A DNA stretch of 64,000 nucleotides from NCBI RefSeq assembly GCF_008710275.1, contig NZ_VYQE01000003.1, forward strand, positions 434,001-498,000, written 5' to 3'. The first letter of the stretch is position 1. Every line of letters begins with the position of its first letter. This DNA comes from Histidinibacterium aquaticum. Lineage in GTDB: Bacteria; Pseudomonadota; Alphaproteobacteria; Rhodobacterales; Rhodobacteraceae. The position numbers and the translations under genes were made by a program. Of the stretch, positions 1 to 64,000 are shown piece by piece. The notes beneath the pieces were generated by a model. The model was not told where the DNA came from. It saw only the letters and a list, made by a program, of their open reading frames with translations, and did no database searches.

Positions 1-192
1 ACGCCGCCCGAGGTGATCGCGGAGCTTTCCGACAGCTTCGAGGCGCTCATGGAAGACGAGGGTTTCCTCCGTCTGATCGGGCGGATCGGCTCGTCGATCC
101 AGTTTGCCGACCACGAGGAGTTCGCGGAACTCTGGGCCTCCGAGGTCGAGGCGATGGCCGCGGTCGCGGAAATGACCGGCGCCGCGGAGTGA
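1..192 (+). CDS. TctC/Bug-type substrate-binding protein, C-terminal fragment
   Basis: The reading frame is open from the first base and stops at TGA 190-192, so only the last 63 codons are present. The tail (FAELWASEVEAMAAVAE near the end) matches the usual C-terminus of Bug/TctC receptors of tripartite tricarboxylate transporters, where a phenylalanine-rich helix ends the periplasmic domain. Such proteins capture carboxylates for TctA/TctB permeases. The call rests on a short stretch and on general similarity, so the ligand cannot be inferred. The following amidohydrolase starts 61 bases later and could act on an imported compound. Confidence 0.55.
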   Translation, partial: TPPEVIAELSDSFEALMEDEGFLRLIGRIGSSIQFADHEEFAELWASEVEAMAAVAEMTGAAE

Positions 193-253
193 TCGGGTCC
201 GGAACCGGACGGGCGGGGCCTCGGGGCCCCGTCCGCGTCACCGGGAGGACGGC

Positions 254-1765
254 ATGACGGACCTGCGCATCGCGAACGTTCTCGCCAAGCTTCCCGACGG
301 CGCGGGCGCTCCCTGCCGCCGGGTCGACATCGACATCTCGGGCGACCGGATCGAGTCGGTCGCGCCCGCCGGCATCCGTCGGACCGAGGCGGTCCGGGTG
401 ATAGACGGCACGCATCATCTCGCCGTTCCGGGCTTCGTGAACGGCCATCACCACAGTCACGAGAACTTCCAGAAGGGGCGGTTCGAGAGCCTGCCGCTGG
501 AGCTCTGGATGAACCTCGTCCGTCCGCTGAAGCCGGTGCCCGTGACGCCGGAGCAAGTGTACCTCCGGACAATGGTCAGCGCGATCGAGGCGCTGCGGTC
601 GGGCACGACGACCATCGTGGACGACCTTAACGTCAGCCCGCACCTCGACCCGGCCCACGTCGATGCCGCCTTCCGCGCCTACGAGGACGCGGGCCTGCGC
701 GCCCACGTCGGGATCACGCTCTTCGACCGGCCCTTCTTTCGCGGCGTCCCCTTCGTGGAGGAGCATTTCCCCGCCGAGGTACTGGCCGAGCTGGAAGGCA
801 CCCGTCCGACGCCCTCCGACGAGGTCCTCGAGTTCGCGGAACGACTCGCCACCACGCGGCACCATCGCGAGAACCGCGTCGCCTACATCGCCGCCCCCTC
901 CGCACCCCAACGCTGCACCGAGAACTTCCTGCTCCGGGTGCGCGACATGGCCGACCGGCACGAGGTGCCGGTGATGATCCACGTCCAGGAGACGCGGATG
1001 CAGGTCGTCACGGGCTTCGAGTTCTACGGCTCGACGATGATCGAGTACCTGTCGCGGATCGGCTTCCTGAAGCCTGCGACCTCGGTCATCCACGGCGTCT
1101 GGGTGAGCCCCGAGGAGCTGGACCTCATCGCGGCCAGCGGGGCGAGCGTCCAGCACAACCCCAACAGCAACCTCAAGCTCGGCAGCGGGCTGATGCCCAT
1201 GCGCGAGATGCTTGAGCGGGGAATCAACGTCTCTCTCGGCACGGACGGCTGCGGGTCCATCGAGTCGGTGGACATGCTCCGGGTGCTCGCGAACACCGGC
1301 CTGCTGCACAGCCTGCACGATGCCGACCACCGGACCTGGGTGACCTCCGCCGAGGCCTTCCGCGCTGCGACCGAGGGCGGGGCCGACGCGCTCGGCCGGC
1401 CGGAGCTGGGCCGCATCGCGGAGGGCGCGAAGGCCGACATCGCGCTCTACGACACCCGCTCCATCGCCTTCGCGCCGCTCAACGACCCCATGCGCCAGCT
1501 CGCAATGGCCGAGACCGGGCGCGCGCTGAGTCACCTGCTGATCGACGGAGAAATCGTGGTGGAGAACGGTACGCTGACGAAGATCGACGAGGCCGCGCTG
1601 ATCGACCGGATCCAGGCAACCGCCGCCGAGCTGCGTCCGGCCATCGAGGCCGCGGAGGCCTCCGTGGAAGAGATCCGCGGCCCCTACGAAGAGATCCACG
1701 CCCGCTGCCGCGCCATTCCGATCCCCGAGAACGTCTTCCCGGCGCGCATCCCGCGCGGGGACTGA
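254..1765 (+). CDS. Amidohydrolase superfamily metal-dependent hydrolase or deaminase
   Basis: This 503-residue protein belongs to the cytosine deaminase/TRZ-ATZ/MtaD branch of the amidohydrolase superfamily. Seen: an N-terminal beta-sandwich strand region, the metal motif NGHHHSH near residue 60, HVQE near residue 243, SVIHGVWVSPEEL near residue 280, and GTDGCGSIESVDML near residue 330 carrying the final metal-binding aspartate. Family members hydrolyse C-N bonds in purines, triazines or guanidines; the exact substrate cannot be read here. The ATG at 254 follows a GGGAGG-like ribosome site. It lies just downstream of a carboxylate-type receptor gene and 5 bases before a YgjV-like gene, so the three may be one catabolic unit. 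Confidence 0.85.
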   Translation: MTDLRIANVLAKLPDGAGAPCRRVDIDISGDRIESVAPAGIRRTEAVRVIDGTHHLAVPGFVNGHHHSHENFQKGRFESLPLELWMNLVRPLKPVPVTPEQVYLRTMVSAIEALRSGTTTIVDDLNVSPHLDPAHVDAAFRAYEDAGLRAHVGITLFDRPFFRGVPFVEEHFPAEVLAELEGTRPTPSDEVLEFAERLATTRHHRENRVAYIAAPSAPQRCTENFLLRVRDMADRHEVPVMIHVQETRMQVVTGFEFYGSTMIEYLSRIGFLKPATSVIHGVWVSPEELDLIAASGASVQHNPNSNLKLGSGLMPMREMLERGINVSLGTDGCGSIESVDMLRVLANTGLLHSLHDADHRTWVTSAEAFRAATEGGADALGRPELGRIAEGAKADIALYDTRSIAFAPLNDPMRQLAMAETGRALSHLLIDGEIVVENGTLTKIDEAALIDRIQATAAELRPAIEAAEASVEEIRGPYEEIHARCRAIPIPENVFPARIPRGD

Positions 1766-1770
1766 GCCGC

Positions 1771-2280
1771 GTGGGCGATACGCTCTTCTGGACGGGCCAG
1801 GCCGTGGGCGCCTTGGCCGCGATGCTCGGCGTGCTCGCCTTCCAGATGCCCCGGCGGACGCCGATGCTCGCCACCCTGGGCGCCTCGGCCCTGGCCTGGT
1901 CGCTGCATTTCCTTCTCCTGGCCGCGCCCGCCGCCGCCGGGATCAACCTCGTCACGGCGCTGCGGAACTTCTGCGGCATCCGCCTCCGCGCCCCGGCCCT
2001 GGCACTGCTGTTCATCGCCTTCTACGTGGCCGCCGCCGTGATCGGCTGGAAAAACATCTGGGACCTGCTGCCGCTGGCGGCCGTCGTGCTGGGAACGCTC
2101 TCCGTGTTCAGGCTCGAAGGCCTTGCCGCCCGAAGCGGCTTCCTCGCCGGCAGCCTCCTCTGGGTCATCTACAATACCTACGTCGGCTCCATCGCGGGCG
2201 TGGTTGTGATGCTCGCAGACGCCGGGTCCAATGCGCGCTTCATCCTCAGGGCCATGGCCTCGGATCGCGCGCCGCGGTGA
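1771..2280 (+). CDS. YgjV family inner membrane protein
   Basis: The 169-residue protein is almost entirely hydrophobic, with about five to six predicted membrane helices, and carries features of the YgjV family (SALAWSLHFLLL, ALRNFCGIR, LLWVIYNTYVGSIAGVV). The family function is not established. Translation appears to begin at GTG 1771, five bases after the amidohydrolase stop, which suggests translational coupling. No alternative ATG gives a better N-terminus. A 176-base gap with no clear gene follows before the iron-related operon. Confidence 0.75.
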   Translation: MGDTLFWTGQAVGALAAMLGVLAFQMPRRTPMLATLGASALAWSLHFLLLAAPAAAGINLVTALRNFCGIRLRAPALALLFIAFYVAAAVIGWKNIWDLLPLAAVVLGTLSVFRLEGLAARSGFLAGSLLWVIYNTYVGSIAGVVVMLADAGSNARFILRAMASDRAPR

Positions 2281-2456
2281 GCCTCGGACCCGTCCGTGAA
2301 AGGCGGACGCGAAGGAATTCCGACCGAATTACTCAGCTTCGCTTGCAAAGCCCAACAGATTTAGTAGGGAATCGAGGAGAACCGCTTCGCCGCAGGAGTC
2401 TCCGCCGTGCCCACGCCTGCCCCTAGGACCCAAAGCCGCCGCCTTGTGAGCCTGGC

Positions 2457-3371
2457 GTGACGGTCCGCTTCTGCACAGAAGGCAGTCTCGCGGCGGGCGA
2501 GAGGCTCGCGGGCTGGGGCGCGCATCCGGAGAAGGTTCTTCTCGTCCGCTGGCCCAAGTCGAAGTGGCGCTTCTCGGCCCGCGTCGCCGAGAACATGCCA
2601 CCCGAGGTCGAGGCCGCCGTCACCCGCGCCGCCGAGGCGGGATGGCGCGTGAACCTTATCGACCGCAAGGGCGAGACGCCGGGCCGTCACCGGGTCCATG
2701 TCGGCCCCGGCGCACGCTCGACCGAGGTGGCGACCGGCGACCTCGCCGCCGTGATCGACGCGGTCGTGCGCGGCGGCCCGGCCCTGACCCGCGCCGGACT
2801 GCGCCCGGAGAGCCGGATGCAGATCCTCTGCTGCACCCATGGCAAGCACGACCGCTGCTGCGCGAAGTGGGGCTTTCCCCTCTACAAGACCCTGGACCGC
2901 GAGACCCGGGCGACCGGTCTCGCCGAGGCCTGGGAGGTCACGCATATCGGCGGCTGCCGCCTCTCGGCCGGCGTCCTGGTCCTGCCCTCCCGCCGCAAGT
3001 ACGGCCGGATGCGCCCCGAGGACGTCCCCGCCTTCCTCGCCGCCGAGGCGGCGGGACGGCCCTACCTGCCCTGTTACCGCGGGGCCGCCGACCTCGCTCC
3101 CGCCGCCCAGGCGGCCGAGGTCGCCGGTCTTCGCCACCTTGCCGCCGCCGGCATCCGGGGCCGCGCCACGGTCGAGCGCGACACGACGACCGGACGCTTC
3201 CGGGTCCTCTGCGGCCGGGCCGTCGCCGAGGTCTCGGTCGCGCCGGAAGAGGTGCGCGCCCACGGAAACTGCAACGGCCTCTCCTCGGGCAGCGATATCA
3301 CGCCGCGCACCGGCTGGCGCGCGACGGTGGGCACCGTGTCTCTCCCCGCCTCGCGAGAGGCGGCGCGATGA
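2457..3371 (+). CDS. Sucrase/ferredoxin-like (thioredoxin-fold ferredoxin) protein
   Basis: The 304-residue protein matches the Suc_Fer-like family: an N-terminal region with FCTEGSLAAGERLAGWGAHPEKVLLVRW, then a thioredoxin-like ferredoxin domain with CCTHGKHDRCC around residues 124-134 and HIGGCRLSAGVL near residue 165, which supply cysteines for a [2Fe-2S] cluster. The start is GTG 2457; an in-frame TAG at 2424 and no other start codon in between limit the choice. It overlaps the FhuF-like gene by four bases (ATGA). Context suggests an electron donor or ferric-siderophore reductase in iron uptake, which is an inference. Confidence 0.8.
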   Translation: MTVRFCTEGSLAAGERLAGWGAHPEKVLLVRWPKSKWRFSARVAENMPPEVEAAVTRAAEAGWRVNLIDRKGETPGRHRVHVGPGARSTEVATGDLAAVIDAVVRGGPALTRAGLRPESRMQILCCTHGKHDRCCAKWGFPLYKTLDRETRATGLAEAWEVTHIGGCRLSAGVLVLPSRRKYGRMRPEDVPAFLAAEAAGRPYLPCYRGAADLAPAAQAAEVAGLRHLAAAGIRGRATVERDTTTGRFRVLCGRAVAEVSVAPEEVRAHGNCNGLSSGSDITPRTGWRATVGTVSLPASREAAR

Positions 3372-4180
3372 GGCCTCCGTCCCTCGTCACCGCCTGCGCC
3401 GATCGGCCGGACGTCAGGAGCGCATTCGGCGCCCGCCTCTCGGACGGCCCCGCCCCGGCGGATGCCCTGCATCTGTCCAAGCCGGACGCTGCCCCGCTCC
3501 GCGACTGGCTCGCGGCGGAACAGGCAGAGGTGTCCGGTGCCGACCGGAAGCTGGCCGCCGCCTTCCTCCTCGGGCGGCTGTCCTGGAGCCTTGTCGAGTG
3601 CGCCGGTTTCCTCGCCCTGCGCGGATACGCTTCCGGCTCCCTGCCGACGACCGGCGTCGCCGTCAGCCGCCGCGAAGAACGCTGGAGCTTCGGCGAGCGT
3701 AGCGGCAGGGCCTCCGCCTACGACCTCCACTTATCGGGCGGCGCGGCGATACCAAGCCCGGACCCCGCCGCCGACCTCGAACGCACCCTGACCACCTGGC
3801 TCGCGCCCCTGGTCACGACGCTCACCGACCGCTCCGGCCTCTCGCGCGGCGCGCTCTGGCGGCTGGTCGGGGACGCCCTCTCCGCCTGCCTGCTCGCCCA
3901 GGGCCGCGTCCTGGGATGCCCGGAACGGGCGATGCGGATCGCCCTTGGCCCGCTCCGCGACCCTTCCAGCCCGCTCCACGCCCCGCAAAACGGCTTCGTC
4001 CGCGTGACCCTGCCCGAGGATCCGACGGTCTCGGACTGGGCGGCCAAGCGCGGGGGCTGCTGCCGCTACTACACCGCCGGCGCGGAGACCTGCGCCACCT
4101 GCGTCCTGCGCGACGACGACAGCCGGGAGGCCCTCCTCCGCGAGGACCTGAGACGTCGCCACGGCCGCGCCGCCGCCTGA
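3368..4180 (+). CDS. FhuF-like siderophore-iron reductase
   Basis: The 270-residue protein ends with CCRYYTAGAETCATC, the C-terminal [2Fe-2S] binding signature of FhuF-type ferric siderophore reductases (adjacent cysteines, then CxxC). The spacing between the pairs is nine residues, slightly shorter than in E. coli FhuF. The rest resembles the IucA/FhuF-like fold, with GALWRLVGDALSACLL as the helical core. ATG 3368 overlaps the previous stop, so the two genes are translationally coupled. The likely role is cytoplasmic release of iron from an imported ferric siderophore; binding-protein genes follow directly. Confidence 0.8.
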   Translation: MRPPSLVTACADRPDVRSAFGARLSDGPAPADALHLSKPDAAPLRDWLAAEQAEVSGADRKLAAAFLLGRLSWSLVECAGFLALRGYASGSLPTTGVAVSRREERWSFGERSGRASAYDLHLSGGAAIPSPDPAADLERTLTTWLAPLVTTLTDRSGLSRGALWRLVGDALSACLLAQGRVLGCPERAMRIALGPLRDPSSPLHAPQNGFVRVTLPEDPTVSDWAAKRGGCCRYYTAGAETCATCVLRDDDSREALLREDLRRRHGRAAA

Positions 4181-4205
4181 CCTCACCACATCGAAAGGAG
4201 ACCGC

Positions 4206-5174
4206 ATGCTTCGCCTGACCACCGCCCTCGTCCTCTGCGCCGGACCGCTCCTGGCCCAGGAGTATCCCCTGACCATGGAGAACAAGTTCGGCACGACCGT
4301 CATCGAGGAGCCGCCGGAGCGCGTGGCCTCCGTCGACTTCGCCGGCGCCGACGACCTGCTCGCCCTCGGCATTCAGCCGGTGACGATCCGCCACTGGTAC
4401 GGCGACTACCCGCAGTCGGTCTGGCCCTGGGCGCAGCCGCTGCTCGAGACCGAGCCGCCGATCCTGCGCGGCCAGCTCGACTTCGAGACCATCGCGGCGC
4501 AGGACCCGGACGTGATCGTCGCGCTCTGGTCGGGCATCACCGCCGATGAATACGAGCGCCTCAGCCTCATCGCGCCGGTCGTCGCCGTGCCCGAGGGCGT
4601 GGGCGACTACGCCCTGCCCTGGGACGAGCGCGCGCGTCTCACGGGACGCGCCGTGGGCCGCGAGGCGGAGGCCGAGGAGAAGATCGCGGAGGTCGAGGCC
4701 GAGCTCGAGGCGGTCGCGGAGGCCCACCCCGAGTGGCAGGGCAAGACCGTCGCCGTCGCCTATGTGCGCAGCGGCGAGCCGGGCGCCTACACCTCCAGCG
4801 ACGTGCGGCCGCAGCTGCTGGCCGACATGGGCTTCCAGCCGCCCCAGAAGATCGACGACCTCGTCACCGGCAACGAGTTCGCCGTGACCTTCTCGCCGGA
4901 GGACCTCTCGCCGATCGACACCGACCTGCTGATCTGGCTGCCGCAGAACGACGGCACCTACGCCCAGATCCCCGAGCTCGCCGCGCGGGACTTCCTGCCA
5001 GCGGCTCAGGAGGGACGCGAGATCTTCCTCGACTTCGAGCTCTCGGGCGCCTTCTCCCACGCCTCGCTGCTCTCGATCCCCTACGCGGTCGAGCGCCTCG
5101 TGCCGATGATCGAGGCCGCGCTCGACGGCGATCCGGAGACCCACGCCGACGCCCGCCCGCCGGCGGCCGAATAA
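4206..5174 (+). CDS. Iron-siderophore ABC transporter substrate-binding protein
   Basis: The 322-residue protein is a class III periplasmic binding protein of the FepB/FhuD type. A short signal sequence ends near LLAQ (residues 1-18), followed by MENKFGTTVIEEPPERVASVDF, the first beta-strand typical of the family, and later DFETIAAQDPDVIVALWSG. ATG 4206 has a GAAAGGAG site seven bases upstream. It captures a ferric siderophore or haem-like ligand in the periplasm. No permease or ATPase gene accompanies it here, so it must rely on components encoded elsewhere or share a transporter. Confidence 0.85.
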   Translation: MLRLTTALVLCAGPLLAQEYPLTMENKFGTTVIEEPPERVASVDFAGADDLLALGIQPVTIRHWYGDYPQSVWPWAQPLLETEPPILRGQLDFETIAAQDPDVIVALWSGITADEYERLSLIAPVVAVPEGVGDYALPWDERARLTGRAVGREAEAEEKIAEVEAELEAVAEAHPEWQGKTVAVAYVRSGEPGAYTSSDVRPQLLADMGFQPPQKIDDLVTGNEFAVTFSPEDLSPIDTDLLIWLPQNDGTYAQIPELAARDFLPAAQEGREIFLDFELSGAFSHASLLSIPYAVERLVPMIEAALDGDPETHADARPPAAE

Positions 5175-5198
5175 TCCAGCAAGCTCAAGGAGACAGTC

Positions 5199-6167
5199 AT
5201 GACCCGGCTCTACATTCTCATGATCGGCCTGCTCGCCGCGGTGCTCGGCGGCGCGGTCGCCGCCCAGGCGCAGGAGACCCGGACGGTGACCGACGATCTC
5301 GGCCGCGCGGTCGAGATCCCCGCCGACCCGCAGCGCATAGCCTCGCTGCACGACACCTCGCTCACCGTGGCCCTGCTGGAGCTGGGCGTGACGCCGGTGG
5401 CCTCCCACGGCCGCACGACCGAGGACGGCACGCCCTACATCCGCTCGTCGGCCACCGCGACCGGCGTGGACTTCGGGAATTCCGACATCGCCTTCGCCGG
5501 AAACCTGCCCGCCGATCTCGAGGCCGTGGCCGAGGCGCAGCCGGATCTCATCCTCACGACCAGTTGGCAGACCGCCGACCCCGAGCAGCTCTCGCAAATC
5601 GCGCCGACCTACGTCTTCGACATCTCCGAAACCGAGGACTTCGAGGTCTACGCCCGCATCGCCGAGCTCACCGGCACGACGGACCGGCTCGAGGCGCTTC
5701 AGTCGCGCTACGATGCGCAGATCGACCTGATCCGGCAGGTGGTCGATACCGAGAACACCCGCGTCTCGGTGATCCAGGGTTACGACGGCCAGCTGCTCGT
5801 CTGGAACACCTACGGCACCCTGGGCAAGGTCCTGCGCGACGCGGGCTTCACCTTCCCCGACATCCAGAATGCCATCGAAGGCAACGCGCGCCAGAGCTTC
5901 TCGGCCGAGCGGCTGCCGGAGTTCGACGCCGACCTGATCTTCGTCACCTACCGGCCCGATCGCGGCGAGACAGTTGCGGACGCGCGCGCGGCGATGGCCA
6001 GCGTCCTGCCCTCCTGGTGCGAGGCCCTTCACGCCTGCCGCGAGGACCAGGTGGTCTTCCTGCCCCGGTCGCTGGCCTCCACGGCGACCTACGACGCGGC
6101 CGGTGCGCTGGCCTACGCCGTCCTGTCGAACATCGACGGCCGGGATATCGCACAGCTGCCGCGCTAG
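5199..6167 (+). CDS. Second iron-type ABC transporter substrate-binding protein
   Basis: This 322-residue protein has the same family features as the gene before it: a signal peptide (residues 1-25, ending AAQAQ), then TRTVTDDLGRAVEIPADPQRIASLHD and QPDLILTTSWQTADPEQL. It starts 24 bases after the previous stop with AAGGAG upstream of ATG 5199. The two binding proteins have equal length but clearly different sequences, so they are not a recent duplication. They may recognise different siderophores or work sequentially. The operon appears to end after this gene, where hairpins lie. Confidence 0.85.
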   Translation: MTRLYILMIGLLAAVLGGAVAAQAQETRTVTDDLGRAVEIPADPQRIASLHDTSLTVALLELGVTPVASHGRTTEDGTPYIRSSATATGVDFGNSDIAFAGNLPADLEAVAEAQPDLILTTSWQTADPEQLSQIAPTYVFDISETEDFEVYARIAELTGTTDRLEALQSRYDAQIDLIRQVVDTENTRVSVIQGYDGQLLVWNTYGTLGKVLRDAGFTFPDIQNAIEGNARQSFSAERLPEFDADLIFVTYRPDRGETVADARAAMASVLPSWCEALHACREDQVVFLPRSLASTATYDAAGALAYAVLSNIDGRDIAQLPR

Positions 6168-6211
6168 GGCGCGCCTCCCCTTCATCGTCTCGATGTATCG
6201 CGGGGGTGAAT

Positions 6212-6251
6212 GGCGAAAGCCCCGGCTTTCGCCAGAGGGGGCAGCGCCCCC
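6212..6251. repeat. Two adjacent extragenic hairpins
   Basis: Two perfect inverted repeats lie back to back: a 10-base stem with a 2-base loop (6212-6221 with 6224-6233, GGCGAAAGCC arms) and a 6-base GGGGGC/GCCCCC stem with a 3-base loop (6237-6251). Neither is followed by a T-run, so they may be RNA-stabilising structures or short extragenic palindromes, with the real terminator just downstream. Confidence 0.5.
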
Positions 6252-6282
6252 TTCCAACCGACAGAGACTGAAACCCACTGCA

Positions 6283-6309
6283 GTGCCACGCCACACGGCG
6301 TGGCACTTT
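6283..6309 (+). terminator. Probable intrinsic terminator of the iron operon
   Basis: A perfect 10-base stem (GTGCCACGCC at 6283-6292 pairing with GGCGTGGCAC at 6297-6306) with a four-base ACAC loop is followed by TTT. It lies 116 bases after the last iron-operon gene and before the promoter of the sugar operon. The T-run is short, so termination may be partial. Confidence 0.55.
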
Positions 6310-6335
6310 GCGACTCGGCCGACCGATCGGAAACG

Positions 6336-6363
6336 TTGACTCGGGCCCTCTGTCCGATGTACT
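6336..6363 (+). promoter_or_regulatory. Candidate sigma-70 promoter of the sugar operon
   Basis: TTGACT at 6336-6341 and TGTACT at 6358-6363 are spaced by 16 bases and resemble -35 and -10 elements. The -10 abuts the tandem palindromes at 6363-6390, so a repressor bound there would block transcription initiation. This is a pattern-based call. Confidence 0.45.
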
Positions 6364-6390
6364 GACATCGGTGTCATGACATCGATGTCG
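6363..6390. promoter_or_regulatory. Tandem LacI-type operator sites
   Basis: Two 14-base sites abut exactly: TGACATCGGTGTCA at 6363-6376 and TGACATCGATGTCG at 6377-6390. The first has perfect TGACA/TGTCA half-sites; the second contains the perfect 12-base palindrome GACATCGATGTC. A partly overlapping inverted repeat, GATGT-ACTG-ACATC, spans 6356-6369. The central CG-containing symmetry and position 40 bases before a LacI-family gene make autoregulatory operators the natural reading. Confidence 0.6.
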
Positions 6391-6429
6391 CGGTCGTGCG
6401 CAGACGGTGGAATGACCTGGGAGGAGCCG

Positions 6430-7458
6430 ATGGCGACGATCTACGATGTCGCGAAAGCAGCGGGCGTTTCGCCGAAGACGGTGTCGCGCGTGCTCAACGA
6501 CGACGCGCCCGTGGGCCGCACCACGCGGGAGGCGGTCCAGGACGCGATTTCCCGCCTGGGCTACGTCCCCTCGAACGCCGCCCGGGTCATGCGCTCGAAC
6601 AGGTCGGGCCTGATCGGGCTGATCACCGGGGCGATCTCCAACACCCCGGAGGCCGGCGATCCGAAGGGCCTGCCCGAACTCTACATCGTCCAGGGGGTTC
6701 AGGAGATCTTCGCCGAAGAGGCCAAGACGCTGATGATCTCCGACACCGGAGGCCGGTCCGACCGCGTACCCGCGCTCGTCTCGACCTTCCGGCAGCACCG
6801 GGTCGAAGGCCTGATCTACGTCGCGGACTACCACCGGCAGACGCGGTTCGAGGTACGGCCCGGCGGCCCGCCCGTCGTCCTTGCCAACTGCTACGACACC
6901 ATCGGCACGCCCAGCGTTCTGCCGGACGACCGGAGCTGCCAGCGCAGTCTCGTCGCCCGGCTCATCGAGGCGGGGCATCGCCGGATCGGCTACCTGACCC
7001 TCGGAAACTACATGGATGCGACCGGCCTGCGGATCGAGGGCTACCGCGACGCCCATGCCGACGCGGGGCTATCGGTGGATCCGGACCTGATCCTGGAGGC
7101 CTACCGCGAGGATCATACCCCGATGACCTCCGCGCTGAACCGGCTGCTCGAGCTGCCCGAGCCGCCCAGCGTCATCTGCTGCGGCAACGACGAGATGGCG
7201 ATGCGGCTCTACGGGCTGCTGCGCACGCGCGGCGTCGAGGTGCCCGAAGAGATCTCGGTGGCGGGCTTCGACAACTACCGCGCCATCGCGGAGACCCTGT
7301 TTCCGCCGCTGACCACCGTCGAGCTGCCCTACCGCGAGCTCGGGCGCCGGGCCGCGCGGCGCCTGCTCGGCATCATCGCGAAAGACCCCCCGGGGACGGA
7401 CGACCCTGTCCGGATCCCGGGGCCCGTTGTCTGGCGGTCCTCGGTGACCGCGAGATGA
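6430..7458 (+). CDS. LacI family transcriptional regulator
   Basis: The 342-residue protein begins with the classic LacI helix-turn-helix (MATIYDVAKAAGVSPKTVSR, residues 1-20) and hinge (YVPSNAARVMRS), followed by a periplasmic-binding-like sensor domain (LIGLITG to PPLTTVELPYRELGRRAARRLL). ATG 6430 is preferred over an upstream ATG at 6376 because GGGAGGAG lies just before it and the HTH then starts at residue 3; the earlier ATG would sit inside the operator. It is 32 bases upstream of the sugar-binding protein gene and likely represses itself and the transporter operon until a sugar effector binds. Confidence 0.92.
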   Translation: MATIYDVAKAAGVSPKTVSRVLNDDAPVGRTTREAVQDAISRLGYVPSNAARVMRSNRSGLIGLITGAISNTPEAGDPKGLPELYIVQGVQEIFAEEAKTLMISDTGGRSDRVPALVSTFRQHRVEGLIYVADYHRQTRFEVRPGGPPVVLANCYDTIGTPSVLPDDRSCQRSLVARLIEAGHRRIGYLTLGNYMDATGLRIEGYRDAHADAGLSVDPDLILEAYREDHTPMTSALNRLLELPEPPSVICCGNDEMAMRLYGLLRTRGVEVPEEISVAGFDNYRAIAETLFPPLTTVELPYRELGRRAARRLLGIIAKDPPGTDDPVRIPGPVVWRSSVTAR

Positions 7459-7490
7459 GTGAAGAGACTTCATACCCAAGGGAGGAGATC

Positions 7491-8753
7491 ATGAAGATGA
7501 ACAGGCTCACAGCAGGCGCTCTCGTCGCCTACGCCGCCACGGCGGGTGCCGCCATGGCGCAGACCGAGGTCACCATGTGGTACCACGGGGCCGGCAACGA
7601 GGTGGAAAGCAACATCCTCAACGGCATCGTCGAGGACTTCAACGCGGCGCAGAGCGACTGGACCGTCGTCGTCGAGAGCTTCCCGCAGCAGAGCTACAAC
7701 GACTCCGTCGTCGCCGCCGCCCTGGCGGGCAACCTGCCCTGCATCCTCGACGTCGACGGGCCGATCATGCCGAACTGGGCCTGGTCGGGCTACATGCAGC
7801 CGCTCAACATCGACGAGAGCCTCATCGAGGACTTTCTGCCCGGCACGCTGGGCATGTGGGACGGCGAGCTCTACTCGGTCGGTCTCTGGGACGCGGCCGT
7901 CGCGCTCTACGCCCGGGAATCCACGCTCGAGGAACTCGACCTGCGCCGCCCGACGCTCGAAGAGCCCTGGACCGGGGAAGAGTTCATGGCCGCGCTGGAG
8001 GCCGCCAAGGCCAGCGGCAACTACGATTATGCGCTCGATCTCGGCATGAACGACCAGGGCGAGTGGTATCCCTACGCCTTCCTGCCGTTCCTTTGGTCGC
8101 ACGGCGGCAGCCTCGTCGACCGCGAGAGCTACACCACCGCCGAGGGCGCGCTGAACGGCGAAGCGGGCCTCGAGTTCGGCGAATGGTGGGCCTCGCTCTT
8201 CGAGGAGGGCTACGCCCCCGGCACCTCCGAGGATCCGGCGGACCAGCAGACCGGATTCATCGACGGCAGCTTCGCCTTCCAGTGGAACGGCAACTGGCGC
8301 GCGGTGGCGACGATGGAAGAGGTCGATGACGTGATCTTCCTTCCGGCGCCCGATTTCGGCGCGGGGAACTACATCGGCGGCGGCTCCTGGCAGTTCGGCA
8401 TTTCCGAGAGCTGCCCGACTCCCGAGGGCGCGAATGCCTTCATCGAGCACGCGCTGCAGGACGAGTACCTTGCCGCGTTCTCGGACGGCATCGGCCTGAT
8501 CCCCTCGACCCCCTCCGCCGCGCAGATGACGGAGAACTACGCCGAGGGCGGCCCGCTCGCGGTCTTCTTCGACCTCTCCGACGAGCAGGCGCAGCTCCGT
8601 CCGGTGACCCCCGGCTACGTCGTCCAGTCCAAGGTCTTCACGAAGGCCCTGGCCGACATCGCCAACGGCGCCGACCCGGCGGACACCCTCGATGCCGCGG
8701 TCGACGAGATCGACAGCGATATCGAGGCGAACCAGGGCTACGGCCACGAGTGA
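7491..8753 (+). CDS. Sugar ABC transporter substrate-binding protein (family 1)
   Basis: The 420-residue protein has a signal peptide (residues 1-23, AAMA-QT cleavage) and the family 1 extracellular solute-binding fold: TEVTMWYHGAGNEVESNILNGIVEDFN, DGPIMPNWAWSGYMQPL, and a C-terminal region with GIGLIPSTPSAA. These proteins bind mono- or oligosaccharides in the periplasm for MalFG-type permeases. ATG 7491 has a strong GGGAGGAG site. It is the first transporter gene after the LacI regulator. The ligand may be a fructose- or glucose-containing saccharide, judged only from the GH32-like enzyme in the operon. Confidence 0.9.
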   Translation: MKMNRLTAGALVAYAATAGAAMAQTEVTMWYHGAGNEVESNILNGIVEDFNAAQSDWTVVVESFPQQSYNDSVVAAALAGNLPCILDVDGPIMPNWAWSGYMQPLNIDESLIEDFLPGTLGMWDGELYSVGLWDAAVALYARESTLEELDLRRPTLEEPWTGEEFMAALEAAKASGNYDYALDLGMNDQGEWYPYAFLPFLWSHGGSLVDRESYTTAEGALNGEAGLEFGEWWASLFEEGYAPGTSEDPADQQTGFIDGSFAFQWNGNWRAVATMEEVDDVIFLPAPDFGAGNYIGGGSWQFGISESCPTPEGANAFIEHALQDEYLAAFSDGIGLIPSTPSAAQMTENYAEGGPLAVFFDLSDEQAQLRPVTPGYVVQSKVFTKALADIANGADPADTLDAAVDEIDSDIEANQGYGHE

Positions 8754-8767
8754 TCCCGACCGCGGCT

Positions 8768-8786
8768 CCCCGGCCTCGCGCCGGGG
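8768..8786 (+). repeat. Hairpin after the binding-protein gene
   Basis: A perfect 7-base stem (CCCCGGC 8768-8774, GCCGGGG 8780-8786) with a five-base loop sits 15 bases after the binding-protein stop. There is no T-run. Hairpins at this position in ABC operons commonly protect the upstream message so that the binding protein is made in excess of the permeases. Confidence 0.5.
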
Positions 8787-8843
8787 GGCCGCCCCCGCGC
8801 CTCGAACCAGGCGCCTCAACGCATCATGTCGGATGGGCGAGAG

Positions 8844-9911
8844 ATGGCGACCAAGCTGACCCAATCGAACCGGGCCGGATGGCTCTTCGCGCTGCCGGGC
8901 TTTGGCCTGATCGCGATGTTCATCATCCTGCCCTTCTTCTTCGCCTTCTGGCTCTCCCTGACGAACCAGCGGCTGATCTCGCCGAACCCGACCGAGTTCG
9001 TCGGCCTGCAGAACTATCAGGAGATGCTCAGTCTCGCGGTGGTCACGCTCGAACCGGAGCGCGACGACGCCGGAGAGATCATCCGTGACGAGAACGGCGC
9101 GGCCGAATACCCCCGCGTCCGGTCGATCACCCGCTCCGACGACTACCCGCAGTACGACGGGATGCGCGAGTGGTTCCGGTGGCAGTCGGGCGACGATGCC
9201 CGGGTGGTCATCGCCTCCGACGTGGTCTTCTGGAAAGCGCTCACCAACACGCTGCTCTTCGTTCTGGTGGTGGCGCCGACCCAGGCCGCCTTCGCCCTCG
9301 GGCTCGCTTTGCTGATCAACCAGCGCCTGCGGGGGATCAACGTCTTCCGCGCGATCTACTTCATGCCGGTCGTGGTCTCGATCGTCGTCGTCTCGCTGCT
9401 CTGGCGGTTCATCTACGACGGCCAGGACGGGCTGCTTAACGCGGTCCTGGGCTTCCTCAGCTTCGGCCTCTTCGAGGGGCACGACTGGCTCGGTGATCCC
9501 GACACCGCCCTGGGGTCGATCATGGCGATGTCGATCTGGCAGGCCGTGGGCTTCCACATGGTGATCTGGCTCGCCGGACTGCAGACCATCTCGCCCACGC
9601 TCTACGAGGCCGCCGCGATCGAGGGGTCGTCCAAGTGGCAGACCTTCAGGTACGTGACCTGGCCGGGGCTCAGGAACACAGCCGTGCTGATCCTGATCGT
9701 CATCACCATGCAGAGCTTCGCGCTCTTCGCGCAGATCGACGTGATGACCAACGGCGGGCCGCTCGACTCCACGCAGACCATGGTCTTCCAGGCGGTGGAG
9801 CGCGGCTACGGCAAGCAGGACATCTCCGGCGGCTCGACCATCTCGGTGATCCTTTTCCTCCTGGTGCTGACGATCTCGCTGATCCAGCGCTACCTGACGC
9901 GGGAGCGCTGA
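8844..9911 (+). CDS. Sugar ABC transporter permease, MalF type
   Basis: The protein of about 355 residues has six predicted membrane helices, starting with GWLFALPGFGLIAMFIILPFFFAFWLSL, and the conserved EAA loop (LYEAAAIEGSSKWQTFRYVTWPGL) that docks on the ATPase. An insertion of about 60 hydrophilic residues after the first helix (containing DDAGEIIRDENGAAEYPR) forms a periplasmic loop as in larger MalF proteins. Two starts are possible: ATG 8844, with purine-rich GGGCGAGAG upstream, and ATG 8826, which lacks a clear ribosome site. The stop overlaps the region of the next start by one base gap, indicating coupling. Confidence 0.88.
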   Translation: MATKLTQSNRAGWLFALPGFGLIAMFIILPFFFAFWLSLTNQRLISPNPTEFVGLQNYQEMLSLAVVTLEPERDDAGEIIRDENGAAEYPRVRSITRSDDYPQYDGMREWFRWQSGDDARVVIASDVVFWKALTNTLLFVLVVAPTQAAFALGLALLINQRLRGINVFRAIYFMPVVVSIVVVSLLWRFIYDGQDGLLNAVLGFLSFGLFEGHDWLGDPDTALGSIMAMSIWQAVGFHMVIWLAGLQTISPTLYEAAAIEGSSKWQTFRYVTWPGLRNTAVLILIVITMQSFALFAQIDVMTNGGPLDSTQTMVFQAVERGYGKQDISGGSTISVILFLLVLTISLIQRYLTRER

Positions 9912-9912
9912 C

Positions 9913-10791
9913 ATGGCCGCCATTTCCCCCGACAACCGTGGGCTGAGGCTCTTCGTCCGTTACCTCGTGCTGGTCCTCGTGGCGCTGATCTTCGTGCTGC
10001 CGCTGCTCTTCATGGTGATGTCGAGCCTCAAGCCCGACCAGCAGCTGCTTGCGGACACCTCCTCGTTCCGGGCCTTCCTTCCGGTGGGCGACGTGGGGCT
10101 CACCAACTACGTGGAGGCCTTCGAGCGCGCGCCGGTCCGGCTCTTCGTGTTCAACTCCGTCCTCGTGACCGGAGTCACGGTCGCGCTGAGCCTCGCGGTC
10201 TGCTCGCTCGCCGCCTTCTCCTTCGTCTTCCTGCAGTGGCGCGGCCGCGAGCTGGTCCTCTCGATCATCCTCGCCACGCTCATCGTGCCTTTCGAGACCA
10301 TCGCCATCCCGCTGCTGCTCATCGTCAGCAAGCTGCCGTGGATCGGGCTCGACGGGATCGAGTGGACCTGGCTGAACACCTACCGCGTGCAGATCATTCC
10401 CTGGATCGCGGACGGGCTGACGGTCTTCCTCTTCGTGCAGTACTTCAAGGACCTGCCGGGCGAGCTGGTCGAGGCCAGCCGGGTCGAGGGAGCCTCCTGG
10501 TTCCAGATCTACTGGCGGGTGATCCTCCCCCTCTCGGGGCCGGTCGTCGCCACCGCCGCGATCCTGAAGTTCCTCGTGATGTACAACCAGTACCTCTGGC
10601 CGCTCATCGTGGTGCAGCAGGAGCAGTACCGGCCGGTCATGGTCGGTCTCCAGTACTTCTTCCAGCTTAACGTCGCCTGGGGAGAGGTCATGGCGTACCT
10701 GACGCTCATCACCCTCCCGGTGCTGGCCTTCTACCTCGTCCTGCAACGCGCATTCATCGCCTCCATCGCCTCCACCGGCGTGAAAGGATAA
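9913..10791 (+). CDS. Sugar ABC transporter permease, MalG type
   Basis: The 292-residue protein has six predicted membrane helices and the EAA loop (ELVEASRVEGASWFQIYWRVILPL, about residues 185-208) of MalG-like inner-membrane subunits. It begins one base after the stop of the partner permease and ends eight bases before the hydrolase gene, so the operon is tightly packed. With the MalF-like partner it forms the membrane channel of the importer. Confidence 0.9.
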   Translation: MAAISPDNRGLRLFVRYLVLVLVALIFVLPLLFMVMSSLKPDQQLLADTSSFRAFLPVGDVGLTNYVEAFERAPVRLFVFNSVLVTGVTVALSLAVCSLAAFSFVFLQWRGRELVLSIILATLIVPFETIAIPLLLIVSKLPWIGLDGIEWTWLNTYRVQIIPWIADGLTVFLFVQYFKDLPGELVEASRVEGASWFQIYWRVILPLSGPVVATAAILKFLVMYNQYLWPLIVVQQEQYRPVMVGLQYFFQLNVAWGEVMAYLTLITLPVLAFYLVLQRAFIASIASTGVKG

Positions 10792-10798
10792 TCCGACT

Positions 10799-11785
10799 AT
10801 GACGATCGCCCTCGAAAACGACTGGATCTGGGACTCGTGGTACGTCCACGACGGCGACCTCTGGCACTGCTTCTTCCTCAAGGCGCCGAAGTCGCTGATC
10901 AACCCGGAGCTGCGCCACTTCAACGTCAGCCAGGGGCACGCGACCTCGCGGGATCTCGTGAGCTGGGATCATCTCGGCACCAGCTTCGCGCCGTCCGAGG
11001 GCCCCGCCTGGGACGACTACACCACCTGGACCGGCTCGGTGGTCCGGGGCGACGATGGCCAGTGGCATCTCTTCTACACCGGGACCCGGAAGTCGGAGGA
11101 AGGCCTCTACCAGCGGATCGGCCACGCGACCTCGGACGATCTCCATTCCTGGACCCGCGTGGGCGACGGTCTCTGCCTCGATCTCGCCGGTCCGAACGCC
11201 GAGCACTACGAGGCGGACCTGATGCGCGGGTTCTGGCACGACCGGGCGATGCGCGATCCCTGGGTCATGCGCGACCCGGAGGGCGACGGCTGGCTGATGT
11301 TCTTTACCGCGCGCGCGCCCGGCATCCCGGAGGCGAACGCGGGCGGGGCCATCGGCTTCGCGACCTCCAAAGACCTGATGACCTGGGAGCTGCAGCCGCC
11401 GGTCTTCGTCGGCGGCTTCGGCCAGTTGGAAGTGCCGCAGGTCTTCGAGGTGGACGGCACGTGGTACTGCCTCTTCTGCACCGCCGCGAACCACTTCTCC
11501 AAGGAGCAGGCGGAGGGCCTGGAGGGCGGCCCCGTCACCGGCAACCACTACCTGATCGGCGAATCCCCGCGCGGCCCCTGGCGGGTCGCCCCCGGCTTTC
11601 TCGACGGCGACCTGCCCTGCCGCCGCTATGCCGCCCGCATCCTGCAGACCCCGGAGGGTCTCCGGATCATGGGCTTCGCGGACTACCCGGACGGGACGCG
11701 CTTCGTCGGAGAGATCCTTGACCCCGAACCGGTGATCGTGACCGCGGATGGCCTCCTGCAGGTCGCGCCGCACAGCCAGGAGTAG
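10799..11785 (+). CDS. GH32/GH68/GH43-like five-bladed beta-propeller glycosidase
   Basis: The 328-residue protein shows the beta-propeller glycosidase pattern: WIWDSWYVHDGDLWHCFFLKA at the N-terminus (position of the nucleophile aspartate), WTGSVVRGDDGQWHLFYTG, the RDP-containing segment AMRDPWVMRDPEGDGWLMFF near residues 157-176, and QLEVPQVFEVDGTWYCLF near residue 215, where the glutamate is the acid/base candidate. RDP is typical of GH32/GH68 fructan-active enzymes. There is no signal peptide, so it works in the cytoplasm on the imported saccharide. AAAGGA lies 10 bases before ATG 10799. Substrate specificity is inferred from family only. Confidence 0.8.
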   Translation: MTIALENDWIWDSWYVHDGDLWHCFFLKAPKSLINPELRHFNVSQGHATSRDLVSWDHLGTSFAPSEGPAWDDYTTWTGSVVRGDDGQWHLFYTGTRKSEEGLYQRIGHATSDDLHSWTRVGDGLCLDLAGPNAEHYEADLMRGFWHDRAMRDPWVMRDPEGDGWLMFFTARAPGIPEANAGGAIGFATSKDLMTWELQPPVFVGGFGQLEVPQVFEVDGTWYCLFCTAANHFSKEQAEGLEGGPVTGNHYLIGESPRGPWRVAPGFLDGDLPCRRYAARILQTPEGLRIMGFADYPDGTRFVGEILDPEPVIVTADGLLQVAPHSQE

Positions 11786-11790
11786 GCACG

Positions 11791-12861
<1,071 letters not shown>

Positions 12862-12943
12862 CCGCTCGCGCGGGCCAGCGCCACTCCCCGCGCGCTGGTC
12901 GCCCGCCGGCCGCACGCTAGGCTTGCTTGCCGGAGGGACGGCC

Positions 12944-13867
12944 ATGCGGCGTGCGGCAATCATCGTGGGACAGGGGCTCGGCGTGCTGGTCGTGGTGCTC
13001 GGGCTCGCGCTCGGCCTGCAGATCTGGCGAAACTCGGGGGACGCGGAGCTGCCCGAGCCGGCAGAAGGCACGCTCCGGATCGCGGGCTACAACGTCCATT
13101 ACATCCGGATGCGGGCCGCGGAGGGGCCCTGGTCGGTCGGTGACTGGCAGGTCCGGCGCGGCCCGCTCGACGCTGCCTTCAAGACGCTGGACGCCGATCT
13201 CGTGGCCTTCCAGGAGATGGAGAGCTTCGGCGGCGGGCGCGCCTCGGACGAGAACCTTGCGCGGGACTGGCTTCTGGAACGCAACCCAGGCTACGCCGTC
13301 GCGGCCGCCGGCGACCCCGCCGAGTTTCCCTCCACCCAGCCGATCCTCTATCGCACCGATCGCCTGCGCCAGGCCGACCAGGGCTGGTTCTTCTTCTCCG
13401 AGACCCCCGACGTTCTCTATTCCCGCACCTTCGATGGCTCCTACCCGGCCTTCGCCTCCTGGGCCGCCTTCGAGGACCGCAATACCGGCGCTGGTTTCAG
13501 GGTGGTCAACATCCACTTCGACTACGCCAGTGGGGAGAACCGCCTGCGCTCCTCCGCCCTCGTCCGCGACCGCATATCGGGCTGGATCGACGCGGGCGAG
13601 AGCGTGATCCTGATGGGCGACACCAACGCGCTCGAAGGCAGGCCGACGATGGAAATCCTGGAGGAGGCCGGACTCGAGTTCACCGACGTCAGTGGAGCGA
13701 CCTACCACTTCGACCGGGGGCTCAATCTCTTCGGCGCGATCGATCACATCGCGCTGTCCGGCGAAGCGGAGCTGGCCGCGGGGCCCTTTGTCCTCCGCCG
13801 GCGCTTCGAAGGCGAATGGCCCACGGATCACTACCCGGTCGTCGCGGACATCCGGCTCAGCCCCTGA
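12944..13867 (+). CDS. Endonuclease/exonuclease/phosphatase family protein, membrane-anchored
   Basis: The 307-residue protein starts with a hydrophobic N-terminal segment (AAIIVGQGLGVLVVVLGLALGL, residues 5-26) that acts as a signal anchor or signal peptide, then an EEP fold: LRIAGYNVHYI, DADLVAFQEMES (metal glutamate), VVNIHFDYASGENRLRSSAL, LMGDTNALEGRP and the final IDHIALSG plus TDHYPVVADI. These give the Mg-dependent hydrolase active site. Members cleave phosphodiesters in nucleic acids or lipids; the substrate here is unknown. ATG 12944 is preferred because CGGAGGG precedes it. A TAGGCT -10-like sequence at 12919 suggests its own promoter. Confidence 0.82.
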   Translation: MRRAAIIVGQGLGVLVVVLGLALGLQIWRNSGDAELPEPAEGTLRIAGYNVHYIRMRAAEGPWSVGDWQVRRGPLDAAFKTLDADLVAFQEMESFGGGRASDENLARDWLLERNPGYAVAAAGDPAEFPSTQPILYRTDRLRQADQGWFFFSETPDVLYSRTFDGSYPAFASWAAFEDRNTGAGFRVVNIHFDYASGENRLRSSALVRDRISGWIDAGESVILMGDTNALEGRPTMEILEEAGLEFTDVSGATYHFDRGLNLFGAIDHIALSGEAELAAGPFVLRRRFEGEWPTDHYPVVADIRLSP

Positions 13868-13871
13868 TCTT

Positions 13872-14552
13872 TCAGCGCCCACCCTCCGCGATCGAGAGCA
13901 GATCGCCGGGAAGCCGGTGCACCCCCGGCTCGGATCGGCCGGAGAGGTGCTGTGACAGGACCAGGTAGTTCAGGTGCAGCGCGTCGATCCTTTCGCGGAG
14001 ATCGTTCAGCACCTCCATCAGCGACTCCTGTGGAATCCCGTCCGGAGCGCCACCGGCGGTCTGAACGCCGATGTACTCGCCGATGTTGAAGAGAGGCAGC
14101 AGCGCCTGCTCGATCGTGGAGAAGGCCAGATCCTCCAGCTGGCTGCGCAGCGGGTTCGCGATGGTGACCGAGGGGTCGAGAAGCTCTGTCATCAGGCCGA
14201 AGAGGCGCCGGAAGCGCAGGACGAAGAGCCGGGCGTCGGGTTCGACCGTGACGCGGGAGACGACGAGACGCGGCTCCGAGAGCACCAGGTTCGACATCAC
14301 GACCCGGTCGTTCGGGAAGCTCCAGACGCCGGTGTCGCGATCGACCGCATCGAGCATCCGGCGCACCTGCGGGACCGCCCGAGGGCGCAGCACCTCGTCC
14401 AACGGCTTCGCTCCGCCGAAAGTGAGCTTCGCCCGCGCTTCCGCCTGGTTGAGCTGCAGACCCGTGAGTGAAAAAACACCCTCCGATTCCTCGATGGTAA
14501 GGGCAAGGCTGCTCATTGCCGGAACGCCGTCCGATTGCCGGAGATTTCCCAT
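13872..14552 (-). CDS. Hypothetical protein, divergent from the CheB-CheR gene
   Basis: The 226-residue protein was not recognised. It has no signal peptide or membrane helix. Visible features are an acidic/hydrophobic beta-rich N-terminal half (LALTIEESEGVFSLTGLQLN, VWSFPNDRVVMSNLVLSEPRLVVSRVTVEP) and a helical C-terminal half ending DLRERIDALHLNYLVLSQHLSG. A later ATG at 14516 is also possible. Codon use is like that of its neighbours, which supports a real gene. It is convergent with the phosphatase-like gene and shares a 198-base, AT-richer upstream region with the CheB-CheR-PAS gene, so the two may be co-regulated. Confidence 0.6.
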   Translation of the reverse strand: MGNLRQSDGVPAMSSLALTIEESEGVFSLTGLQLNQAEARAKLTFGGAKPLDEVLRPRAVPQVRRMLDAVDRDTGVWSFPNDRVVMSNLVLSEPRLVVSRVTVEPDARLFVLRFRRLFGLMTELLDPSVTIANPLRSQLEDLAFSTIEQALLPLFNIGEYIGVQTAGGAPDGIPQESLMEVLNDLRERIDALHLNYLVLSQHLSGRSEPGVHRLPGDLLSIAEGGR

Positions 14553-14750
14553 GAAATTATCCCGCTACCACTCCCGTCCGACATTGGGTGAAATTGGTTT
14601 CTAAATAGTTAATGGCCGGTGCGGCACGGACGGGTGCCGCGCAACACACTCAAAAATAGACTATATTTGCTCTGGCACTCGCATAAGATGTTGTGCCTAG
14701 GCTAAAGTGATACCGTCCCTCAATTGCCTTCAGGACATGGTCGGCATGGC

Positions 14751-17700
14751 ATGAACGACTCGCCGGATACCACAGGCCCCACACCGGCCTCTTCTCCCTC
14801 ATCCCCCTTGCGTCTCGTCGGCGTCGCGGCCTCCGCCGGTGGCCTCGAAGCATTGTCGCTCCTGGTGCAGAACCTGCCCGGCAAGGCGAATGCCGCCTAC
14901 ATCGTCGCGCAGCACATGTCGCCCACGCACAAGAGCCTGCTCACCTCCCTCCTGTCGCACGAGACGCGTTTGCCGGCCGTGGAGATCGACGGCGACGTCG
15001 CGCCTGAACCGGACACGATCTATGTCGCCCCGCCCAACTGGGACGTCGTGGTCGAGGACGGGATGATCCGGCTCAAGCGTCCCTCGAGCCATCCGGCCAC
15101 GCCCAAGCCCTCCGCCGACCGACTGTTCCAGTCGCTGGCCGAGGAGGCGCGCGAGGCCGCCGTGGGGATCGTCCTCTCCGGCACAGGAAGCGACGGCAGC
15201 TACGGCGTGAAATCGCTGCGCGAGGCGGGCGGGATCACCATCGCCCAGTCGCGGGAAACGGCGAAGTACGACGGGATGCCCGCCTCCGCCGTCGCCACCG
15301 GCTGCATCGATCTCTCCCTCAGCCCCCAGCAGATCGGCGAGCACCTGCAGCGCATCCTCGACCGTGCCGGCGACGTCGAAACCCTGCAGAAACTGGACGT
15401 GGCCGGAGGAGAGCTTTCCGAGCTGCTGCAGATCCTGCGCGCCAAGACCCGCGTCGACTTCAGCGACTACAAGGTGAACACGGTGAAACGGCGCATCCTG
15501 CGGCGCATGACGGCGCTGGGGATCGAGGAGTACGAGGACTACGTCGACCACTGCAGGCGGCAGGAGGAGGAGGTCGACATCCTGTTCCGCGACCTCCTGA
15601 TCTCGGTCACCCGCTTCTTCCGCGATCCGGAGCAGTTCGAGCACCTGGCCCGAGAGATAGAGCGCCTCGTCGAACGCGCGGGCGACCGCATCATCCGGGT
15701 CTGGGTCGCGGGCTGTGCCACCGGCGAAGAGGCCTACACCATCGCGATCCTGTTGGCCGAGGCGCTCGGGGGACTGGAGGAACTGACGAAGGAGCGCGTC
15801 CAGATCTTCGCGACCGACATCGACGAGCGGGCGCTCGAGGTCGCAAGCCGCGGCGAATACCCCGTCAACGCGACGCAGGACATCCCCGAACGCCTGGCCG
15901 ACCGCTATTTCGACGTCGATGGCAACACGATGCGGGTGAAGCGGCCGCTGCGGGCGGTGACGCTCTTCTCCCGGCACAACATCTTCCAGGACCCGCCGTT
16001 CATCCACCTCGATCTCATCAGCCTGCGGAACCTGCTCATCTACTTCAACGCGCCCCTGCAGGAGAAGGTGCTGAGCCGGATGCTCTACGCGCTCGCGCCG
16101 AGCGGGCTGCTGTTCCTCGGGACGGCCGAAAGCGTCGCCAACCTCGACGTGCGTCTCGAAGCACGGACCGGCGCGGACCGGGTCTTCGCCAAGCGCAGCG
16201 GCGTGGCGGCCACCCAGGCCTCTTTCCTCACCGGATCGGCGACGCTGCCGACGCGACAGCGAAACCGGGAGGCCGTGAGCGCCGAGGTGGAGGAGAACGC
16301 CCTCCGCTACGAACAGCTCGTGCGGTCGGTCGCGCCGACCGGCTTCTTCGCCACGCGGCAGGGGCGGATCGTGCGGATCCTGGGCGACATCTCTCCCTAC
16401 ATCGAGATCACAGAGAAGGGGGCGCTCTCGCTCAACACGCGCATGCTGCGGCGGCCCTTTCGGGACGAGGCGACCAGCCTGACAGCCCTGACGCTCAAGC
16501 AGCGCGTCCGCCGGGCCGGGCGCTGGCACGAGTTCGAGCCGGGGACCGGCGACAATCGCGTCCAGCTGGAGTGCTTTCCGGTCCCCAACCAGAGCGGCGG
16601 CGAGGACCTGGTCCTCTTCTCCATCGTGACCCGCCTGGACCAGCCGGTTGAGAGAAACGTCGAGGGCCTGAGCGAGACCGAACAGCGCGACTACATCACC
16701 CGGCTGGAGAACGAACTCGCCCGCACGCGGGACGCGCTGCAGCAGACGGTGGAGCAGCTGCAGACCTCGAACGAGGAGCTCCAGTCCGTCAACGAGGAGA
16801 TGCAATCCACCAACGAGGAACTCCAAGCCACGAACGAGGAGCTGGAAACCTCGAACGAGGAGCTGCAGTCGACCAACGAGGAGCTCATTACCGTCAACGA
16901 GGAGATGCAGGTCAGCGCGGCGGAGCTCCAGAGCGTGAGCACTGAGCTTCTCGCCATCCTCGCCGCCTCGCCCTACGTCCTGCTCGTCGTCGATACCGCG
17001 CTCATCGTGCGCCGCGCCTCCGACCGGGCCAAGACCTTCTGCGGGATCGAGGACCTGCCGCCCTCGGGAGTTCACCTGGGCGCCTGTCGGCTGCCCGAGG
17101 GCTTTCCGAACCTGGTCGAGCTGGCCTCCGAAGTCCTGCGCACCCGAGAGCAGATCACCTGCCCCGCCGAGGCGAGCGACAGCATCTACGGCTTGACCGT
17201 AACCCCCTACTTCGACTCGCTCGGGTTCCTGATGGGACTGACGATCTCGACGCTGGAATTCGACTCCCGCCCGTTCCGCGCCACCGCGGAGCGCATGTGG
17301 CAGCTCGCGGGCATCGCCTACTGGCGGCTAAACATGCGCACCCGGGCGCTGACATTCTCGCCGGGGGTTAGCGAGATATACGGCATCCCGCCGAACGAGG
17401 CGGCGCCCTCCGTCGAGGAGGCGATCAACTACTACCATCCCGACGACCGGGAGCGCGTGAACGCGGCCCTGAACCGCTGCCTCGACACCGGCGAGGCCTT
17501 CACCTTCGAGGCCCGTCTCATGCCCCGCGGGGGCGGCGTGCGTCATGTCCAGTCCGCCGGCGCGCTGGTGCGGGACGCGGCCGGGGAGCCGAGCTTCGTC
17601 GTCGGCGGCTTCCAGGATGTCAGCGCCCGGATCCAGAACCGCGTGCTCATCCGCAACCTGGAAGAGGTGCAGGACGACTTCGGCATCGGCTCCTTCTCCT

Positions 17701-18041
17701 ACGACGTGGAGAACCGACGCGCCTACTGGACCCGCGGCTTCTACCGGCTGCTCGGCTTCGACCCGGAGAGGGACGAACCGACCCTCGACTCCTCGCTCAT
17801 GCGAGTTCACCGCGAGGACCGCGAGCGGGTGGACTCCGCCCACCGGGCGACGGTCGAGACCGGCGAGCCCTTCGCCGTGACCTGCCGCATCCTCGATCGC
17901 GAGGACGAGACGATCTGGTGCGACTTCCGCGGCCGCGCGCGCCTCAACGACCAGAACGCCGTGAGTCATGTCTACGGCAGCCTGCGGCCCCTCTCCGAGG
18001 ACGAGATCCGCCACCACCTGGAGCAAGCGGACGGCGACTGA
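14751..18041 (+). CDS. CheB-CheR-PAS multidomain signalling protein
   Basis: The 1096-residue protein joins a CheB methylesterase domain (about 20-200; serine in GVAASAGGLEAL, histidine in AQHMSP, aspartate in GTGSDGSYG) to a CheR methyltransferase domain (about 215-490; VWVAGCATGEEAYT, FATDIDERAL, RNLLIYF). A long heptad coiled coil with repeated TNEELQ-like units (about 640-735) and three PAS-like segments to the end follow. There is no histidine kinase domain, unlike many proteins of this architecture, so the output must be methylation chemistry or a partner protein. ATG 14751 is chosen over TTG 14724. No chemotaxis operon adjoins it; a chemoreceptor lies 28 kb away. Confidence 0.92.
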   Translation: MNDSPDTTGPTPASSPSSPLRLVGVAASAGGLEALSLLVQNLPGKANAAYIVAQHMSPTHKSLLTSLLSHETRLPAVEIDGDVAPEPDTIYVAPPNWDVVVEDGMIRLKRPSSHPATPKPSADRLFQSLAEEAREAAVGIVLSGTGSDGSYGVKSLREAGGITIAQSRETAKYDGMPASAVATGCIDLSLSPQQIGEHLQRILDRAGDVETLQKLDVAGGELSELLQILRAKTRVDFSDYKVNTVKRRILRRMTALGIEEYEDYVDHCRRQEEEVDILFRDLLISVTRFFRDPEQFEHLAREIERLVERAGDRIIRVWVAGCATGEEAYTIAILLAEALGGLEELTKERVQIFATDIDERALEVASRGEYPVNATQDIPERLADRYFDVDGNTMRVKRPLRAVTLFSRHNIFQDPPFIHLDLISLRNLLIYFNAPLQEKVLSRMLYALAPSGLLFLGTAESVANLDVRLEARTGADRVFAKRSGVAATQASFLTGSATLPTRQRNREAVSAEVEENALRYEQLVRSVAPTGFFATRQGRIVRILGDISPYIEITEKGALSLNTRMLRRPFRDEATSLTALTLKQRVRRAGRWHEFEPGTGDNRVQLECFPVPNQSGGEDLVLFSIVTRLDQPVERNVEGLSETEQRDYITRLENELARTRDALQQTVEQLQTSNEELQSVNEEMQSTNEELQATNEELETSNEELQSTNEELITVNEEMQVSAAELQSVSTELLAILAASPYVLLVVDTALIVRRASDRAKTFCGIEDLPPSGVHLGACRLPEGFPNLVELASEVLRTREQITCPAEASDSIYGLTVTPYFDSLGFLMGLTISTLEFDSRPFRATAERMWQLAGIAYWRLNMRTRALTFSPGVSEIYGIPPNEAAPSVEEAINYYHPDDRERVNAALNRCLDTGEAFTFEARLMPRGGGVRHVQSAGALVRDAAGEPSFVVGGFQDVSARIQNRVLIRNLEEVQDDFGIGSFSYDVENRRAYWTRGFYRLLGFDPERDEPTLDSSLMRVHREDRERVDSAHRATVETGEPFAVTCRILDREDETIWCDFRGRARLNDQNAVSHVYGSLRPLSEDEIRHHLEQADGD

Positions 18042-18091
18042 CCGCGCCGCGATGTCGCGGGGCCTTGCGCGGGCAGCGACAAGAACATTAC

Positions 18092-19336
18092 ATGAACATC
18101 ATGGCTCGTCTCACCCTCGACCGAAAGCTCGCGATCCTCTCCGACGCCGCCCGCTACGACGCCTCCTGCGCATCCTCGGGCACGTCCCGACGCGACTCGC
18201 GGGACGGAAAGGGGCTCGGCTCGACCGAGGGTTCGGGGATCTGCCACGCCTACGCGCCGGACGGCCGCTGCATCAGCCTGCTCAAGATCCTGATGACGAA
18301 CTTCTGCATCTACGACTGCGCCTACTGCGTGAACCGCGTGAGCTCCAACGTCGAGCGGGCGCGCTTCTCCGTCGACGAGGTCGTGACCCTCACGCTGGAG
18401 TTCTACCGCCGCAACTACATCGAGGGGCTGTTCCTTTCCTCCGGAATCATCCGCTCGCCGGACGACACCATGGCCGACATGGTCCGCATCGCGAAGCGCC
18501 TCAGGGAAGAGGAGCACTTCCGCGGCTACATCCACCTCAAGACCATCCCCGATGCCGCGCAGGAGCTGATCGACGAGGCCGGCCTCTACGCCGACCGCCT
18601 CTCGATCAACGTCGAGCTTCCGACCGACGCCAGCGTGCGCACCTACGCGCCGGAAAAGGACCCCGCCACCATCCGCCGCGCCATGGGCGGCGTGCGCCAG
18701 CAGCGCGAGGCCCGGAAAGAGCCCAGTCACCGCGGCAAGCGCCCGCCCTGCTACGCCCCCGCCGGCCAGTCCACGCAGATGATCGTCGGCGCCGACGGCG
18801 CGACCGATGCCACGATCCTCGGCAATGCCACCCGGCTCTACGGCGACTACCAGCTCAAGCGGGTCTACTACTCCGCCTTCTCGCCGATCCCCGACGCCAC
18901 GGCCGCCCTGCCCCTCATCAAGCCGCCGCTCGCACGCGAACACCGGCTCTACCAGGCCGACTGGCTGCTGCGCTTCTACGGCTTCGGCGTGGACGAGATC
19001 ACCTCCGCCCGGCCCGACGGCAACCTCGACCTCGATCTCGACCCCAAGCTCGCCTGGGCCCTTCGCAACCGCCACCTTTTCCCGGTCGAGGTGAACCGCG
19101 CCGACCGCGAGACCCTGCTGCGGGTGCCGGGCTTCGGCACCAAGACCGTGACCCGCATCCTCGCCACCCGCCGCCATCGCAGCCTGCGCTACGACGACCT
19201 CCGCCGCATGGGCGCCTCGCTGAAGAAGGCCGCGCCCTTCGTCACACTGCTGGACTGGACGCCCGGCGGGCTGACCGACTCCGCCGCCCTGCGCGCCCGC
19301 TTCGCGCCCCCGCCCGAGCAGCTGCAGCTCCTCTGA
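18092..19336 (+). CDS. Putative DNA modification/repair radical SAM protein (UDG-linked)
   Basis: The 414-residue protein carries a radical-SAM CxxxCxxC motif (CIYDCAYC, near residue 70), an N-terminal LDRKLAILSDAARYDASCASSG typical of the family, and a C-terminal helix-hairpin-helix (ETLLRVPGFGTKTVTRIL) that suggests DNA binding. It matches the radical-SAM family described as linked to uracil-DNA glycosylase-like proteins (TIGR03916 by recollection). Its chemistry is not established. Two ATGs are possible, 18092 and 18101, neither with a clear ribosome site. The stop TGA overlaps the next ATG by one base, tying it to the UdgX-type gene. Confidence 0.85.
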   Translation: MNIMARLTLDRKLAILSDAARYDASCASSGTSRRDSRDGKGLGSTEGSGICHAYAPDGRCISLLKILMTNFCIYDCAYCVNRVSSNVERARFSVDEVVTLTLEFYRRNYIEGLFLSSGIIRSPDDTMADMVRIAKRLREEEHFRGYIHLKTIPDAAQELIDEAGLYADRLSINVELPTDASVRTYAPEKDPATIRRAMGGVRQQREARKEPSHRGKRPPCYAPAGQSTQMIVGADGATDATILGNATRLYGDYQLKRVYYSAFSPIPDATAALPLIKPPLAREHRLYQADWLLRFYGFGVDEITSARPDGNLDLDLDPKLAWALRNRHLFPVEVNRADRETLLRVPGFGTKTVTRILATRRHRSLRYDDLRRMGASLKKAAPFVTLLDWTPGGLTDSAALRARFAPPPEQLQLL

Positions 19337-20778
19337 TGTACCAGGTCACCCTGCCCCGCATCGGCACCGCCACCGCCTGGCGCGACGCCGTCCGCGCCGC
19401 CCTCGCGGCCCAGGTGCCGCCCGAACGGATCGCCTGGCACCATGGCACCGCCGCCGACAGCCTCTTCGAGGGCGCGCCCCTGCCGCCCTGCGACCGCCCG
19501 GTGAAGGTCTCCCGCGCCTTCGTGGAGCTGGCCGATACCGTCATCTGGCACGCGGACCCCGAACGGTTCTCCCGCCTCTACATCCTGCTTCGCCGCCTGC
19601 GCACGCAGCCCGGCCTGCTCTCCGACCGCGCCGATCCGCAGGTCGCGAAGCTCCGACAGATGGAGAAGGCCGTTCGCCGCTGCCAGCACAAGATGAAGGC
19701 CTTCGTCCGCTTTCGCGACCTGCGCCCCGTCGGCCCGGACGGCGGGCCCGCCCCCCGGCGCAGCTTCGCCGCCTGGTTCGAGCCCACGCATTACACGCTG
19801 GAGCCCACGGCCCCCTTCTTCGCCCGCCGCTTCGCCGACATGGACTGGGTCATCGCCACGCCCGACGCGACCGCGGTTTTCGAGAACGGCACGCTCTCGT
19901 TCCGCGAGGGCGCCCCGCGCCCCGACCTGCCGGAGGACGCCGCCGAGGAACTCTGGGGCACCTACTTCCGCAACATCTTCAATCCCGCCCGGGTGAAAGT
20001 CCGCGCCATGACCTCCGAGATGCCGCGCAAGTACTGGAAGAACATGCCGGAGACGCGCCACATCCCGGAGCTGCTGGCGACGGCCGAGGCCCGTACCCGC
20101 GAGATGGCGGAGGCCGCGCCGACCCTCGCCCCCGCCCGCGCGGCGCGGGTCCGGGACCGTCTCGCCGCCCCGCGCGTTGAGGCGCGCATGACCTGGGACG
20201 ACCTCGCCACACGCGCCGCGGAGGAAAACCGCGAGACCCCCGAGGGCTACGGTCGGCTCGTCCTCGGCGAAGGCCCGCCCGACGCGCGGCTCATGGTCGT
20301 CGGCGAACAGCCCGGCGACGTCGAGGACCGCGAGGGTCGCCCCTTCGTCGGCCCCGCCGGGCAGCTCTTCGACCGCTGCCTCGCTCAGGCCGGGATCGAC
20401 CGTGGCGAAACCTATGTCACCAACGCCGTGAAGCGCTTCAAATTCACCGTGAAAGGCAAGCGGCGCATCCACCAGTCCCCCGACCGCGCCGACATCGAAC
20501 ACGCTCGCTGGTGGATCACCCGCGAGATCGAACTGCTGAAGCCCGCCCTGGTCCTCGGCCTCGGCGGCACCGCCGCGGAGACGCTCACCGGCACCCGCGC
20601 CGGCATCCTGAAGCGCCGCGGCACCGTGGAGGACACGCGCTACGGCCCGGTCTTCCTGACCGTCCACCCGAGCTTCATCCTGCGCGTGCGCGAGGCCGAC
20701 CGGAAGGTCGAGGAGGAAAGGCGCTTCGTCGCCGACCTCGAGGCCGCGCGCACCAGGCTGGACCAGCTCGCCGCCTGA
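19336..20778 (+). CDS. UdgX-type uracil-DNA binding protein fused to SAM-linked domain
   Basis: The 480-residue protein has two parts. Residues 1 to about 265 form the DNA-metabolism domain usually paired with the radical-SAM partner (TIGR03915-like; VSRAFVELADTVIWHADPERFSRLY). Residues from about 285 on form a family 4/UdgX-like glycosylase: GEQPGDVEDREGRPFVGPAGQ (from residue 323), the KGKRRIHQSP loop with H379, and VHPSFILR. In characterised UdgX the histidine of the RIHQ loop forms a covalent bond with uracil-bearing DNA after base excision; its presence here predicts the same chemistry. The ATG overlaps the upstream stop, so the pair is translated together. Confidence 0.88.
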   Translation: MYQVTLPRIGTATAWRDAVRAALAAQVPPERIAWHHGTAADSLFEGAPLPPCDRPVKVSRAFVELADTVIWHADPERFSRLYILLRRLRTQPGLLSDRADPQVAKLRQMEKAVRRCQHKMKAFVRFRDLRPVGPDGGPAPRRSFAAWFEPTHYTLEPTAPFFARRFADMDWVIATPDATAVFENGTLSFREGAPRPDLPEDAAEELWGTYFRNIFNPARVKVRAMTSEMPRKYWKNMPETRHIPELLATAEARTREMAEAAPTLAPARAARVRDRLAAPRVEARMTWDDLATRAAEENRETPEGYGRLVLGEGPPDARLMVVGEQPGDVEDREGRPFVGPAGQLFDRCLAQAGIDRGETYVTNAVKRFKFTVKGKRRIHQSPDRADIEHARWWITREIELLKPALVLGLGGTAAETLTGTRAGILKRRGTVEDTRYGPVFLTVHPSFILRVREADRKVEEERRFVADLEAARTRLDQLAA

Positions 20779-20816
20779 GCCCGCCGACGTCGCGCGCCGC
20801 GCGGAGGAGGCTGCGC

Positions 20817-21275
20817 TCAGTCCAGGTCCTTGCGCATCGTGGCCATGCCGCCGCGCCGCGACAGCTCCTCGAAACCGGCAGAGAGATAGGCCGCATGGGC
20901 CGGCGCGTTGTCCGTCTCGACCTTGAGCGTCACCGTCAGCGCCTGCAGCCCCCGCGCCGCCTCCTCGACCCGCTCGGTCACCAGGGCCCCTGCCCCGCCG
21001 CGGACGCTTTCGTCGAGAAAGACATAGGTCAGGTGCCGCACCTCCGGCCCGACACCGACGCGCAGGGCGAAGAACCCGACCTCGCGGCCGGTCTCGTCCA
21101 CGAGGTAGAACGAGGCGTCGTCGGCCTCGTTCAGCCACTTCTCCTGCCACTCCAGCGGATCGAAGGGATGCTTGGCGCTCGGGTTGACCAGCGCCAGGTC
21201 CTCGGGGTCCGACAGCATCTCCGCGAGCGGTGCGAGGTCGCGCTCGGGATTGGCCCTGAGTTGCAGATCGCTCAT
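20817..21275 (-). CDS. GNAT family N-acetyltransferase
   Basis: The 152-residue protein shows a GNAT core: VGFFALRVGVGPEVRHLTYVFLDESVRGGAGALVTERV (acetyl-CoA loop with RGGAGA near residue 92) and NAPAHAAYLSAGFEEL near the C-terminus. It acetylates an unknown amine substrate. It lies 25 bases downstream of ychF on the same strand and is convergent with the UdgX gene. Confidence 0.8.
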   Translation of the reverse strand: MSDLQLRANPERDLAPLAEMLSDPEDLALVNPSAKHPFDPLEWQEKWLNEADDASFYLVDETGREVGFFALRVGVGPEVRHLTYVFLDESVRGGAGALVTERVEEAARGLQALTVTLKVETDNAPAHAAYLSAGFEELSRRGGMATMRKDLD

Positions 21276-21300
21276 CGTCGCCTCCCTCGGGGGCTCGCGT

Positions 21301-22395
21301 TCAGCTGTGCAGGAAGTGCAGCACGTCCCCGTCCTTGACCGTGTAGGCCTTGCCCTCGGCGCGCATCTTCCCGGCCTCCTTGGCCGCCTGCTCGCCGCCC
21401 AGCTCGACGAAATCGTCGTAGGCGATGGTCTCGGCCCGGATGAAGCCCTTCTCGAAATCGCCGTGGATCACGCCGGCCGCCTGCGGCGCGAGCGTGCCCT
21501 CCGGGATGGTCCAGGCGCGGGCTTCCTTCGGCCCCACGGTGAAGTAGGTCTGAAGGTGCAGCAGCCCGTAGCCCGCCTTGATCAGGCGATCGAGCCCGGG
21601 CTCCTCCAGCCCCATCTCCGAGAGGAACATCTCCGCTTCCTCCGCCTCGAGCTGGCTGATCTCCTCCTCGATCTTGGCGGAGATCACGACATGCGCATTG
21701 CCTTCGGCAGCGGCCATCTCGGCGACGCGAGCCGACTGTGCATTGCCCTCGGCCGCGTTCTCTTCCTCGACGTTGCAGACGTAGAGCACCGGCTTCGTGG
21801 TCAGCAGCTGGAGCATCCGCCAGGCCTTCATGTCCTCGGCATCCACCTCGACCAGGCGCGCGGGCTTGCCGGCCTCCAGCATCGCCTGGGCCTCTTTCAG
21901 AAGCCGCTCCTGCTGCACCGCCTCCTTGTCGCCGCCCCGCACCTTGCGGACGATGTTCTGCAACCGCCGCTCGATGCTCTCGAGGTCGGCCAGCATCAGC
22001 TCCGTCTCGATGGTCTCGGCGTCGGCCACCGGATCGACCCGGTTCTCGACGTGCGTGACGTCATCGTCCTCGAAGCAGCGCAGCACGTGGGCGATGGCAT
22101 CGACCTCGCGGATGTTTGCCAGGAACTGGTTGCCCAGCCCCTCGCCCTTCGACGCGCCCTTCACCAGGCCCGCGATGTCCACGAAGGTCATCCGCGTCGG
22201 GATCACCTGCGCCGACTTCGCGATCTCCGCCAGCCGCGCCAGCCGCGCGTCCGGCACCGCCACCTCGCCCACGTTGGGCTCGATGGTGCAGAACGGAAAG
22301 TTCGCCGCCTGCGCCGCGGCGGTGCGCGTGAGCGCGTTGAACAGGGTGGACTTGCCCACGTTCGGCAGCCCGACGATCCCCATGCGAAAGCCCAT
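21301..22395 (-). CDS. ychF: Redox-regulated ATPase YchF (Obg-like GTPase family)
   Basis: The 364-residue protein has G1 GLPNVGKSTLFNALT, the switch region NFPFCTIEPNVG, G3 DIAGLVKGASKGEGLGNQFL and the C-terminal TGS domain (YFTVGPKEARAWTIPEGTLAPQAAG). Length equals that of E. coli YchF. It binds ribosomes and ATP. The start ATG at 22395 has GGAGG upstream; longer in-frame extension lacks family sequence. The 132-base gap to the divergent SDR gene holds both promoters. Confidence 0.97.
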   Translation of the reverse strand: MGFRMGIVGLPNVGKSTLFNALTRTAAAQAANFPFCTIEPNVGEVAVPDARLARLAEIAKSAQVIPTRMTFVDIAGLVKGASKGEGLGNQFLANIREVDAIAHVLRCFEDDDVTHVENRVDPVADAETIETELMLADLESIERRLQNIVRKVRGGDKEAVQQERLLKEAQAMLEAGKPARLVEVDAEDMKAWRMLQLLTTKPVLYVCNVEEENAAEGNAQSARVAEMAAAEGNAHVVISAKIEEEISQLEAEEAEMFLSEMGLEEPGLDRLIKAGYGLLHLQTYFTVGPKEARAWTIPEGTLAPQAAGVIHGDFEKGFIRAETIAYDDFVELGGEQAAKEAGKMRAEGKAYTVKDGDVLHFLHS

Positions 22396-22527
22396 GTGCG
22401 TGCCTCCATGCAAAGCCGCGCACCGCTTACGGGCGGCGGCGGCGCGGTGCAAGGGCGCTCCCGCGACGTTGACCCCGCGCCGGACCGGCCCATCTTGCGC
22501 AGCCACCGACCGCAGGAGGCACAGCCC

Positions 22528-23184
22528 ATGCCCGATCTCGCCATCGTCGTCGGCGCCGGTCCCGGACTGGGCGCCGCGCTCTGCCGCCGCTTCGCCCGCG
22601 GCGGCTGCACCCTGGCCCCCGTGGCCCGCGACACCGCGCGCCTCGCCGAGCTCTGCGCCCAGATCGAGGAGAGCGGTGGCACGGCCCGCCCCTTCGCGGC
22701 GGACGTCGCCGATTTCGCCAGCCTCACCACGGCGATCCGGTCCGCCTCCGACTGGGCCGGCCCGCCGGGCGTCCTGATCTACAACGTCAGCCGCTTCGTC
22801 CCGAAATCGCCGCTGGAGCTCACGCCCGAGGAGCTCGACACCGAGCTGCGCGTCTCCGCCACCGCCGCCCTCGCCGCGACCCAGGCCGCGCTGCCGCTGA
22901 TGCCCGACGGCGGCACCGTGCTCTGGACCGGCAGCGGCACCGCCCTGCGCCCGCAGGCCGGAAAGGGCTCGCCCTCGCTCGCCGCCGGCAAGTCCGCGAT
23001 GCGCGGCCTCGCGCTCGCCTCCGCCGAGGCCTTTCACGAGCGCGGCCTGAACTTCCGCACCATCACCATCAATGGCGCCATCAAGGAGGGCACGCCCTTC
23101 GCGCCCGACAAGATCGCCGAGGCCTTCTGGGAGGCGCATGCCTCTCCGGACTGGCAGCCCGAGATCGTCTTCGAAGGCCGCTGA
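22528..23184 (+). CDS. SDR-family protein lacking the catalytic tyrosine
   Basis: The 218-residue protein has a Rossmann fold with the SDR cofactor motif VGAGPGLGAALCRRF, ADVADF at the adenine site, and a YNVS segment. The usual YxxxK active site aligns with LAAGK in PSLAAGKSAMRGL, so the lysine is kept but the tyrosine position is leucine. It may be a non-catalytic or altered SDR. CAGGAGGCAC precedes ATG 22528. Its substrate is unknown. Confidence 0.82.
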   Translation: MPDLAIVVGAGPGLGAALCRRFARGGCTLAPVARDTARLAELCAQIEESGGTARPFAADVADFASLTTAIRSASDWAGPPGVLIYNVSRFVPKSPLELTPEELDTELRVSATAALAATQAALPLMPDGGTVLWTGSGTALRPQAGKGSPSLAAGKSAMRGLALASAEAFHERGLNFRTITINGAIKEGTPFAPDKIAEAFWEAHASPDWQPEIVFEGR

Positions 23185-23237
23185 CGCCGGGACATCGACA
23201 TGCGATACTCCGACCGATGCCAGCCCGGAGAGAGCCC

Positions 23238-23657
23238 ATGCCCCCGCCCAGCCCGATTCCCTACCTGACCTTCCAGAACGGCACCTGCGAGGAGGCCTTC
23301 ACCGCCTACGCCCGGATCTTCGGGGCCGCGCCGCCCATGTTCATGCGCGTCTCCGACACGCCCGAGGGCGAGTGGCCCGAGGACAAGATGGGCTGGATCA
23401 TGCACGGCCACCTCACCCTGGGCGAAAGCGCGATCTACGGCTCGGACGACATCGAGGGCGGCACGCCGCCCATGCAGGGCGTCTCGATCATGATGGAGCT
23501 GCCCACCGCCGCCGAGGGCAAGACGGTCTACGACGCGCTCGCCGAGGGCGGCGAGATCCGCATGGCCTACGAGCCGACCTTCTGGTCCCCCGGCTTCGGC
23601 ACCCTCACCGACCGCTGGGGCATCCGCTGGATGATCTCCACGACCGAAGAGCCCTGA
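23238..23657 (+). CDS. VOC-family protein, PhnB/YjdN-like glyoxalase fold
   Basis: The 139-residue protein matches the PhnB/YjdN group: [24 protein letters not shown] at the N-terminus, [13 protein letters not shown] in the middle and the ending [15 protein letters not shown]. These paired beta-alpha-beta-beta-beta proteins often bind metal, though function is generally undetermined. ATG 23238 has GGAGAG upstream and gives the normal family length. Confidence 0.82.
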
Positions 23658-23730
23658 GCCCCGCCCCATTGATCTTCCCCGCGCTCTGCCGCACACCATC
23701 GCGAGCGCGCGGGCAAGAGGGACGAGGGAC

Positions 23731-24522
23731 ATGACACGCATCGACGCGAAATTCGCCGAGCTGAGGGCCGAGGGCCGCAAGGCCTTCGTGGCCTACATCA
23801 TGGCGGGCGACCCGGACCCGGAAGCCTCTCTCGCGGTCCTCAAGGGGATGCCCGGGGCCGGCGTCGACGTGATCGAGCTCGGCGTGCCCTTCACCGATCC
23901 CATGGCCGACGGCCCCACCATCCAGCTCGCGGGCCAGCGCGCGCTGGAGGGCGGCCAGACCCTGCGCAAGACCCTCGACATGGTGCGCGAACTCCGCCGC
24001 GAGGACGACACGACCCCGGTCGTACTCATGGGCTACTACAACCCGATCTACTCCATGGGCGTCGACCGCTTCCTGGAGGAGGCGAACGAGGCCGGCGTGG
24101 ATGGGCTCATCGTGGTGGACCTGCCCCCCGAAGAGGACGACGAGCTCTGCCTGCCCGCCAGCCGCGCCGGCATGAACTTCATCCGCCTCGCCACGCCCAC
24201 CACGGACGACAAGCGCCTGCCCAAGGTGCTCGAGAACACCTCGGGCTTCGTTTATTACGTCTCGATCACCGGCATCACCGGCTCCGCCTCGGCCGAGGCC
24301 GGCGACGTCGGCCCCGAGGTCGCCCGCATCAAGGCGCAGACCGACCTGCCCGTCATCGTGGGCTTCGGCATCAAGACGCCCGAGGCCGCCCAGGCCATCG
24401 CGGGCGTCGCCGACGGCGCCGTCGTGGGTTCGGCCATCGTCGAGAAGATCGGCGCGGGCGAGCCCCCCGCCGACGTGCTCGACTTCGTGCGCAGCCTCGC
24501 CGAGGGCGCCCACCGGGCCTGA
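23731..24522 (+). CDS. trpA: Tryptophan synthase alpha subunit
   Basis: The 263-residue TIM barrel carries [35 protein letters not shown] (catalytic glutamate), [13 protein letters not shown] (catalytic aspartate) and [13 protein letters not shown]. It cleaves indole-3-glycerol phosphate and channels indole to TrpB. No trpB, trpC or trpF is in the window, so trpA stands apart from the rest of the pathway. GAGGGAC lies before ATG 23731. The tail HRA ends 67 bases before the next gene. Confidence 0.97.
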
Positions 24523-24589
24523 GGCCCTTGACCCCGCCCGCATCAGGCTAGGCTCCGGCCCCAACGCATCCCAGCGACGGAGCCTTCCC

Positions 24590-25615
24590 ATGCGCATGAA
24601 ACCCCTCGGCCCCAGCGGCCTCTTCGTCTCCGAGCTCTGCCTCGGCACCATGACCTTCGGCGGCGGCGACGACGACATGTGGGGCAAGATCGGCCAGCTC
24701 GAACAGGAGCAGGCCGATACCCTCGTGAAGACCGCGCTCGACGCGGGCATCAACTTCATCGACACCGCCAACGTCTACGCCGGCGGCCGCTCCGAGCGGA
24801 TCCTCGGCCAGGCGCTGAAGAACCTGGGCGTCGACCGCGACGAGGTCGTCGTGGCGACCAAGGTCATGGGCGGCATGGGCGACGGGCCCAACATGCGCGG
24901 CACCTCGCGCCGCCACATCATGAGCCAGGTCCGCCAAAGCCTCGACCGGCTCCAGATGGACCATATCGACCTCTACCAGATCCACGGCTTCGACCCGGCC
25001 ACGCCCATCGAGGAGACGCTCGCGGCGCTCAACACCCTCGTCGAGCACGGCCACGTCCGCTACATCGGCCTGTCGAACTGGGCCGCCTGGCAGATCGTGA
25101 AGGCCATCGGCATCACCCGCGCCCGCGACTACGCGCCGATCCTTTCGCTGCAGGCCTATTACACCCTCGTCGGCCGCGACCTGGAGCGCGAAATCGTGCC
25201 CATGCTGAAGTCCGAGGGCCTGGGCCTCATGGTCTGGTCGCCGCTCGCGGGCGGCTACCTCTCCGGGAAGTACGCCGCGGACGGCACCGGCGGCGACGGC
25301 CGCCGCGCCGAGTTCGACTTCCCGCCCGTGGATTTCGACCGTGGTGCGAAGGTGCTCGACGCGATGAAGGAGATCGCCGGGGCGAAGGGCGCGAGCATGC
25401 CGCAGATCGCCCTCGCCTGGCTGCTGCACCAGGAGGCCGTGACCTCCGTCATCGTCGGCGCCAAGCGGGTCGAGCAGCTGCAGGACAACATCGGTGCCAC
25501 CGAGGTGAGCCTGAGCGAGGCCGATCTCGACCGCCTCGGCGAGGCGAGCCAGCTGCCGCCCGAGTACCCCGGCTGGATGTTCCAGGTGCAGGGCGCCGAC
25601 CGCACCCGCGACTGA
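24590..25615 (+). CDS. Aldo/keto reductase
   Basis: The 341-residue protein has the AKR catalytic tetrad regions: FIDTANVYAGGRSERIL (Asp and Tyr), VVVATKVMGG (Lys) and DLYQIHGFDP (His), with the C-terminal cofactor segment TSVIVGAKRVEQLQDN. It reduces carbonyls with NADPH in the cytoplasm; the substrate is not evident. A TTGACC (24528) and TAGGCT (24549) pair upstream suggests its own promoter. A terminator-like hairpin follows at 25769. Confidence 0.93.
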   Translation: MRMKPLGPSGLFVSELCLGTMTFGGGDDDMWGKIGQLEQEQADTLVKTALDAGINFIDTANVYAGGRSERILGQALKNLGVDRDEVVVATKVMGGMGDGPNMRGTSRRHIMSQVRQSLDRLQMDHIDLYQIHGFDPATPIEETLAALNTLVEHGHVRYIGLSNWAAWQIVKAIGITRARDYAPILSLQAYYTLVGRDLEREIVPMLKSEGLGLMVWSPLAGGYLSGKYAADGTGGDGRRAEFDFPPVDFDRGAKVLDAMKEIAGAKGASMPQIALAWLLHQEAVTSVIVGAKRVEQLQDNIGATEVSLSEADLDRLGEASQLPPEYPGWMFQVQGADRTRD

Positions 25616-25728
25616 AACATCGAGGCCCGGTCCCGCTCTGGGGCGGGCCCGCGCCCCTCCCGGGCCGGCAAGACCTCATTAAGGTTAACGCCCCGGTGAC
25701 AGGCACCGACGAAAGGGAAAAACCCCTC

Positions 25729-25754
25729 CCCTTCATCTAGCCCCAAATACCTCG
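25729..25754. repeat. Degenerate intergenic repeat, copy 1
   Basis: A 26-base intergenic stretch containing CATCTAGCCCCAAATACC matches the stretch at 42269-42294 at 19 of 26 positions. It lies between the aldo/keto reductase gene and the terminator. A sequence of this type, around CCAAATA followed by a CCCG-rich part, is common between genes in Rhodobacteraceae, by recollection. Confidence 0.35.
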
Positions 25755-25768
25755 ACCCGCCCCTGGGG

Positions 25769-25790
25769 AAAGGGTAACGTTAACCCTTTT
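25769..25790. terminator. Likely bidirectional terminator between convergent genes
   Basis: AAAGGGT (25769-25775) pairs with ACCCTTT (25783-25789) around a 7-base AACGTTA loop, with a further T on the plus strand and AAAA arms on the minus strand. It lies between the stops of the aldo/keto reductase gene (plus) and gnd (minus), a fitting place for a shared terminator. Confidence 0.5.
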
Positions 25791-25836
25791 ACCCTGCAAC
25801 GTCAGCCACTTGCCTTCATGACCAACCTTGGACGGC

Positions 25837-27234
25837 TCAGTCCCACCAGGGCCCGTGCTGGCCGGTGTCACCGCCGATGAGGTCGAAGCCGTGGCGCCCG
25901 AAGAAATCTCTCTGGGCCTGGATCAGCTCGGTCGTCCCGCGCGCTTGCGCGAAGGTGTCGAGGAAGCCGAGCGCCGCCGTCAGCCCCGGCACGGGGTGCG
26001 CCGCGAGCGTCGCGGCGGAGACCACGCGCCGCAGGGCCGGCACGGTCTCCTTCAGCATCTCCGCGAAGGCCGGCGCGAAGACCAGCTGCCCTTGCGGGGG
26101 CTCCGAGCGGAAGGCCTGCGAGATGTCGTCGAGCAGCCGCGAGCGGATGATGCAGCCCGCCCGCCAGATCTCGGCGATCCGCGAGAAGTCGAGGTCCCAG
26201 CCGAACTCGTTCGAGGACGCCTCGAGGATCCGGAACCCCTGCGCGTAGGCCACGATCCGCCCCGCGAGCAGGGCCGCCTCGAGGTCCTCCTCGGAGAGAT
26301 CGACGTCCTCGCGCACCCAGCCGAGGATATCCGCCCCGCCCTCGCGCACCGGCTTCTCGGCCGACCAGGCGCGGGCGCCCACGGCGGCCTCGATGACGCT
26401 GGCCGACTGGCCCATGCGCACCGCCTCGATCACCGTCCAGCGCCCGGTGCCCTTCTGGCCCGCCCGGTCGAGGATCGTGTCCACGAAGGGCGCTCCGCCC
26501 GCGTCCTCGACGGCCAGCACCTCTCCGGTGATCTCGACGAGGTAGCTCTGCAGCCGGCCCTCGTTCCAGCGCTTGAAGGTCTTCCCCACCTCCGACACCG
26601 GCCGGTTCAGGCCGTAGCGCATGAGGCCGTAGGTCTCGGCGATGAGCTCCATGTCGGCGTACTCGATGCCGTTGTGGACCGTCTTGACGAAATGTCCCGC
26701 CCCGTCGGGCCCGAGCCGCGCGGCGCAGGGGTCGCCCTCGAACTTGGCGGCGATCGCTTCGATCACCTCGCGCAGGCCCTCCCAGACGTCGTTCGTGCCG
26801 CCCACCATGATCGAGGGGCCGTGCCGCGCCCCGTCCTCGCCGCCGGAGACGCCCATGCCGAGGAAGGCGAGCCCCTTGGCCTCGACTTGCTTCGTCCGGC
26901 GCATGGTGTCGTTGAAGTCGGCGTTGCCGGCGTCGACGATCACGTCGCCTTTCTCCAGCACCGGCTCCAGGTCCGCGATGCAGTCGTCCACCGGCTTGCC
27001 CGCCGGCACCATCAGGATCACCGCCCGCGGCGCCGTCATGGCCTTCGCCATCTCCACCAGGCTCGCGTGGCCGGTCAGCCGCTCCGCGAGCGGGCCCGCC
27101 TCGGCCTCGAACTCCGGGACCTTGTCGTCGGAGCGGTTCGAGACATGCAGCGCGTAGCCGTTGTCGAGGATGTTGAGCGCCAGGGCGCTGCCCATGGTGC
27201 CGAGCCCGTAGAGCCCGAGGCTGGGAGTGGTCAT
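25837..27234 (-). CDS. gnd: 6-Phosphogluconate dehydrogenase, decarboxylating
   Basis: The 465-residue protein starts with the NADP-binding GLYGLGTMGSALALNI and includes DAGNADFNDTMRR, GMGVSGGEDGARHGPSIMVGG and the active-site segment FVKTVHNGIEYADMELIAE. It oxidises 6-phosphogluconate to ribulose 5-phosphate in the pentose phosphate pathway. ATG 27234 gives the family N-terminus; an ATG at 27264 would overlap trmB by 14 bases. With the later start the gene lies 16 bases after trmB on the same strand. Confidence 0.95.
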   Translation of the reverse strand: MTTPSLGLYGLGTMGSALALNILDNGYALHVSNRSDDKVPEFEAEAGPLAERLTGHASLVEMAKAMTAPRAVILMVPAGKPVDDCIADLEPVLEKGDVIVDAGNADFNDTMRRTKQVEAKGLAFLGMGVSGGEDGARHGPSIMVGGTNDVWEGLREVIEAIAAKFEGDPCAARLGPDGAGHFVKTVHNGIEYADMELIAETYGLMRYGLNRPVSEVGKTFKRWNEGRLQSYLVEITGEVLAVEDAGGAPFVDTILDRAGQKGTGRWTVIEAVRMGQSASVIEAAVGARAWSAEKPVREGGADILGWVREDVDLSEEDLEAALLAGRIVAYAQGFRILEASSNEFGWDLDFSRIAEIWRAGCIIRSRLLDDISQAFRSEPPQGQLVFAPAFAEMLKETVPALRRVVSAATLAAHPVPGLTAALGFLDTFAQARGTTELIQAQRDFFGRHGFDLIGGDTGQHGPWWD

Positions 27235-27250
27235 CTTCACGTCGTCCTTC

Positions 27251-27988
27251 TCATCGCCCGCCATCTTCGAGCCGTCGCGGCTCCCGGCGGAAAGTCAGGT
27301 AGTGCGGCACGCGGCCCTCGCGCAGCGCTTTCTGCTCGTAGCGGGTCGAAAGCCAGTCGTCCCAGGGCTCGCGCCAGTCGCGCGGTCCCTCGGCGAGCCA
27401 GCGGAAGCCCTGCCGCGGCACTTCCTCCAGCGTCTGGCGCACGTAGTCGGGAATGTCGGTGGCGACCCGGAACTCGGCACCGTCCTTCAGCACCCGCGCC
27501 AGGGGCTCGAGATACTGAGGGGTGACGAAGCGGCGCTTCCAATGCTTCCGCTTCGGCCAGGGATCGGGATAGAGCAGGAAAGCCTTGGAGATGCTGGCCT
27601 CCGGCAGAACGTCGAAGAGATCGCGCACGTCGCCCGGATGCACGGCGAGGTTCGTGACGCCTGCGTCGCGGATCTTGCCGAGCAGCATGGCGACGCCGTT
27701 GATGTAAGGCTCGCAGCCGATGATCCCCACACCGGGAGTCGCGCCGGCCTGGTGCACCAGGTGCTCGCCCCCACCGAAGCCCACCTCGAGCCAGACGTCG
27801 CGCTCGCCGAAGAGGGCGTCGAGGTCGAGCGGGGTGCGGTCCGGGTTCTCCTCCCAGGAGACGGGGCCCGGCGAGAGCTTGCCCAGGTCCTCGTCGAGGT
27901 AGGCTTCCTGCGACCGGCGCAGGTGCTTGCCCTTGGTCCGGCCGTAGAAATTGCGCCAGGGCGCGCCGCTGGAATGCTCGGTCGTCAT
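27251..27988 (-). CDS. trmB: tRNA (guanine-N7)-methyltransferase TrmB
   Basis: The 245-residue protein shows the TrmB features FYGRTKGKHLRRSQ, the SAM-binding VWLEVGFGGGEHLVHQA, IGCEPYINGVAML, and the signature LLYPDPWPKRKHWKRRFV. It methylates G46 in the variable loop of tRNAs. It lies between irr and gnd on the same strand. Confidence 0.96.
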   Translation of the reverse strand: MTTEHSSGAPWRNFYGRTKGKHLRRSQEAYLDEDLGKLSPGPVSWEENPDRTPLDLDALFGERDVWLEVGFGGGEHLVHQAGATPGVGIIGCEPYINGVAMLLGKIRDAGVTNLAVHPGDVRDLFDVLPEASISKAFLLYPDPWPKRKHWKRRFVTPQYLEPLARVLKDGAEFRVATDIPDYVRQTLEEVPRQGFRWLAEGPRDWREPWDDWLSTRYEQKALREGRVPHYLTFRREPRRLEDGGR

Positions 27989-28053
27989 GGGGGCGCGAGG
28001 TAGCCTGACTGGGGAAGGGTCGCAAGACTCGCGGTGGCGGAGCCGGACAAGAG

Positions 28054-28075
28054 AAAGCCGGGCAGGATGCCCGGC
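28054..28075 (-). terminator. Terminator of irr
   Basis: On the minus strand GCCGGGC, a 5-base loop and GCCCGGC are followed by TTTCTC. The hairpin (28057-28075) lies about 30 bases after the irr stop and before trmB. Confidence 0.65.
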
Positions 28076-28104
28076 CTACGGTCTCTCGGACGGCGCAAGA
28101 CGCC

Positions 28105-28527
28105 TCAGCGGCGGCGGAGGCGGATCACCACGTCGACCTTGGAGATCTCCGCGCCTTCGGGCGCGTTCGGCAGACGCGAAATCTCGAGCTGGTCGGCGGG
28201 GGCGTCGGTCAGCTCCATCCGGTCCTCCCAGAAGAAGTGCGGATGGTCGCTCATGTTGGTGTCGAAGTAGCTCTTGGAGCCGTCGACCACGACCTCGCGG
28301 ACGAGTCCCGCGTCGCAGAAGGCCTTGAGCGTGTTGTACACCGTCGCCAGCGAGACCTTCTCCCCGGCACGGCTCGCGGCCTCGAACAGGCTCTCGGCGG
28401 TGACATGCCGGTCTTGCCCGTCGCCCACCAGAAGGGCGGCCAGCGCGATGCGCTGGCGGGTCGGGCGCAGGCCAGCTTCGGCCAGCCAGGCCTCTCCGCG
28501 TTCCTGAATCGGCGGTGCGTCGTGCAT
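28105..28527 (-). CDS. irr: Iron response regulator Irr (Fur superfamily)
   Basis: The 140-residue protein has the Fur-family winged helix (GLRPTRQRIALAALLV, VSLATVYNTLKAF) and an Irr-like metal/haem region (FDTNMSDHPHFFWED). Alphaproteobacterial Irr represses iron-demanding functions or activates uptake when haem is scarce. ATG 28527 is chosen over an upstream start because AGAGAGG precedes it and the longer N-terminus is unlike the family. The gene is divergent from fabA, an arrangement typical of Rhodobacterales and a clue to the identification as Irr rather than Fur. Confidence 0.85.
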   Translation of the reverse strand: MHDAPPIQERGEAWLAEAGLRPTRQRIALAALLVGDGQDRHVTAESLFEAASRAGEKVSLATVYNTLKAFCDAGLVREVVVDGSKSYFDTNMSDHPHFFWEDRMELTDAPADQLEISRLPNAPEGAEISKVDVVIRLRRR

Positions 28528-28715
28528 GGATGTGCCTCTCTCTCGCTGACACAATATGGCGAATTGCGACCGGTTTTCAATGCACAGGGGCCTCCGGCAC
28601 CGCGCGCCGTGCCGCCCTTGCCACGTTCGGCGCCGGAGTGATATGGCGGCGCGGAACAGGTGGCCGGGTCCCGGTCCGCCGCAAAAGCCTTTTGGCATAG
28701 GGAGAGCGAGAGAGC

Positions 28716-29225
28716 ATGGCCGAGTACCCCACCAGTTTCGACAGGGACGACCTGCTGAAATGCGCGCGCGGAGAGCTCTTCGGCCCGGGCAACGCCCAGC
28801 TTCCCGAGCCGCCCATGCTCATGGTCGACCGCGTCACCGACATCTCGGGCGACGGCGGGCCCAACGGCAAGGGCCACGTCGTGGCCGAGTTCGACATCAA
28901 GCCCGACCTCTGGTTCTTCGAGTGCCACTTTCCCGGCAACCCGATCATGCCCGGCTGCCTGGGGCTCGATGGGCTCTGGCAGCTCACCGGCTTCAACCTC
29001 GGCTGGCGCGGCTGGCAGGGCCGAGGCTATGCCCTCGGCGTCGGAGAGGTGAAGCTGACCGGCATGGTCCGCCCCGACCGGAAGAAGCTCACCTACTACG
29101 TCGACTTCTCCAAGGCCGTGCAGAGCCGGCGCCTGACCATGGGCGTGGCCGACGGCCGGGTCGAGGCCGACGGCGAGGTGATCTACCAGGTCAAGGACAT
29201 GAAGGTCGCGCTGTCCGAAAGCTGA
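28716..29225 (+). CDS. fabA: 3-Hydroxydecanoyl-ACP dehydratase/isomerase FabA
   Basis: The 169-residue hot-dog protein has the active-site segment [21 protein letters not shown] with catalytic H71 and the aspartate in LGLDGLW. It dehydrates and isomerises the C10 acyl-ACP to the cis-3 form, the entry to unsaturated fatty acids. ATG 28716 follows GGGAGAGCG. It heads the fabA-(PPOX)-fabB-fabI unit and shares a 188-base upstream region with irr. Confidence 0.97.
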
Positions 29226-29262
29226 GGCGATCGGCCGGCGCCGCCTTCGGAAAGGGCACCGA

Positions 29263-29913
29263 GTGACGGGTTATTCCATCGATCCCGCGCACCTCGTCGA
29301 GACCGAGGAGGACCTGCGGGCGCTCTTCGGCGAAGCTCACGGGATCGCCCTGAAGAAGAGCCAGACGGCGCTCGACCGGCACGCGCGGGAGTTCATCGAG
29401 CGCGCGCCGTTCCTGTGCCTGGCCACCCAGAACGCCACAGGAGACGCCGACGTCAGCCCCCGCGGCGACCCGCCCGGTTTCGTCAGGATCCTCGACGACC
29501 GGACCCTCGCGATCCCGGACCGGCCCGGGAACAACCGGCTCGACAGCCTGTCGAACATCGTCGCCAACCCGAGTGTCGGCCTGCTCTTCATCGTGCCGGG
29601 CTTCGACGACACGCTGCGCGTGAACGGACGCGCGCGGCTCGTGACAGACCCGGAGATCCTCGCGCCGATGGCCGTGAACGGCCGGGTGCCGAAGCTCGCC
29701 ATCGTGGTCGAGATCACCGAGCTCTTCATGCATTGCGCCAAGGCCTTCCGCCGGTCGAACCTCTGGGATCCCGACCAATTCCAGGACCGCCGGTCGATGG
29801 CCTCGCTGCCACGGATCATCCACGACCAGACCTCCGCCCCGCCCAAGGAGGAGGGCGAGTTCGAGCGGATGGATCAGGATCTAGAGGCCGAATACCGCAG
29901 AACCCTCTACTGA
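29263..29913 (+). CDS. Pyridoxamine 5'-phosphate oxidase-family FMN protein (MSMEG_1061-like)
   Basis: The 216-residue protein has the split-barrel flavin-binding fold: FIERAPFLCLATQNATGDADVSPRGDPPGFVRILDD, DRPGNNRLDSLSNIVANPSVGLLFIVPGFDDTLRVNGRARL, and the C-terminal MHCAKAFRRSNLW. It resembles the MSMEG_1061 group of FMN-dependent PPOX-like proteins; its substrate is unknown. The start is GTG 29263, 37 bases after fabA, and fabB follows 96 bases later. Its presence inside the fatty acid unit may be incidental. Confidence 0.8.
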   Translation: MTGYSIDPAHLVETEEDLRALFGEAHGIALKKSQTALDRHAREFIERAPFLCLATQNATGDADVSPRGDPPGFVRILDDRTLAIPDRPGNNRLDSLSNIVANPSVGLLFIVPGFDDTLRVNGRARLVTDPEILAPMAVNGRVPKLAIVVEITELFMHCAKAFRRSNLWDPDQFQDRRSMASLPRIIHDQTSAPPKEEGEFERMDQDLEAEYRRTLY

Positions 29914-30009
29914 CGGGGGGTCGGGGCCCGGCCACCCCAACCGGTCTATCGGCTTGCCCCACCGCCCCCCTCTGCCATACACACGAGCCGACCAAGCAAA
30001 GGAGCGTCC

Positions 30010-31239
<1,230 letters not shown>

Positions 31240-31244
31240 GACCG

Positions 31245-32048
31245 GTGGTACTCAACATGCAGGGCAAGCGCGGCGTCGTCATGGGCGTCGCCAACGACCG
31301 CTCCATCGCCTGGGGCATCGCGAAGGCCCTGCACGAGGCCGGCGCCGACCTCGCCTTCACCTACCAGGGCGAACAGCTGAAAAAGCGGGTCGAGCCGCTC
31401 TGCGCCTCGATCGGCTGCGACTTCCTCGTCGAGGCCGACGTCACCGACGACGCCAAGATGGACGAGGCCTTTGCCGAGGTGAAAGAGCGCTTCGGGACGA
31501 TCGACTTTCTCGTCCACGCCATCGCCTATTCCGACAAGGCCGAGATCTCGGGCCGCTTCTCGGACACCACGCGGGGCAACTTCCTGAACTCGCTCAACAT
31601 CTCCTGCTACAGCTTCATCGACGCATCGCGCCGGGCGGCGGAGCTCATGCCCGATGGCGGCTCCATCGTGACGCTGACTTACATGGGGTCGCGGTCGGTC
31701 ATCCCGTTCTACAACGTAATGGGCGTGGCGAAGGCTGCCCTGGAAGCCGCGACTCGCTACCTCGCCAACGACCTCGGTCCGCAGAAGATCCGCGTGAACG
31801 CGATCTCCCCGGGGCCGATGAAGACGCTGGCCGGCGCGGCGGTGGGCGGCGCCCGCCGCACCTTCAAGCACGCCGAGACCAACTCGCCGCTCCGCGCGAA
31901 CGCGACGCTTGCCGCCGTTGGCGGCACGGCGGTCTGGCTCTGTTCGGATGGGGGGGCCTGCACGACGGGCGAGATCGTCCACGTCGACGGCGGCTACCAT
32001 GTCCTCGGCATGCCGCGTCCGGAAGAGATGCCCTCGGCCAACGACTGA
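31245..32048 (+). CDS. fabI: Enoyl-ACP reductase FabI
   Basis: The 267-residue SDR-like protein has the FabI signatures GVANDRSIAWGIA and VHAIAYSDKAE, plus the catalytic YNVMGVAK pattern (Tyr-x6-Lys) and SPGPMKTLAGA. It carries out the NADH-dependent last reduction of fatty acid elongation. GTG 31245 is preferred over ATG 31257 because GAGGGAG lies upstream at the right distance. It completes the fabA-fabB-fabI unit. Confidence 0.95.
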   Translation: MVLNMQGKRGVVMGVANDRSIAWGIAKALHEAGADLAFTYQGEQLKKRVEPLCASIGCDFLVEADVTDDAKMDEAFAEVKERFGTIDFLVHAIAYSDKAEISGRFSDTTRGNFLNSLNISCYSFIDASRRAAELMPDGGSIVTLTYMGSRSVIPFYNVMGVAKAALEAATRYLANDLGPQKIRVNAISPGPMKTLAGAAVGGARRTFKHAETNSPLRANATLAAVGGTAVWLCSDGGACTTGEIVHVDGGYHVLGMPRPEEMPSAND

Positions 32049-32076
32049 AGGCGCGCCGACGCCTCTCAACGTCCGT

Positions 32077-33213
32077 TTACTTGCGCGCCCCCGTGAGCAC
32101 GGGGGCGAAGGCCCAGGCCAGCAGGGCCAGTGGCAGGAAGGCCGCCATCGCCACCCGGAATCCGGCGACCTCGGCCAGCGCCCCGAAGGCGGGCGGGCCA
32201 ACGAAGCTCAGGACCGTCGAGATCAGCGCGAAGGCGGCCATCGTCTCCGCCGCCGGTCGTCCGGGTTGCTGCGCCGCGGCCGAGAAGCCGAGCGGCACCG
32301 CCACGCAGATGCCGAGCCCCAGGACCGCGAAGCCCAGCAGAGCGACCCAGGCGGCGGGCGCCAGCACGATGATCCCCAGCCCGGCCGCGGTCAGCAGCGC
32401 CATGCCCCGGCCGACCCAGAGCGCACCCCGCCGGGCGACCACCCGGTCGGCCAGGAAGCGGCCCAGCGTCAGCGTTCCGATCACCGCCGGGAGCGCGAGC
32501 GCCGCCAGCGCCTCGCGCACGCCGAGCGCATCGCGCAGGTAGATCACGCCCCAGCTCCGGGCGACCCCCTCCATCACGATCCCCGCCGCCGCGAAGCCGC
32601 CGATGGCGAGCGCTGCCCGCCCCGGTATCGCGAAGCGCTTCTGCTTGCCTGAACCGTCGCGGGAGGGACTCTCGGTCAGGGAGCGGAGGACCAACAGCGC
32701 CCCGCCCGCCTCGAGAACCGCGAGGCCGGTGAAGTGCACGGCCGGAGCCACGCCCAACTCGATCAGGCCGGCCGAGACCAGCGAGGCGGCGAGAAAGCCG
32801 ATCCCCCACCAGCCGTGGCAGCGGTTCATCACGCGCGTCGCGCTCCGCGCCTCATAGCGGTCGGCCTCGAGGTTGATCGCGAGATTGCCCAGCGCCAGCC
32901 CCAGCCCGAAGACGAAGAGGGCGAGGCAAAGCGCGGAGAACCCGGGGGAAAGGGCCACGCCGACCGTCAGGGCCGCGAAAACGGGCAAGCCGCCGAGCAT
33001 CAAGAGGCGGGGACCAAGCTTTTCGACCAACGGCGCTACGGCGAAATTGCCCAGGATGACGCCCGCGGGCAGCGCCATGAGCGCGAGCCCGAAGAGCGCC
33101 TCGGTCAGCCCCAGCGCGGCCTGGATCTCGGGGAGACGGGCATAGAGCGTTCCGACGGTGATGCCATGCAGCGCGAAAGCCGCCATCACGCGATGCGCGT
33201 CCGTCAGTCTCAT
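32077..33213 (-). CDS. MFS transporter
   Basis: The 378-residue protein has about 12 hydrophobic helices, starting with MAAFALHGITVGTLYARLPEIQAALG, and MFS loop features (LGPRLLMLGG, VMNRCHGWWGIGFL). It resembles the YbjJ/FucP-like class with a conserved NRCHG segment. Substrate unknown. ATG 33213 with GGAGGG upstream is preferred over the longer N-terminus. The gene is convergent with fabI. Confidence 0.85.
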   Translation of the reverse strand: MRLTDAHRVMAAFALHGITVGTLYARLPEIQAALGLTEALFGLALMALPAGVILGNFAVAPLVEKLGPRLLMLGGLPVFAALTVGVALSPGFSALCLALFVFGLGLALGNLAINLEADRYEARSATRVMNRCHGWWGIGFLAASLVSAGLIELGVAPAVHFTGLAVLEAGGALLVLRSLTESPSRDGSGKQKRFAIPGRAALAIGGFAAAGIVMEGVARSWGVIYLRDALGVREALAALALPAVIGTLTLGRFLADRVVARRGALWVGRGMALLTAAGLGIIVLAPAAWVALLGFAVLGLGICVAVPLGFSAAAQQPGRPAAETMAAFALISTVLSFVGPPAFGALAEVAGFRVAMAAFLPLALLAWAFAPVLTGARK

Positions 33214-33285
33214 TCGGCACGCCCTCCGGACACGAAAGCGCCCGGCCCCCAACGGGACCGGGCGGCGAATTCGTCCGAGTCCTAC

Positions 33286-33305
33286 GCGCCGAAAAGCTTC
33301 GGCGC
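33286..33305 (-). terminator. Hairpin after the FKBP gene
   Basis: GCGCCGAA and TTCGGCGC form a perfect 8-base stem with a 4-base loop, 8 bases past the stop of the FKBP gene on the minus strand. There is no T-run, so it may stabilise the transcript end rather than terminate it. Confidence 0.35.
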
Positions 33306-33313
33306 CAGAGGTC

Positions 33314-33748
33314 TCAGGCGTCCTTCACTTCGACCAGCTCGATATCGAAGTTCAGGTCCTTGCCCGCGAGCGGATGGTTCGCGTCGAGCGTGACCTCGGT
33401 GTCGCTCGCCTCGACCACCGTGACAGGCACGACCTGGCCCTGGGGCGTCTGCATCTGCAGGCGCGTGCCGGGATCGACCGGAACGTCTTCCGGGATCTGG
33501 TCGCGGGCGATGGACTGGCGGGCGGAGGGGTCGGGCTCGCCGTAGGCTTCGGCGCAGGGAACGGCCACCGTCTTGGTCTCGCCGACTTCCATACCGGGAA
33601 GCGCCTTGTCGAGGCCGGGGATGATCTGGCCCGATCCGACTTCGAACTCCAGCGGCTCGCGGCCGTGGGAGCTGTCGAATGTCTCGCCGTCCTGAAGGGT
33701 ACCGGTGTAATGAATGCGGACAGTGTCGCCGGTCTTGACCTGCGTCAT
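33314..33748 (-). CDS. FKBP-type peptidyl-prolyl isomerase, SlyD-like
   Basis: The 144-residue protein has the FKBP core VRIHYTGTLQDGETFDSSHG, FEVGSGQIIPGLDKALPGM, and an insert-in-flap region typical of SlyD-like proteins (YGEPDPSARQSIARDQIPEDV, HPLAGKDLNFDIELVEV). No histidine-rich metal tail is present, unlike E. coli SlyD. It catalyses proline isomerisation in the cytoplasm. ATG 33748 has GGAGA upstream. It is divergent from the haloacid dehalogenase-like gene. Confidence 0.92.
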   Translation of the reverse strand: MTQVKTGDTVRIHYTGTLQDGETFDSSHGREPLEFEVGSGQIIPGLDKALPGMEVGETKTVAVPCAEAYGEPDPSARQSIARDQIPEDVPVDPGTRLQMQTPQGQVVPVTVVEASDTEVTLDANHPLAGKDLNFDIELVEVKDA

Positions 33749-33904
33749 GGGGTGTCTCCGTGCGTCTGGGAAAAATGAAGGAGGCCGCCAGCCTCGGCGG
33801 GTTCTCCGGTTCTGCCTCAAGGTAGGGGCGGCGGTCGGCGATTGCAAACAAACAGGGCCCGAATTGGCCTTTTCGGCCCCTTCCGCCCGTGCAAATCTGC
33901 CCCC

Positions 33905-34582
33905 ATGACCATCCGCGCCTGCATTTTCGACGCCTACGGCACCCTTTTCGACATCGCGGGCGCCGCCCGGGAGGCCGCGGAGGAGCCCGGACGCGAGCGC
34001 CTGAAGGAGCTCTGGCCGCGCCTGGCCGAGGACTGGCGGCAGAAGCAGCTCCAGTACACCTGGCTGCGCGCCGCCGCCGGGCGCCACGCCGACTTCTGGC
34101 AGGTCACCTGCGACGGCCTCGACTGGGCGCTGGAGGCGGCCGGTCTCGACGACCCCGCCCTGCGCACCCGGCTGCTCGACCTCTACCGGCGCCTGCCGGC
34201 CTACCCGGAGGTCCCCGCCGTCCTCTCCGCGCTGAAGGCCAAGGGCCTGCACTGCGCGATCCTCACCAACGGCACGCCGGGGATGATGGAAGACGCGCTG
34301 GTCGCCGCCGGGATCGGCGGCCACCTCGACGCGGTTCTCTCCGCCGAGGAGGCCGGGGTCTTCAAGCCCTCGCCCAAGGTCTACGACCTGGTCGGCCAGA
34401 GGTTCGGCACCGATCCCTCCGAGGTCCTCTTCGTTTCCGCCAATGGCTGGGACGCGGCCGGCGGCGCGGGCTACGGGTTCCGGACGCTCTGGGTCAACCG
34501 GACAGGCGCGCCGAGCGACCGGCTCTATGCCGAGCCCGCCCATGTCGCGAGCGATCTCACCGGCGTGCCGGACCTGGTCTGA
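33905..34582 (+). CDS. HAD type II haloacid dehalogenase-like protein
   Basis: The 225-residue protein has HAD motif I with nucleophile D9 (IFDAYGTLFD), motif II LTNGTP, motif III FKPSPKVYDL and motif IV VSANGWDAAGGAGYGF. The order and WDAAGA-like motif fit L-2-haloacid dehalogenases. The cytoplasmic substrate is not proven; activity on haloacids is possible. The stop overlaps the ATG of the next gene by one base. Confidence 0.87.
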   Translation: MTIRACIFDAYGTLFDIAGAAREAAEEPGRERLKELWPRLAEDWRQKQLQYTWLRAAAGRHADFWQVTCDGLDWALEAAGLDDPALRTRLLDLYRRLPAYPEVPAVLSALKAKGLHCAILTNGTPGMMEDALVAAGIGGHLDAVLSAEEAGVFKPSPKVYDLVGQRFGTDPSEVLFVSANGWDAAGGAGYGFRTLWVNRTGAPSDRLYAEPAHVASDLTGVPDLV

Positions 34583-35400
34583 TGCCGCGCTTCACGACGA
34601 CGGACGGGGTCGGCCTGCACTACGCCGACGAGGGAGAGGGCCCGCCGCTGCTCTGCCTTCCGGGTCTCACCCGCAACGGCGAGGACTTCGCCCACCTCCT
34701 GCCGCACATGAAGGGCCGCAGAATGATCCGGCTCGACCCGCGCGGGCGCGGGCGGTCGGACTGGGCGGAGGACCCTCTCAGCTACACCCCCGCGCGCGAA
34801 GCGCAGGACGTGGTGGAACTGCTCGACCATCTCGGGCTGGAAGCCGTGGACCTGATCGGAACCTCCCGCGGCGGGCTCGTCGCCATGGTCCTCGCCGCCA
34901 TCGCGCCGGGCCGCCTGTCCCGTGTCGTGCTCAACGACATCGGCCCGGTCATCGAGCCCGAGGGCCTGGCCAAGATCGAGGGCTACCTTGGCAAGCTGCC
35001 GGAGGACCCCACGCTCGAGGCCGCCGCCGAGCGACTGATGCGCGAGGGCGAAGCGGAGTTTCCCGGAGTCCCCCGTGCCCGCTGGGCCGCGGAAGCCGCC
35101 GCCCGCTACGACGAGGGGCCCAAGGGCCTCGCCCTGCGCTACGACCCGGGCCTGCGCACCGCCTACGAGGCCGGCAAGGGCGCCGAACTGCCCGACCCCT
35201 GGGCCCTCTTCGAGCCGCTGGCGGGGCGGCCGCTCGGAGTGATCAGGGGCGCGCATTCAGACATCCTGTCGGACGCGACGCTCTCCGAGATGACCCGCCG
35301 CCACACCCATATCCGCACCGCGACCGTTCCCGACCGCGGCCATGTCCCATTTCTCGACGAGCCGGAGGCGCTCGCCCTGATCCGCGAGGTTCTGCAATGA
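34582..35400 (+). CDS. Alpha/beta hydrolase
   Basis: The 272-residue protein has the nucleophile elbow GTSRGG (about residue 95), RLDPRGRGRSDW near residue 55 and the final histidine in DRGHVPFLDEPEAL. It overlaps both neighbours (TGATG at its start, ATGA at its end), so haloacid dehalogenase-like protein, hydrolase and PLP dehydratase form one operon. The substrate is unknown. Confidence 0.88.
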   Translation: MPRFTTTDGVGLHYADEGEGPPLLCLPGLTRNGEDFAHLLPHMKGRRMIRLDPRGRGRSDWAEDPLSYTPAREAQDVVELLDHLGLEAVDLIGTSRGGLVAMVLAAIAPGRLSRVVLNDIGPVIEPEGLAKIEGYLGKLPEDPTLEAAAERLMREGEAEFPGVPRARWAAEAAARYDEGPKGLALRYDPGLRTAYEAGKGAELPDPWALFEPLAGRPLGVIRGAHSDILSDATLSEMTRRHTHIRTATVPDRGHVPFLDEPEALALIREVLQ

Positions 35401-36392
35401 CGTTGGACGATCCCGCCGGCCCCGTCACCATCGAAACCGTCGAGGCCGCCGCCACCCGCCTCGCCGGGCATGTCCGGCACACGCCGCTGCTCTCCTCGCC
35501 CTTCCTGGACGAGATCGCCGGGCGCCGGATCCTGGTGAAGCCCGAGTGCCTGCAGCACACCGGGTCCTTCAAGTTCCGGGGGGCCTGGTCGGCGATCTCC
35601 GCGCTCGCCCCGGAGCTGCGGGAGAAGGGCGTTGTCGCCTACTCCAGCGGCAACCACGCGCAGGGCGTCGCGCTTGCCGCGAAAATGCACGGCATTCCGG
35701 CGGTCATCGTCATGCCCTCGGACGCGCCGCAGCTGAAGCTGAAGAACACCGCCGCGCTCGGGGCCGAGGTCGTCACCTATGACCGGCACGGCGAGAACCG
35801 CGAGGAGATCGGCGGCGCACTGGCCGCCGAGCGCGGGCTCGCGCTGATCCGCCCCTACGACGATCCGCAGGTGATCGCCGGACAGGGCACGGCGGGTCTC
35901 GAGATCGCGGCCGACGCCGAGGCGCTCGGCATCGACCGGGCCGAGGTCCTGGTCTGCTGCGGCGGCGGCGGGCTGACCTCCGGCATCGGCCTCGCGCTCG
36001 AGGCCTACCGCCCGGGTTTCCGCGTGCGGCCGGTGGAGCCCGTGGGCTTCGACGACGTGGCTCGGTCGCTCGCCGCGCACGAGCGGCTTGAGGTCATCCC
36101 GGGAAGCCGCTCGATCTGCGACGCGGTGGTGACTCCCGCCCCCGGCGAGCTGACCTTCCCGATCCTCGACCGGCTCTGCGGTCCGGGGATGACGGCCTCG
36201 GACGAGGACGTGCTCTTTGCATTGGCGCAAGCCTTCCGCAGGCTGAAGATCGTGCTGGAACCGGGCGGCGCGCTCTCCCTCGCCGCGGCCCTCCGCCAGC
36301 CCGACCGGATCGAGGGGGACACCGTGATCGTGGTCGCGTCGGGCGGCAACGTGGACGCCGCCGTCTTCGCCCGGGCGCTGGAGATGGCATGA
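35397..36392 (+). CDS. Threonine/serine dehydratase-like PLP enzyme
   Basis: The 331-residue fold-type II PLP enzyme shows the PLP lysine in HTGSFKFRGAWSA, YSSGNHAQGVALAAK and the phosphate loop CCGGGGLTSGIGLAL. It deaminates threonine or serine, or racemises serine. There is no ACT domain, so it is not the biosynthetic IlvA. It follows the hydrolase with a 4-base overlap. A similar protein is EutB of ectoine catabolism, but no other ectoine-degradation gene adjoins it. Confidence 0.88.
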   Translation: MTLDDPAGPVTIETVEAAATRLAGHVRHTPLLSSPFLDEIAGRRILVKPECLQHTGSFKFRGAWSAISALAPELREKGVVAYSSGNHAQGVALAAKMHGIPAVIVMPSDAPQLKLKNTAALGAEVVTYDRHGENREEIGGALAAERGLALIRPYDDPQVIAGQGTAGLEIAADAEALGIDRAEVLVCCGGGGLTSGIGLALEAYRPGFRVRPVEPVGFDDVARSLAAHERLEVIPGSRSICDAVVTPAPGELTFPILDRLCGPGMTASDEDVLFALAQAFRRLKIVLEPGGALSLAAALRQPDRIEGDTVIVVASGGNVDAAVFARALEMA

Positions 36393-36770
36393 CACCCGTC
36401 GCACTTGCCGGTAACCACGTCAGGACGCTCGCCGACCGGAGGAGCACGTCGACCGCTTCGGGCATCGACATGAACCTCATGTCACGACATCTTCACCCTC
36501 GCGACGCGGGGCGGAACGGCGAACTTGGCGGATACGCACCTCGGAGGCCCCGATGAGTGAATCTTTCCCGGGCATGTCGTGCGACGTTGACATGACTCAC
36601 TTTTGCCGCTTTCGTGGGCGCTCAGGGAGGAGGGTCAGCACTCTCCTGACGGCCCGACCGGGGCCTCGGAGGACTGACCTTGACGGTTCGGGCCGCGCCC
36701 AGCGCGCTGGCCCGAACCGCGACAACCGTCCCCACGTCCCGATGACCGCCATCCCGACCGGAGGCCGCCC
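36393..36770. other. 378-base intergenic region with repeated GACATG motifs
   Basis: No convincing gene is seen. The stretch holds GACATG-AACCT-CATGTC (36467-36483) and, further on, CATGTC and GACATG 10 bases apart (36573-36594), giving four copies of one hexamer in inverted pairs. A long hairpin follows at 36684-36719. It lies between the PLP-enzyme operon and the pcaD-like gene. Confidence 0.6.
36684..36719. repeat. Long hairpin, perfect 11-base arms
   Basis: CGGTTCGGGCC (36684-36694) and GGCCCGAACCG (36709-36719) are perfect complements around a 14-base centre that itself contains GCGC/GCGC. It lies 51 bases before the pcaD-like start, so it could form in that mRNA leader. No T-run follows. 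Confidence 0.55.
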
Positions 36771-37583
36771 ATGACCGACCACTGGATCGACCGTGGCGAT
36801 GTGACGATCCACGCCCGCACGGACGGGCCGGAGGACGGCGGAGCCCCCGCGCTGGTCTTTTCCGGTTCCCTCGGCACGGACCTCTCGCTCTGGGATCCGA
36901 TCATGCCCTACCTGCCCGAGGGCCTGCGAATCGTGCGGATCGACACGCGCGGCCACGGGCAGTCCTCCGTGCCGCCCGCGCCATACCAGATGGGCACGCT
37001 CGTCAGCGACACGGAGGCGGTCTTCGACGCGCTGGAGATCCGCGAGGCGGTGATGGTCGGCCTGTCGCTCGGCGGGATGATCGCCCAGGCCCTCGCGGTG
37101 AAGCGGCTCGACTTGCTGCGCGGCCTGGTCATCTCGAACACCGCCGCCAAGATCGGCACCCCACAGCTCTGGGAGGACCGTATCGCCGCAATCCGCGCGG
37201 ACGGGCTCGAGTCCATGGCCGACCCGATCCTCGAGCGCTGGTTCTCCCGCGCGTTCCTCGACAGCCCCGAGTCCGAGCCCTGGCGGCAGCTCCTGCTCGC
37301 GACGCCGGTCGAGGGCTACCTCGGCTGCTGCGCCGCCATCGCGGGGACCGACCTCATGACGCCCACCTCCGGCCTGCGCCTGCCGACCCTCGCCATCGCC
37401 GGGTCCGAGGACGGCGCCACCCCGCCAGACCTCGTGCGCGAGACCGCCGACCTGATTCCCGGATCGCAGTTCGAGCTGATCCGGCGCGCGGGCCATCTGC
37501 CCTGCGTCGAGGCGCCCGAGGCCTATGCCGAGCTTCTCACCCGCTTCATGCGCCGCATCGGCCACCTGCCCGGTCAGCAATGA
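36771..37583 (+). CDS. Alpha/beta hydrolase, 3-oxoadipate enol-lactonase-like
   Basis: The 270-residue protein looks like PcaD: VFSGSLGTDLSLWDPIMPYL, RIDTRGHGQSSVPPAPY, elbow GLSLGGMIAQ (about residue 100) and the final histidine in RRAGHLPCVEAPEAY. PcaD opens the enol-lactone of the protocatechuate pathway, but no other pca gene is present, so the assignment to that reaction is uncertain. It overlaps the next gene by four bases. Confidence 0.83.
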   Translation: MTDHWIDRGDVTIHARTDGPEDGGAPALVFSGSLGTDLSLWDPIMPYLPEGLRIVRIDTRGHGQSSVPPAPYQMGTLVSDTEAVFDALEIREAVMVGLSLGGMIAQALAVKRLDLLRGLVISNTAAKIGTPQLWEDRIAAIRADGLESMADPILERWFSRAFLDSPESEPWRQLLLATPVEGYLGCCAAIAGTDLMTPTSGLRLPTLAIAGSEDGATPPDLVRETADLIPGSQFELIRRAGHLPCVEAPEAYAELLTRFMRRIGHLPGQQ

Positions 37584-38290
37584 GCCGGATCGTCCTCGTT
37601 CACGGGTCGGGCCACGGCGCCTGGTGCTGGGAGGCCGTGCTGCCGCATCTCCGCGCCGCCGGTCACGATCCGGTCGCCGTCGACATGCCCGGCCGCGGGG
37701 CCAATGCCCTGCCGCTGGAGGAGGCGACGCTCGACGACTTCGCCGACGCCTGCCTCGCCGCCGCCGGCGACGGCGCGGTCCTCGTGGGCCATTCCGCCGG
37801 CGGCTACGCCATCACCGCTGCCGCCCAGGCGCGGCCCGACCTCGTGGACCGGCTGATCTACGTCTGCGCCTTCGTCCCGGAGCCCGGCACGCCGCTTTCG
37901 GGGATGCGCCGGCTGATGAACCCGCCGCCGCTCTCCGGCGCAATCCGCAAGGCCCCCGACGGGCGCAGCTACACGGTCGATCCCGAACAGGCTCCCGCGC
38001 TCTTCTACAACGACCTGCCCGAGGCCGAGGCCCGGGCCGCCACCGCCCGGCTCTGCCCCGAGGCCGTGCTGCCGCAGGAGACGGCGCTCCCCGCCACCGA
38101 CCGCGCGGAGGCCCTGCCCCGTCGCTACATCCTTTGCGAGCGCGACGGGACGATCCTGCCCCACGCACAGGAGGCGATGACCTCGGGCTGGCCCGCCGCG
38201 CATGTCACCCGCATGGACACGAGCCACTCGCCCTTCCTCGCGGATCCCGAAGGACTCGCCCGCAACATCCTCCGCCACCTCGACGACTGA
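37580..38290 (+). CDS. Alpha/beta hydrolase (EstC/hydroxynitrile lyase-like)
   Basis: The 236-residue protein has VLVHGSGHGAWCWEAVLPHL, nucleophile elbow GHSAGGYAI and the final histidine in DTSHSPFLADPEG. These features resemble the EstC/salicylate-esterase and hydroxynitrile lyase-like branch. It starts at an ATGA overlap with the preceding gene. The substrate is unknown. Confidence 0.85.
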   Translation: MSRIVLVHGSGHGAWCWEAVLPHLRAAGHDPVAVDMPGRGANALPLEEATLDDFADACLAAAGDGAVLVGHSAGGYAITAAAQARPDLVDRLIYVCAFVPEPGTPLSGMRRLMNPPPLSGAIRKAPDGRSYTVDPEQAPALFYNDLPEAEARAATARLCPEAVLPQETALPATDRAEALPRRYILCERDGTILPHAQEAMTSGWPAAHVTRMDTSHSPFLADPEGLARNILRHLDD

Positions 38291-38364
38291 GGCTCCGGCC
38301 GGTTTCCGACACCGCGGGTCGCGGTGGGACGAGACCCCACGCCCTTCACGGAGAACCCTGCCCC

Positions 38365-39447
38365 ATGACCCGTATCAAGGCCGCCGTCTGCCACGCCTTC
38401 ACCGAGCCGCTCTCCATCGAGGAGGTCGAGCTGCGCGCGCCCCAGGCCGGCGAGGTCGAGGTCACGCTCGAGGCCGTCGCGATCTGCCACTCCGACATCT
38501 CCTTCGCCGAGGGCGCCTGGGGCGGACCGCTCCCGGCGGTCTACGGTCACGAGGCGGCGGGCCGGGTTTCGGCGACGGGAGCGGGCGTCACGGCCTTCGC
38601 CCACGGAGACAGGGTGGTGGTGACGCTCCTGCGGTCCTGCGGAGACTGCATCCCCTGCGCCAGCGGCCGCGCCGCCCTTTGCGAGACGCCCCGCGCCGCG
38701 CTCGGGCCCATCTCCTCGCCCGGGGACGAGGCCCCGCTCTACCAAGGCATGCATTGCGGCGCCTTTGCCGAGCGGGTGGTGGTGGACGAAAGCCAGATCG
38801 TCACCGTCGGCGAGGCCGTCCCGCCGGATGCCGCCGCGCTGCTCGCCTGCGGCGTCATCACCGGCGTTGGCGCCGTGGTGAACGCGGCGAAGATGCGCCC
38901 GGGGCAGGATGCGGTCGTCATCGGCGCGGGCGGTGTCGGGCTCAACGCGATCCAGGGCGCGCGCATCGCCGGGGCCCGGCGCGTCGTGGCCGTCGACCTT
39001 TCCGAGGAAAAGCTCGCCATGGCCCGAGACTTCGGCGCGACCGACACGGTGCTCGCCACGGGCGAGGCGCCCTGGGACGAGGCGCGGGAGAAGATCGGCC
39101 GCGGGGCCGACGCGGTGCTCGTGACCGTGGGCGTGGCTCCCGCCTACGACGCCGCACCGCGCTACCTCGCGCCCGGCGGGACGGTCGTGATGATCGGCCT
39201 GCCCCACACCGGCGCCATGTCCACCTACGAGCCGGTGACGCTGGCCTCGCTCGGACAGGGCATGATCGGCTCCAAGATGGGCGACGTGGTGATCCGCCGC
39301 GACATTCCCTGGATGGTCGATCTCTACGAGCAGGGCCGGCTCAAGCTGGACGAGCTGGTCTCGGGCCGCTGGCCGCTGGAGAGGATCAACGAGGCCATCG
39401 CCGACACCCGCACCGGCGGCGCGCGGCGCAACGTGATCCTGTTCTAA
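38365..39447 (+). CDS. Zinc-dependent alcohol dehydrogenase
   Basis: The 360-residue MDR protein has catalytic zinc ligands in ICHSD and GHEAAG, the four-cysteine structural zinc lobe CGDCIPCASGRAALC, and the Rossmann motif GAGGVGLNAIQGA. It resembles class III-like alcohol dehydrogenases. GGAGAAC precedes ATG 38365. It follows two hydrolases, so the block may degrade an ester or lactone to an alcohol and then oxidise it, which is an inference. Confidence 0.9.
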   Translation: MTRIKAAVCHAFTEPLSIEEVELRAPQAGEVEVTLEAVAICHSDISFAEGAWGGPLPAVYGHEAAGRVSATGAGVTAFAHGDRVVVTLLRSCGDCIPCASGRAALCETPRAALGPISSPGDEAPLYQGMHCGAFAERVVVDESQIVTVGEAVPPDAAALLACGVITGVGAVVNAAKMRPGQDAVVIGAGGVGLNAIQGARIAGARRVVAVDLSEEKLAMARDFGATDTVLATGEAPWDEAREKIGRGADAVLVTVGVAPAYDAAPRYLAPGGTVVMIGLPHTGAMSTYEPVTLASLGQGMIGSKMGDVVIRRDIPWMVDLYEQGRLKLDELVSGRWPLERINEAIADTRTGGARRNVILF

Positions 39448-39619
39448 CTCTCCACCCGCTGCGCATCCGGCACGCAGACCGCCCGCCTTCGCGGCGACGG
39501 GCGCCCGCTCTGTCGCAAACCGGCGCTCCGGAGACGCTCCGGCGACGACAGGCGTGGTCGATCCGTGCAAGGCGGGACGAACCCGGCTAATCTCGGTCCG
39601 GAGGCGAAAGGAAGAACGC

Positions 39620-40915
39620 ATGAGCCAGGTCTTGCTGAGAGTCTGGGCCCTGCTGCTGGGCATCGTCCTCATCATGCTCGGCAACGGCATGCACTTCACT
39701 CTCATCGGCCTGCGCGGCGGGATCGAGGGGTTCTCCGCCGCCGAACTCTCGGTCGTCACCTCCGGCTACTTCCTGGGATTTCTCTCCGGCGCACGGCTGA
39801 CGCCGCTGATGATCCGGCGGGTGGGCCACGTCCGGGTCTTCGCCGCCCTCGGCAGCTTCATGTCGGCGGGGCTGATCACGCTGCCGCTGCTGACCGAGCC
39901 CTGGGCCTGGACCCTCCTGAGGATCCTTCTCGGCTTCTGCATGTCCGGCATCTACGTCGCCGCCGAGAGCTGGCTGAACGAGGCCTCCACCAACGAGACG
40001 CGCGGCAAGGTGCTCTCGGCCTACATGATCGCCCAAACGCTGGGGATCATCGGCGCGCAGGGCCTGCTGACGCTCGGCGACGCGGGCACCTCGGTGCTCT
40101 TCATCGGCGCCTCGATCCTCGTGTCGATTTCCTTCGCGCCGATCCTGCTCTCCGCCGCTCCCGCCCCCGCTGTGGAACTCACCCGGCCGATGTCCCTGGC
40201 CGGACTCTTCCGTGGCTCGCCGCTCGGCACCGTGGGGATCTTCCTGCTGGGCAGCGCCTACGCCACGCAGACCGGCATGGGCGCTGTCTTCGGCACGCAG
40301 ATCGGCATGACCGCCTCGCAGATCGCGCTCTTCGTCGCGGTCCTCTTCGCCGGGGCGCTGGTGCTGCAGTACCCGGTGGGCTGGCTCTCCGACCGGATGG
40401 ACCGGCGCAAGCTGATCTTCGGCGCCTCCGTCCTCGGCGCCGGGGCCTGCCTTCTCGGCTGGCTCACGGGAGGCGGTCTCTTGGCGCTCAACATCGCGGC
40501 CTTCTTCGCGGGCGGGGTCACCACGCCGCTCTACGCGCTCTTCCTAGCCTATACCAACGACTCGCTCTCGGCCGAGGACATGCCCGCGGCCTCGGGTGGC
40601 CTCGTTTTCACCTTCGGTCTCGGTGCCATCGCCGGGCCGCTGGTCACCGGCTGGGCGATGCAGAGCTTCGGGCCCTTCGCCTTCTGGCCCTCTCTCGGCG
40701 GCACCTTCGCCGCCATCGCGCTCTACGCCGCCTATCGCATGACCCAGCGCCCCACCGACGGGACGGTGGAGACCGAGAGCTACCTCGGCGTCGTGCCCAC
40801 CGCCTCCGTCATCGCGGTCGAGGCCGCCGGCAGCTGGGCCGCCGACCAGGCCGAGGCCGAGCGGGAGGCGGACGCGGAGGCCGAGGCGGAGCGAGAGGCC
40901 GAAGAACCCGCCTGA
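39620..40915 (+). CDS. MFS transporter with acidic C-terminal tail
   Basis: The 431-residue protein has 12 predicted helices (for example VLLRVWALLLGIVLIMLGNGMHF, YPVGWLSDRMDRRKLIFG between helices 8 and 9) and a long C-terminal tail rich in alanine and glutamate (EREADAEAEAEREAEE). The family includes YcaD-type proteins, from the ESWLNEASTNETRGKVLSAYM segment. Substrate unknown. ATG 39620 has AAAGGAAG upstream. Confidence 0.88.
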   Translation: MSQVLLRVWALLLGIVLIMLGNGMHFTLIGLRGGIEGFSAAELSVVTSGYFLGFLSGARLTPLMIRRVGHVRVFAALGSFMSAGLITLPLLTEPWAWTLLRILLGFCMSGIYVAAESWLNEASTNETRGKVLSAYMIAQTLGIIGAQGLLTLGDAGTSVLFIGASILVSISFAPILLSAAPAPAVELTRPMSLAGLFRGSPLGTVGIFLLGSAYATQTGMGAVFGTQIGMTASQIALFVAVLFAGALVLQYPVGWLSDRMDRRKLIFGASVLGAGACLLGWLTGGGLLALNIAAFFAGGVTTPLYALFLAYTNDSLSAEDMPAASGGLVFTFGLGAIAGPLVTGWAMQSFGPFAFWPSLGGTFAAIALYAAYRMTQRPTDGTVETESYLGVVPTASVIAVEAAGSWAADQAEAEREADAEAEAEREAEEPA

Positions 40916-40953
40916 CCGCACGAAATTTCCCAGTCTTTTCCTTATCTTGACCA

Positions 40954-40973
40954 GGCGTCCAAATTTGGACGCC
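40954..40973. promoter_or_regulatory. Perfect 20-base palindrome, likely operator
   Basis: GGCGTCCAAA and TTTGGACGCC form an uninterrupted palindrome 63 bases before the enolase-superfamily gene and 38 bases after the MFS stop. TTGACC at 40947 sits just before it like a -35 element, so the palindrome would cover the spacer and -10 region. There is no T-run, so it reads as an operator rather than a terminator. The cognate regulator is not in the window. Confidence 0.55.
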
Positions 40974-41036
40974 CCTCGTCTGGACCCCCACGAGAGTTCG
41001 TGAAAGCCTCCCCTCGTCGCCACCCGGAGGCCGGAC

Positions 41037-42263
41037 ATGAAACTGCAGGACCTCGAGATCTTCGTCGTCTCTCCCCCCGATCCCGGCTGGGGAGGCCGCT
41101 ACTGGATCGTGCCGAAGATCACCACCTCCGACGGCGTGACCGGCTACGGCGAATGCTACGCCGCCACCGTCGGCCCCGAGGCCATGCGCGCGGTCATCGA
41201 GGACGTCTTCTCCCGCCACATGCAGGGCGAGAGCCCCGACCGCGTCGAGCTGATGCGCCAGAGGGTCTACTCCTCGGGCTTCACCCAGCGCCCCGATCTC
41301 ACTGTCATGGGTGCTTTCTCCGGTCTCGAGATCGCCTGCTGGGATATTCTCGGCAAGGCGGCGGGGAAGCCCGTCCATGCCCTGATCGGCGGCCGGGTGA
41401 ACGACCGTATCCGCTGCTACTCCTACCTCTATCCCGGCGCCGACGACGCCCTGCCCGAGTTCTGGACTTCCGCCGAGGCCGCCGCCCGCGCCGCCAAGCG
41501 GCTGGTGGGCGAGGGCTACACCGCGGTCAAGTTCGACCCCGCCGGCCCCTACACCATCCGCGGCGGCCACATGCCCGCCATGACCGACATCTCCCGCTCC
41601 ATGGCCTTCTGCGAGGCGGTGCGCGAGGCCGTGGGCGACCGGGCCGACATCCTCTTCGGCACCCACGGCCAGTTCTCCGTCGCCGGCGCGATCCGCATGG
41701 GCCGCGCGATCGAGGAGTACGACCCGCTCTGGTACGAAGAGCCCGTGCCCCCCGACAACCCGCAGGCCATGGCCGAGGTCGCCGCCGCCACCCGCGTCCC
41801 CGTCGCCACCGGCGAACGGCTGACCACCACCGCCGAGTTCGCCGCCGTCCTGCGCGCCGGCGCCGCCCGCATCCTCCAGCCCGCCCTCGGGCGCGCCGGG
41901 GGTATCTGGGAGGGCCGCAAGATCGCTGCCCTGGCCGAGAGCTTCGGCGCCCAGATGGCGCCGCACCTCTACGCCGGACCGGTGGAGTGGGCGGCCAACC
42001 TCCAGCTCTCCGCCGCGATGCCGAACCTTCTGCTCGCCGAGACCATCGACACCGATTTCCACCGCGCCCTGATCGGCGGACGCATCCGGGTCGAGGGCGG
42101 CTACGTCGAGCTCTCCTCCGAACCCGGCCTCGGCATCGACTTCGACGAGGACCTCGCCCGCGCGCACCCCTGGACCGGCGAAGGCCTGCACCTGCAGATG
42201 CAGGAGAGCCCGGTCAGCTATCACGAGGAAAACGTCTTCGAGGGCGGCGCGCCGCGTCGCTAG
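41037..42263 (+). CDS. Mandelate racemase/muconate lactonizing enzyme family protein
   Basis: The 408-residue protein has the enolase-superfamily barrel: GRYWIVPKITTSDGVTGYGE at the capping domain, YTAVKFDPAGPY, LFGTHGQFSVAGA at the end of a barrel strand, WYEEPVPPDNP, ATGERLTT and MAPHLYAGP with a catalytic histidine. It is probably a sugar-acid dehydratase. The third barrel ligand region reads GTHGQ rather than the more usual DxHG. GGAGGCCGG precedes ATG 41037. The operator-like palindrome lies upstream. Confidence 0.85.
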   Translation: MKLQDLEIFVVSPPDPGWGGRYWIVPKITTSDGVTGYGECYAATVGPEAMRAVIEDVFSRHMQGESPDRVELMRQRVYSSGFTQRPDLTVMGAFSGLEIACWDILGKAAGKPVHALIGGRVNDRIRCYSYLYPGADDALPEFWTSAEAAARAAKRLVGEGYTAVKFDPAGPYTIRGGHMPAMTDISRSMAFCEAVREAVGDRADILFGTHGQFSVAGAIRMGRAIEEYDPLWYEEPVPPDNPQAMAEVAAATRVPVATGERLTTTAEFAAVLRAGAARILQPALGRAGGIWEGRKIAALAESFGAQMAPHLYAGPVEWAANLQLSAAMPNLLLAETIDTDFHRALIGGRIRVEGGYVELSSEPGLGIDFDEDLARAHPWTGEGLHLQMQESPVSYHEENVFEGGAPRR

Positions 42264-42268
42264 CGCTC

Positions 42269-42294
42269 CCCCTCTTCTGGGCCAAATATCCCCG
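42269..42294. repeat. Degenerate intergenic repeat, copy 2
   Basis: This 26-base stretch containing TTCTGGGCCAAATATCCCCG resembles the stretch at 25729-25754 (19 of 26 positions). It begins five bases after the enolase-superfamily stop and continues into a small CGGAG/CTCCG inverted repeat. Sequences of this type recur between genes in Rhodobacteraceae, by recollection. Confidence 0.35.
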
Positions 42295-42403
42295 CCGGAG
42301 GCTCCGCCATCCGCACGCGCTCAGGCCCCGGGGCATCGGGCTCACGCCCGCCGGAGAGACCGCGATAGAGAGAGGGCCGGCGCAGCCGGGCCTCGCCGCC
42401 GGA

Positions 42404-42432
42404 TTGACGCGTCCCCGGGCAGGGCGTACCAA
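42404..42432 (+). promoter_or_regulatory. Candidate promoter of the leader-peptide attenuator
   Basis: TTGACG at 42404-42409 and TACCAA at 42427-42432 are spaced by 17 bases. A start seven bases downstream would fall on the A of the ATG at 42439, making the leader peptide message leaderless, as in the trp attenuator of Sinorhizobium. The -10 is weak (3 of 6 consensus positions). Confidence 0.45.
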
Positions 42433-42438
42433 AGCCCC

Positions 42439-42486
42439 ATGACCCGTCCCGTCGCCTCCAGCTATTTCTTTACCGGATCCCTTTAG
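42439..42486 (+). CDS. 15-residue leader peptide of a transcription attenuator
   Basis: The short frame encodes MTRPVASSYFFTGSL and ends at TAG 42484-42486. It has no ribosome site upstream, which fits a leaderless start at the promoter. The cluster Ser-Ser-Tyr-Phe-Phe (42457-42471) is a plausible stall site. A strong terminator follows 28 bases later and the acetyltransferase gene 89 bases later. Pairing options support an attenuator: bases 42450-42455 can pair with 42498-42503, and 42491-42496 with 42518-42523. The regulatory reading is an inference; the peptide might also be a chance frame. Confidence 0.55.
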   Translation: MTRPVASSYFFTGSL

Positions 42487-42514
42487 GACCCGGCGGAGCG
42501 ACGTGACCAGACCG

Positions 42515-42538
42515 AAGCCGCCGCGAGGCGGCTTTTTT
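42515..42538 (+). terminator. Intrinsic terminator between leader peptide and GNAT gene
   Basis: AAGCCGCC (42515-42522), a GCGA tetraloop and GGCGGCTT (42527-42534) form an 8-base stem running into six T residues (42533-42538). It is placed 37 bases before the acetyltransferase start, so transcripts must read through it to express that gene. An alternative fold with 42491-42496 would break the stem. Confidence 0.85.
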
Positions 42539-42575
42539 CGTTCCCCCTCGCGGCCCTGCCGACAAGGAGCCGCGC

Positions 42576-43043
42576 ATGGACCGTGCGACGATCAGACCCT
42601 TCACCTACACCGACCTGCCCGAACTGCACCGCATGATCGGTGCGCTCGCCGCGCATCACGGTGACCCGCCTCCGCCCGACCGGGAGGCACTGCTCCGCGA
42701 CGTGACCGGGGCAGCGCCGCTGGCAACGATCCTGATGGCCTCCGACAGTCGGGGTGCAGCCGGCTATGCCGCGCTCAATCTGGTCCCGCGCCTGCACGAG
42801 GGCGGCCGCGGCATGGAGCTGCATCATCTCTGGGTCGAACCCGACCGGCGCGGCAGCGGCACCGCCCGGCGGCTCATCGAGGCGGCGAAGAGGCTCGCCG
42901 TCGAGAAGGGCTGCAGCCAGCTCACCGTCGGCACGCATCCGTCGAACGCCGAAGCCCAGGCCTACTACCCCCGCGCGGGCTTCGAGCCGATGGCGACGGG
43001 CGGTCCGCGCTTCCGCCTGCGGCTGGTCCCGGCTGAGGGCTGA
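42576..43043 (+). CDS. GNAT family N-acetyltransferase under probable attenuation
   Basis: The 155-residue protein has a GNAT core: RPFTYTDLPELHRMIGALAAHHG, ELHHLWVEPDRRGSGTARRLIEAA with the acetyl-CoA pyrophosphate loop RRGSGT, and NAEAQAYYPRAGFEPM. The substrate could be an amino acid, amine or antibiotic. AAGGAG lies before ATG 42576. The terminator and leader peptide upstream suggest that expression depends on translation of a Tyr-Phe-Phe-containing leader. Confidence 0.82.
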   Translation: MDRATIRPFTYTDLPELHRMIGALAAHHGDPPPPDREALLRDVTGAAPLATILMASDSRGAAGYAALNLVPRLHEGGRGMELHHLWVEPDRRGSGTARRLIEAAKRLAVEKGCSQLTVGTHPSNAEAQAYYPRAGFEPMATGGPRFRLRLVPAEG

Positions 43044-43110
43044 GCCCGGAGCCTCCGCGATCGAGCGCGCGACCTTTCCATCCCGCGCGCCCTCCGTCAC
43101 TCTCCGGAAC

Positions 43111-43797
43111 ATGGCAAAGACCGCGCCCGGAACGCCTTCGCTCCTCCGCCGCCTCGCCGCGCGGGCGGCAGGGCATGCCATCGTGCTCTTCGCGCGCTTC
43201 GTCACCGCCGTCCGCGCCGATTGGCGCGGCAGCGAGCCGGTGCCCCGCCAGCGCATCTACTACGCCAACCACGTCTCCAACGGCGACATGCCGATGATCT
43301 GGTCGGTGCTGCCTCCCGCGATCCGCCGCACCGTCCGGCCCGTCGCCGCGGCCGACTATTGGCTGCAGACGCCCCTGCGCGCCTTCATCGGGCCCGAGGT
43401 TTTCCGCTGCGTGCTGATCGACCGCCGCCCGGAGCACCGGACCGCCGACCCGGTGGAGACCATGGTCGCCGCCCTGGACGAGGGCGCGTCGCTGATCCTC
43501 TTCCCGGAGGGGAACCGCAACATGACCGAGGACCCGCTCCTGCCCTTCCGCTCCGGCCTCTACCACCTCGCCAAGGCGCGGCCGGACGTCGACCTTGTGC
43601 CGACCTGGGTCGCGAACCTCAACGAGATCATGCCGAAGGGAGAGGTGATCCCCCTTCCGCTCATCTGCACGGTCACCTTCGGAGCGTCGGTCCATCTCGA
43701 GCCGGGCGAAGACCGCGCGGCCTTCCTCGACCGGGCCGCCCGGGCGCTGGTGGCTCTCGCGCCGGACCGCCGCCTGCCGCCGGGAGAGGCGGCATGA
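43111..43797 (+). CDS. Lysophospholipid acyltransferase family protein (PlsC-like)
   Basis: The 228-residue protein has the acyltransferase HX4D motif (NHVSNGDMPM) near residue 51, a basic loop and ILFPEGNRNMTED (the glycerol-phosphate-binding motif), with a later VPTWVANLNEIMPKGE. It transfers acyl groups to lysophosphatidate or a related lipid at the membrane. ATG 43111 is chosen because the region before it shows no family sequence. It overlaps the CdsA-like gene by four bases. Confidence 0.87.
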   Translation: MAKTAPGTPSLLRRLAARAAGHAIVLFARFVTAVRADWRGSEPVPRQRIYYANHVSNGDMPMIWSVLPPAIRRTVRPVAAADYWLQTPLRAFIGPEVFRCVLIDRRPEHRTADPVETMVAALDEGASLILFPEGNRNMTEDPLLPFRSGLYHLAKARPDVDLVPTWVANLNEIMPKGEVIPLPLICTVTFGASVHLEPGEDRAAFLDRAARALVALAPDRRLPPGEAA

Positions 43798-44738
43798 GCC
43801 AGGCCACGACCGATATCCTGCTGCTCGCCATCGGCGTCGTCGCCCTGCTGACCGCGCTCAGTTTCTTCGGCGAGGTGCTGCGGGCCCGTCAGCCCGAGGG
43901 CCGGACCTCGACCGTGGTCGAGACCTTCGTGATGCGGGTGCACACCTGGTGGGCCATGGTCCTGCTGCTGGCGCTGGCGCTGATCGTGGGCTTTCCCGGC
44001 GTGCTGCTGCTCTTCGCCTTCGCCTCCTTCGCCGCCCTGCGCGAGTTCATGACCTACACCCACAAGCGCCGCGCCGATCACCTCTCGCTCGCCGCGGCCT
44101 TCTTCGTGGTGCTGCCGCTCCAGTACGTCTTCCTCTGGACCGGGGACGAGGGGCTCTTCGGCACCTTCGTGCCGGTCTACGCCTTCCTTCTGCTGCCGAT
44201 GCTCTCGGCCTTCCGGGGAGACACACGCAGCTTTCTGGTCCGCGTGGCCGAAACCCAGTGGGGGCTGATGATCGCGGTCTTCTGTCTCAGTCACCTGCCG
44301 GCGCTCATGGTGCTCGACATCCCGGGCTTCGAGAACCGGACCGCCCTGCTCATCGTGTTCTTCGTCATGGTCGTGCAGGCCGGCGACCTGCTGGCCTTCT
44401 ACTTCGGCCTGCGCCTCGGCCGGACCCGCATCGCGCCCGATCTCTCGCCGCGCACCTGGGAAGGCACGATTTGCGGCCTCGCCTCCGCGGCGCTCGTCGG
44501 GGCGGCGCTCGCCTGGATCACGCCCTTCGGCGTCTTCCCGGCCATGGTCATGGCCTCGGTCGCCTCCGCCACCGGGATGGCGGGCAGCCTCGTCTTCACG
44601 GCGATCAAGCGCGAGCGCGGCGTGAGCGACTGGTCCCACCTGATCCCGGGACAGGGCGGCTTCCTCGACCAGCTCGACAGCGCGATCTTCGCTGCGCCGA
44701 TCTTCTTCCACCTCACCGGCACGATCTGGGCGGTCTGA
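43794..44738 (+). CDS. CdsA-like phosphatidate cytidylyltransferase family protein with degenerate signature
   Basis: The 314-residue membrane protein has about seven to eight predicted helices and the CdsA-type C-terminal signature region IKRERGVSDWSHLIPGQGGFLDQLDS. Compared with the family pattern, the lysine before DW is serine, the histidine of HGG is glutamine, and the arginine of DRxD is glutamine; both metal-binding aspartates remain. The fold clearly belongs to the family, closest to YnbB-like forms. Catalytic activity as a CDP-diacylglycerol synthase is therefore uncertain. It is co-translated with the acyltransferase. Confidence 0.85.
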   Translation: MSQATTDILLLAIGVVALLTALSFFGEVLRARQPEGRTSTVVETFVMRVHTWWAMVLLLALALIVGFPGVLLLFAFASFAALREFMTYTHKRRADHLSLAAAFFVVLPLQYVFLWTGDEGLFGTFVPVYAFLLLPMLSAFRGDTRSFLVRVAETQWGLMIAVFCLSHLPALMVLDIPGFENRTALLIVFFVMVVQAGDLLAFYFGLRLGRTRIAPDLSPRTWEGTICGLASAALVGAALAWITPFGVFPAMVMASVASATGMAGSLVFTAIKRERGVSDWSHLIPGQGGFLDQLDSAIFAAPIFFHLTGTIWAV

Positions 44739-44740
44739 AG

Positions 44741-45493
44741 CTACCTCTCGTCCGGCCCCAACGGCCCTCGATGCCGCCAGCGACGGGGCGCGAGCCGGGT
44801 GATCGCCCCGCGCACGAGGCGCTGCCAGGCGGTCTTCGGCGGCCGCAGCCCGAGGACATGCACGATGATCGGTCTGGGCTGGTCCGAGTAGATCAACTCG
44901 GAGGCCTCGAACATCCGTTTGTTCCACTGCGGCGGCAGGATGTAGAGCTTCAGGTCCTGCGCCTGCCAGAGTTGCTCGCGCAGCGTCGCCTGGTCGGTCC
45001 CGATCCCCGCCTCCTCGCGGGCCCGGTGATAGGCCTCCCGCCAGTTCTCCAGCAGCCGCATCGCCGCGCCGTCGGATCGGTAGAGCAGAACGCCACTGTT
45101 CACCTGCGGAAAGACGTAAGGGACGCCGCCCTCCCAGGAGCGGTTCTGCGAGGGCCGCGACCATGTGGCGACATGCGCCGCTGCCATGTCGAACCGGTCG
45201 AGCAGGTCGAAGACGGGCGTCACCTCCGCCAATGCGAGGGTGTCCGTGTCGACGTAGAGCGTGCGGTCGAAGGGCGTGAGCGGCATGCAGTCGACCTTGC
45301 TGCGCCGGTGCGCGTCCGGCACCTCGCGCAGGATCTCGAAGCCCTCTGCCGCCTCGGGCACGTCGGTGAAGAGGCAGGCCTGCAGGTCGGGCGCATGGTC
45401 CCGGAAGCTCGCCCGCGCCCGGCTCGCCGCCTCGGCATGGGCGCGCCCGGAGGCGACGAAGAGCAGCCCGCGCGTCGTCTCGTGTCCGGTCAT
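44741..45493 (-). CDS. Glycosyltransferase-like protein (DxD nucleotide-diphospho-sugar type)
   Basis: The 250-residue protein has a GT-A-like layout with the metal-binding DxD in TLYVDTDTLAL (about residue 85) and VNSGVLLYRSDGAAM, as in nucleotide-diphospho-sugar transferases. The C-terminal part is rich in tryptophan and proline. Start ATG 45493 has GGAG nine bases upstream; a longer start at 45565 lacks that. The 160 bases between this gene and the tRNA hold no recognised feature. Confidence 0.78.
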   Translation of the reverse strand: MTGHETTRGLLFVASGRAHAEAASRARASFRDHAPDLQACLFTDVPEAAEGFEILREVPDAHRRSKVDCMPLTPFDRTLYVDTDTLALAEVTPVFDLLDRFDMAAAHVATWSRPSQNRSWEGGVPYVFPQVNSGVLLYRSDGAAMRLLENWREAYHRAREEAGIGTDQATLREQLWQAQDLKLYILPPQWNKRMFEASELIYSDQPRPIIVHVLGLRPPKTAWQRLVRGAITRLAPRRWRHRGPLGPDER

Positions 45494-45654
45494 CCGCAGG
45501 CTCCGATCTGGCGGGTGGACGTCACGCCCCACATGCCCCCTGCATGCCGCCCGTTTCAAGGCCATCGCGCCCCGGTGACTGCGCGACCCTCAGGGAAACT
45601 CGGACCTCGCCGTGGAAGACCCGCCTACTCGCGACGAGCTATTGAACCGAGGGC

Positions 45655-45731
45655 TGGCGATCCCACGAGGACTCGAACCCCGAACCTGCTGATTAGAAGT
45701 CAGCTGCTCTATCCAGTTGAGCTATGGGACC
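45655..45731 (-). tRNA. tRNA-Arg (anticodon TCT)
   Basis: The minus strand reads a full cloverleaf: acceptor GGTCCCA pairing with TGGGATC, D-arm GCTC/GAGC, anticodon arm GCTGA-CTTCTAA-TCAGC with anticodon TCT, and T-arm CGGGG-TTCGAGT-CCTCG. The discriminator is G and CCA is encoded (45657-45655). Two wobble pairs appear, one in the acceptor and one in the T-arm. Confidence 0.95.
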
Positions 45732-45863
45732 GCGCCTGTCGTCCTTAGCCGCGGCCCGGACCTCGATCAAGCGCGCGTCCTCGCCTTAACTCCCAAGAAG
45801 GAAATCCGCGGTAGGCAGGGTGCGGGCCGGGGTCACCGGCTCGCAACAGGAAAGGAGCCCACG

Positions 45864-46436
45864 ATGCTTCGCAGCCCCCTCGCGGCCGCCGCCGTCTTCG
45901 CACTCTCGGTCCCTGCCGGGGCGACCGAATACGACGCTGCCCTGCAGGATTTCCTCGATACGGAGATGCGCCAGTGGGCGGAATCACCGCTGATCGTAGA
46001 TGCGCTGATTCAGCAAAATGCGCTCCATGCCGGGCTCGACCGCGACCGTATCCTGGAGCTCGACCGTGCGTGGCGCGCGGACGTGGGCGATCCGGGCTCC
46101 CCCATCATCGCCCCGGTGCTGAACGGCCCCCTCGCGGTCTACCTGCGCAACCTCGTCGACTCCACGAACGGGATGGTGACCGAGATTTTCGTGATGGATG
46201 ACAAGGGGCTGAACGTCGCCGTCTCGCATATCACCTCCGATTACTGGCAGGGCGACGAACCGAAGTACCAGCAGACCTACGCGCGCGGAGCCGATGGCGT
46301 CCATATCAGCGAGATCGAGTTCGACGAATCCTCCCAACGCTTCCAGGGGCAGATCTCGATCACCCTCACCGATCCCGCGAGCGGCGCGCCGATTGGCGCC
46401 ATGACTGTCGGGGTCGATGCCGAAGCCCTGATGTAA
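45864..46436 (+). CDS. Periplasmic PDC/Cache-like sensor protein next to the chemoreceptor
   Basis: The 190-residue protein has a signal peptide (residues 1-21, ending PAGATE) and a single folded domain ending [13 protein letters not shown], the last strand pattern of PDC/Cache sensor domains. Other segments ([36 protein letters not shown]) fit ligand-pocket regions of such domains. It is soluble and has no output domain. The chemoreceptor gene starts 32 bases later, so the protein probably feeds a ligand signal to that receptor. AAAGGAG lies upstream of ATG 45864. Confidence 0.75.
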
Positions 46437-46468
46437 AGCCGGCACCCGCACCGAAACCCGGAGCTTCC

Positions 46469-48199
46469 ATGTCCCGTCACGCCTTCCGTCTTCCAGATCT
46501 CGCAGCGGCCTCGATCTTCGTCAAATGCGCGGCGCTCACCGCCGCGACGACGATGATCGTCGCGGTCGCCATGTCTCTGTTCTTCAGCCGCGCCGCCGAT
46601 GAACTCACGCGGGACGCGGTACGCGACATCGCGCTCGAAATGACGGAAGGCCTCGCCAGCCACATCGGTGGTCCGGTGCAATTCGACAAACTGGACCAGG
46701 TCGAGGCGGAACTCGCCCGCTACATGGAACGGGGAGGTCAGGATCTGGACCGCATCCAGGTTTTCGACGCCAGTGGAGAGCGGCTCTCCGGCGTCGGCGA
46801 AACAGACCCGGGTGTAACGCAATCTCTCGCGCGGCTCGCGGAGCGGGCGCTAACCGAGGGAGAGACGGTTCTCTCTGGAGATGGGTTTCTCATTGCAGCA
46901 CCGCTACGGTTCGGAGCCTCCGAAGCGGTCGTCGGCTCGATCGCGGCGGCCTGGTCGCCCGAGGCAGATCTGGCCGAGGTGGCCTCGGCGCGACTGCGCA
47001 CGATGCTGATTGTTGGCGCGCTGTTCCTCCTGCTGCTCGGCGCGGTAACTGTTCTCCTGCGCCGACTGCTTGCCCGGCCGCTCGAAGACCTGGGCGGCGC
47101 GATGGTCGCGATCGCAGGCGGGGACTACGACGTGACCGTGCCGCGTTGCGAGACCCGCGACGAGATCGGCGCCATTGCCCGGGACCTCGAGACCCTGAGA
47201 ACCCAGCTGATAGACAGTCGGACCGCAGAGTCGGCCCGGGAAGCGGCCCGCGTCAGCCAGGCCGATGTCGTCTCGCGGCTGAGACAGGCGCTCGAAGCCC
47301 TCGCCAAGGGCGACCTTACCCACCGTATCGCGCAAGATTTCTCCGAGGACTACGAAGGATTGCGTCGGGACTATCACAGCGCCATCGACCGGCTTCACGA
47401 GACGATCGGACTCGTTCAGGCCAACTCCTCGAACATCCGCAACGGCGCGGAGGACATCGCGCGCGCCTCGGACGATCTCTCGCGGCGGACGGAGAGCCAG
47501 GCGGCGACGCTCGAGGAGACCGCCGCGGCGACAGACGAACTCACCCAGTCGGTGAACTCCGCCGCGCAGGGGGCGAAGGAGGTCGAGGGGATCGTGACCT
47601 CTGCCAAGTCGCACGCCGAGGAATCCGGCGCCGTTGTCCAGTCCGCCGTCAATGCCATGACCGAGATCGAGAAGAGCTCCGACCAGATCGGCCAGATCAT
47701 CGGGGTGATCGACGACATCGCCTTCCAGACCAACCTGCTCGCGCTCAACGCGGGCGTCGAGGCAGCGCGCGCGGGCGAAGCGGGAAAGGGCTTCGCGGTC
47801 GTGGCCTCCGAGGTCCGGGCTCTCGCCCAGCGCAGTTCCGAGGCCGCCCGCGAGATCAAGGACCTGATCTCGGGCTCCTCGCACCAGGTCGAGCAGGGCG
47901 TCGCCCTTGTCGGCCGGGCGGGCGAGGCGCTGACCTCGATCGTCGAGAGGGTTACCCATATCTCCGAACTGGTCACCAACATCGCCCGGGGCACGGTCGA
48001 GCAAGCCCAGGGGCTCAGCGAGATCAACACCGGCGTCACCAATCTCGACCAGGTCACCCAGCAGAATGCCGCCATGGTCGAACAGAGCACTGCCGCGGCG
48101 CATTCGTTGAAAGCCGATGCGGTCAAACTGACCGAGCTGGTCCAGCACTTCCGGATAGACGAAGGCGTCGTGTCGGATCAGCGCCGCACCGCCGCCTGA
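46469..48199 (+). CDS. Methyl-accepting chemotaxis protein
   Basis: The 576-residue receptor has a first helix (about residues 14-37), a periplasmic domain of about 130 residues, a second helix (about 173-195), two HAMP-like segments ([18 protein letters not shown] and [17 protein letters not shown]) and the conserved signalling tip [30 protein letters not shown]. Methylation heptads flank it on both sides. Its own periplasmic domain resembles no ligand family known to me. The secreted sensor encoded just before it is a likely partner. CheB/CheR functions could come from the protein at 14.8 kb. Confidence 0.93.
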
Positions 48200-48470
48200 G
48201 GCGCCTGACCTAGGCGGAGCCGACAGACCACGGAGTTGCTTGCTTCCGCAAGGACGCGACAAGCCAGCCCACGGGCATCGCGTCGGCCGGAGTGAGATGG
48301 GAATGGCAGGGGGACCTCAAATCCCTAGGGATCAGTCGTGGCGATGCCCTAGGGTCTTGATCAGCGGTCAGTCATCGCCGTGTCGATGGTCAGCTCTTAT
48401 CCCGGCAATCTCCCATCGGGGGTCGCCTGGCGAGCAGCCATGACCCTCCACCGACCCGCGGCAGGATCGG
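48200..48470. other. Intergenic region with CCCTAGGG palindromes
   Basis: Between the convergent chemoreceptor and ectR genes lies a 271-base stretch with no supported gene. It contains the palindrome ATCCCTAGGGAT (48321-48332) and a second CCCTAGGG 15 bases on. No clear terminator with a T-run was found. Confidence 0.5.
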
Positions 48471-48947
48471 CTAGTGGCGGCCGCGGATATCGCCGATGTC
48501 GAGAACGGGCGAGGCGTCGATGTCGTCGGCATCCAGCATGGCGGCGACCCTCTCGAGCGAGGCCACGACCTGGGCCTGCTCCCAGTCCTTGAGCGCCTCG
48601 AAGGCCCGCACGTATCGCTGCTGCAGCGCATCCGGCGCCTCGTCGATCGCATGTGCCCCGCGCTCGGTCAGTCCGATGTTGGTCTGGCGGCGGTCCCGGT
48701 CGGACTTTTCTCGCAGAACCATGCCCTGGGAAACCAGCTTGTCCACCAGCGAGGTCACCGTCGCCTGGGTGATCCCCATGCGCACCGAGATCTCCTTGGC
48801 CGTGATGGAACCCTTCTCGGCGACCAGCTGGAGCACGCGGAACTGCGCCGCGGTCAGACCGGAGGCCTGAGCCAGTTCGCGGCCGAACTGCTCGGTCGCG
48901 CGCAGGATGCGGCGCAACGCGATCAGACTCTCGTCGGTGCGGTCCAC
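48471..48947 (-). CDS. ectR: MarR-family regulator of the ectoine cluster (EctR)
   Basis: The protein of about 158 residues is a MarR winged-helix repressor (LTAAQFRVLQLVAEKGSITAKEISVRMGITQATVTSLVDKLVSQGMV and the wing KSDRDRRQTNIGLTERG), in the position and orientation of EctR in other ectoine producers. The start is placed at GTG 48947. An ATG at 49022 is in frame, but the intervening 25 codons use many A/T-ending codons (GTA, GTT, AGA, AAA, TTG) unlike the rest of the window, so that stretch looks like leader. It is divergent from ectA. Confidence 0.83.
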   Translation of the reverse strand: MDRTDESLIALRRILRATEQFGRELAQASGLTAAQFRVLQLVAEKGSITAKEISVRMGITQATVTSLVDKLVSQGMVLREKSDRDRRQTNIGLTERGAHAIDEAPDALQQRYVRAFEALKDWEQAQVVASLERVAAMLDADDIDASPVLDIGDIRGRH

Positions 48948-49024
48948 CGGCTCCTCGTTCTCTGCCCGTCGCAGGATAGAGGCAGAGCCAGCCCCGCTTT
49001 TCAAGTGGGTTCTAACTACCATTG

Positions 49025-49039
49025 CTTAGTGTATCTAAG
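49025..49039. promoter_or_regulatory. Candidate EctR operator
   Basis: CTTAG-TGTAT-CTAAG is a 5-5-5 palindrome in the ectR-ectA intergenic region, as expected for a MarR dimer. It lies 44 bases before the ectA -35 and inside the ectR leader, so autoregulation is easier to picture than blocking ectA directly. Confidence 0.55.
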
Positions 49040-49082
49040 TAGAACCCGGCGCCAAGGCAAGCCAATAATCGCACATAGCGGG

Positions 49083-49110
49083 TTGACGGAACCGAAGATA
49101 TGTTTAAATA
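49083..49110 (+). promoter_or_regulatory. Candidate ectA promoter
   Basis: TTGACG (49083-49088) and TAAATA (49105-49110) are spaced by 16 bases in a locally AT-rich stretch. The leader to ectA would be about 60 bases. Osmotic regulation is usual for this promoter class, but no specific element is visible. Confidence 0.5.
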
Positions 49111-49174
49111 CTTTGCCAATCGAAGCACCGAAGAACAAAAACGCTTAGCTGCACGAAGCAAAGGAGGCCCCGCA

Positions 49175-49708
49175 ATGGCCCCGACAGTGGAAAACATCAA
49201 CGCCCCCCGCCCCGTGTTCCGCAAACCCGAGGCCGAGGACGGATCGCAGATCTGGGAACTGATCCGCGACTGCAAGCCGCTCGACGAGAACTCGATGTAC
49301 TGCAACCTCCTGCAGTGCGACCACTTTGCGGACACCTGCGTGGTCGGCGAAGTCGAGGGCGAAGCCCTGGGCTGGATCTCCGCCTACATTCCGCCGAGCG
49401 AGCCCGACACGATCTTCGTGTGGCAGGTCGCCGTTCACGAGCGCGCCCGCGGCATGGGCCTCGGCAAGAAAATGCTGACGCACCTGCTGAACCGGAAAGA
49501 GTGCAAGAACGTTACGAAGCTGAAAACGACGATCACCAGCGACAATGACGCGTCCTGGGGTCTCTTCCGCAGCTTCGCGAAGGCTCAGGATGGCGATCTC
49601 AGCCATGAACCGCACTACGAAGAAGAAGACCATTTCGACGGCCGCCACGCGACCGAGAACATGGTCACCATCGAGCTGGCCGAGGAGGCGCGCGCCGCGG
49701 CCGCCTGA
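49175..49708 (+). CDS. ectA: L-2,4-diaminobutyrate acetyltransferase EctA
   Basis: The 177-residue GNAT enzyme acetylates diaminobutyrate in the second committed step of ectoine synthesis. It has RKPEAEDGSQIWELI, ENSMYCNLLQCDHFADTCVV typical of EctA, and the acetyl-CoA loop ERARGMGLGKKML. ATG 49175 is chosen over ATG 49100 because AAAGGAGG sits directly before it and the longer N-terminus is AT-rich leader. ectB follows 53 bases later. Confidence 0.97.
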   Translation: MAPTVENINAPRPVFRKPEAEDGSQIWELIRDCKPLDENSMYCNLLQCDHFADTCVVGEVEGEALGWISAYIPPSEPDTIFVWQVAVHERARGMGLGKKMLTHLLNRKECKNVTKLKTTITSDNDASWGLFRSFAKAQDGDLSHEPHYEEEDHFDGRHATENMVTIELAEEARAAAA

Positions 49709-49761
49709 TCGGCCCCGCGCAGCCCCACCGCTCGACACACCCCTCCCTGAAAGGAAACGCT

Positions 49762-51051
49762 ATGGCGAAGGACACCGCTGTCCCGCACGATATTTTTGCG
49801 CGCCGTGAATCCGAGGTGCGCTCCTACTGCCGCAGCTTCGACACGGTCTTCACGAAGGCCGTCGGCTCGGAGATGACCGACCGCGAGGGTCGCACCTACA
49901 TCGACTTCCTCGCCGGCTGCTCGTCGCTGAACTACGGCCACAACGATCCCGACATGAAGGCCGCTCTGATCGAGCACATCTCGAACGACGGCATCGCCCA
50001 CGGCCTCGACATGTACACGGCTGAAAAGGAAAAGTTCCTCGAGACCTTCGAGAAGCTGATCCTCGAGCCGCGCGGCATGGATCACAAGGTCATGATGACC
50101 GGCCCGACGGGCACCAACGCCGTCGAATCCGCGATGAAGCTCGCCCGCAAGGTGACCGGACGCCAGAACGTCATCGCCTTCACCAACGGGTTCCACGGCA
50201 TGACCATGGGCGCCCTCGCCGCGACGGGTAACGCCGGCAAGCGTGCAGGCGGCGGCATGGCGCTGCACGGCGTCCAGCGGATGCCCTACGAAGGATCGCT
50301 CGGCGACGTCGACACGCTCGCCATCATCGAGCAGATGCTCGACAACCCCTCCAGCGGCTACGACGCCCCCGCCGCGTTCCTCGTGGAGCCGGTCCAAGGT
50401 GAAGGCGGTCTCAACGCCGCGTCCAAGGAATGGCTGCAGGGGATCGAGCGCCTGGCGCGCAAGTACGGCGCCAAGCTGATCCTCGACGACATCCAGGCGG
50501 GCCTCGGCCGCACCGGCACGTTCTTCTCGTTCGAGGAGTACGGTGTGCAGCCGGACATGATCCCGCTGGCCAAGTCGCTCTCCGGCATGGGCCTGCCCTT
50601 CGCGGCGCTGCTCATCCGTCCGGAAGACGACATCTGGAAGCCGGCCGAGCACAACGGGACCTTCCGCGGCAATACCCATGCCTTCGTCACGGCGCGCGTT
50701 GCGCTGGAGAAGTTCTGGGCCGACGGCAAGTTTCAGGACGAGATCGCCGGCAAGGCCAAGATCCTCAAGGCCTCGCTGCAGGAGATCGCCGACATGATCC
50801 CGGGCGCCCGCCTCAAGGGCCGCGGCATGATGCGCGGTGTCGACGTGGGTTCGGGCGAACTCGCCGAGGCGATCTGCGGCCATGCCTTCAAGAAGGGCCT
50901 CATCATCGAAACCTCGGGAGCCGACGACGAAGTGGTCAAGGTGCTCGCTGCCCTGACGATCCCGGAAGAGACCTTCCGCAAGGGCCTCGGCATCCTGGTC
51001 GAAGCCGCGTCCGCCGCGCTCGCCGACAAATCCAACCTCGCAGCGGAGTAA
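49762..51051 (+). CDS. ectB: Diaminobutyrate-2-oxoglutarate transaminase EctB
   Basis: The 429-residue fold-type I aminotransferase makes diaminobutyrate from aspartate semialdehyde. Seen: [44 protein letters not shown], and PLP lysine K271 in [22 protein letters not shown] precedes ATG 49762. ectC starts five bases after the stop. Confidence 0.97.
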
Positions 51052-51055
51052 CCCA

Positions 51056-51448
51056 ATGATCGTGCGCGACTTCAACAACATCATCGAAAACGACCGTGAG
51101 CGCGTGGTCTCCGACGCCCAGTGGTCTTCGGTGCGCATGCTCCTGGCCAACGACGGGATGGGGTTCTCCTTCCACATCACCTTCCTCGAGGCCGGTTCGG
51201 AGCACACGTTCCACTACAAGAACCACTTCGAGAGCGTCTACTGCATGGAGGGCAAGGGCTCGATCACCGATCTCGCCACCGGCGAGACCCACGAGATCAA
51301 GCCCGGCGTGATGTACGCCCTCAACGAACATGACAAGCACACGCTCCGGGCGGAGGAACAGCTGGTGATGGCCTGCTGCTTCAATCCCCCGATCACGGGC
51401 AAGGAAGTCCACCGCGAGGACGGAAGTTATGCTCTTGAAGACAGTTAA
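51056..51448 (+). CDS. ectC: L-ectoine synthase EctC
   Basis: The 130-residue cupin closes N-gamma-acetyldiaminobutyrate to ectoine. It has the EctC start [32 protein letters not shown] and [16 protein letters not shown]. Its 3' end overlaps the aspartate kinase gene by 20 bases in another frame. No ectD (ectoine hydroxylase) gene follows. Confidence 0.97.
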
Positions 51449-52928
51449 CGACAGCGAACGCGCCGAATTGCCCTTCTCCGGCCACACCGTCGAAAAGATC
51501 GGCGGGACCTCGATGAGCCGTGTCTCCGAACTGGTGGACACGCTCTTCAAGGGAGGCCGCGAGGGCGAGAAGCTCTACAACCGCATCTTCGTCGTCTCGG
51601 CCTTCGGCGGCATCACAGACATGCTGCTGGAGCACAAGAAGTCCGGTCAGCCGGGCGTCTATGCCGCCTTCACCAACGACGAGGACGACAGCGGCTGGCT
51701 GACGGCTCTCAAGAAGGTCGCCGAGGCCATGCGCGCAGCGCACGCCGAAGTGCTGGATCACCCCGCCGACCTCACCGCCGCGGACGAGTTCGTCCGCGAG
51801 CGGGTCGAGGGGGCGCGGTCTTGCCTCTTCGACCTGCAGCGTCTCTGCTCCTACGGGCACTTCCAGCTGTCGAACCACATGCTGAGCGTGCGCGAGCTGC
51901 TTTCGGGCATCGGCGAGAGCCATTCGGCCTTCGTCACCGCGCTCCTGCTGCAGCGCAAGGGCGTCAACGCCCGCAACGTCGACCTCAGCGGCTGGCGTGA
52001 CGAGGGCGGCAGCAGCCTGGAAGAGCGGATCCGCTCGGGCCTGTCGCAGATCGACCTCAAGGAAGAGATGCCCATCGTCACCGGCTACGCCCAATGCTCG
52101 GGCGGCCTGATGAAGGAGTTCGACCGCGGCTATTCCGAAGTGACCTTCGCCAACATCGCCGCCCTCACCGGCGCGCGCGAGGCGATCATTCACAAGGAAT
52201 TCCACCTCTCCTCCGCCGACCCCAAGCTCGTCGGCCAGGATAAGGTGCGCAAGCTGGGCCACACGAACTACGACGTGGCCGATCAACTCTCGAACATGGG
52301 GATGGAGGCGATCCATCCCAAGGCGGCCAAGACCCTCCGCCAGGCGGACGTGCCCCTGCGCGTCACCAACGCCTTTGAGCCGGACGACCCGGGCACGCTG
52401 ATCGACGACAAGCCGGCCGAGAGCCCGGGCTTCGAGATCGTCTGCGGCCTGAACGTCGTCGCGCTCGAACTCTTCGAACAAGACATGGTCGGCGTGAAGG
52501 GCTACGACGCCACGATCCTCGACGCGCTCAAGCGTCACAACGTTTGGATCGTGTCCAAGACGTCCAGCGCCAACACGATCACGCACTACGTGCAGGCCTC
52601 GCTCAAGACGGCCCGCCGGGTGATCGCCGATCTGGCGGAGGTCTATCCCTCCGCAGAGATCGGGGCGCGCTCCGTGGCGCTGGTTTCCGCCATCGGGCGG
52701 GACCTCAAGGGCCTCAAGGGCGTGACCCGCGGGCTCAAGGCGCTGGCCGAGGCGGAAGTCGATGTCATCGCGCTCCACCAGACGCCGCGCAACGTGAACC
52801 TGGACTTTGTGATCCCGGCAGAGGACCGCGACAAGGGCGTCGCCGCGCTCCACAAGGAGCTGATCGAAGGCGACCAGTCCAAGGCGGCCGAACCGGCCGG
52901 CAAGAAGCAGGCACAAAGCGCCGCCTGA
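51429..52928 (+). CDS. ask: Ectoine-linked aspartate kinase (AskEct)
   Basis: The 499-residue kinase supplies aspartyl phosphate to the ectoine branch. Seen: [16 protein letters not shown] near residue 21, the substrate region [17 protein letters not shown], and C-terminal ACT-type regulatory segments ([24 protein letters not shown]). AskEct isoforms usually escape lysine/threonine feedback. The start ATG 51429 lies inside ectC, so translation is coupled. A strong terminator follows at 52978. Confidence 0.92.
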
Positions 52929-52977
52929 CAGGATCCTTCAGGGAGGCGCGGGGGATTGCGGCCCCTGCGTGAAGGAT

Positions 52978-53014
52978 GCCCCGTAGCCCGGAGAGGCTGC
53001 GGGGCTTCTTCTTT
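52978..53014 (+). terminator. Terminator of the ectoine operon
   Basis: GCCCCGTAGCC (52978-52988) pairs with GGCTGCGGGGC (52995-53005), an 11-base stem with one T-G wobble, and is followed by TTCTTCTTTG. It lies 50 bases past the ask stop, and a further inverted pair (ATCCTTCA with TGAAGGAT) encloses the region just before it. Confidence 0.85.
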
Positions 53015-53110
53015 GTCCGCTGGCCGCTCTCCGCCTGCACACCGCGACGTGACGAGATGGCCCGACGGATCATATTGCCGGTCCGAAAACGCCCGAATAG
53101 GGTCACGGGC

Positions 53111-54619
53111 ATGCAGCACAGGCTCACAAGACGCGCGGCGCTCGGCGCCATTGCCGCGGCCCTCGGTTCGACGGCCCTCGCGGCTCCGCCCACCGTCTCG
53201 CTCCGTCCCCGGGCGCGCCCGCTGGACACCGGGACCGATCCCTCGGCGGTCCCGCCCGAGACGCGCGCGACCCTCGACGAACTGATCGCCGAGGCCGGCC
53301 TTGCAGGCGTCGTGGGCCTCGCCCTCGCCGACGTGGCGACGGGCCAGGTGATCGAGGAACGCTCGGGCAGCGAAGGCCGGCCGCCCGCCTCCGTGGCGAA
53401 GGCGTTGACAGCCCTCTATGCCCTTGAAACCGTTGGCCCCCGCCACCGCTACGCGACCCGCGTCCTGGCCATCGGGACCATCACCGACGGCCGGCTGGAC
53501 GGAGACCTCGCGCTCTGCGGAACCGGCGACCCGACCTTCCAGACCGACGACGCCTTCGCCCTGGCCGAAGCGGTGAAGGAAGCCGGCATCGTCGAGGTCA
53601 CCGGCCGCTTCCTCGTCTGGGCCGGCGCCCTGCCCTACGAGGACGAGATCGCGCCCGACCAGCTCGACCACCTCGCCTACAACCCTTCCGTCTCGGGGCT
53701 GAACCTCAACTTCAACCGGGTGCACTTCCAGTGGACGCGCTCGGGGTCGAGCTACGACGTCACCCTCGATGCCCGCAGCGGCCGGCACCAGCCCGAGGTC
53801 GCGATGGCCCGGATGGAGGTCGTGGATCGCCCGCGCCCGGTCTATACCTACGCCAGTGTCGACGAGGTCGACCATTGGAGCGTCGCCCGGCGCTACCTGG
53901 GCGACGGCGGCGCGCGCTGGCTGCCGGTCCGGCGCCCCGCGCTCTACTGCGGCGACGTTTTCCGCACCTTCGCCCGTTCGCACGGGATCATCCTGCCGGA
54001 GCCCGAGCGCGCCGCGGTCGAGCCGACCGGTGAGGAGATCGCCCGCCACGACAGCGGCGATCTCGAGGGCATCATCACCGACATGCTCCGCTACTCCACG
54101 AACCTCACCGCCGAGGTCGTGGGCCTCACCGCAACGCGGGAGACGAGCGGCCTGCCCGACAGCATTCCCGGCTCCGCCGCCGCCATGAACGACTGGCTGG
54201 CCGAAACCCACGGCGTGGAGTCAGGCCTCGTGGACCATTCGGGCCTGGGCGACGATTCCCGGATCTCGGCGCTTCAGATGGTGAAGATGCTCACCGGCGA
54301 GGGGGTTATGGACCGCCTGAAGCCGGTGATGAAGGACCACGTCCTCAAGGACGATGCCGGCGCCCCGATCCAGGGCTATCCGGCCGAGGTGACGGCGAAG
54401 ACCGGCACTCTCAACTTCGTCAGCGCGCTCGCGGGCTACATCCGGACAGCGGAGGGAGCCGACCTGGCCTTCGCCATCTTCTGCGCGGACCTCGATTTGC
54501 GGGCCGAGGCCATCGAGTCCGGCGACGAGATCCCCGACGGTGCGCGCTGGTGGAACGGCCGGGCCAAGGGTCTGCAGCAGAAGCTGCTGCAGCGCTGGGG
54601 ACTGATTTATTCCGGCTGA
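53111..54619 (+). CDS. dacB: D-alanyl-D-alanine carboxypeptidase/endopeptidase (PBP4 class)
   Basis: The 502-residue protein has a Tat-like signal (RLTRRAALGAIAAALGS, residues 4-20), the SxxK motif with S94/K97 (ASVAK), SxN with S329/N331 (YSTNLTAE) and KTG at 430-432 (AKTGTL). The domain insertion between SxxK and SxN is typical of PBP4. It trims peptidoglycan in the periplasm. ATG 53111 is chosen because the signal begins there; upstream sequence overlaps the ectoine terminator. Confidence 0.93.
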   Translation: MQHRLTRRAALGAIAAALGSTALAAPPTVSLRPRARPLDTGTDPSAVPPETRATLDELIAEAGLAGVVGLALADVATGQVIEERSGSEGRPPASVAKALTALYALETVGPRHRYATRVLAIGTITDGRLDGDLALCGTGDPTFQTDDAFALAEAVKEAGIVEVTGRFLVWAGALPYEDEIAPDQLDHLAYNPSVSGLNLNFNRVHFQWTRSGSSYDVTLDARSGRHQPEVAMARMEVVDRPRPVYTYASVDEVDHWSVARRYLGDGGARWLPVRRPALYCGDVFRTFARSHGIILPEPERAAVEPTGEEIARHDSGDLEGIITDMLRYSTNLTAEVVGLTATRETSGLPDSIPGSAAAMNDWLAETHGVESGLVDHSGLGDDSRISALQMVKMLTGEGVMDRLKPVMKDHVLKDDAGAPIQGYPAEVTAKTGTLNFVSALAGYIRTAEGADLAFAIFCADLDLRAEAIESGDEIPDGARWWNGRAKGLQQKLLQRWGLIYSG

Positions 54620-54625
54620 CCTGTC

Positions 54626-55045
54626 CTAGAGCGTCATGTGACGGGCGCGGGCCCCGCGCTCGATCGCGGCGGCCGTCAGGCGGTCGATGCTGAACTCGTA
54701 GCGGATTTCCTCGAGGATGCGGCCCTCGGTCTGGCCGACGATCCCGTCGGCCGCGGCCACGTCGCAGGCCAGCGCATAGGCGGTCTCGTTCAGCTTCTCA
54801 GGCAGCGCGCCCTTGATGAGGCCGAAGATCGCGTCGAGCCCGTCTTCCTGCTCCAGCAGGTCGAAGACGGTCTCGCTCACCCGCTTGATCTGGTCGGGAT
54901 CGTAGTCCGCGAAGATCGGCAGGTTGTTGATCATGTTCGTGATTTCCATGAGCTCGGCCGTGCGGATGTTCTCGTCGGAGGCCGAGACCGTGACCATGAG
55001 CGCCACCAGGGCATCCTGGGGCGAGAGTGTCTGCGGATCGGTCAT
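54626..55045 (-). CDS. TerB-family protein
   Basis: The 139-residue helical protein matches the TerB-like/tellurite-resistance fold: TLSPQDALVALMVTVSASDENIRTAELMEI with acidic metal-binding positions, and ACDVAAADGIVGQTEGRILEEIRYEF repeating the pattern. Function in this family is unclear; metal or stress sensing is proposed. It is convergent with dacB, only 6 bases apart, and divergent from the lysine-tRNA synthetase gene. Confidence 0.82.
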   Translation of the reverse strand: MTDPQTLSPQDALVALMVTVSASDENIRTAELMEITNMINNLPIFADYDPDQIKRVSETVFDLLEQEDGLDAIFGLIKGALPEKLNETAYALACDVAAADGIVGQTEGRILEEIRYEFSIDRLTAAAIERGARARHMTL

Positions 55046-55149
55046 GACGCGGTTTACTCCTGTCCCTTGAGCTCCGGGCCAACTTATTGACGCCCCCCGC
55101 CCCCCGCAATAGGAGGGCGCCTCTCTCTGCCCATTCGAGGTACCCTCAC

Positions 55150-56733
55150 ATGTCCGACCTGCGTGACGCCGCCATGAACTCCAAGGCCTGGCCCTTCGAG
55201 GAAGCGCGCCGGCTGCTGAAACGCTACGAGTCCGACAAGGAGAAGAAGGGCTACGTCCTCTTCGAGACGGGCTACGGCCCCTCCGGCCTGCCGCACATCG
55301 GCACTTTCGGCGAGGTGCTGCGGACCACCATGATCCGTCGCGCCTTCGAGGTGATCTCGGATGTGCCCACCCGGCTCGTCTGCTTTTCCGACGACCTCGA
55401 CGGGATGCGCAAGGTCCCCGACAACGTGCCCGACCCGGCGAGCCTGCAGGAGCACCTGCAGAAGCCGCTGACCTCGGTGCCCGATCCCTTCGGCACGCAC
55501 GACAGCTTCGGGCATCACAACAACGCGCGCCTGCGCCGCTTCCTCGACACGTTCGGCTTCGAATACGAGTTCATCTCGGCCACGGAGTTCTACCGCTCCG
55601 GGCAGTTCGACGAGATCCTGCGCCGCGCGGCGGAACGCTACGACGACCTCATGGAGGTCATGCTGAAATCCCTGCGCGAGGAGCGCCAGCAGACCTATTC
55701 CATCTTCCTGCCGATCCATCCCGAAACCGGGCGCGTCCTCTACGTGCCGATGAAGGAAGTGAACGCGACCGACCACACCGTCACCTTCGACGACGAGGAC
55801 GGGCGCGAGTGGACGCTCCCCGTCACCGGCGGCAACGTGAAACTGCAGTGGAAGCCCGACTTCGGCGCCCGCTGGGCCGCGCTCGGCGTCGACTTCGAGA
55901 TGTACGGCAAGGACCACTCGACCAACACGCCGATCTACGACCGCATCTGCGAGATCCTCGGCGGCCGGAAGCCCGAGCACTTCACCTACGAGCTCTTCCT
56001 CGACGAGAACGGGCAGAAGATCTCCAAGTCCAAAGGCAACGGGCTGACCATCGACGAGTGGCTGAGCTACGCCTCGACCGAGAGCCTGAGCTACTACATG
56101 TTCCTCAAGCCGAAGACGGCGAAGCGGCTCCATTTCGACGTGATCCCCAAGGCGGTGGACGAGTACCACCAGCAGCTTCGGGCCTTCGCGGACCAGGACG
56201 CCGAGAAGCGGATGGCGAACCCCGCCTTCCACATCCACGGCCACAACGTGCCCGCCTCGACCATGGTCGTGAGCTTCGCCATGCTGCTCAACCTCGCCTC
56301 CGTCGCGGGTGCCGAGGACAAGGAGACGCTCTGGGGCTTCATCCGCCGCTACGCGCCCGAGGCGAGCCCCGAGGCGAACCCCGATCTCGACTTCGCCGCC
56401 GGCGGCGCGGTGCGCTACTACCAGGATTTCGTGAAACCCGCGAAGACCTTCCGCGCACCGACCGAGCAGGAGCGCGCGGCGCTTCAGGACCTGCGCGACC
56501 GGCTCGCCGGGTGGCAGGGCGGCAATGACCCCGAAGAGCTGCAGACCATGGTCTTCTCGGTCGGCAAGGATCACGGCTTCGAGCCGCTCCGCGCCTGGTT
56601 CACCGCGCTCTACGAAGTGCTCCTTGGCGCGTCGCAAGGCCCGCGCTTCGGCGGGTTCGTGGCGCTCTACGGCGTCGAAGAGACTGTCGCGCTGATCGAC
56701 AAGGGGCTGGCCGGGGACCTCGCTCAGGCCTGA
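55150..56733 (+). CDS. lysS: Lysyl-tRNA synthetase, class I
   Basis: The 527-residue enzyme is the class I (archaeal-type) LysRS found in many alphaproteobacteria. Seen: the HIGH-like motif PHIGTFGE (near residue 50), [19 protein letters not shown], and the KMSKS-like KISKSKGNG. It charges tRNA-Lys. ATG 55150 follows the AT-rich leader. Its 3' end overlaps the CHAD-domain gene by 10 bases on the other strand. Confidence 0.96.
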
Positions 56734-57623
56734 GCGCGCAACACGGCGTCGGACCACCAGGTGCCCCAGCGCCGGGCGAGCGCCTTGGGCTTGTCGGCGT
56801 AGAGCACACGGCCGAGGGCGAAGGCCTCCGCGTCCAGCCGCTCGCGCTCGGCCGCCATGGCGGCCAGCAGGGCCACCTTCGCCGTCTCGTCGATCTCGGC
56901 GGCGGAAACGCGCGGCTTCAGCACGTCGATGTCGTGGCGATCACCCAGAAGGTCCGACAGGTGGTCGGCGGCCTTGATGTGCGGCTTCATCGCCTTTGGC
57001 CAGGCCTCTCGCAGCAGGCGCGCGTGGTACCAGTGGTACTTCACCCGCTTGCGCCACTCGTGCAGCGTCGCGGGCGTCGTCTCCTGCCGCGCCTCGTCCA
57101 TCGCGCCCCGGCCCCTGCCGTAGGTCTTCTTCAGACCCTCCTCGAGGGCGGGCCAGCCGTCCGTCTTGAGCGACCAGTCCGGCACCGCCTCGCGCACCGT
57201 CTCCAGCCCTGTGCGGAAGGCGACGAGCCGGTCGGCGGCTTCAGGGGCGTCAAGGGCGCTGTCCCGCTCGGACTCGAGCGCGCGCCGGAGCGGCAGAACC
57301 TTGCGCCCGTCGACGTCAGGCGCCGCCGAAAGCACCCGGTCGTAGCTTTCCAGCATGGCCTGCTTGTCGCGCAGATCCGAGACCAGCCGCGCGGCGTCGC
57401 GCAGGTAGCTGTTCTCGGCGGAGTAGCCCGGGAAGGCGCCGCGCACGAGCCGGAGCGCCCCACGCAGCTTCTTCACGTTCTTCCGCGCCTCGTGCACGGA
57501 CTCGTGCACTTTCTCCCCCTCGGCGCCCGAAAGCGCCTCCAGGGCATCGTCGAGCTGTTCGGTGGCCACGCGGCGGAGGGCGGACGCGATGTCGGGGTCG
57601 GTCAGTTCAAGTCTGTAGGACAT
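56724..57623 (-). CDS. CHAD domain-containing protein
   Basis: The 299-residue helical protein has the conserved histidine/basic pattern of the CHAD domain: [22 protein letters not shown] at about residues 40-61 and [22 protein letters not shown] near residue 190. CHAD domains bind inorganic polyphosphate. It is convergent with the LysRS gene. No CYTH domain is present, so this is the CHAD-only form. Confidence 0.9.
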
Positions 57624-57728
57624 GGCGTATCAATCCTGAGGCGCGCGTCGCTGTTCCGCAAGGTCAGGCAAAATGAAACTGCCGGGCCCTCCCGTCCGTA
57701 TCTTCAAGGTCATCCAAGGGAGCCTCCC

Positions 57729-58130
57729 ATGATCCGCACGACAGCCTTCGCCCTCGCCCTGCTCGCCTTCGCCGGCCCTGCCGCCGCCCAGAACGAGGCG
57801 ATCGAGGACGTCATCAGCCGCCAGCTTCAGGCCTTCAACGACCGCGACGTCGAGGAGGCCTTCACCTTCGCCTCGCCCATGATCCAGGGCATGTTCGGCA
57901 ACCCCGACCGCTTCGGCATGATGGTCGAGCAGGGGTACCCGATGGTCTGGACGAACAACTCCGCCCGTTTCGGCGAACTGGCCGAACGGCGCGGCGCGCT
58001 CTACCAGAAGGTCATCCTGCAGGACGCCGATGGCGTGGTGCACGTCCTCGAGTACCGCATGATCCAGACCGAGGACGGCTGGGAGATCGACGGCGTCTCG
58101 ATCCTGCCCGCCCCCGATCTCGGCGTCTGA
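57729..58130 (+). CDS. Secreted DUF4864-like protein
   Basis: The 133-residue protein has a signal peptide (residues 1-21, ending AAAQ) and a domain with VISRQLQAFNDRDVEEAFTFASPMIQGMFG and YRMIQTEDGWEIDGVSI, which fits DUF4864, a small SnoaL/NTF2-like group. Function is unknown. GGGAGCC precedes ATG 57729. Confidence 0.78.
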   Translation: MIRTTAFALALLAFAGPAAAQNEAIEDVISRQLQAFNDRDVEEAFTFASPMIQGMFGNPDRFGMMVEQGYPMVWTNNSARFGELAERRGALYQKVILQDADGVVHVLEYRMIQTEDGWEIDGVSILPAPDLGV

Positions 58131-58225
58131 GCGCTGCGCAACGCCACCGGGCGGTGGTGTCAGTCGCGATTAACCAACCGTTGATACCTCTCCCCCTCGC
58201 GTTCGGGCCAAGGGGGAGAGCGAGC

Positions 58226-60508
58226 ATGAACAAGGCGATCACCGACGGCGTCATCTTCGATCCGCCGCCCTTTTCCGATGGGCTGGACGTCTGGGCGAGC
58301 GGAGACGGCACGCCGGGCTCTCCGACCTACGCAGGCGCGGCGCCCGGCAGTTTCGTCCCGGCCGACCAGAACTTCGACGGTTGCCTGGAGGTCGTGAAGG
58401 TCGAGACCGTCCAGTCGGTTCGGCACATGGGCGAGACGCCGATCCTGCCCGGCTGCTATCTCCGCATCTCGACGCGGGTGAAATGCACGGGCGGACCGTT
58501 GCCCGCCGTGCGGATCGCCGGCTGGGCCGGCCGGGCCGACGGCACGCCCCTCTCCGGCGCCACGCAGACCGGCCCCTCCGTTCAGCTGACCGCCTACGGC
58601 GAGGTCGTGGAGGTATCGGCCATCGTCGGCACCGGCGACCGGGGCGGCGTCGACATGGTCTGGTCCGGCGCGGCCTACGGGCACTTCGGGCTGGACATCA
58701 CCGGGCCGAACTCCGCTCTGGTCCGGATCGACGATTTCACCATCGAGGACGTGACCTCGATCTACCTGCGGGACATCCTCGCCTTCGTGGACGTGCGCGA
58801 CTACGGCGCGACCGGCGACGGAACGACTGACGACAGTGCCGCCTTCGAGGCGGCCGACGCGGCCGCCGGAGGCCGGACGGTGAACGTGCCAGAGGGGACC
58901 TACTACCTCGGCGGCAATGTCACGATGGACAATCCCGTCACCTTCGAGGGCACCCTGGTCCAGCCGCAGCAGTACAGCTTCGTCATGCAGCGCAATTTCG
59001 ACTACGACAGCTACCTGCGCGCCTTCGGCAACGAAGAGGAGGCGCTGAAGAAGGCGGTCCGCGCGCTCTTCTCGCCCAACGACCACGAGAGCCTCGACCT
59101 CTGCGGCCGCCGCATCGCGATCTTCGCGCCGCTCGACGTGTCAGCCGCTGCGGGGACCGAGACCTTCGCCCAGCGCCGGGTGATCCGGCACGGCCAGATC
59201 GTCGCCGCCTCCACCGGCGACTGGGAGGACGAGGTCGCGAGCAGCGAGGCGAGCTACGCGCCCGCCAATCCCAAGGTCTTGACCGATGTCGTCAACGTCG
59301 GCGCCATCACGCGCGGGATGCGCGTGACCGGACCCGGCGTGGGGCGAGAGGTCTTCGTCGTCTCGCGCAACCTCGCGGGCCGGACCGTCACCCTCTCCCG
59401 CCCACTGCACGGCGGCGCGGGGACCCGGACCTACGGCTTCCGCCGCTACCGCTACATGCTGGATTTCTCGGGCTTCGACGCCCTCTCGGTCTTCGGCATG
59501 GAGGATATCGAGTTCCAGTGCCAGGGCCTCGCCTCGGCGGTCATGCTCCCGCGCGACGGGACCGGCAACCAGATCCGCGACTGCTTTTTCACCAAGCCGA
59601 AGGACCGCGGCGTCACCTCGATCGGCACCGGCTGCCAGGGCCTTCAGGTCGACGACTGCCAGTTCCTCTCGGCCGAAAGCTCCGAGCTCGTGCAGAACCG
59701 CAGCTCCATCGCGCTCAACACCAACAACAACGACGTGAAGCTCCGCGGCAACCGCTGCGTCCACTTCCGGCATTTCGCCGTGCTCGGCGGCCAGGGGAGC
59801 ATGGTCGTCGGCAACCACTTCTTCCACGGCGACAGCGCCCCGCAGGGCGTGCGCAGGGCTGGGATCGTGATCGCCAACACCAACTGCCAGACGACCCTCT
59901 CGGGCAACTACATCGACAACGGTTTCATCGAGTGGACCAACGAGCATGACGCCACGCCGGACCTCGGGGCGGAGTTCTCCTACGGCGCGCTGACCCTGAC
60001 CGGCAACACCTTCCTCGTCTCCGACGCCAAGACGAGCTTCTCCTTCCTCGTGGTGAAGCCCCACGGCACGGGGCACTTCATCCAGGGGCTCGCCGTGGTG
60101 GGCAACGTCTTCAAGTCGGTGAAGGGCAACATCGACAGCATCGAGGCGGTCGACGACAGCTTCGCCGGGCTTAACCTCTCGCGACTTCGGAACATCGAGA
60201 TCCGGGCCAATACCTTCAACGGGATCAACTCGCCGACCTTCAATCCGGCCTCGGTCAAGCACACCCAGAACACGCCCGCCCGGAACTGGACGATCTCGCC
60301 CGGCGGCAAGCTGCCCTTCGGCGGCCGCCCCCGCTTCATCGAGAGCGTGGTGCCCGAGCGGCGCATCCTGCAGGGCAGCGCGACGCACTTCGGGCATTTC
60401 TACACTCTGCCCGACGACGACCCCGCCCAGCGCACCTTCCGCGTGGTCTGGTCCGAGCAGGTGACCGGCACGGTCCGCGCCATGGTCCGGGCGGACAACC
60501 CCGCCTGA
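58226..60508 (+). CDS. Right-handed beta-helix protein, pectate-lyase-3 type; spike-like
   Basis: The 760-residue protein begins MNKAITDGVIF with no signal peptide, has a beta-sandwich-like N-terminal part (about 1-195), then the pectate lyase 3/GH28-related start VDVRDYGATGDGTTDDSAAF and a series of helix rungs with N-rich turns (LRGNRCVHFRHF, LSGNYIDNGFIEW, IRANTFNGINS), and ends with a short beta domain. In Rhodobacter, proteins of this layout serve as gene-transfer-agent head spikes (GhsB), from recollection; here the identification is inference. GGGGGAGAG precedes ATG 58226. Confidence 0.7.
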   Translation: MNKAITDGVIFDPPPFSDGLDVWASGDGTPGSPTYAGAAPGSFVPADQNFDGCLEVVKVETVQSVRHMGETPILPGCYLRISTRVKCTGGPLPAVRIAGWAGRADGTPLSGATQTGPSVQLTAYGEVVEVSAIVGTGDRGGVDMVWSGAAYGHFGLDITGPNSALVRIDDFTIEDVTSIYLRDILAFVDVRDYGATGDGTTDDSAAFEAADAAAGGRTVNVPEGTYYLGGNVTMDNPVTFEGTLVQPQQYSFVMQRNFDYDSYLRAFGNEEEALKKAVRALFSPNDHESLDLCGRRIAIFAPLDVSAAAGTETFAQRRVIRHGQIVAASTGDWEDEVASSEASYAPANPKVLTDVVNVGAITRGMRVTGPGVGREVFVVSRNLAGRTVTLSRPLHGGAGTRTYGFRRYRYMLDFSGFDALSVFGMEDIEFQCQGLASAVMLPRDGTGNQIRDCFFTKPKDRGVTSIGTGCQGLQVDDCQFLSAESSELVQNRSSIALNTNNNDVKLRGNRCVHFRHFAVLGGQGSMVVGNHFFHGDSAPQGVRRAGIVIANTNCQTTLSGNYIDNGFIEWTNEHDATPDLGAEFSYGALTLTGNTFLVSDAKTSFSFLVVKPHGTGHFIQGLAVVGNVFKSVKGNIDSIEAVDDSFAGLNLSRLRNIEIRANTFNGINSPTFNPASVKHTQNTPARNWTISPGGKLPFGGRPRFIESVVPERRILQGSATHFGHFYTLPDDDPAQRTFRVVWSEQVTGTVRAMVRADNPA

Positions 60509-60623
60509 GCGTGGCTGCCCGTTTTTTGGGCAGATGCCTCTCCGATAGGGCCTCTTCCCAGTCCGATCTCTGGAAGACCGCCGCGCGGCACGGCAGGATG
60601 GCCCGGAAAGGACCACCCCGCCC

Positions 60624-61451
60624 GTGAATGCCCCGACGCCACTGACCCTGCCGAGCCAGCCGAGAACCCGCGGCACGGGCCGCCTGTCGACGCGGCTGGC
60701 AGGCGGCAGAACGCGGATCGGCACACTCTACCAGCAGGGATCCTTCAAGATCCTCTTTCCCGGCACCCCCGGCCCGGCGCTGGAAGCGGTCACGCTGAAC
60801 ACCTCCGGCGGGCTGACCGGCGGCGACCGTATCGGCTTCGAGGCGGAGGCGGGACAGGGCACCGCCCTCACGCTCTCCACGCAGGCGGCCGAGCGCGCCT
60901 ACGGCTCGCGCGATCCTGAACCCGCTCGGATGCGCACGTCGCTCACCGCGCGCGAGGGCGCCGCGCTGCACTGGCTGCCGCAGGAGACGATCCTCTACCA
61001 GCACTGCGACCTCGACCGCCGCCTGAGGGTGGACCTGGCCGAGGACGCGGTTTTCCTCGGCATGGAGACGCTCGTCTTCGGCCGCCGCGCCATGGGCGAA
61101 CGCCTGACCGAGGCGCGGCTCGCCGACCGATGGGACATCCGGCGCGGCGGCGACCGGGTCTTCGCGGACGCGCTGCGGCTGGAGGGCGACGTCGCCGCCC
61201 GCCTCGCCGACCCCTTCGGCGCGCGCGGTGCGGGCGCGATGGCCACGCTGGTTTACGCGGCCCCCGACGCCGAGGCCCATCTCGACGCCCTGCGCGAGGC
61301 CCTGCCCGCGCCCAGCGGCGTCTCCCTCTTGCGCGAGGGTCTGCTTGCGGCAAGGCTCCTGGCCGAGGACGCCTACGCGCTCCGCCGCCTGGCCCTGCCC
61401 TGCCTGACGCGGCTCGCCCGCGGTCCCATGCCCAAAGTCTGGAGGCTCTGA
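60624..61451 (+). CDS. ureD: Urease accessory protein UreD
   Basis: The 275-residue protein is the UreD (UreH) scaffold that delivers nickel-loaded accessory proteins to apo-urease. Seen: LYQQGSFKILFP, LNTSGGLTGGDRIGFEAEAGQGTALTLSTQAAERAY and WLPQETILYQHCDLDRRLRVDL. The start is GTG 60624 with AAAGGA about 15 bases upstream. A CTGCCC/GGGCAG hairpin at 60526-60544 separates it from the previous gene. ureA starts six bases after the stop. Confidence 0.94.
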   Translation: MNAPTPLTLPSQPRTRGTGRLSTRLAGGRTRIGTLYQQGSFKILFPGTPGPALEAVTLNTSGGLTGGDRIGFEAEAGQGTALTLSTQAAERAYGSRDPEPARMRTSLTAREGAALHWLPQETILYQHCDLDRRLRVDLAEDAVFLGMETLVFGRRAMGERLTEARLADRWDIRRGGDRVFADALRLEGDVAARLADPFGARGAGAMATLVYAAPDAEAHLDALREALPAPSGVSLLREGLLAARLLAEDAYALRRLALPCLTRLARGPMPKVWRL

Positions 61452-61457
61452 CACCCC

Positions 61458-61760
61458 ATGCAGCTCACCCCACGGGAGAAGGACAAGCTCCTCGTCGCCA
61501 TGGCGGCCGAGGTCGCCCGCAAGCGCCGCGCCCGCGGCGTCAAGCTCAACCACCCCGAAGCCATCGCGCTCATCACCGAGACCGTGGTCGAGGGCGCGCG
61601 CGACGGCCGGCCGGTGGCCGAGCTGATGCAGGCGGGTGCCGAGGTGCTGACCCGCGACGAGGTGATGGATGGCGTGGCCGAGATGGTCTCCGAGGTGCAG
61701 GTCGAGGCGACCTTTCCGGACGGTACGAAACTGGTGACGGTGCATGAGCCCATCAGGTGA
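61458..61760 (+). CDS. ureA: Urease subunit gamma
   Basis: The 100-residue protein is the canonical small urease subunit: [39 protein letters not shown] and [19 protein letters not shown]. Its stop overlaps the HD hydrolase gene start by 17 bases. ureB is not adjacent, being pushed away by that gene. Confidence 0.97.
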
Positions 61761-62301
61761 TCTCGAGGCGGTGACCCGCGCGGCTTTGCTGGCTGCCCGC
61801 GCCCATGCGGACCAGACCCGCAAGGGCCGGCGAGGCATTCCCTACATCAACCACCCGCTCGAGGTGGCGCATCTCGTGGCCGAGGACGGCGCCGCGACGG
61901 AGACAGTGATCGCCGCCCTCCTTCACGATGTGGTCGAGGACAGCGCAACCGCCCTGCCCGACATCGAGCGCGACTTCGGACGCCCTGTCGCCGAATTGGT
62001 CGAGGCGCTCACCGACGCCCCCGCATGGGAGGAACTTCCCCGCCCAGAGCGCAAGCGCCTGCAGGCCGGGCACATGCCCGAGGCTCCCTCCGAGGCGCGG
62101 CGGATCAAGATCGCCGACCAGCTCTCGAACCTGCGCGACATCGCCCGCGAGCCCGAGGCCTGGTCGCCAGACGACGCGGCGACCTACATCGACGGCGCCG
62201 AGCATGTCGTCGCCGCCTGCCGCGGCGTCTCGCCCGGTCTCGAAGCCGCCTTCGACGCCGTGCTGGCCGAGGCCATGCAGAAGATCGGAGGCGCGCCGTG
62301 A
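61744..62301 (+). CDS. HD-domain (p)ppGpp hydrolase-like protein inside the urease operon
   Basis: The 185-residue protein is a single RelA/SpoT-type HD domain: [26 protein letters not shown] with metal histidines, [21 protein letters not shown] (HD motif) and [15 protein letters not shown]. Stand-alone proteins of this kind (MESH1-like) hydrolyse (p)ppGpp or related nucleotides. No synthetase domain is present. It begins inside ureA (17-base overlap) and ends 28 bases before ureB, so it is co-translated with urease subunits. A regulatory link to nitrogen status is an inference. Confidence 0.85.
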
Positions 62302-62329
62302 CCCGACCGACCCCAAAGGAGCTGCAGCC

Positions 62330-62998
62330 ATGATCCCCGGAGAGATCATCACCGCCCCCGGCGACATCACCCTCAACGAGGGGCGCGAGCCGATCACGCT
62401 CATGGTCGCCAACACCGGCGACCGCCCGGTGCAGGTGGGCTCGCACTTCCACTTCCACGAGGCCAACCCGGCCCTCGACTTCGACCGGGATGCGGCGCGC
62501 GGCTACCGTCTCGACATCGCGCCGGGCTCGGCGGTGCGCTTCGAACCAGGCCAGCGGCGCGAGGTGCAGTTGATCCCCTACGCCGGGGACCGCCAGGTCG
62601 TGGGCTTCAACGGCAAGATCATGGGGCCCCTGGCCCTGGCGCTAGCGCTCTTCCTCTGCGCGCCCGATCCCGCCGCCGCGCAGAAGCTCGACTGCAATCG
62701 CGACGATCTCGCGCAGGTCGAGATGAACGCCTGCGCGGCGCGCGACTACGAGGCGGCGGACACCATGCTCAACGCCGTCTGGGGCGAGGCCATAGCCGCC
62801 GCGCGGTCGGGCGGCCTGGGAGACGAGCTGCTTGACGCCCAGCGCGCCTGGCTCCCCTTCCGCGACGCCGCCTGCGAGGCGGAAGCCGCCCTCTTCGCCG
62901 GCGGCTCGATGGCGCCGATGGTCCGGAGCTTCTGCCTCGCCCGGCTGACCGAGCAGCGCACCGAGGACCTGCGCCTCTTCGCGGATCTCGAAGGATAG
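62330..62998 (+). CDS. ureB: Urease subunit beta fused to an LprI-like (DUF1311) domain
   Basis: Residues 1-101 are a complete UreB ([51 protein letters not shown]). The frame has no stop there and continues into [16 protein letters not shown], which looks like a signal-peptide core, then an LprI-like/DUF1311 region with conserved cysteines ([47 protein letters not shown]). In relatives the two parts are separate genes, as far as recalled. An internal ATG at 62621 (residue 98) could start the second half, but has no good ribosome site. AAAGGAG precedes ATG 62330. Confidence 0.88.
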
Positions 62999-63005
62999 AC
63001 AACCG

Positions 63006-63314
63006 ATGATCCACCCCACAGCCTTCGTCACCGACGCCACGCGTCTCGGCACCGCCTGGTGGCGGCTCTGGGCCGAGAGCCAGGAGGTCGTCGCCTATCG
63101 CATGCTCGGCGCGATTGGCCTGGCGAAGTCGACGCCGACCGAGCTTGCACGGATGATCGCCGAGAAGCCCGCCGCCTTCGCCGAGGCCACGATCGCCGCC
63201 TCGCAGGAGGTGCTGCGCGGCCACCGGCCCGACCAGGTGGCCACCGCCGCACTCGAGGCGCTGGGCCGCCGCACCCGCGCCAACTCGCAACGTCTGAGGC
63301 GGAGGGGCACATGA
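63006..63314 (+). CDS. Small conserved helical protein, phasin-like
   Basis: The 102-residue protein is amphipathic helical (LGTAWWRLWAESQEVVAYRMLGAIGL, ATIAASQEVLRGHRPDQVATAALEALGRRTRANSQRL). The pattern resembles phasins and a protein often found beside rhodobacterial urease genes, but no function is established. It starts seven bases after the fused ureB and overlaps the next start by four bases. Confidence 0.6.
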   Translation: MIHPTAFVTDATRLGTAWWRLWAESQEVVAYRMLGAIGLAKSTPTELARMIAEKPAAFAEATIAASQEVLRGHRPDQVATAALEALGRRTRANSQRLRRRGT

Positions 63315-63637
63315 CCGTCGAGACTCCCGTCATCAGCACCGATCACGCGTCAGCCAAGAGCCGCACGCCGCTCCGCCGGGGCCTGCTCGCCCTGCCGCTC
63401 CTCCTCTCGGCCTGCGCCACCGCGCCCGCCGCGACCGAGGGCACGCGCGGCTTCTTCTGGGGGCTGCTCGACGGGGCTCTCGCGCCCTTCGCCTTCGTGA
63501 TCTCGCTCTTCTCCGACACCGTCGCGATGTACGCCGTCCCAAACTCGGGCGGCTGGTACGACTTCGGCTTCCTCCTCGGCCTCGCCGTCGTCTGGGGCGG
63601 GGCCGGAGGCGCCGCCGGCCGCCGCCGCAAGAGATGA
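63311..63637 (+). CDS. Small membrane/lipoprotein-like protein in urease operon
   Basis: The 108-residue protein has a lipobox-like LLALPLLLSACAT around residues 29-41, followed by TRGFFWGLLDGALAPFAFVISLFSD and YDFGFLLGLAVVWGGAGGAAG, which look like two membrane segments. An N-terminal extension of about 27 residues before the hydrophobic core makes the start uncertain. It overlaps the previous gene (ATGA). The family recurs next to urease genes, but its role is unknown. Confidence 0.6.
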   Translation: MTVETPVISTDHASAKSRTPLRRGLLALPLLLSACATAPAATEGTRGFFWGLLDGALAPFAFVISLFSDTVAMYAVPNSGGWYDFGFLLGLAVVWGGAGGAAGRRRKR

Positions 63638-63688
63638 CCGAAACGCCGTCCGCCCGCCCCGCCCGGATGCCAGAAAGGACCTGAGACC

Positions 63689-64000
63689 ATGCCCGCCACG
63701 ATCTCCCGCGCCGACTACGCCGCGATGTTCGGCCCCACCACCGGCGACAAGGTGCGGCTCGCCGACACCGACCTCGTGATCGAGGTCGAGAGCGACCGCA
63801 CGGTCTACGGCGAGGAGGTCAAGTTCGGCGGAGGCAAGGTGATCCGCGACGGCATGGGCCAGAGCCAGACGACACGGGCCGAGGGCGCCATGGACACCGT
63901 GATCACCAACGCGCTGATCGTGGACGCCACCGGCATCTACAAGGCCGACGTGGGCCTCCGGGACGGGCGCATCGCCGCCATCGGCAAGGCCGGCAACCCC
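63689..64000 (+). CDS. ureC: Urease subunit alpha, N-terminal part
   Basis: The frame is open to the window end, covering 104 codons of Ure[30 protein letters not shown] and [21 protein letters not shown] are the standard N-terminus before the nickel-binding barrel, which lies beyond the window. AAAGGACC precedes ATG 63689. Confidence 0.97.

Follow-up and report, generated by a model that had tools for sequence, protein, structure and literature searches.

A probable tyrosine-sensing, ribosome-mediated attenuator upstream of a GNAT acetyltransferase gene in alphaproteobacteria

As a rule, a ribosome-mediated attenuator governs genes for the biosynthesis, transport, or tRNA charging of the amino acid to which it responds. 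What, then, would such a device be doing in front of an acetyltransferase gene? This question is raised by the window analyzed here, a 64,000-nucleotide stretch of the Histidinibacterium aquaticum genome, in which a short reading frame with aromatic codons and an intrinsic terminator precede the gene of a 155-residue GNAT acetyltransferase (42576..43043, + strand; Pfam PF00583, 1.7e-14), the proposed regulated gene. Conservation of the leader, of its Tyr position, of the spacing, and of the alternative pairings, together with recurrence of the layout before tyrA genes and a tyrS gene, argues for transcription attenuation of the ribosome-mediated kind, responding to charged tRNA-Tyr and controlling the GNAT gene, a reading to which a probability of about 0.88 is assigned on these comparisons.

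The promoter-like elements and the start codon described in the first-pass annotation are all present. A -35-like TTGACG (42404..42409, on the + strand like all the leader features), read from the sequence, is followed after a 17-nt spacer by a -10-like TACCAA (42427..42432), which is weak, with 3 of 6 positions identical to TATAAT; a promoter scan of 41500-43500 gave no site at its threshold, TACCAA included. The leader ATG (42439-42441) lies 7 nt past the end of TACCAA, and since it sits at the expected start point we infer that the RNA starts at or beside it. The frame opened by this ATG (42439..42486), probably leaderless, is present as claimed, with 15 codons of the Ser-Ser-Tyr-Phe-Phe type, MTRPVASSYFFTGSL, and a TAG stop (42484-42486). 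Its putative regulatory codons, Tyr-Phe-Phe (TAT TTC TTT, 42463..42471), stand at -7, -6, and -5 from the stop, Tyr having slipped one codon relative to the -6 seen in most relatives.

The RNA downstream offers several competing pairings. Segment 1 (42450..42455) would find its partner at 42498-42503 in untranslated RNA, and an equivalent helix with compensatory changes is present in a four-sequence alignment of the genus. An inner hairpin, CCGG...CCGG (42474..42493), suggested by RNA folding and by the genus alignment, shares bases with the Thr-Gly codons, the stop, and the antiterminator arm, while segment 2, the candidate antiterminator arm CGGCGG (42491..42496), would lie under a ribosome positioned at the stop, given the footprint assumed. 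Segments 3 and 4 make up an intrinsic terminator recovered by a terminator scan (42514..42538), GAAGCCGCC GCGA GGCGGCTTT followed by a T-run; the first-pass description of a GCGA-loop terminator with six T before the GNAT gene holds, except that the stem of the hairpin (42514-42535) has 9 pairs, 6 of them G-C, and not 8 bases. The T-run occupies 42533-42538, and its last T is 37 nt from the GNAT gene. Both alternative pairings that had been proposed, 42450-42455 with 42498-42503 and 42491-42496 with 42518-42523, are exact 6-bp complements, and the fold of RNA 42440-42540 is 4.4 sd better than those of 200 dinucleotide shuffles. At gathering scores, Rfam returned no family in the window leader, where all matches stayed below threshold, and none at the leaders of the 12 relatives searched.

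In the proposed mechanism, RNA polymerase would start at or beside the leader ATG, and a ribosome would translate the 15 codons. With Tyr-tRNA plentiful, the ribosome would arrive at the stop and cover CGGCGG (42491-42496), and the terminator (42514-42535) would form. When Tyr-tRNA is short, the ribosome would instead halt at the Tyr(-Phe) codons and open the 5' hairpin, and the freed CGGCGG could pair with the CCGCCG of the terminator before the 3' arm is made, with readthrough into the GNAT gene as the expected outcome. Were the leader not translated at all, the 5' stem would capture segment 2 and the terminator would again form.

How widely is this arrangement kept? Within the genus, a GNAT match at E 1e-15 was found in 4 of 5 genomes, and all four of these carry a 15-codon leader in place (MTRPVASSYFFTGSL, MTRQTVRTVYFTGSH, MIRHAASTAYFTGPR, and MTRHAISTVYFTGSE) followed by the GAAGCCGCC...GGCGGCTTT terminator. 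The 5' stem that would sequester segment 2 shows a compensatory change at 4 of its 24 predicted pairs, in an alignment of four sequences, one of which looks by eye to be shifted by a single base. A covariance model built from the four genus leaders found matches ahead of GNAT genes elsewhere in the family, beyond the genus. Conservation of the frame upstream of orthologous GNAT genes had been named as a check in the first-pass annotation, and among the best 80 of 101 candidates from one GNAT-alignment scan of named genomes, a Tyr-containing leader is kept upstream of 68 loci, mainly in Rhodobacterales and Rhizobiaceae, with none at the other 12. A Tyr frame of 8-22 codons with a strict terminator 18-42 nt past its end occurred in 57 of the 80 intervals upstream of GNATs versus 0 of 3276 background intervals, these being the other 355-nt intervals of the same loci on both strands. 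Eleven of the 68 leaders were found by eye, their hairpins being weaker or differently spaced, or the locus running off its contig; ten by-eye GNAT leaders lack a correctly spaced strict terminator, and 10 of the 11 entered the anatomy count below, L138, cut by the contig start, being left out.

The leaders extend over Rhodobacterales, Rhizobiaceae (Rhizobium, Agrobacterium, Ciceribacter, Sinorhizobium, and others), and one Bradyrhizobium, and in Sinorhizobium meliloti the leader MIKNAPISSVYFWLFR lies upstream of a GNAT gene. Among 4 of 6 matching plasmid records examined, both Sinorhizobium records carry leader and terminator, the Paracoccus record has a leader without a strict terminator, and the Methylobacterium record has no leader. 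When mapped onto a tree of 79 named GNATs and that of the window (80 in all; L107, whose frame is broken, was left out), the leader labels fall into clusters, and 6 changes are needed to account for the 12 rows without a leader, at least 4 of these changes being forced by well-supported branches. This pattern fits an old leader with several losses, the direction of change being presumed.

The anatomy was compared over 64 picked leaders (63 GNAT, 1 tyrA; repeats of one locus, such as L053/L157, included), which comprise 52 distinct peptides and 26 non-redundant leaders. In 61 of the 64, TTGA[CT] starts 35-37 nt 5' of the ATG, and a Shine-Dalgarno-like 4-mer is missing in 51, as would be expected for an RNA that begins at the ATG. 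The peptides are alike in little beyond their aromatic codons. Because the picker demanded an aromatic pair with Tyr, the presence of Tyr in all 52 peptides is partly by construction, whereas the distance from Tyr to the stop was unselected. This distance is regular: of the 54 distinct GNAT leaders (51 supplied by the picker and 3 added by hand), 45 have Tyr as codon -6, as do 9/10 tyrA leaders and the single tyrS leader (1/1), and the next codon, -5, encodes an aromatic residue (Phe, Tyr, or Trp) in 53/54, 10/10, and 1/1, respectively. The 10 by-eye GNAT leaders are less regular, with Tyr at -6 in 3 and long tails in some. Past the stop, the order GCGG-CCGC-GCGG is found in 53/54 GNAT leaders versus 1.4 expected in shuffles, and likewise in 5/10 by-eye GNAT (0.3 expected), 8/10 tyrA (0.3), and 1/1 tyrS leaders (0.1).

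Whether these elements could act as a switch was modeled by removing the ribosome footprint, assumed to reach 12 nt beyond the first A-site base, and by leaving the 3' terminator arm unmade. At least 4 nt of the 5' terminator arm were then paired upstream in 64/64 leaders stalled at Tyr and in 9/64 stalled at the stop. Among the 26 non-redundant leaders (25 GNAT, 1 tyrA), at least 4 arm nucleotides entered the antiterminator in 26/26 with the ribosome at Tyr versus 6/26 with it at the stop, so that the pairing potential appears conserved, and the earlier proposal that a ribosome pausing at the Tyr-Phe-Phe codons would favor the antiterminator, with readthrough as its predicted consequence, gains support. 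The mean antiterminator energy was -12.9 kcal/mol for native leaders, -9.5 for shuffled spacers, and -12.2 for spacers swapped between loci; because 456 of 20000 permutations of spacer and terminator partners reached the native energy, coevolution past the common GGCGG/CCGCC core is modest. The Rhizobiaceae alignment (28 sequences, of which 23 are distinct) contains one position, column 88, whose partner is column 63 in the antiterminator and column 106 in the terminator; both pairs are kept in 23/23 distinct leaders despite a G/A change at this column, most of the remaining pairs of both helices being invariant and, therefore, uninformative.

At equilibrium, full-length RNA behaves less decisively, with a mean terminator probability over the 64 leaders of 0.96 when free, 0.61 with the ribosome at Tyr, and 0.98 with it at the stop, and only 26/64 leaders fall below 0.5 when stalled at Tyr. 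For the window RNA, the terminator wins at equilibrium wherever the ribosome is placed (P = 1.00), so readthrough here would have to be kinetic. Such kinetic switching is usual for ribosome-mediated attenuators. With the ribosome at Tyr, the window antiterminator takes up 5 arm nucleotides (-13.4 kcal/mol); moving the ribosome to the stop still leaves 4, now at -2.4 kcal/mol, a small difference in arm pairing, and placing it at the start codon leaves 0. The -13.4 kcal/mol barely beats the -12.5 of shuffles, and this antiterminator is the weakest part of the evidence.

The same layout recurs before other genes. One type of prephenate dehydrogenase gene (tyrA) occurs in 10 of 198 family genomes, and it is from the occurrence of this type alone that these tyrA genes are called patchy. 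Tyr-Tyr leaders, mostly Tyr-Tyr-Pro, precede 9 of these 10 (L191-L195, L197-L200) as well as the query locus (L068/L250; PF02153), most with the order GGCGG/CCGCC/GGCGG; a scan of the 10 tyrA upstream regions placed a strict terminator in 0/10, while L068 does have one. In another alphaproteobacterial family, the leader MTEMMHITAVYFARLP, with Tyr-Phe codons, and a terminator precede tyrS in genome G605 (L201/L210). The encoded protein is a tyrosyl-tRNA synthetase by TIGR00234 (357.9 bits), possibly an auxiliary one; a second tyrS lies elsewhere in this genome. Among tyrS loci from 30 of 39 matching genomes, leader and terminator were found only at L210, the same place as L201, and were absent from the other 29; in three of these (L213-L215) a Tyr-containing frame overlaps the gene start with no terminator, and these were not counted. 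Model R2 gave 9 matches, with a Tyr leader at L201 alone. Among the best matches of the general model R3 in 394 family genomes, MTRLTHLFFQNWWRA and MKTIIVITKRWWLPF precede trpS in two genomes (L261/L262), both from the window's family; these leaders carry Trp-Trp, and the proteins score 216.8 and 219.4 bits with TIGR00233 (cut-off 176.75). The presence of Trp codons ahead of trpS and of Tyr codons ahead of tyrS and tyrA serves as an internal control, indicating that the codons reveal which amino acid is sensed, and for the tyrA and tyrS relatives the target lies within the metabolism of that amino acid.

The best 30 R3 loci comprise 19 GNAT (10 newly read and 9 at places covered before), 2 tyrA, 2 trpS, and 1 SnoaL-like loci, 4 that looked like chance (L260, L268, L272, L273), and 2 terminators without a leader (L269, L271); models R1, R2, and R3 all pick up bare terminators as well. 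Within the GNAT set, L263 starts with GTG instead of ATG, and the frame of L270 ends directly after Tyr. At the SnoaL-like locus (L267), a Tyr leader, MIKTRATSTTYYRS, lies upstream of the gene, whose product has no assigned function.

Does the leader sense tyrosine in particular, or phenylalanine, or the aromatic amino acids jointly? The window leader contains two Phe codons against a single Tyr codon, 49 of the 52 distinct leaders contain F and 30 contain W, a Tyr-Phe-Trp run occurs in 28 rhizobial leaders, and F occupies -6 in 5/54, so that an attenuator of the same build responding to Phe or to all three is an unlikely alternative. It accounts poorly for Tyr in 52/52 (partly the picker's doing), for leaders with Tyr and no adjoining Phe (RYYRR, YYP), and for the predominance of Tyr at -6 (45/54), which also holds before tyrA and a tyrS; nor did any pheA or pheST target appear among the matches examined. 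Of the Phe/Tyr sensing suggested in the first-pass annotation, the tyrosine half is retained, since Tyr, and not Phe, is the near-constant sensed codon across the set and the one that recurs before tyrA and tyrS. In this genome, with Tyr slipped one codon and two Phe codons next to it, Phe may contribute.

The remaining alternatives dispute that the leader senses an amino acid for the GNAT gene at all. The unit is short, probably leaderless, and ends in a strong terminator, as would suit an independent small mRNA or sRNA like rnTrpL/peTrpL, with the GNAT gene under a separate promoter; peTrpL acts in trans according to the part of the source consulted (PMC7298713), and both roles can coexist. 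Such independence is nevertheless improbable, given that the leader stays just 5' of the same GNAT clade though neighbors differ between genomes, that the antiterminator geometry is conserved, and that the codons fit the target at tyrA, tyrS, and trpS. About as improbable, or slightly more so, is a drug-sensing leader, with translation stalled independently of Tyr-tRNA by a ribosome inhibitor or by the nascent peptide, a type known for erm and bmrCD from the accessible accounts. GNATs are often resistance enzymes, which speaks for it, while arrest peptides are conserved in sequence and the present peptides are alike in little besides aromatic codons, and the trpS leaders of the same layout hold Trp-Trp instead. 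A random short frame ahead of an ordinary terminator can be almost dismissed: high GC does ease GGCGG/CCGCC pairing, as the small penalty for swapped spacers illustrates (-12.2 vs -12.9 kcal/mol), but coincidence is contradicted by the 57/80 versus 0/3276 count and by a Tyr position and spacing that are similar across orders.

With charged tRNA-Tyr as the preferred signal, the locus can be set against known systems. The Phe leader of Rfam (RF01859) likewise has aromatic codons in a short leader followed by a terminator. The window leader was rejected as a member, its 19.4 bits falling short of the gathering score (55), and no pheA or pheST target appeared among the matches examined. In Streptomyces, an attenuator of an auxiliary, antibiotic-resistant TrpRS gene was reportedly described by Vecchione and Sello in 2010. 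It too is reportedly ribosome-mediated and serves an extra synthetase gene, a parallel to the tyrS with a Tyr leader, but it concerns Trp, another phylum, and a synthetase rather than an acetyltransferase target. The rnTrpL/peTrpL attenuator of trpE(G) in S. meliloti, in the portions of the sources consulted, is an alphaproteobacterial, ribosome-dependent device with a 14-residue leader and regulatory codons, whose trpL RNA begins at its AUG and so is leaderless (PMC10117765, PMC7298713); it differs in sensing Trp and controlling a biosynthesis gene, in contrast to Tyr and an acetyltransferase in the window. A Tyr/GNAT attenuator was not found in searches of an open-access paper library, and none is mentioned in the parts consulted of PMC2965389, PMC1273637, PMC10117765, PMC7298713, PMC4117421, PMC4787780, and PMC3817062. 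The mechanism as such is already known in kind, while the GNAT target and tyrosine as the sensed amino acid appear new. Tyrosine would thereby join the attenuators of alphaproteobacteria, with some tyrA genes and a tyrS coming under the same design, and a widespread Tyr leader tied mainly to one acetyltransferase clade would be a strong clue that the enzyme is wanted when Tyr-tRNA is scarce, narrowing the substrate search to tyrosine analogs, tyrosyl-adenylate mimics, and aromatic amines.

What the acetyltransferase does can be approached from its predicted structure. The AlphaFold2 model has a mean pLDDT of 93.6, the closest solved folds include SSAT2/SSAT1, and an SSAT-like family profile matches at 1e-19, so that by predicted fold and profile the protein is SSAT-like. 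PDB entries 2bei and 2fe7 (SSAT/thialysine acetyltransferases) superpose on the model with TM 0.81-0.84 and rmsd 1.5-1.6, and an Asn and a Tyr of the C-terminal half of SSAT2, a thialysine acetyltransferase, align with those of the GNAT. Identity to SSAT2/2fe7 is, however, about 26%, and the HHGD stretch of the first helices (positions 27-30) is kept in neither; His28 and Gly29 of this stretch are invariant across a 66-sequence alignment, and several additional GNATs among the best R3 loci read HHDD or HHHD. The gene is patchy, with a match at 1e-22 in 64/394 genomes, and PADLOC gave no match to it as a defense gene. At 22 of the 80 named loci (L104, L121, L147, L149, L156, and 17 more), all on rhizobial branches of the tree, the GNAT has a same-strand downstream neighbor belonging to one cluster, the single member scanned (L156) being DJ-1/PfpI (PF01965); among the 16 largest clusters listed, no sense-strand neighbor is common beyond closely related groups.

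A role in removing compounds that deplete Tyr-tRNA is favored on circumstantial grounds, because the gene is patchy, its induction by Tyr-tRNA shortage is predicted, and the switch is common to patchy tyrA and an extra tyrS. The analogy is with the MccE/RimL acetyltransferases, which, in the part of the source consulted and as compared by description, inactivate aminoacyl-nucleotide inhibitors that block tRNA charging by acetylating them (PMC3817062); no leader peptide is described for them there. An unassigned step of tyrosine metabolism would also fit. More speculatively, and with the balance against it, the GNAT might acetylate and inactivate a tyrosine mimic or TyrRS inhibitor, with DJ-1/PfpI as its partner in rhizobia and with the extra TyrRS and prephenate dehydrogenase as other cures within one alphaproteobacterial emergency response to failing tyrosine charging. 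If so, the patchy GNAT would point to natural compounds, of a family still to be discovered, that deplete Tyr-tRNA.

Several other features were seen in the window. At 33775-33875 (+), a weak full-length R3 match (22.6 bits) combines a frame, MKEAASLGGFSGSASR, with a hairpin and contains no Tyr, and is probably due to chance; the frame of the gene that follows is HAD-like by eye. At 63842-64000 (-), the Rfam family 5_ureB_sRNA (RF02514) matches with 56.6 bits and is cut by the window end. Upstream of the leader, an enolase-superfamily dehydratase (MR_MLE) is encoded at 41037-42263 (+), and by eye its homologue likewise ends upstream of the leader in three same-genus loci.
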